Origin: a virus
IMG/VR virus record: IMGVR_UViG_3300030419_004482
Span: 1-25,289 of that record
Reading direction: 5' to 3' (one strand)
DNA length: 25,289 bases
Positions 1 through 25,289 of the stretch are shown piece by piece. The notes beneath the pieces are model-generated. The model did not search any database. It saw only the letters and a list, made by a program, of their open reading frames with translations, and was not told the origin of the DNA. Each line of letters opens with the position of its first letter. Within the stretch, counting starts at the first letter, position 1. The position numbers and the translations under genes were made by a program.

Positions 1-3000
1 GACCAAGTTGGTCGCGCACAAACAAGAATGGGGCAGTCTGCTGCCTCTACTGGTCGTCAATTTTCAGCACAAGCATCTGGTTTAGGCGGATTAGTCGCAG
101 CATATGCTGGTGCGGCTGCAAACGTTTTTGCTTTACAACAAGCTTTTGCTGCCCTTCAAAGAGCTGCACAGGCTGATACAATAGTTCGTGGTACAAAAAC
201 TCTTGCTATAGAAATTGGTGAGAGTGGTAAAGCAATATTAGATAATGTAAGAGAAATTACTCAAGGACAACTCACTTTAGCAGAAGCTGCGGGTAATGTT
301 AACATTGCTTTATCTGCTGGTTTTGATTCTTCACAAATAGAAAAACTAACTGATATTTCAATGAAAGCTTCTAGAGCTTTAGGCAGATCTTTAACAGATG
401 CATTTACTAGAGTAACAAGAGGTGCTGCAAAACTAGAACCAGAATTATTAGACGAACTAGGTATTTTTACAAGGATTGATCCTGCAGTAGAAGCATATGC
501 TAATAAATTAAATGTTGCTACTTCATCTTTAACAAATTATGAAAAACGTCAAGCATTTGTTAATGCCGTTATCGAAGAAGGAGCGAAGAAATTTGGAAAT
601 ATTAATACTTCTGCGCCTTCTGCACAAAAATCAATTGAGAGATTAACAACAACTTTAGTTGACTTAGCTACTGAGTTTGGGCAAATGGTGGCTGCTATTT
701 TAACACCATTTTTAGATTTTATCTCAAATAATATGGGTAATGCTCTTTTAGCTTTTGGAGGAATCTTAGCATTAGTATTTGGAAAAGCCATGCAATTAAT
801 AGGAGGTTTTGCTTCAAAAGCAGTTGCAGATCTTAGATTATTTGCTGATAGTCTTAGATTACAATCTGAAAAAGCTAGTGGAAGCTTAGGAAAATTAACA
901 CAAGCCCAAAATGAGTTAAATGCTTCAATTGAAAAACGAGGAAAAGGTAAATTAGGTACTTTTACTCAGAAAGGAATACCAGCCGCTATTGCACAAGAAG
1001 CTGCGGCTGTTCGTTCACGTTTTAGAGCAGGTGATGTTTCTCAACGAGATGCTGATCGTAAATTTTTACAAGGTTTAACTAGAGATTATAAACTAACTGG
1101 TGCAGCAGCTACTGACGCAAAAAAGATGCTCCAAGGTTTTGACGCTGCTGCTAAATCTGCAACACTTAGTGCTAGAGGATTAGCAGGGGCTTCTCTATTT
1201 TTAGGAAAGGCTTTAAAATTTGTAGGTACAGCTGCTTCATGGATTGGAAGAATATTTTCAGGTTTATTTTTTATAATTTCTATTGGTCAATTAGCAGGAA
1301 CATTATTTGGATTTGATTTTTTAGGTATGTTACAAGATAAATTTCAAGATTTATCTCAAAGCGCTGAAAATTTAAAAGAAGGTTTATTAGGTGCTACATC
1401 AGCTGCTGCAGGGGGTGTTGATAAGCTTGAAAGCAGTATGAAACGATTAGGCATGCGCGATAAAGAACTTAGAAATTTAAGCGATACAATGAAAGATCTA
1501 AATAAAGAGGTTATGGCTGCTAGAGAACCAACAGTTCCAGTAGGAGGAACAGCAGGATTGGCAAATGCTGCACAATTATCTGGTGCAAGTCTACAGGCCG
1601 GTACAAATATTAATCCTCTCCAGTCAAGATTTGCTCAAATGATAGGTGGTAATGTTGGTATGGCTCAGAGAGCTCCTGTTGTAGGTGCGTTACAAGGACA
1701 AGGCGTACAAACTAATGTACAACAATTTCAAGCGGCAGTAGGAACTCAAACAGGTTTAGAAGCTACTCTTGCATCAGTTGATAAATTAATTGCAGCACAA
1801 GATGGTGCAACAGAGAAAAGTAGGCAGACAATTGAACAGTTAAAATATTTAAGAAAAGCATATGAAGAGGTAGGACACGCAGCTGAATATGTTGGAGCAG
1901 TCTCAAGAGTTACAGGTATAACTACTGATCAAGTTGCCTCTACTTTTAAAAAATATGGAGAAGTTTTAAGTTCAGGAGCTGTTAAATTTAATTTATTAGG
2001 AATAACTGTAGATGCTGCGAAAAAAGATTTTTCTGAGTTAGATAAAACTACTCAAGACTCTTTAATAGCCTTAAATTTATTTGGTAAAACTTTAAAAGAT
2101 GCGAATGATACTTTTGACCAAGGAAGTGCAAATTCTGAAACCTTATCCAAAAAATTAGGAGGTCTTCAGAAAAGTTATGAGAAAATGGTTAATATAGCAG
2201 AAGAAGACTGGGAAATTTTGCCTCTAGAGCAACTAGAGGCAATTGCTAAAGCAAATAAAGAAGTAGAGGAGCTTAACAAAAAAGTTAGACGATTAAAAGC
2301 ACTAGAAGGTATAGGTAAAGCATTAACAGATACTTTTGGATCTCAAATTAAAGCTTTAGATACTGCTGTATCTAAGGGCATGGTAAATGGCTTTGGACAG
2401 ATTGCTAAATCAAGTGGAGAGGTAGCTGCTAATCAAGCAAGATTTTTAAGTGCACAAATTGATACTACTAGAGAAACAGAAAAGGGAGTTACATTAGGAA
2501 CTTTATTAGAACAAAGAGCAAGAGGAAGAGTTAATTTTAATTCTGAAGAAAATAAACTCTTAGAAAATAGAGATAAAACTTTAAAGATTATAGCTGGAAC
2601 TGTTTTTAAACTTACTCAAGAGTTAGAAAAACAAATTAAAGGACAAGAAAAGCTATTAGTACAATTACAGGGACAGTATAATATACTAGTAAAGCAAACT
2701 GATTTACAAAGACTGCAGTCGGCATTAAAAACTCAACAAGCAGAACAACAGTCTTTAAATGATCTTAAATCAGAAGAAGCAAAAATAGAGCAAGCAAATA
2801 TTAATTTAGCAAAATCTAAAATAGATAGTATGAAAAAGATATTTAATGCACAAAAAGACATTAATAATGCTATTCGTGCAGGATTAGATTTAGATCGGCA
2901 AATTGCGGCTTTAAGAGCTAAACAAGCTTCTTCTAAAGCATTAGGGGCAAAAGATGCTCAAATGGCCCAAGCTCAGGGTAGAATGCAAGAGATGGATACA

Positions 3001-4491
3001 TTTCCTGGATTATTTACTCATCCAGAAGTTAGAGAACAAAAAGAAAAACTTGTTCAACTTGAATTTGAACGAGCTATGTTAGTTATAGAAGAACGTAAAC
3101 GTTTAGCAGCAGAAGAACGAGATACTCAACTTCAAATAGCAGAACGTAAACGACAAGATTTAGATGATTCATTAGCGCATCAAGTTAAATTAATGGCCAG
3201 AGAAGAAGAATTATTTAGTCAACAACAAGCTCTTCAAAAGATTAAAAACCAAGAAGAGTTACATAAATTAGAGCAAGACAAAGCTAATTTAGTTTCTCAA
3301 AAAGCGATTGCTCAACAAGAAATGGAGGTTGGATTAGCACAAATTAAGGCTGAAGAGGCTCGAAATGCTTTTCTTGCAGCACAAGATGCAGAACGTTTAA
3401 AAGGTTTAGAGATACAAAAAAATGTTGTTAACGCATTTATTGATGCAACAGGACCGGATACTGCTTTTGTTACAGCAATTAGAGAGTTTTTAAAAGCTGA
3501 AAAAAATATAGATATTAGTAAACAACTTAAGGATGCACCAAAAATAGTAGAAGAACAATTTACTAAATTAAAAGGATTAATGGGTCAAACTGGTGATTTA
3601 AGAGACCTTGCAACATTTGAGAAAAAAATGGGTATTATTGATAAAGGAGCTGCTAACGAATCACGAATTGCAGGTCAAATAACCGCAAATGAAGCACTTC
3701 AAGCATTAGTTAGGCGTCGTCATGAAATTGAAACCGATATTGAAAATGAAAAAATGAACGCAGCTAGAGAGGAACGTGCTGCTAACTATCATAAAACAGA
3801 GATAGAATTAAGTAATATTGATAAGTTAATTACTAAAATTACTGAAAAATATAATTTAGATATGGAGGGTGCAACTAGAGCCGCTGAAAAAGCACAACAA
3901 AAACGTGATCAAGATATGCAAAATATAGATGATCAATATAATTATACAAAGCAATTTGGTAATGATGTAAGTCGTATTTTTTCAGGTGAATTGACAGGAG
4001 CTTTTGATAATTTCTTTGACTCTGTAGCACAAGGAAAAGGTGTACTTGATTCCGCTAAGAGTGCTTTTAATAGTTTCATGCAAAGTATTATTAGTAGTTT
4101 ACAGAAAAAAGTTACTCAAAAATTTATAGAACCTGCATTGGAAAGTTTTTTTGGTTCAATATTTACATCTGGAGGGCCTGTAAGACATATGGCAGGCGGG
4201 GGTATGATGCGAGATCGTGTACCTGCAATGCTTGAGCCAGGTGAATTTGTAATTCGTAAACCAATGGCAAAAGCTATTGGCGGTCCTGCGCTACATGCGA
4301 TGAATGGGACAGGAAAAGGTTTAACACCTAATATTGAGGTTGTTGTTAATAATCAAGGTGCACCAAAAGATGCTCAAGCAAATGTTAAACCACAAATTGA
4401 CGTTAATAAAATGGTTGTAGAAATTGTTACTAGTGATCTTCGTAATAATGGACCGATTCGCAAATCATTAAGAGCAGGAGGTTCATCCTAA
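1..4491 (+). CDS. Tail tape-measure protein (5' partial)
   Basis: The frame is open from base 1, so the first ATG (base 28, no convincing Shine-Dalgarno) is probably internal and the gene starts upstream. At least 1487 residues follow that ATG. The protein fixes tail length during assembly and is ejected with the DNA. Visible order, numbered from base 28: an Ala/Gln-rich helical N-terminal part with a segment near residues 128-150 (RGAAKLEPELLDELGIFTR) that I recognise from marine phage tape measures; hydrophobic stretches near 235-260 and 385-430 that could be membrane-inserting; long charged coiled coils near 840-970, 1000-1125 and 1225-1310; and a C-terminal Gly-rich motif near 1385-1440 (DRVPAMLEPGEFVI) typical of tape-measure C-termini. 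By the usual rule of about 0.15 nm per residue the tail would exceed roughly 220 nm. It ends in a TAATG overlap with the next tail gene. Confidence 0.93.
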   Translation, partial: DQVGRAQTRMGQSAASTGRQFSAQASGLGGLVAAYAGAAANVFALQQAFAALQRAAQADTIVRGTKTLAIEIGESGKAILDNVREITQGQLTLAEAAGNVNIALSAGFDSSQIEKLTDISMKASRALGRSLTDAFTRVTRGAAKLEPELLDELGIFTRIDPAVEAYANKLNVATSSLTNYEKRQAFVNAVIEEGAKKFGNINTSAPSAQKSIERLTTTLVDLATEFGQMVAAILTPFLDFISNNMGNALLAFGGILALVFGKAMQLIGGFASKAVADLRLFADSLRLQSEKASGSLGKLTQAQNELNASIEKRGKGKLGTFTQKGIPAAIAQEAAAVRSRFRAGDVSQRDADRKFLQGLTRDYKLTGAAATDAKKMLQGFDAAAKSATLSARGLAGASLFLGKALKFVGTAASWIGRIFSGLFFIISIGQLAGTLFGFDFLGMLQDKFQDLSQSAENLKEGLLGATSAAAGGVDKLESSMKRLGMRDKELRNLSDTMKDLNKEVMAAREPTVPVGGTAGLANAAQLSGASLQAGTNINPLQSRFAQMIGGNVGMAQRAPVVGALQGQGVQTNVQQFQAAVGTQTGLEATLASVDKLIAAQDGATEKSRQTIEQLKYLRKAYEEVGHAAEYVGAVSRVTGITTDQVASTFKKYGEVLSSGAVKFNLLGITVDAAKKDFSELDKTTQDSLIALNLFGKTLKDANDTFDQGSANSETLSKKLGGLQKSYEKMVNIAEEDWEILPLEQLEAIAKANKEVEELNKKVRRLKALEGIGKALTDTFGSQIKALDTAVSKGMVNGFGQIAKSSGEVAANQARFLSAQIDTTRETEKGVTLGTLLEQRARGRVNFNSEENKLLENRDKTLKIIAGTVFKLTQELEKQIKGQEKLLVQLQGQYNILVKQTDLQRLQSALKTQQAEQQSLNDLKSEEAKIEQANINLAKSKIDSMKKIFNAQKDINNAIRAGLDLDRQIAALRAKQASSKALGAKDAQMAQAQGRMQEMDTFPGLFTHPEVREQKEKLVQLEFERAMLVIEERKRLAAEERDTQLQIAERKRQDLDDSLAHQVKLMAREEELFSQQQALQKIKNQEELHKLEQDKANLVSQKAIAQQEMEVGLAQIKAEEARNAFLAAQDAERLKGLEIQKNVVNAFIDATGPDTAFVTAIREFLKAEKNIDISKQLKDAPKIVEEQFTKLKGLMGQTGDLRDLATFEKKMGIIDKGAANESRIAGQITANEALQALVRRRHEIETDIENEKMNAAREERAANYHKTEIELSNIDKLITKITEKYNLDMEGATRAAEKAQQKRDQDMQNIDDQYNYTKQFGNDVSRIFSGELTGAFDNFFDSVAQGKGVLDSAKSAFNSFMQSIISSLQKKVTQKFIEPALESFFGSIFTSGGPVRHMAGGGMMRDRVPAMLEPGEFVIRKPMAKAIGGPALHAMNGTGKGLTPNIEVVVNNQGAPKDAQANVKPQIDVNKMVVEIVTSDLRNNGPIRKSLRAGGSS

Positions 4492-6113
4492 TGGCAACAT
4501 ATCCTAGTGATGCAACAGTAGCTCCTGAAACTTTTCCTGTAGTTTCAAGTATAACTTATACTAGTGTTTCTACTGGTACAACAAATTTTGCATTACCTTC
4601 TGTAGTTACATCTAGGTCAGAAGTATTAGCGATAGTTGATGGAATTACTCAAGCTACTTCTATTTATACATTAGATGGTGGGGGTGAAAGTATCACTTTT
4701 ATTCAAGCACCTAATCCTTCAACATCTTTGATAATTAAAAATATTTCAGTTCCTACTAAGTATTTACTCAATAGAGAAATTGAAGATTCTGTTGGCGTAA
4801 ATTATGGTAATAGTGTAACTACAATAAATAGTAATACTTATATGATTAATTCTAATCAGGAGTCTTTTGCACTTCCTGCAGGTCATAATGTTTCTGCTGC
4901 TTCTGAAATTTTTGTATATATTGGTGGTGTCTTTCAAGATACAGATGCTTTTACTTATCCTAGTGTTACTTTAGGTACTGAAGGTATTGATATCGGTGAT
5001 AATACAGCCACTAAACTTTTATGTAACTTTAATGGAGCAGATGGAACTACACCTGCAAATAATGATGAAAGTCCTTCTGCACATACTTTAGATTTTGAGG
5101 AAAATGCTCAATTAGATACTTCTTATAAACAATTTGGTACGGCATCTCTTTTACTAGACGGTACTAATGATGCAGTTAATATTGCGGCTAGTAATGACTT
5201 TGACTTTTCTGATGATAATTATACTTTAGAATGTTTTGTAAGACCTGCGGCTGGTGACTTTACTGCTAATTCAACGATTTTATCTAGAACAAAAGATGTA
5301 AATAATTTTTATCGTTTAGCTTTACATACAGATTCAAATATTTCCTTTTCATATATGCAAGGAGGCGTTTTTAGTAATGTTACTGGTGGTAACGCTAATG
5401 GTGAAGTATTTTCTCATGTTGCTGTCTCTTATAATCATGCTGATTCTGTTTTAGCTCTTTTTGTTAATAATGTACGAGTTGCTACTAGTTCACTTACGGT
5501 ATCTAACCATGCGGTAATGGTAAATGCTCCTCTTCAAATTGGAAATGCAAATGTATTAGCGCAAGATTTTAATGGACATATTGATGCTCTTCGTATGTCT
5601 AAAAGTTTAAAATATAATTCAGCAACAATTCAACCTGCTAATACTGCACCTACGGTTATTGGAGGTGGAGCACTTGGATCAGTAGATAAAAGTGATAACT
5701 TAAGTATTCGTACTTTTGGAATGACTGCTACTACTTTAGATAGATTTAATTCTATGGCAGATAGAAAACCCGATAAAGGTTTTGCAACCGATGAAACATT
5801 TTCAGTAGCTACTTTTACTAGTCAAGCAGGTTATGAAAAGCGCAGATTAAACTCAAGGCGTTCAAAAAGATCTTATCAACTTACTTATAGTAATATTACG
5901 GGTATAGAAAAAACAGCTATTCAAGATTTTTATAAAGCTAGAAGTGGAAGTTTTGAGTCTTTCACTTTTGACTTGTCACATCTTAATGATTCTGGTACAC
6001 TATATACTAGATTTGAGGGTCCACTCAATATCACACAAACTTTATCTACTGGAACAACTTTGTTAGATAATTTTTATACAGTTTCCTTTTCTCTTCAAGA
6101 GGTTTTCGATTAA
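4491..6113 (+). CDS. Distal tail (Dit/gpM-like) protein with inserted LamG-type lectin domain
   Basis: 540 residues. The position directly after the tape measure, and the C-terminal block around residues 457-540 (NITGIEKTAIQDFYKARSG, then an FTFDL segment and a beta-rich end), fit the gpM/DUF2460-like distal tail proteins that join the tube to the tip. The middle, roughly residues 174-376, has the shape of a LamG/concanavalin-like jelly roll: LLCNFNGADG at its start, a GTASLLLDG segment, and GHIDALRMSKS at its end. Such domains bind carbohydrate in other proteins, so this copy may help contact the cell surface; that is inference. The first about 150 residues are Ser/Thr-rich beta sequence without a family I can name. 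The start is well supported: AGGAGG at 4476-4481 lies 9 bases before the ATG, which overlaps the upstream stop (TAATG). Confidence 0.82.
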   Translation: MATYPSDATVAPETFPVVSSITYTSVSTGTTNFALPSVVTSRSEVLAIVDGITQATSIYTLDGGGESITFIQAPNPSTSLIIKNISVPTKYLLNREIEDSVGVNYGNSVTTINSNTYMINSNQESFALPAGHNVSAASEIFVYIGGVFQDTDAFTYPSVTLGTEGIDIGDNTATKLLCNFNGADGTTPANNDESPSAHTLDFEENAQLDTSYKQFGTASLLLDGTNDAVNIAASNDFDFSDDNYTLECFVRPAAGDFTANSTILSRTKDVNNFYRLALHTDSNISFSYMQGGVFSNVTGGNANGEVFSHVAVSYNHADSVLALFVNNVRVATSSLTVSNHAVMVNAPLQIGNANVLAQDFNGHIDALRMSKSLKYNSATIQPANTAPTVIGGGALGSVDKSDNLSIRTFGMTATTLDRFNSMADRKPDKGFATDETFSVATFTSQAGYEKRRLNSRRSKRSYQLTYSNITGIEKTAIQDFYKARSGSFESFTFDLSHLNDSGTLYTRFEGPLNITQTLSTGTTLLDNFYTVSFSLQEVFD

Positions 6114-8170
6114 TGACTGCTAGAAATTATGATTTAATTTTAAAGTTTAATTCTAATTCACCTGTACATGTAGGTTCTTTAAGTGCTGGCAATGTTATTA
6201 CTGGAAATAGTTCTGCTGCTTCTGGTACTATTGCCAATATTGATTTAAGTGCTAATACTATTAAAGTAAAATTAAGTAATACTTTAATGAAATTTCGAAA
6301 AGACGAATATTTTCATGCTAATGCAGCTACTACAAGAGTTTTAAATGTAGATTTTAAAGTCACAAGTTTAACACATAATGTAACATCAGTTACAATTGAT
6401 AATTTAAATTATGCAGAATTAAATCAAAATCTTACAGCAGCAATGGCGGCTATGAGAACTGATGGTAATACTGTTGGCGGTTCAGAAGTTACTACAGCTA
6501 ATGCTCTTATTTTACCGATACCTGCTAATAATAAAAATGAAATTACTGTATTATTTAATAATACTCATATTCATTCTGATGAATATATATGGTCTGGTGA
6601 TTTAGATACTGGCGCTAATCAATTTGCTTCTTTTGGTTCTAGAGTTCAATTAAATTCTCAATCAGTATTTGATATTGAGGGAATGGCATCTAATGCTATT
6701 GTTTTTAAATATTCTAGGTTAACTCAAGACGCTAATTATACAGTTCGTGTTGCTACTGCTAATTTAAAATCAACAGCATTTGAACCTGCTGTATGGGTAA
6801 GTAACGATACTATTGCTAGTGGTAATGTAATTCTTGAGATAGAAAATTCACCTTATATAGCAGAAAAAAATGCATTTACACAGAATCCAATAGTAAGATT
6901 AATTGATATTTATTATCCTGGTGAATGGTATCCTCCAAAAGCAACAGGTAATCCAGGTGGTCAAGGTTCTGGATTAGCATGGCCTCATAATTTTCCTTTT
7001 AGAATAGCAGAAATAAATGGAGATATTATATCAGATATAAACTATAATGTAACTTTTGATGGAGGTACTTATAAACCTTATCCTATAAATATTTCTGCAT
7101 TTGATCAACAATCTGATGGAGAGATTAATGAACTTACTGTAAATATATTTAATTTTGAGAATATTATATCTGCTTTAATAGAAGATCCATTTTTAGCAGG
7201 TAATAATAAAAATAATTCTGCTATGGCTATTGTAAATGGGGAATATGTAAATGGTATTGATCCTAGAACTATAAATATGAATCCTCAAGAAATTAGTGAC
7301 TGGTCTGGTTTTCCTAATTATGAAAGTTCTGGTAAATCAACTGCTAATCTTGCAGCAAATATATTACATAATATAAGATCTTCTGATAATGCTAGATATA
7401 AGGCAAATAGTACAGCTATTGGTACTTATGGCTCAGAAAACGTATCTTGGTCTAGAGACGAAGTTCTTGCAGTAGATAGAGCAGGTTTATCTAATTGGGA
7501 TGAAAAGAAAATAGATAGTCGTGATTTACTAGGAGCTGTAGTAACAATTAAATCTACATTTGCTAATTTTCTTGATGTTTGGCCTGAATACTCTGTTATT
7601 AAAAGTAGTTTTTCTAATACAATAGAAATGTATACTACTTCTCCTTATCGTGTAGGTGATAACGTAAAAAGTTCTAAAGGAGATACAGAAGCAACAATTC
7701 AAGCAATAGAAGAAAATAGATTTTTATTTTTAGATCGTGAACTAGAAACAGGTACTACTCGTGGTGATGCTGTATACATTGTAAATACAGATGCTGATCC
7801 AGAAGCATATTTAGAAGATGTATTTAAAATTGATTCACTAGATAGTTTAAATGATACTCTTGCTACTTTTACTTTAACTTCTTGGTTGCAATATTTTAAA
7901 TATGTTTTACCTAAAAGAAAATTTTACAAAAATACTTGTCAATGGGAATATAAAGGTGAAGAATGTCAGTACCCAGGACCGGGAGGCGGTAATATACCTG
8001 GTACAAGCCAAACTGCTCCAACAACAGGTTTTGCAGCAGATAATTCTGAAGTAACTGCTGCTAGCGGACTTGATGTTTGTGGTAAGAGTTTACAATCATG
8101 TTCGTTAAGATATAATGAGGTACATTTTGGAGGATTTCCTGCAACTGGTAGAACAATTCCGAGGCAATAA
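6113..8170 (+). CDS. gpL-like tail-tip protein with four-Cys iron-sulfur motif
   Basis: 685 residues. The C-terminus carries the signature of lambda gpL-type minor tail proteins: C609 and C618 (NTCQWEYKGEECQYPG), then C656 and C663 (VCGKSLQSC), then a HFGGFP ending. Lambda gpL homologues are known to coordinate an iron-sulfur cluster through such cysteines, so a cluster is likely here too. The central region around residues 270-345 (YPGEWYP, FRIAEINGDI, YPINISAF) fits the gpL/DUF2163-like hub fold. At 685 residues it is much longer than lambda gpL (about 230): the first about 270 residues are an extra beta-rich region, and a GDxV-rich beta insertion sits near 505-565. AAGAGG at 6097-6102 plus a TAATG overlap define the start. 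The next gene, a radical SAM protein, is coupled to it by another TAATG. Confidence 0.85.
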   Translation: MTARNYDLILKFNSNSPVHVGSLSAGNVITGNSSAASGTIANIDLSANTIKVKLSNTLMKFRKDEYFHANAATTRVLNVDFKVTSLTHNVTSVTIDNLNYAELNQNLTAAMAAMRTDGNTVGGSEVTTANALILPIPANNKNEITVLFNNTHIHSDEYIWSGDLDTGANQFASFGSRVQLNSQSVFDIEGMASNAIVFKYSRLTQDANYTVRVATANLKSTAFEPAVWVSNDTIASGNVILEIENSPYIAEKNAFTQNPIVRLIDIYYPGEWYPPKATGNPGGQGSGLAWPHNFPFRIAEINGDIISDINYNVTFDGGTYKPYPINISAFDQQSDGEINELTVNIFNFENIISALIEDPFLAGNNKNNSAMAIVNGEYVNGIDPRTINMNPQEISDWSGFPNYESSGKSTANLAANILHNIRSSDNARYKANSTAIGTYGSENVSWSRDEVLAVDRAGLSNWDEKKIDSRDLLGAVVTIKSTFANFLDVWPEYSVIKSSFSNTIEMYTTSPYRVGDNVKSSKGDTEATIQAIEENRFLFLDRELETGTTRGDAVYIVNTDADPEAYLEDVFKIDSLDSLNDTLATFTLTSWLQYFKYVLPKRKFYKNTCQWEYKGEECQYPGPGGGNIPGTSQTAPTTGFAADNSEVTAASGLDVCGKSLQSCSLRYNEVHFGGFPATGRTIPRQ

Positions 8171-9381
8171 TGGTTAAAGGATGCATACTTCCCTGGATTC
8201 ATTTATTTGGGGATATTAGAGGTGATTATAGACTATGTTGTCATATACCTGCTAATGATCATGATAGATCTGATGTATTAGCTACTCATAAAGATCCTAT
8301 TGCCTCAATTTGGAATAATGATTATTATAAGAAAACCAGATTACAGTTTTTAGATAGTAAAATACCTTCTCCCTGTCAGAAATTTTGTTATGATGTAGAA
8401 AAAATGGGAGGAGAATCTAACCGGCAACAAGTAAATAAACGATTTAGTAAGTTTTCTGTATTACAAAAATATACTAGATCAGATGGAAGTTTATCTTCTA
8501 ATCCTATATATCTAGATTTTAGATTTAATAATAAGTGTAACTTTAAATGTAGAATCTGTGGGCCTTATTCCTCTTCTGCTTGGTTTAAAGATGCAGATAA
8601 AATATCTGTATTTAAAAACGCTCCTAAAGAACTTTCTACTTATTATTCTAATAATGATGAATTTTGGGATTATTTATATACGATAAAAGATAGTATAAAA
8701 TATTTTTATTTTGCTGGTGGTGAACCGCTTACCATGGATAGTCATTATAAGCTATTACAATGGTTAATTGATAATGATAAGACAGATGTTGAACTTACCT
8801 ATAATACAAATTTGAGTACGTTAAAATATAAAAATTATAATGTTTTTAAGATGTGGGATAGATTTGAAAAAATCATACTCTGGCCTAGTATAGATGGTTA
8901 TAAGAAACATTGTGAATATGGTAGGACTAATTTTAATTGGGATATATTTGAGAGAAATCTAAATATTACTAAAATGTATGTTTCTACTGTTAGTTGTACT
9001 ATTTCATTATATAGTGCATTAACAAGTGTAGAATTAATATTATATTTAAAATCAAAAGGTATAGGTACTTTTTTAAGTGTATTAGACTTTCCAGAACATC
9101 TTGATTGTAGATTATTACCGAAAGAAATTAAAGATAAGATAGAAAGAAAATTTTTATTGTTAAAGAAAAAATTATCTGTAGGAGGTAATTCTAGATTATT
9201 TCTTTCTGAGGAAGAAGTTGATAATATTGATAGAACAGTAGCTTATTTAAAAAATGATATAGAAAATAAAGATACTCTATTAAAACGTTTTAAAAAATAT
9301 AATGAACAAGTAGATAAATTAAATAATACATCATTTGTAGAAGTATATCCGGAATTAAAAGAATGGTACGAGACAATATAA
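8170..9381 (+). CDS. Radical SAM protein with N-terminal twitch domain
   Basis: 403 residues. The core motif C123-x3-C127-x2-C130 (CNFKCRIC) would bind the [4Fe-4S] cluster that cleaves S-adenosylmethionine, and G183-G184-E185-P186 is the SAM-binding GGEP motif. Before the core, residues 1-80 look like a half-SPASM (twitch) auxiliary-cluster domain: C5 in CILPWIHL, C23-C24, then C69 and C73 in SPCQKFC. This N-terminal twitch order is that of the family named twitch domain-containing radical SAM protein. Members occur in marine phages, but I know of no established substrate. The gene sits inside the lambda-like L-K-I-J tip cassette, starts in a TAATG overlap with the gpL-like gene (GAGG at 8161-8164), and overlaps the next gene by 19 bases. 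Modification of a tail protein is the simplest inference; host-directed chemistry is the alternative. Confidence 0.88.
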   Translation: MVKGCILPWIHLFGDIRGDYRLCCHIPANDHDRSDVLATHKDPIASIWNNDYYKKTRLQFLDSKIPSPCQKFCYDVEKMGGESNRQQVNKRFSKFSVLQKYTRSDGSLSSNPIYLDFRFNNKCNFKCRICGPYSSSAWFKDADKISVFKNAPKELSTYYSNNDEFWDYLYTIKDSIKYFYFAGGEPLTMDSHYKLLQWLIDNDKTDVELTYNTNLSTLKYKNYNVFKMWDRFEKIILWPSIDGYKKHCEYGRTNFNWDIFERNLNITKMYVSTVSCTISLYSALTSVELILYLKSKGIGTFLSVLDFPEHLDCRLLPKEIKDKIERKFLLLKKKLSVGGNSRLFLSEEEVDNIDRTVAYLKNDIENKDTLLKRFKKYNEQVDKLNNTSFVEVYPELKEWYETI

Positions 9382-9773
9382 GTAAATACTTAGGATATTA
9401 TCATAACTATTTAGAAATTAATTGTATAACTATTATTAATGATTTCTATAAAAAAGAATTAAATATAGATGATATAGAAAAAATTATACCATCTGATATT
9501 AAAAATAGAAATTGGATGAAGAAAATTAGCTTAGAGCAAATTGATGAATGGGCATTAACATATGGTAAAAAAGTTTCCTTGACAGAAGCACGAGATTTTG
9601 ATGTAATGGTATTTAAATCAGAACGATTTCAAAGACCAATACATTTTGGTATGTTTTTAAAACCATGTCATATGTTACATCTTGAAGAGGGGAGTACATC
9701 AAGATATGAATCAATTAGTAACGAGTGGGTTAAGTCACTCTACTCAATCTACAGACACAAATCCTTGGTATAG
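9363..9773 (+). CDS. NlpC/P60-like cysteine peptidase, first of a tandem pair
   Basis: 136 residues. Fold-level features match the phage NlpC/P60 family: the N-terminal SKYLGYYHNYLEINC segment with probable nucleophile C21, DFDVMVFK before the catalytic His in PIHFGMF (H94), then MLHLEEG and a C-terminal LYSIYRH ending. The usual D-C pair is N20-C21 here and the rest is divergent, so activity is likely but not certain. In lambda this domain is the C-terminal half of gpK, thought to cut peptidoglycan or mature the tip. Here it is a separate gene, starting inside the end of the radical SAM gene with only a weak ribosome site, and overlapped at its end by a second NlpC/P60-like gene. Confidence 0.68.
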   Translation: MVRDNISKYLGYYHNYLEINCITIINDFYKKELNIDDIEKIIPSDIKNRNWMKKISLEQIDEWALTYGKKVSLTEARDFDVMVFKSERFQRPIHFGMFLKPCHMLHLEEGSTSRYESISNEWVKSLYSIYRHKSLV

Positions 9774-10188
9774 TAAATATTTAGGTCTTCCCTATATTCA
9801 TTTAGGTGATAATCCTAAAACAGGAATTGATTGTTTTAATTTATGTCGTTTAATTTATAAAGAACAATTAAATATAGACATACCTTATGATACGGCAGAC
9901 TGGTGCAATATTGTTGATGAGGATTGGTATTCTAAAACACATGACCGTCCTTTTGAACGAGGAAGTACTGCTGCTTTTGGATGGGAAAAAGTTAAAACTC
10001 CTGAAAAATTTAATGTAATAACGATGTCTATTGGTGTTACTAATGTGACAAATCATTGTGCTTTGTATATTGGTAATAATAGAATGATACAAACAATGAT
10101 TGATAAAAAAAGTTGGATAGCGCCTTACGGCAGCTATTATAAAACATATACTATGGGAATATTTAAATGGATTGGTATGCCGAATTAA
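9706..10188 (+). CDS. NlpC/P60-like cysteine peptidase, second of a tandem pair
   Basis: 160 residues from the ATG at 9706. A TTG at 9682 would add 8 residues. I prefer 9706 because a purine-rich AGAGGGGAG (9686-9694) lies 11 bases before it. The core is recognisable: YLGLPYIHLGDN, then GIDC with probable nucleophile C43, LCRLIYKEQLNI, catalytic His H117 in NHCALYIG, and a C-terminal YTMGIFKWIG. This is the standard phage tail NlpC/P60 pattern and closer to consensus than the preceding gene. Expected role: cleavage of cell-wall peptide stems or tip processing, as the C-terminal part of lambda gpK. The first 68 bases overlap the preceding gene in another frame, and the last 22 overlap the JAMM gene, so the three peptidase genes are tightly coupled. 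Confidence 0.8.
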   Translation: MNQLVTSGLSHSTQSTDTNPWYSKYLGLPYIHLGDNPKTGIDCFNLCRLIYKEQLNIDIPYDTADWCNIVDEDWYSKTHDRPFERGSTAAFGWEKVKTPEKFNVITMSIGVTNVTNHCALYIGNNRMIQTMIDKKSWIAPYGSYYKTYTMGIFKWIGMPN

Positions 10189-10532
10189 AAGAAGATATGA
10201 ATAATCATGCTTTAAAAGATTATCCAAGAGAGGCTTGTGGCGTAATATTAGATGATTTTATTTATAAACCATGTGATAATTTAAGTACGGAACCTACACT
10301 TAATTTTATTTTAGATCCTGCTGCTTTTATTAAATATGATAATATTTGGGGAATTTTTCATTCACATCCAGGAAGTGATAAACCAATTCCAAGCCAAGAT
10401 GATAAAATCAGTGCTGCATTTCAACAGTATAAATTTTTAGTTGGCTTCAATAATCAATTTTATATATACTGGATGGATAGTAAATTAAACGCGCTTAAAT
10501 TTGATAAGCTAAGAGAGGATCACTTTATTTAA
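10167..10532 (+). CDS. JAMM/Mov34-family metallopeptidase (gpK N-domain equivalent)
   Basis: 121 residues, a single JAMM domain. The zinc-site motif is clear: E22 in PREACGVI, then H65-S-H67-P followed by S76 and D78/D79 (FHSHPGSDKPIPSQDD). The spacing from H67 to the S-x2-D element is one residue longer than the canonical motif if D79 is used, while D78 keeps the usual H-x10-D distance. In lambda gpK this domain is fused to an NlpC/P60 domain; here it is free-standing and encoded after two NlpC/P60 genes, so domain order is reversed as well as split. The ATG at 10167 lies inside the preceding gene; a later ATG at 10197 would remove part of the first helix and is less likely. Role by family and context: processing peptidase for tail-tip assembly or cell-wall digestion. 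Confidence 0.85.
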   Translation: MDWYAELKEDMNNHALKDYPREACGVILDDFIYKPCDNLSTEPTLNFILDPAAFIKYDNIWGIFHSHPGSDKPIPSQDDKISAAFQQYKFLVGFNNQFYIYWMDSKLNALKFDKLREDHFI

Positions 10533-11330
10533 ATGTATGCTACTATAAAAATTAGTCCTACTTTTAAAGATTATTTTGATGAATTAGAATATCAGGTAAC
10601 TGTAAGTTCCTATTATGATATTGAATTTTATCTACAAAGTATGCATACTCGTTTTGCAAATTATATGAGACAAATTAAACTCGGACTATCTCAGGAAAGC
10701 TTTGCTTATTTAGATAAAGATTTAAAAGTTGTTGAACCTCAATCTTTTCCTATGAAAAAAATAAAAAATGGAGATACTATTTACATAGCACCTGTAGTAT
10801 GTGGTGGAGGCGGTAAAAAAGGGTTTTTATTTGCTGCTATTGCTGTAATGGCAATTGTTGCTACTGGTCCTGCAGGAATGGGAATGTGGGGTGTAGGTGG
10901 TTTTGATGCGGCAGGTATGATTAGTTATGGAGGAGCATACGGACCTATGGGTAGTATATTTGGCGGTGGAGCAGGTGTAGGTGGTGGTTTGTTTTCAGGT
11001 ATACCTAGTTTTATGAAAGGTATGCTTGGTAATTTAGCTCTTTCTGCTGTTGGTGCTTTATTTACTTCAAAACCTAAACAACAGCAGATGGAAGTTACTA
11101 AAGATTCAGGAACTCGATCAGAAAATAATATGTTTGGATCTCTCACAAATTCAACTACTTCTGGAACTCCTATAGGTATTACTTATGGAGAAATGAGAGT
11201 TGCAGGTCAATTTTTAAGTGGATATATTTTAAGTACTGAGCATGGGCAGAATGATGCTCCAAGTATAGAATCTATTTTTGTTGCAGATGCTACACCATTA
11301 GCTACTCCAACACCTACAGATGATAGTTAA
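10533..11330 (+). CDS. gpI-like tail-tip assembly protein
   Basis: 265 residues, placed between the gpK-like peptidases and the gpJ-like gene exactly as lambda gpI. Residues 1-90 look like the beta-grasp (ubiquitin-like) N-domain, ending in KKIKNGDTIYIAPVV. Residues 92-185 are a Gly-rich hydrophobic region with a possible membrane-like stretch (FLFAAIAVMAIVATG). Residues about 190-240 match the TipI C-terminal pattern (NNMFGSLTNSTTSGTPIG, then YGEMRVAGQFLSGYI). Family knowledge: gpI is needed to assemble the tip, is absent from the mature lambda virion, and has been proposed to be cut by gpK-type peptidases. The start codon follows the JAMM stop without a gap. Confidence 0.82.
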   Translation: MYATIKISPTFKDYFDELEYQVTVSSYYDIEFYLQSMHTRFANYMRQIKLGLSQESFAYLDKDLKVVEPQSFPMKKIKNGDTIYIAPVVCGGGGKKGFLFAAIAVMAIVATGPAGMGMWGVGGFDAAGMISYGGAYGPMGSIFGGGAGVGGGLFSGIPSFMKGMLGNLALSAVGALFTSKPKQQQMEVTKDSGTRSENNMFGSLTNSTTSGTPIGITYGEMRVAGQFLSGYILSTEHGQNDAPSIESIFVADATPLATPTPTDDS

Positions 11331-11339
11331 AGGATTATT

Positions 11340-14300
11340 ATGACAGCTATTAAACAATATACAGTTTATGATGGTGAAAAAGTTCCTCATATTATGGGTT
11401 CTAAAGGTTGTTTCGTTGCTGGTACTCAAATTACTATGGCAGATGGTAATAAAAAACCAATTGAAAATATAGAATTAGGCGACTTAGTTTTAGCTTTTGA
11501 TAAAAAAGGTAATCTCGGCCCTGCCAGTGTAAATAGATTATATCATCATGAAGATGATGAATTTTTAACTATTAAACATTGGGTAGGAGAATTTACTGTT
11601 ACGCCTAATCACTGGTTACTTCTTGAAGATGGCTTATTTCTAGAGGCAGGAAAATTTACTGAAGAAGATCAGGTAGTTACCCATGATGGTAAATTATCAC
11701 CAATTGAGTCAATTGAATATGGCGGAAAAGGTGATAGTTATAATTTTACCGTTTCACAACAACATACTTATATAGCTAATGATATTCGTGTTCATAATAA
11801 AGGTGGTGGTGGCGGAAAAGGCGGTGGTGGCGGTGGTGGGGCCGTTGAAGATCCAAATAATAAATTTTCTACTGATATTCTATTTTTAACCACAGGTCTT
11901 GGTGAAGGCCCTGTATATAGAATTAATCCTAATGGGCCACAAGATATTGAAGTGCAAGATGGTAATATTGATGATATGATCAATCTTGATGGAGATGGTT
12001 CAGAAAATACAAATTTATTTAAAACTTTAAGCAATCCAGGAACAGTTACACAACCAGCTTTACGCGTATTCGGGCAAGAAATTGCAACTCCTCAAAGTTT
12101 TACATCTGTTGTAAAACTTAAAAAAGGAAATGTTGGAGGTATTCCTGAATCTAAAGTAGAATTACAATCTACTAGTGGAAAAGCATGGGATGCGCTTAGA
12201 TTTAATTTTGAACTAAGAGGCTTAATTAATCAAGATGCTAGAGGAAATATTCACGGACATGAAGTAGAGATTTCTATTGAGTTATTTAATTCAACAGGTG
12301 CTGAATCTTTAATGGATCCAGTTATTAGAAAAATTACTGGGAAAACAAATACTATGTTTAAATTTGACGTATCTGTATTGATTCCTGACGATAAAAAAGA
12401 TGCTGATGGTTATAGATTTACCATAAAGAAAACATCTGATGATAGTGACTCCTCTAAAATTCATGATAATATTGCTATTAAAGGCTGGACTGAAATTGAG
12501 TTTACTAAACAAGCCTATCCTAGAACAGCACATATTGGATATGCTGTTAAAGCGCATAATGAACATACGGCAGGTGTGCCTAATTTTACATCTCTTGTAA
12601 AAGGACTATTAGTAAAAGTTCCAAGTAATTATAATCAACCTATTTTAGAAACCGGCGAAATTAGTTGGAGAGAATTAGAAGTAGTAGACGATATAGATAC
12701 AAATGATGCTAATTGTTATCAACGTAATGGCTATAGTTTACAGTTTACCGGACCAGATACAAGATTAACTGCCGATACTCCCGCAATATACGTTGGTACT
12801 TGGGATGGAACTTTTGTATATTCTTGGACGCAGAATCCGGTATGGATAGTATATGATTTATTAACGAATAGTACATATGGTTTAGGTATGCCTGAAGATG
12901 TCATTGATAAATTTAAATTTTATCAGGTTGCTATGTATTGTGATGCTTGTAATGCTACGACAGGAAAATTTGAAGGTGTTACTGCTTTAGCTGATGGTTC
13001 ATTTAGGCATAAACCAAGAGGTAAATTTACATCAGTTAGAGAAAATCAATTTGGAGTTTCAGAATCTACTAAAATTGTTGAAAGAAGATTTATTTGTGAT
13101 GTAACGATACATGATCAAGGACAGGCTATGGATGTTCTAAATCAAATTACTTCCATTTTTAGAGGTGCTTTAGTTTATAATATGGGCAAGATTACTTTAG
13201 CAGTAGATATGCCAAATGAATTACCTGTAGCTATGTTTAATGAAACTAATATAAAAGAAGGATCATTTCAAATATCAGGAATTAAAGAAAGTGAAATATT
13301 AACTGCTGCTGATGTAAGTTATATTGAGCCTACTAACCATTATAAACGTGAGACCGTTAGAGTAGATACTGTTGATAGAAATGATGGTAGAGATAAGAGT
13401 GCATTAGAAAATTTGGCAACATTAGATTTATTAGGCGTAACACGAAGAAGTCAAGCAATGCGGTATGCTCATTATCAAATTGCAGCATCTAGATATTTAA
13501 GACGTAGAGTTCAATTTACAACTAGTATTGAAGCAATTAATATAGCTCCTGGCGATGTTATTTCAGTTTCTCAAAAAATGAATGGGTTAGGTTTTGGTTA
13601 TGGAGGAAGAATCCGAGCTAATTCTGCTGTTGGGGCTGGAGAAAAATGGGCAGAATTAGAATACTTTACAGAACCTACACTTGATGCTACTTTTTTCACA
13701 GATAAAACTTATAATCTTGCTATGCGTATATACAGAGCAGATTCAGATCAAGCTGATTTATATTTAATTAGTGATAGTGCATATAATTTATCTACTACTA
13801 CTAAAGATATTACTGTTACTAATCCTGTTACAGCTAAAGGGGAAGTTGCTCGAGTGATATCAGATAATTCTGTAAATGTTAATATTGAAACAGGAACTAT
13901 ATATAATACATACGCGGTATCTTATACTACTAATGCAGTAACTACTGATATAACTGCGAATGTACTTCCTGGAACTACTAATACTTTAGTCTTTTCTGCT
14001 GATTTTGAAGTACCTGTAAATACAAAATTAACATTTTCGGGTGAAACTCCTACTATAACTTCAAATGCAAATACTAATTTTGGATTTGATTTTGCTAATG
14101 TATCAGTTACCCATTATTTTAATACTACTACAAAAGCATTTACAGCTCTTGGTGGTTGGAGTCCTAGCAGTAATAATGATGTTACATCATTTCCTAAAAA
14201 GGGTGATTTATGGATGCTTGGAGAGATGAAAAATACAGGTGATGTATATACTAATAAAGCAGGTAAATTATTTAAGGTTACAGATATAACTAGAACAGAT

Positions 14301-17300
14301 GAGCATGAAATACAAGTTGGTGCAATGGAATATGTTTCAAATGTTTATGTAGATTCTGATACTTTTATAGATTATACTCCAACTGCTTATACAGATATTA
14401 CTTCTCCTCTTGTACCTCCTCCAACTCCTGAATTTGTTTTGAAACCATTACCTCGTAGAACCGCAGATGGTAGTGTTGTTGTAGATGTTTTAGTTGATGT
14501 TTTTACTGAGAGACAACAATACCACATAAATATGTCTACAGAATATTTTGTTTCCTTACCTGATGTTGCACAAAGAGTAATTAATGTAGAATCTGTACCT
14601 GGTACACATCCAGCAACATTTAAACTTTCTAATACCGCAGGTTTAGGAGATTCTTTAGTTCCAGCAATATTGACAGGTAAAAGCGGTTTTTCAGGAACTA
14701 CTGGTGAACTTAGGCTTTTGTGCACTGATGTTAGAGAATCTGACGCAGAAACAGGTCTAGGAAGTGATTCTCATATTGAAATGCAATTAGAAGGATTAAA
14801 TGTTGCTTTTGATTATAATTGGCATAAACATTTTCTTGATGTAAATGATGCAGGTATTTTTCCATTAAAAGGTGATGACTTTATATCATTTCCAACTAAC
14901 GAAAAAGCTAATACTGGTACTGCTTATGGTTTTGTTGGGCATAATCCTAGAACTGAACAATATTCAGCACAAGTTTTATCCCATAATGCAAATGGTAAAA
15001 TGGCAACAGCAGGTTACTATTGTAAACAAGATAATGTAATAATTAGAAATTCAAGCTCTGATGATGGAACTAAACTATTTTCTGCAATTCCAGCTCCTCC
15101 TTTTTATGTATCTTTTAATCAATTATTAGTTGCAGATAATTATGCTAATAATAATTTTTATGTAACTGGAACAGAAATTACTTATACTAAAAGTAATACT
15201 ATCACTCTTCAAGCACCAGTTGCAGACTCTAGTGCTGGTCTTACTTCTCATATACAACCTTTAGAAATTGTTCCTAGACACAAAGGTTTTATAAAAGCAT
15301 TTGTAGATGGTACACAGATAAGTAGCGATGCTTTTAATTTACATACAAGTAGTACTCCTGCTAATGTAGAATTTTTAGATTTATCGGCATCACATTCACA
15401 AATTCGTGTTGTTATAGACCATTATACTGTTCCAACTATTGAAGTTGGCGATAATGTTCAATTTTTATCAGGAAATGTTTTTTCTGTGCTTGCAACAAGT
15501 TACGATAATACCCAGGCATTTGCAAGTAGTTCTAATCTTTTCTTATATGATCCTGCTTTAACTGCAAATAGTATATATACTATCACATTAAGAGGAGATC
15601 CACCAAAAGCTAATGTTGGTGGAACTACTTTTGTTAATATATCTCCCGATATTACAGGTTCTGTTGGTAATGTAAATATTACTGCAAATACTTTTACTTT
15701 AGATTATGATAAATATACTTATCCAGGAAGTCATAATTTAGCAAATAATGGAGTATACACTCTTGGATTAGGAAGTCCTTATGATCAAGTATTTCTTACA
15801 CAAGATAGAGTACTTCCAAGTGTACGTATTGGTCCTATATCTGTAAAAGCTCGTAATAAAAATACACAAGGTAGAACTAGTCCTTTTAATGTTAAAACAA
15901 TAATAGTTGAAGATATTCCAATAAGCAAAGTAACAGGTATTGAAATATCTGAAGAATTATTTATTGATACTAATAAAGGTGTTTCAATAAGAGCTACTGT
16001 AGCTTTTAATCATCTTGAAAATGAAGAAGTAACTGATTATGAAGTATCTTATAAATTAACAGGTGAGGCCTCTGAATTATCTTCCTTTAATACTGTTAAA
16101 GTATCTGCTGCTGGTATAGATACGGATGGTAAAATTCGTTTCTCTATTACTAATGTTAATCGTGGAAGTGCTGCTGGAAAAAATACTTTAGTTGTAAGAA
16201 TTACTCCATTAAATAAAGAAATAAGAGGTATAACGGCTGAGACTAGTCATGTACTTCAAGGTAAAACTGCTCCTCCTGCTAATGTTAGTACTTTTAGTGT
16301 TGGACAGAGTACTGACCAGATAACTATAACTTGGACATTACCTACTCCTAGAGAACTTGATTTACAGGATATTGTTGTTAAAAGAATGTCAGGTTCTCAA
16401 ACAATTACTGAATCAAATTGGATATTAGCAAGCTCTTTAGTTACTGTTTCTGATAATATTAACAGAAAATCTGTTCCTATTGATAGTTATGGAGAGTACA
16501 CATATTTCGTTAAAACTCGTGATACAAGTGGAAACTTTTCTTCATCTGTACTTGGATATACTCTTACTACTTCTAGACAAGTAACTGATGTTGTTGTAGC
16601 TGCTTTTAGTGAAGATAGCCCTGGAACTAATTATGCTGGTATTACTAATACAAATCAAGGTGAAACTAATTTTCCATCATTTACCAAAAGTCGGACAGGA
16701 GGTAATGTGTATGCAGGAGGAGGTTCAGAGTTTGGTGGTTTAGTAAGTTTATCTGCTGATAATGCAGGTGGTACTAGTGATGGATTTAGTGCAGCATCTT
16801 CAACAACAGACTTAGATGCAGCAACTGACGCATATTATGTAACTAAATTTAGAGATATGGGATCTAGTGATTTTTATCATATTGAATCAGATCATCAGTA
16901 TACACAGGTTCCAAAATTAAATTATGCTTCTTTTAAAACATCAATATTTGAAGATACAACAGAAGCTCTTTCAAGTCCTTATACAACTGCTATGTATATT
17001 AAAGCAACAGGTATAGGTATTACTCTTAGAGATACTTATGATACTACATATGACCCAAATAATACAACATTAGTAGATTATGGTGATTATACAAATGCAA
17101 ATGTAACTAACAGTGCAAATATATTAGCTGTATGGAATGAAGGACAGTATAGTGGAAATGTAATAACTGTAAAGAGCATTACAAAAGCAAGTCCCGCTGT
17201 AATTACTACACACTATCTTTCTAATGCAGAAGATAATGGAAATACACATTGTATAAGTAACACTAGTGCGCCAGGAGCACGTTTTATTATACATGATGCA

Positions 17301-18185
17301 GAAGGTATGACACAAATTAATGATAAAGAGTTGTATGCAAAACGTTTAACTAATATAACTTTAGCTATTTATACAGATAAAAATTTAACTACTGCGTTAG
17401 ATACATCAAGTGGATATGATACATACACAGGAGGAGCTGTTGTTGATCAAGGTGATTATGCTAATTCTAATTCCTATTCATATATAGCAGAAGTAAAGAC
17501 TGATGATGTAATTATGCTTGGTAATGCTTTTCATGCTAATGGTATAGCTGTAGGTTCTAATCTTCTTGCAAATGTTGGTACTGTTACAGGTAGTAAATTT
17601 CATATAGTTGACTTAAAGAGTTATGATGATGTTGAGGCTGATGCAACTAGTTACGAAGGTACCCCTGGTGCAGTTACTACTACTACAGAAATTCGTACTT
17701 CTTCAGCTGCTAATATTTGGTTACAAAATACTGCAACCGGTACTTCTGGAAGTAATGGTAATGTGAACTATCTTGCATTACATGATAATGCAACATCTAA
17801 TGGTTGGTCATCTTTTGAGCCGGGTACAAGACAATTCAGATGGATACAGATGAAATTAAATGTAATTAATAGTCGTCCTGATGAAAATGACTTTACATTA
17901 GATAAATTTAATTATACAATAAGTAGACCAAAACAAATATTTGAAACAACAATAGATTATACTACAGTACCTGCAGTAGTGGATTGGTCAGCTAAGAATT
18001 ATAGATCAACACCTTATACTACTATAAATGTTGTGGATGTGACAACTTCAACTACTAATGTTTTCTCATGGGTATGGAATTCACTAAGTGCTACTCAGGG
18101 TACTTTAAGATTATTTAAACCAGATGGCAGTGCTGCCCCATCAGGTGATTATGTTTCGATACAAATTAGGGCAGAAGGAGCTTAA
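11340..18185 (+). CDS. gpJ-like central tail-tip/host-specificity protein with N-terminal Hint domain
   Basis: 2281 residues, about twice lambda gpJ (1132). Order: a 23-residue leader; a Hint autoprocessing domain at 24-153; a Lys/Gly linker at 154-168 (KGGGGGKGGGGG), which resembles the N-terminal Gly-rich start of ordinary gpJ proteins; the gpJ core from about 170 to 790, with recognisable blocks such as NPVWIVYDLLTNSTYGLG (from residue 499) and FRGALVYNMGKITLAVD; long beta-rich regions; fibronectin III-like domains near 1530-1645 and 1645-1750 (start TAPPANVSTF); and a Ser/Thr-rich C-terminal third that probably reaches the receptor. In lambda the C-terminus of gpJ recognises the receptor. 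AAAGGA (11329-11334) lies 5 bases before the ATG. The gene is followed after 2 bases by the collar fibre. Confidence 0.9.
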   Translation: MTAIKQYTVYDGEKVPHIMGSKGCFVAGTQITMADGNKKPIENIELGDLVLAFDKKGNLGPASVNRLYHHEDDEFLTIKHWVGEFTVTPNHWLLLEDGLFLEAGKFTEEDQVVTHDGKLSPIESIEYGGKGDSYNFTVSQQHTYIANDIRVHNKGGGGGKGGGGGGGAVEDPNNKFSTDILFLTTGLGEGPVYRINPNGPQDIEVQDGNIDDMINLDGDGSENTNLFKTLSNPGTVTQPALRVFGQEIATPQSFTSVVKLKKGNVGGIPESKVELQSTSGKAWDALRFNFELRGLINQDARGNIHGHEVEISIELFNSTGAESLMDPVIRKITGKTNTMFKFDVSVLIPDDKKDADGYRFTIKKTSDDSDSSKIHDNIAIKGWTEIEFTKQAYPRTAHIGYAVKAHNEHTAGVPNFTSLVKGLLVKVPSNYNQPILETGEISWRELEVVDDIDTNDANCYQRNGYSLQFTGPDTRLTADTPAIYVGTWDGTFVYSWTQNPVWIVYDLLTNSTYGLGMPEDVIDKFKFYQVAMYCDACNATTGKFEGVTALADGSFRHKPRGKFTSVRENQFGVSESTKIVERRFICDVTIHDQGQAMDVLNQITSIFRGALVYNMGKITLAVDMPNELPVAMFNETNIKEGSFQISGIKESEILTAADVSYIEPTNHYKRETVRVDTVDRNDGRDKSALENLATLDLLGVTRRSQAMRYAHYQIAASRYLRRRVQFTTSIEAINIAPGDVISVSQKMNGLGFGYGGRIRANSAVGAGEKWAELEYFTEPTLDATFFTDKTYNLAMRIYRADSDQADLYLISDSAYNLSTTTKDITVTNPVTAKGEVARVISDNSVNVNIETGTIYNTYAVSYTTNAVTTDITANVLPGTTNTLVFSADFEVPVNTKLTFSGETPTITSNANTNFGFDFANVSVTHYFNTTTKAFTALGGWSPSSNNDVTSFPKKGDLWMLGEMKNTGDVYTNKAGKLFKVTDITRTDEHEIQVGAMEYVSNVYVDSDTFIDYTPTAYTDITSPLVPPPTPEFVLKPLPRRTADGSVVVDVLVDVFTERQQYHINMSTEYFVSLPDVAQRVINVESVPGTHPATFKLSNTAGLGDSLVPAILTGKSGFSGTTGELRLLCTDVRESDAETGLGSDSHIEMQLEGLNVAFDYNWHKHFLDVNDAGIFPLKGDDFISFPTNEKANTGTAYGFVGHNPRTEQYSAQVLSHNANGKMATAGYYCKQDNVIIRNSSSDDGTKLFSAIPAPPFYVSFNQLLVADNYANNNFYVTGTEITYTKSNTITLQAPVADSSAGLTSHIQPLEIVPRHKGFIKAFVDGTQISSDAFNLHTSSTPANVEFLDLSASHSQIRVVIDHYTVPTIEVGDNVQFLSGNVFSVLATSYDNTQAFASSSNLFLYDPALTANSIYTITLRGDPPKANVGGTTFVNISPDITGSVGNVNITANTFTLDYDKYTYPGSHNLANNGVYTLGLGSPYDQVFLTQDRVLPSVRIGPISVKARNKNTQGRTSPFNVKTIIVEDIPISKVTGIEISEELFIDTNKGVSIRATVAFNHLENEEVTDYEVSYKLTGEASELSSFNTVKVSAAGIDTDGKIRFSITNVNRGSAAGKNTLVVRITPLNKEIRGITAETSHVLQGKTAPPANVSTFSVGQSTDQITITWTLPTPRELDLQDIVVKRMSGSQTITESNWILASSLVTVSDNINRKSVPIDSYGEYTYFVKTRDTSGNFSSSVLGYTLTTSRQVTDVVVAAFSEDSPGTNYAGITNTNQGETNFPSFTKSRTGGNVYAGGGSEFGGLVSLSADNAGGTSDGFSAASSTTDLDAATDAYYVTKFRDMGSSDFYHIESDHQYTQVPKLNYASFKTSIFEDTTEALSSPYTTAMYIKATGIGITLRDTYDTTYDPNNTTLVDYGDYTNANVTNSANILAVWNEGQYSGNVITVKSITKASPAVITTHYLSNAEDNGNTHCISNTSAPGARFIIHDAEGMTQINDKELYAKRLTNITLAIYTDKNLTTALDTSSGYDTYTGGAVVDQGDYANSNSYSYIAEVKTDDVIMLGNAFHANGIAVGSNLLANVGTVTGSKFHIVDLKSYDDVEADATSYEGTPGAVTTTTEIRTSSAANIWLQNTATGTSGSNGNVNYLALHDNATSNGWSSFEPGTRQFRWIQMKLNVINSRPDENDFTLDKFNYTISRPKQIFETTIDYTTVPAVVDWSAKNYRSTPYTTINVVDVTTSTTNVFSWVWNSLSATQGTLRLFKPDGSAAPSGDYVSIQIRAEGA
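11409..11798 (+). other. Hint (intein/hedgehog-type) autoprocessing domain inside the gpJ-like protein
   Basis: Residues 24-153 of the gpJ-like protein, about 130 residues, so mini-intein size with no room for a homing endonuclease. It starts at C24 (CFVAGTQITMADG), a standard Hint block A with the catalytic first Cys. Block B has T88-P-N-H91 (the TxxH motif), and the end is block F/G: YNFTV, HTYIANDIRVH152-N153. The residue after N153 is K154, not Cys, Ser or Thr. Ordinary splicing needs one of those, so cleavage without ligation is the expected chemistry, as reported for bacterial intein-like (BIL) domains. The flanks are GSKG before and KGGGGGKG after, as if placed in an existing Lys/Gly linker. 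Catalytic residues look intact, so I expect activity, but this is not shown by sequence alone. Confidence 0.88.
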
Positions 18186-18187
18186 TA

Positions 18188-19474
18188 ATGGCAAAAACCG
18201 ACCAAAATACTTATGTGGAACCTGTTAGTACTGTAGCAATTGCTACTGCAAGACTACAACAAAACAGGTCTTATAGATCTTTATTAGCTAATTTTAGTAG
18301 TAATGTTGCTCCTAGTATCGGACGAGAAAATTATGTAGTAGATGGTGCCGCAATTGCCCCGCCTGATGGTACATTATTTCATCTTGCTAATAGTTCCACT
18401 TCAGCTTTATATGTGCATGATGAAAGATCTTCTTTATTTACAAAATCTTCTGACCATCCTCTTACGGGTACTAAGTTTACAAGGTATGGAATAACTAGAG
18501 CAGAAGCATCATATGCTCAAATGGTATCAAATTCTGCGACATATGAAGTAGGTGAAATGGTAACAGTATTTGATTCTTCTAATGCTCGTTTATATATTGC
18601 TAAATCTGATACTGCAGGGGCAGGTAAGTTTATTGATCCTGGTATACCTCCAACTAATAACTCTGTAACTAACGTAATGATAGGATTTGGAACAGGTGGC
18701 GGAAATCATGGTATAACTCCAGATCGTATGAATGTTGCATGGGAGTTTGCAGTAGCTGATGGTTCTGATCCCAAAGTAACATTAGCATTAAATAGTTTTG
18801 CTGGTTCTGGTGCTAGTTCAGGAAGAACAGGTAATATTGCATTAGGATTCAATTCTCAAAATTCAGTACATAATGCTGCTATTGTATATTATGGAGCAGG
18901 TACTGGAGGAGGATCAGGAGTAAAAGCAGGACTTCGTATAACAGATAAATCACGTAACTTAGCTCCTATAGGAGCTAACTTAGTATTACAATCTACATTT
19001 GGTGCAACTGCTAGTACAACAGGTAGTAATGATCTTGGTCCTATTTGCCCACCTGGATCAATACTTATTTGGGCAGGATCTGCTTTACCTGATGGTTGGT
19101 TAGAGTGTAATGGAGCAACAGTAAGTCAATCAACTTATGCAGCATTATGGCTTGCTTTTGGCGAAGCGCATTTATATGGAAGCGACCCTGGAAGTGGTAA
19201 TTTTATATTACCAGATCTTAGGGATAGATTTCCATTAGGTAAGGGAACTAATAATTCAACCTTAGGGCAAACAAATGGTTCAATGTCTGCTTCTAATAAA
19301 TTAACTACTGATTCCGGTACAGCTGCTTTAACATTAGCAGCGCAGTCGGTCGCACAATCAGCAAAAGATTCGTCTACAGTTAATGTAGCACAATCAGGAT
19401 CTGTTACAGGGTCTGGACATACACACACAGCTACTGTGCCTTCAGTAGTTCTTAGATATATTATTAAAACATAG
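18188..19474 (+). CDS. Tail fibre protein with phage tail collar domain
   Basis: 428 residues. Residues about 287-353 are a phage tail collar domain (PF07484 type): CPPGSILIWAGSALPDGW, LECNGATVS and FILPDLRDRFPLGKG. These are found in the distal part of short fibres and in many marine phage fibres. The N-terminal 280 residues are Ser/Asn/Gly-rich beta sequence, probably virion-anchoring and shaft. The C-terminus (GHTHTATVPSVVLRYIIKT) is a common ending for collar-domain fibres, and its HxH could bind metal in a trimer, which is inference. The start follows the gpJ stop directly (TAATAATG), so expression is coupled to gpJ. Confidence 0.85.
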   Translation: MAKTDQNTYVEPVSTVAIATARLQQNRSYRSLLANFSSNVAPSIGRENYVVDGAAIAPPDGTLFHLANSSTSALYVHDERSSLFTKSSDHPLTGTKFTRYGITRAEASYAQMVSNSATYEVGEMVTVFDSSNARLYIAKSDTAGAGKFIDPGIPPTNNSVTNVMIGFGTGGGNHGITPDRMNVAWEFAVADGSDPKVTLALNSFAGSGASSGRTGNIALGFNSQNSVHNAAIVYYGAGTGGGSGVKAGLRITDKSRNLAPIGANLVLQSTFGATASTTGSNDLGPICPPGSILIWAGSALPDGWLECNGATVSQSTYAALWLAFGEAHLYGSDPGSGNFILPDLRDRFPLGKGTNNSTLGQTNGSMSASNKLTTDSGTAALTLAAQSVAQSAKDSSTVNVAQSGSVTGSGHTHTATVPSVVLRYIIKT

Positions 19475-19487
19475 AGGGGAAACTAAA

Positions 19488-19961
19488 ATGGAGTTTATAA
19501 AATTTGAAATTGATGAATTGACAGCGGACAGTGTTTTCTGTCAATATAGAGAAGTTACTGAGGAAGGAAAAGGTGAATTAAAGTCTAGATCTTTTCCACT
19601 TGAAAAAATTGGGGCAGAAGTACCAGATATTCCTAGATTAGTATCAGGTACAACAACTAATATTTATTATGAACAACGAGGTGATTTTGTTGTTTCTGAA
19701 AAAAGGGATATAAATAATACTCTTGTAACATTAACAGAGGATGAAATTACTTTTTGTATTGAAACAGTAAAAAAAGCTTGTATTGATGAAATGTGGGATG
19801 AACTATTAAAACCACCATCTGTTGATGAACAAGTTGAAGATTTCATTAAGCAATTTTTTGAAGAAGAGGATGAGCCTCTAGAGCAAAAAGATTTTCTTGC
19901 TGAATTTTTTGATGAATTAGAAGAAGAAGATGCTGCTAATGAGATAGTAGAAGAGAAATAA
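19488..19961 (+). CDS. Acidic protein of unknown function between two fibre genes
   Basis: 157 residues; I do not recognise a family. Residues 1-75 look like a small beta fold (MEFIKFEIDELTADSVFCQY at the start). Residues 80-157 are helical and very acidic, with runs such as FFEEEDEPLEQ and ELEEEDAANE, and no transmembrane segment. It has its own strong ribosome site (GAGGGGA, 19474-19480, 7 bases from the ATG), unlike most neighbours, which suggests high independent translation. Small acidic proteins next to fibre genes are often fibre-assembly chaperones (the role of T4 gp38/gp57 and lambda Tfa types), but I see no homology to those; chaperone is a context guess only. Confidence 0.75.
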   Translation: MEFIKFEIDELTADSVFCQYREVTEEGKGELKSRSFPLEKIGAEVPDIPRLVSGTTTNIYYEQRGDFVVSEKRDINNTLVTLTEDEITFCIETVKKACIDEMWDELLKPPSVDEQVEDFIKQFFEEEDEPLEQKDFLAEFFDELEEEDAANEIVEEK

Positions 19962-19997
19962 AACCCTAATTAATCGTCTCTAAAAGAAGGGAATAAT

Positions 19998-22900
19998 ATG
20001 GCACTTACACGTATTACTCAAACTGTAGTTGGAACTGGCGCTATTGCTACTGATGGTTTAGCCAATAGTAGTATATCAGAAAGGACAATTGCTACAGGAG
20101 CTATAACTGCGGATAAATTAGCAGCTAATGTTATAACTGGAGGGCCTATAGCTGCTAATATAAATATTGTTCAAAATAACGTAACAGCTCTTACAGCAAA
20201 TGTAGATGTAGTTCAAGATAACGTAGCTGCAATAACAGACGCAACAACTGATCTTAATATAGGTTCAGGTAAATATTTCTTTGATAAAAGTATAACTTCT
20301 TTAGGTATAAATAATACTCAGCCTATTGCTGGTACTGTTAGTTTAGGTACTCCAGCAAACGTAATTTTAAATTATCAAGCAGGACTTGGTGGTAATGTTT
20401 ATATTGGTGTACCAAATACACTTAGTCCTTATAAATTAGATGTTCATGGTACAGCTAATACCGGAACTTTTAGAGCAACTCAGATTGGTATTGGAGCAGC
20501 ACCCTCTCGTCCTCTTACTATTGAAACGGGCGAAAATGAGGTAATCAGACTTATTAATACACATAATGGTGGCGACGTTAAAATTGAATATAGAAATAGT
20601 TTTGGAACAGATACAAATTGGTTTGGCGGATTAGAAGAGTCTGATGGCTCATTTAGAATTAATTTTAAAGAAGCAGATATAAGTTCAGCTGAAGATACAT
20701 ATTTAGCAATTAAGAAAACTATGCAGATGGGCGTTGGAACAGCATCTCCTGATGCTAATCTTCATGTTGTAGGCACTGGCCATATTACTGGACAAGTTAA
20801 TGTAGATGATGATTTAGTTATTACAGGAAATGTAGGACTTGCAGGAAATACAGCACCAGCCCTTAATACAATTAGCTTAGGTGCTCCAGCTAATGTCGTA
20901 ATTAGAGCTGTTAGTGATAAAAGCGGTAATGTAATTATTGGTGATCCTACTGCTACGTCGCCTTATAGTTTAGATGTACGTGGTGCAGCTAATGTAGGTG
21001 CGTTAACTGCAACGTCCTTTTCTCTTTCAGCAATGACAGTTAGTGATGGTGGAACAATAGGTTCTACTTCTACCACTGACGCAATAACAATTTCTGCTGC
21101 TGGTATAGTTACTTTTAAAGACGATATTATAATAAAAGATGGAGGCACAATTGGTGTAACATCTAAAGTTGATGCAGTAACATTAGCTTCTGATGGAGCT
21201 ATTACTTTAGTTGATGATTTAGCTGTAACAGGAAATACTGTAGTAACTTTAGGTCTTGCTGTAGCAGAAAATACTGCACCAGCTATTGATACTGCAAGTT
21301 TTGGAAATCCTGCTAATGTTATAGTTAGGGCAGTATCTCAAAAAGGCGGAAACGTTATAATTGGAGATTCTACTGCTACTACATCACATAGTTTAGATGT
21401 ACACGGTACGGCTAATACTGGAGCTTTAACTGCAACTACAATTGTATTATCAGATGATGGTGGAGTACAAGTACCTAATGATGGTAATATAGGATCTGCT
21501 GGTGCTACAGACGCTATGCAAATTGATTCAGCAGGTATTGTTACATTTAAAGACGATATTAAAGTTAAAGACGATGGTACTATAGGTAGTGCTTCAGCTC
21601 CTACAGCTATGACTATTGACTCCTCTGGTATTGTCGCGTTTGTAGACGATATTAAAATTAAAGATGGTGGTACAATAGGTAGTGCAACAACTATAGATGC
21701 AATAACTCTAGCTTCTGATGGTGTAGTTACTTTTAAAGACGACATTAAGATTAAAGATGGTGGAACTATTGGTTCGGCAACTACTCCGGGTGCTGTAACA
21801 ATAGCTTCTGATGGTTTTGTTACTATAGCAGATGATATGACTGTAACTGGTAATTTACAAGTTCATGGTGAAACTATTACTGCTAATACTACTAATATTG
21901 TTGTAAGAGATCAATTTATAGCTTTAGCTAATGGTGGCGCTAAAACTGCTGATACTGGTGTATTTTATACGCGAGGTACAGAAGGTAACGCAGTTATATG
22001 GTATGATGCTTCAGAAAACTCATTTTATATGTCTGAATCAAGAAATGAATATAGTGATACCTCTATTACACCAACAAGTGCCGCTAATCTTAATGTAGGT
22101 CTTTTAGAAGCAACTTCTATTACGTTATCAGGAGATGCAGGAGTTTTAGTTCCCAATGATGGAAATATTGGATCTGCTGGTGCAACAGATGCAATGCAAA
22201 TTGACTCAGCAGGTATAGTAACTTTTAAAGACGATATTAAAGTTAAAGACGATGGAACGATAGGTAGCGCTTCAGCTCCTACAGCTATGACTATTGATTC
22301 AGCAGGTATTGTAGCATTTGTAGACGATATTAAAGTTAAAGACGATGGTACTATAGGTAGCGCTTCAGCTCCTACAGCTATGACTATTGATTCTTCTGGT
22401 ATTGTTGCGTTTGTAGACGATATTAAAGTTAAAGACGATGGAACAATAGGTAGCGCTTCAGCTCCTACAGCTATGACTATTGACTCAGCAGGTATTGTTG
22501 CGTTTGTAGACGATATTAAAGTTAAAGACGATGGAACAATAGGTAGCGCTTCAGCTCCTACAGCTATGACTATTGACTCAGCAGGTATTGTTGCGTTTGT
22601 AGATGATATTAAAATTAAAGACGGTGGTACTATTGGCGTAGCATCTGCTGCTGACGCAATGACGGTTTCAAGTGCTGGTATAGTAACTTTTAAAGACGAT
22701 ATTCTTATTAAAGATGGCGGTACTATTGGTGTAGCATCATCAACTGGTGCTATTACAATTGCCTCAACAGGTATTGTTACATTTGTAGATGATATCGTTG
22801 TTAAAGACGATGGTACTATAGGCAGCGCTTCAGCTCCTACAGCTATGACTATTGATTCTTCTGGTATTGTTGCGTTTGTAGACGATATTAAGATTAAAGA

Positions 22901-23723
22901 TGGTGGAACAATAGGTGTAGCCTCTAAAACTGACGCAGTAACCGTAGCTTCTGATGGTGCTGTTACTTTAGTTGACGATTTAGCTGTTACAGGAAATATT
23001 ACTTCAACATTACAAACAGTAGTTACAACTGGATTAGGAGTTGCTGCTAATACACTCCCCTTAAGTAATAGTATTAGTATTGGTAATCCTGCAAATGTTA
23101 TAATACAAACAGCCTCTGGGTCCGGAAAAAGTATTATTGTTGGTGATCCTACAGGCACAACAACTCATTCTTTAGATATACGCGGTACAGCTAATACTGG
23201 GGCATTAACTAGTACAGCAGTAACAGTAAGTGGATTAACTGCTTCTCGTGTTCTACAAACAGATGGAAGTAAAGGTTTAGAATCATCAGCTGTTACTACT
23301 ACAGAACTTGGATATCTTGATGGGGTTAGTAGTGCAATTCAAACACAATTAGATGCTAAAATAGCTACTACATCTTCTGCATCAAATGATTATGTTACTT
23401 ATACTAGATTAAATGCGAATTTAAATGTGATTCAGGATAATGTAGCATCATTATCAGGGTCAATTCAATTAAATCCTTTTACTAATGCAATTACACAAAC
23501 TGGAACTGCAAATACATTCTTCTTAGGCAAGGCAATGCCTGGTGATGGTTTAGCTAATGTTTTGAGTGTTTCAATAGATGGAATAACTCAAATTAAAGAT
23601 CAACCAGGAACTGCAAACAATGATTTTATAATGAACGCTGTTGCAGCACATGCATCAATTCAATTTACTGCACCTTCTATACCTGCGGGTTCAAGGATTC
23701 AAACTATAATACTACATTCATAA
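19998..23723 (+). CDS. Long repeat-built tail fibre protein
   Basis: 1241 residues. The N-terminal about 90 residues (ISERTIATGAITADKLAANV) are of a type common at the start of marine phage fibres. The shaft is built from two repeat families: fifteen 31-residue units with consensus DDIKVKDDGTIGSA in three arrays, and four 56-residue modules centred on GxPANVI and SLDVxGxANTGAL. Between arrays is a separate block near residues 615-690 (NIVVRDQFIALANGGAKT, then DTGVFYTRGTEGNAVIWYD), a pattern seen in cyanophage-like fibres. The C-terminal region has the widespread ELGYLDGVSSAIQTQLDAK motif, a coiled-coil-like junction and a final beta domain. Expected to form a trimeric beta-structured fibre touching the host. 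AGAAGG (19985-19990) lies 7 bases before the ATG. Confidence 0.85.
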   Translation: MALTRITQTVVGTGAIATDGLANSSISERTIATGAITADKLAANVITGGPIAANINIVQNNVTALTANVDVVQDNVAAITDATTDLNIGSGKYFFDKSITSLGINNTQPIAGTVSLGTPANVILNYQAGLGGNVYIGVPNTLSPYKLDVHGTANTGTFRATQIGIGAAPSRPLTIETGENEVIRLINTHNGGDVKIEYRNSFGTDTNWFGGLEESDGSFRINFKEADISSAEDTYLAIKKTMQMGVGTASPDANLHVVGTGHITGQVNVDDDLVITGNVGLAGNTAPALNTISLGAPANVVIRAVSDKSGNVIIGDPTATSPYSLDVRGAANVGALTATSFSLSAMTVSDGGTIGSTSTTDAITISAAGIVTFKDDIIIKDGGTIGVTSKVDAVTLASDGAITLVDDLAVTGNTVVTLGLAVAENTAPAIDTASFGNPANVIVRAVSQKGGNVIIGDSTATTSHSLDVHGTANTGALTATTIVLSDDGGVQVPNDGNIGSAGATDAMQIDSAGIVTFKDDIKVKDDGTIGSASAPTAMTIDSSGIVAFVDDIKIKDGGTIGSATTIDAITLASDGVVTFKDDIKIKDGGTIGSATTPGAVTIASDGFVTIADDMTVTGNLQVHGETITANTTNIVVRDQFIALANGGAKTADTGVFYTRGTEGNAVIWYDASENSFYMSESRNEYSDTSITPTSAANLNVGLLEATSITLSGDAGVLVPNDGNIGSAGATDAMQIDSAGIVTFKDDIKVKDDGTIGSASAPTAMTIDSAGIVAFVDDIKVKDDGTIGSASAPTAMTIDSSGIVAFVDDIKVKDDGTIGSASAPTAMTIDSAGIVAFVDDIKVKDDGTIGSASAPTAMTIDSAGIVAFVDDIKIKDGGTIGVASAADAMTVSSAGIVTFKDDILIKDGGTIGVASSTGAITIASTGIVTFVDDIVVKDDGTIGSASAPTAMTIDSSGIVAFVDDIKIKDGGTIGVASKTDAVTVASDGAVTLVDDLAVTGNITSTLQTVVTTGLGVAANTLPLSNSISIGNPANVIIQTASGSGKSIIVGDPTGTTTHSLDIRGTANTGALTSTAVTVSGLTASRVLQTDGSKGLESSAVTTTELGYLDGVSSAIQTQLDAKIATTSSASNDYVTYTRLNANLNVIQDNVASLSGSIQLNPFTNAITQTGTANTFFLGKAMPGDGLANVLSVSIDGITQIKDQPGTANNDFIMNAVAAHASIQFTAPSIPAGSRIQTIILHS
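20313..20480 (+). repeat. 56-codon fibre module, copy 1 of 4
   Basis: 168 bases encoding a module that starts NTQPIAG and ends GTFRAT. It aligns without gaps to three others in the same gene at 20847-21014, 21270-21437 and 23049-23216, sharing the N-T start, GxPANV, a GNV/GKS-IxG step, LDVxGxAN and the closing AT/ST. Copy 1 is the most diverged (YIGVPNTLSPYKLDVHG in place of IIGDPTATSPYSLDVRG). Confidence 0.75.
20847..21014 (+). repeat. 56-codon fibre module, copy 2 of 4
   Basis: 168 bases, starts NTAPALNT and ends GALTAT. Close to copy 3 (RAVSxKxGNVIIGDxTAT shared). It lies directly before the first 93-base repeat array. Confidence 0.75.
21024..21209 (+). repeat. 93-base tandem repeat array, 2 units (diverged)
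   Basis: Two in-frame 31-codon units (start VSDGGTIGSTS at its core, then KDDIIIKDGGTIGVTS), followed by VDDLAVTGN, which also follows the third array. Units are diverged from each other at the base level. Confidence 0.7.
21270..21437 (+). repeat. 56-codon fibre module, copy 3 of 4
   Basis: 168 bases, starts NTAPAIDT and ends GALTAT. It lies just before the second 93-base repeat array, the same arrangement as copy 2 with the first array. Confidence 0.75.
21456..21827 (+). repeat. 93-base tandem repeat array, 4 units
   Basis: Four in-frame 31-codon units, unit starts at 21456, 21549, 21642 and 21735. The first two (VPNDGNIGSAGATDAMQ, then VKDDGTIGSASAPTAMTI) recur in the same order at 22134-22319, 678 bases downstream, so a two-unit block was copied between arrays. 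The array ends in ADDMTVTGN. Confidence 0.85.
22134..22970 (+). repeat. 93-base tandem repeat array, 9 units with a near-identical core
   Basis: Nine 31-codon units, exactly 837 bases, unit starts every 93 bases from 22134 to 22878. Units 2-5 (22227-22598) are nearly identical at the DNA level and differ mainly at the Thr codon of DDGTIG and in a Ser-Ala or Ser-Ser pair before GIVAF. Unit 8 (22785-22877) is nearly the same as these but separated from them by two diverged units. The array is followed by VDDLAVTGN. Confidence 0.9.
23049..23216 (+). repeat. 56-codon fibre module, copy 4 of 4
   Basis: 168 bases, starts NTLPLSNS and ends GALTST. It follows the nine-unit array rather than preceding one, and leads into the C-terminal ELGYLDG region. 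Confidence 0.75.
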
Positions 23724-24709
23724 TGAGAAAAATTAGACAACTTACAACAGAACTTACATTTAGGTGTAATGCTAAGTGTCCTGCTTGTCATCGTTTACGA
23801 ATTAAAAAAATTAACTTAAATGATTCTAAATATACTTACACATTAGAATCTTTTAAAAAATTATTTTATCCTGAGTTACTAAATAATTTAGAATGGTTAA
23901 TATTAAATGGTAATTTTGGTGATTCAATAATGAATAAAGAGTTTAGAGAGATAATTTCTTATGTAAAGGAACACGGTACAAGATTAAATATACATACAAA
24001 TGGTGGGATACATGATCATGATTATTGGACTGATGTAGGAAATATTTTAACTAATCGAGATATTTTAAATTTTGATTTAGATGGTTTAGAGGATACTCAT
24101 CATATTTATCGTATAAATACTAAATTTGAAGATGTTTTATCTAATGCAAAATCTGTTATAGCTACTAAAAGACCACAAGTTCATTGGAAGTATATAGTAT
24201 TTAGTTATAATCAACATCAGGTAGAGACTGCTAAACAACTTGCCAAAGATTTAGATTTTCATTCATTTTCAACAGTAAAAACTAATAGAGAATTTAATCC
24301 TCCTAGAACTGGTAAATTTGCGCATACTAAAAATAAAGTTAATAAAGATACCTTAGAAAAACAAATATTATGTGCTTGGGAAAGTTGGGGTAAATGGTAT
24401 GTTTCACCTGAAGGATTAGTTTTTAGATGTTGTTGGACTGGTGGACATTATTATGATAATGATAACTCAAAATTTTATTATCCGCCTGAGTTTACAAAAA
24501 AATTTAATGGATTTTATGTTCCCATCGAAAAAATAATTAGTTATAATTATTGGAACAAATTAAAGTTATACTTACAAGGATATGATAGAAGTTTTTCTTT
24601 ATGTAAAAGTCAGTGTGGAAAATTATTATCTAGTAGAGAAAAAGTAGAAGAAAATCTTAATACAGGCGAAAAAACTATATTTGATGCCTATGATCAAAGA
24701 GGTAATTAA
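23723..24709 (+). CDS. Radical SAM protein with C-terminal SPASM-like cysteines
   Basis: 328 residues. C15-x3-C19-x2-C22 (RCNAKCPAC) right at the N-terminus is the radical SAM cluster motif. The usual GGEP position reads LNGNFGDSI, the GN(F/L)GD variant I recognise from a phage-associated radical SAM group, and it is followed by IHTNGG and FDLDGLEDTHHIYR. The C-terminal part has C217 (LCAWESWGKW), C236-C237 (FRCCW) and C294/C298 (LCKSQCG), suggesting an auxiliary SPASM-type cluster; SPASM enzymes commonly modify peptides. Substrate unknown. The start is a TAATG overlap with the long fibre gene and has no good ribosome site of its own, so translation depends on the fibre gene. It differs from the radical SAM protein at 8170-9381 in architecture, so the two are not recent duplicates. 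Confidence 0.86.
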   Translation: MRKIRQLTTELTFRCNAKCPACHRLRIKKINLNDSKYTYTLESFKKLFYPELLNNLEWLILNGNFGDSIMNKEFREIISYVKEHGTRLNIHTNGGIHDHDYWTDVGNILTNRDILNFDLDGLEDTHHIYRINTKFEDVLSNAKSVIATKRPQVHWKYIVFSYNQHQVETAKQLAKDLDFHSFSTVKTNREFNPPRTGKFAHTKNKVNKDTLEKQILCAWESWGKWYVSPEGLVFRCCWTGGHYYDNDNSKFYYPPEFTKKFNGFYVPIEKIISYNYWNKLKLYLQGYDRSFSLCKSQCGKLLSSREKVEENLNTGEKTIFDAYDQRGN

Positions 24710-25074
24710 TGGAACGAGAATTTGAATTAGTAATTAAAGATGGGCATACAGATGTACCTTCTGCTAAACGACAAATGAAGAAGATACAAGAAGATGTAAT
24801 TGATATGTATAATTCATTACTATCTAAAAGTGAAGAGGAAAATTTACCTTCTTGGTGGACTAATAAGTTAGCTGTTGCAGCAGCATATCTTAATTCTTTA
24901 AGAGATTTTATAGTTTATGAAACGAATGAAGCTGCAACACAAGATGCTGCTGAATCTTCCTCTTCATTATTAGTATTTAGAGATGATGATATTGACGTAG
25001 TACCTGTTGATAATTCAGATATGCTTCCTCCTTCCGTACTTCAAGCGAGAGAGCAAAATAATGCCAGTTCGTAA
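24709..25074 (+). CDS. Small conserved-type phage protein (WWTNK motif), unknown function
   Basis: 121 residues. The central block is helical with LPSWWTNKLAVAAAYLNSLRDF (residues about 46-67), a pattern I have seen in small proteins of marine phages, usually near structural genes. The N-terminal part is a charged helix (SAKRQMKKIQEDVIDMYNSL), and the C-terminal 40 residues are Ser/Asp-rich and probably disordered. No catalytic motif, signal peptide or membrane segment is visible. AAGAGG (24697-24702) and a TAATG overlap with the radical SAM gene define the start. Its last 14 bases overlap the next gene. Function not known to me. Confidence 0.8.
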   Translation: MEREFELVIKDGHTDVPSAKRQMKKIQEDVIDMYNSLLSKSEEENLPSWWTNKLAVAAAYLNSLRDFIVYETNEAATQDAAESSSSLLVFRDDDIDVVPVDNSDMLPPSVLQAREQNNASS

Positions 25075-25198
25075 AGTTAAGGGTGGTTATAAATGGGGAA
25101 GCCAAGGTAAGACGTATAAATCAAAAAAAGGAGCTTTGCGGCAAGCTCGAGCAGCATATGCTTCTGGTTACAAAAATAAAAATAAGAAAAAGAAGTAG
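25061..25198 (+). CDS. Short basic protein (MPVRKVKGGY type), unknown function
   Basis: 45 residues from the ATG at 25061. An upstream TTG in frame at 25007 would add 18 residues but lies deep in the previous gene and lacks support. GAGAG lies about 8-12 bases before 25061. The sequence is highly basic: MPVRKVKGGYKWGSQGKTY, then a KGALRQARAAYASGYK helix and a Lys-rich tail (KNKNKKKK). Similar short proteins are common in marine phages, often next to the WWTNK protein. It could bind nucleic acid or an acidic partner. No cysteine is present, so a Cys-based radical SAM thioether product can be excluded. Confidence 0.78.
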   Translation: MPVRKVKGGYKWGSQGKTYKSKKGALRQARAAYASGYKNKNKKKK

Positions 25199-25225
25199 CA
25201 AACTTCAAGACCAAAAAATAAATTT

Positions 25226-25254
25226 TTGACACTACACGCAAATTTTGCGATTAT
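25226..25254 (+). promoter_or_regulatory. Candidate sigma70-type promoter after the tail module
   Basis: A perfect TTGACA (25226-25231) is followed after 17 bases by GATTAT (25249-25254), a 4-of-6 match to TATAAT. A shifted reading TATAGA (25252-25257) would need a 20-base spacer. It lies in the only notable non-coding stretch of the window (25199-25289) and would read rightwards into the next gene outside the window. In AT-rich DNA such matches occur by chance, so this is tentative. Confidence 0.45.
25237..25249. promoter_or_regulatory. Operator-like perfect inverted repeat in the promoter spacer
   Basis: CGCAAA-T-TTTGCG, two 6-base arms around one base, lies between the candidate -35 and -10 boxes, where a repressor dimer would block RNA polymerase. 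No T-run follows, so it is not a terminator. Confidence 0.35.
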
Positions 25255-25289
25255 AGACATATTGACGTAAGAGTTCAAGGATATTTCCG

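Follow-up and report, generated by a model that had tools for sequence, protein, structure and literature searches.

Inteins are thought to require Cys, Ser or Thr directly behind the domain, and splicing of BIL domains that lack a nucleophile at this +1 position is viewed as a minor side reaction. Type-A BIL domains have no +1 nucleophile, and the route proposed for them involves an N-terminal thioester, cyclization of the C-terminal Asn, and a last step in which the freed amine attacks the thioester (PMC4031507). The products are reported to be mostly (PMC4031507) or predominantly (PMC7664689) those of cleavage, and a review states that A-type BILs cannot ligate (PMC7765530). The same review places BILs in variable regions of bacterial proteins that are not conserved (PMC7765530).

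The window analysed here is a virus record of 25,289 bases. It encodes a gpJ-type central tail-tip protein with a Hint domain close to its N-terminus, and the features of the locus are:

10533..11330, + strand: gpI-type tail assembly protein (phrog_32), immediately 5' of the gpJ gene
11340..18185, + strand: gpJ-type central tail-tip protein with internal Hint domain, ORF of 2281 aa
11340..11408, + strand: N-terminal leader, residues 1-23, MTAIKQYTVYDGEKVPHIMGSKG, whose last residues are the ancestral G(A/S)KG motif
11409..11798, + strand: Hint domain, residues 24-153, 130 aa, without homing endonuclease
11409..11411, + strand: C24, N-terminal catalytic Cys, block A
11601..11612, + strand: T88-P-N-H91, block B, TxxH
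11793..11798, + strand: H152-N153, block G, predicted site of Asn cyclization
11799..11801, + strand: K154, the +1 residue, matching the Lys in GGKGGG, the motif of the empty site
11799..11846, + strand: Gly-rich linker, KGGGGGKGGGGGGGAV
13116..13592, + strand: Phage-tail_3 hub domain of gpJ

Residues 24-153 of the gpJ-type protein are a minimal Hint domain. The reading frame 11340-18185 contains C24, T88-P89-N90-H91 and H152-N153, followed by K154-GGGGGKGGGGGGG. Pfam scoring of the 193-aa N-terminal piece at curated cut-offs gave PF01079 (Hint) as the top match (36.9 bits, cut-off 29.7), with PF05203 (33.1 bits, cut-off 32.1) and PF07591 PT-HINT (31.2 bits, cut-off 27.7) also above threshold. 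The best PDB sequence match was the Hint-containing protein 8w20 (E = 2.8e-10), and the Clostridium thermocellum BIL domain 2lwy matched over residues 23-153 (E = 2.4e-8). An AlphaFold model built from 34 sequences had a pLDDT of 87-98 over the Hint blocks; its top PDB matches were BIL2 of Tetrahymena BUBL1 (6y75) and 2lwy (rmsd 1.7 Å, 139 columns), followed by mini-inteins. The initial annotation had proposed a complete Hint set (C24, T88-x2-H91, H152-N153) with K154 at +1, and translation, Pfam, PDB and AlphaFold all bear this out; the BIL-type comparison it drew also holds, with 2lwy and 6y75 among the best solved relatives. The interval it gave, 11340-11845, includes the Hint itself at 11409-11798, and the remainder is taken up by the leader and some of the linker. 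Across a 12-row gpJ Hint alignment in which the lowest identity is 51-55%, C24, F25, T88, P89, N90, H91, H152, N153, K154, G155 and G156 are invariant, and one sub-clade has Gln in place of the block F His.

The body of the protein matches phrog_31, central tail fiber J (E = 8e-98), NF049904 lambda_TipJ (E = 4e-36, starting at residue 159), and the Pfam families PF13550 Phage-tail_3 and PF24801. TipJ and Phage-tail_3 hub domains and the gpI-gpJ gene order, by which a gpJ tail-tip protein is recognized, are all present, in agreement with the earlier assignment of the Hint to such a protein (phrog_31, NF049904, PF13550). The operon of gpL, radical SAM, NlpC, JAB, gpI and gpJ genes is common to Hint-bearing and Hint-less relatives. 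Two radical SAM genes were found, one within the tail module (8170-9381) and one after it (23723-24709). The former is of the NF033640 twitch-domain type (E = 1e-103) and lies between the gpL-like and NlpC genes; a tie of this gene to the Hint was ruled out, since the gene also adjoins Hint-less gpJ. The overlapping ORFs 9363-9773 (weak NlpC/P60 match, E = 0.018) and 9682-10188 (clear NlpC/P60 match) are both retained in many relatives and adjoin a separate JAB gene (10167-10532). A CGGGGKKG linker behind the N-terminal part of gpI (10533-11330) fits the processing theme of Ub-like domains and JAB proposed for tail assembly (PMC1779556). Downstream, 19998-23723 encodes a long protein with many near-identical KDDGTIGSASAPTAMTIDSAGIVAFVDDI-type repeats, probably a tail fibre.

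IMG/VR was scanned with the Hint, with the gpJ core, and with alignments of both. Among 74 distinct gpJ cores of the clade the Hint is present in 25 and absent from 49. All 25 Hints end in HN with K as the next residue, and the site they occupy, within a conserved gpJ motif, is the same throughout. The leader is shared by Hint-less relatives, in which it is directly continuous with a G(A/S)KGG-KGGGG motif. Two of them illustrate the empty site: L241, with MAINKQYVHHGNSIVPRIVGSKGG.KGGGSEPVEAPNSLFSTD (junction ...VPRIVGSKGG.KGGGSEP), and L224, with ...YQHQLIPVIGGAKGG.KGGGGGASEDPNSLFSTD (junction ...IPVIGGAKGG.KGGGGGA). The occupied site reads MSVIRHYNSYKGRRVPYIVGAKGG-Hint-KGGGKGGGTTHTPVEAENSLFSTD in L193 (flanks ...VPYIVGAKGG-Hint-KGGGKGGG) and MTAIKQYTVYDGEKVPHIMGSKG-Hint-KGGGGGKGGGGGGGAVEDPNNKFSTD in the window protein (flanks ...VPHIMGSKG-Hint-KGGGGG). 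Removing the Hint in silico from Hint-bearing gpJ restores the G(A/S)KGG-KGGGG motif, and the spliced product of the window protein would have one Gly fewer before the Lys than most Hint-less motifs. Of 33 distinct N-termini without the Hint, 21 have K behind the first Gly run. The G(A/S)KGG motif is also present in the outgroup gpJ of Burkholderia phage Bcep176 (...RISGAKGGGGGGGGGESPDSLHST). As the leader occurs in Hint-less relatives and the motif also in Bcep176, the leader is the N-terminus of gpJ itself, and the Hint an insert in an older motif.

No Hint-bearing gpJ was detected in cultured phages by tblastn of the Hint against 50,697 phage records, the matches being mainly helicase, terminase and polymerase inteins; the nearest gpJ cores in cultured-phage records have <28% identity. 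A search for bacterial Hint homologues in genome_contigs gave 25 weak matches, none of them recognized as gpJ.

A tree was made from 73 gpJ cores; L025 was omitted because its reading frame is broken there. Hint-bearing gpJ form one side of a single branch (SH-aLRT 99), corresponding to one change. When rooted on three cultured-phage gpJ, the Hint clade is nested among Hint-less gpJ, the exact root being less certain because of the long outgroup branches. The nesting and the single change point to one gain of the Hint, with no loss observed in 25 sequences. Hint and core divergence are correlated (r = 0.87, 190 pairs). Hint dN/dS is 0.02-0.29 in close pairs, and among close relatives the Hint is under purifying selection; for distant pairs dN/dS rises to ∼0.7, and such values are unreliable. 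L011 and L032 have gpJ cores that are 94% identical and Hints that are 76% identical, which suggests local recombination or quicker change of the Hint. Taken together, the sequences indicate a single insertion of the Hint into the gpJ of a marine siphophage, followed by vertical inheritance.

It is very unlikely that the Hint is inactive, or a structural domain that remains in the tail tip: the catalytic residues are all invariant over a deep clade, dN/dS is low in close relatives, and a retained domain of 130 aa between leader and hub would presumably have to be accommodated in a crowded trimeric tip. What speaks for inactivity is that processing is so far a prediction and that Lys at +1 would block canonical splicing (PMC4031507). 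Autoprocessing in gpJ is very likely, and it could take place as follows. The Hint would fold, and the acyl group of G23 would move to C24, forming a thioester. N153 would then cyclize, cutting the chain before K154, and the freed K154 amine would attack the thioester (aminolysis), so that the Hint is released. Leader and gpJ would thereby be joined again as ...GSKG-KGGGGG, the N-terminus encoded without interruption in Hint-less relatives, and some molecules would probably end as cleavage products. We infer activity of the Hint, with religation, and not cleavage alone, as the outcome that matters for function. With about equal confidence and doubt, we read the domain as an active, minimal, type-A BIL-like Hint that arose by a single insertion, has been inherited vertically, and splices by aminolysis with rejoining of the leader.

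The initial annotation had instead proposed that Asn cyclization releases the leader. This is a possible outcome, and the second best of those considered, given that Hint-less relatives join the leader directly to the Gly-rich motif. Passage of the leader to a different molecule, which the annotation also raised, may occur, the evidence speaking neither for nor against it. A cut at N153-K154, and perhaps at G23-C24, without rejoining would leave gpJ starting at K154-GGGGG, similar to lambda-type gpJ, and the leader would be lost; in Hint-less relatives the leader could then be a propeptide that is cut in the Gly-rich motif by the JAB or NlpC peptidase of the operon. BIL domains mostly cleave (PMC4031507, PMC7664689), JAB and NlpC genes are present in the operon, JAB has been proposed to process gpI at a Gly (PMC1779556), and lambda-type gpJ begins Gly/Lys-rich and without a leader, as in Fels-1, which starts MGKGGGSSKTPHE. 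Release of the leader alone would, however, discard the part that Hint-less relatives keep, at least in the gene, and the leader is conserved in both groups, with equal constraint at most levels of core divergence. At equal core identity, leader identities in the two groups were 0.30 and 0.30, 0.35 and 0.34, and 0.47 and 0.44; in the closest pairs (core identity 80-97%) they were 0.55 with the Hint versus 0.70 without. The direct joining of the leader in Hint-less gpJ and its similar conservation fit excision with religation better, and we consider cleavage alone a real but somewhat less probable alternative.

The empty-site alleles, and a leader under similar constraint with and without the Hint, make us slightly prefer splicing with rejoining of the leader to cleavage alone. 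Several points count against this reading: the cleavage bias of BILs, the review statement that they do not ligate (PMC7765530), the shortfall of one Gly, the lower leader identity in the closest Hint-bearing pairs, the block F Gln, and dN/dS in distant pairs. Fels-1 also counts against it, as gpJ can evidently function leader-free.

The occurrence of Lys at +1 was followed beyond gpJ by scanning for the pattern of the N-terminal Hint motif, blind to the C-terminus, and the results were pooled with those of the earlier scans. This yielded 98 distinct Hints with an HN end, which fall into 44 clusters at 60% identity. Of the 39 viral clusters, 18 have K at +1, 5 have R and 2 have C/S/T (both C), whereas S/C/T stands at +1 in 46 of 63 and K in 6 of 63 bacterial domains found with the same profile (best loci in ∼600 bacterial genomes and genome_contigs matches). 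For K the Fisher p is 6e-5, a rough figure that sets clusters against distinct domains. Lysine at +1 is not peculiar to the window protein: all 25 gpJ Hints have it, and no other +1 residue is as common in viral Hints of this family. Three viral proteins end in VHNK (L103, L050, L123) and one in VHNKK (L102), where Asn cyclization would free just one or two lysines. In three others Hints are chained through a single K at an HNK/CF junction (L041, L046, L128). K+1 Hints also occur in, among others, L044, a tail protein (phrog_2048), and in proteins carrying a Peptidase_S74 or DUF4815 domain. Two or more tandem Hints were seen in viral proteins L041, L046, L049, L103, L115 and L128. A further group (L067, L090, L112, L126, L070, L111) has C-terminal Hint-like domains behind Gly-rich linkers, in which the N-terminal Cys block is present and the His-Asn end absent.

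For gpJ, the Lys could originate from the target itself, and K+1 may be a pure founder effect, the 25 sequences being one clade; in other viral proteins it looks like part of the domain. The lysine itself might be the acceptor, with the epsilon-amine of K154 or a lysine of a neighbouring subunit attacking the G23 thioester to form an isopeptide bond within or between tail-tip subunits. The dominance of K and R at +1 in viral Hint clusters from unrelated proteins argues for such a role, as do the VHNK ends, in which K appears to belong to the domain. It is nonetheless highly improbable: Lys is already present in many empty-site motifs of gpJ, R is a poor acceptor, and the literature search found no isopeptide precedent. 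Searches of the open literature for BIL or Hint domains in phage structural proteins, and for lysine or isopeptide inteins, found no publications on K+1 phage Hints. A broader conjecture, which we regard as unlikely, is that viral virion Hints with Lys or Arg at +1 are a distinct autoprocessing class in which the lysine joins the chemistry, religating or cross-linking virion proteins through the lysine amine and not through a Cys/Ser/Thr side chain. If such a class exists, the gpJ Hint would be its best test case, as natural empty-site alleles exist.

The locus places a nucleophile-less Hint at one constant position in a core virion protein, with the full catalytic set kept across a deep clade, and its uninterrupted close relatives are a natural control for whether such Hints splice in life. 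Other viral Hint proteins likewise have Lys at +1, and several of these match tail or virion proteins, which points to unrecognized self-processing in marine phage particles.

Compared with lambda gpJ, the hub region is homologous and the gene lies likewise beside gpI and K-type peptidases, but lambda-type gpJ has neither a Hint nor a comparable leader. The Hog/Hint domain of Hedgehog shares the fold and the N-terminal thioester chemistry, and PF01079 is the top Pfam match; the gpJ Hint differs in its C-terminal His-Asn block, which is followed by a flank consisting of the Gly linker and the gpJ hub, and in the absence of the sterol-recognition region. Class 1 inteins and mini-inteins have the same fold and motifs and are likewise clean insertions: the gpJ Hint is an in-frame insert whose removal restores an uninterrupted homologue, and the conserved motif is uninterrupted in Hint-less alleles. 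Unlike them, it has no Cys/Ser/Thr at +1, where K154 is invariant, and no homing endonuclease, and a single gain without losses was seen in 25 sequences. Closest are type-A BILs such as 2lwy, with which it shares the Hint fold with blocks A, B, F and G (Gln replacing the block F His in one sub-clade), Cys1, TxxH, and a C-terminal His-Asn followed by a non-nucleophilic residue (HN-K in all gpJ Hints). In contrast to type-A BILs, its +1 residue is invariably Lys, and it is found not in a variable region of a non-conserved protein but at one conserved site of a conserved virion protein, where it is vertically inherited. The gpJ Hint is thus a real, conserved and probably active domain of a virion protein that combines an intein-like position with what looks like chemistry of the BIL-A type.
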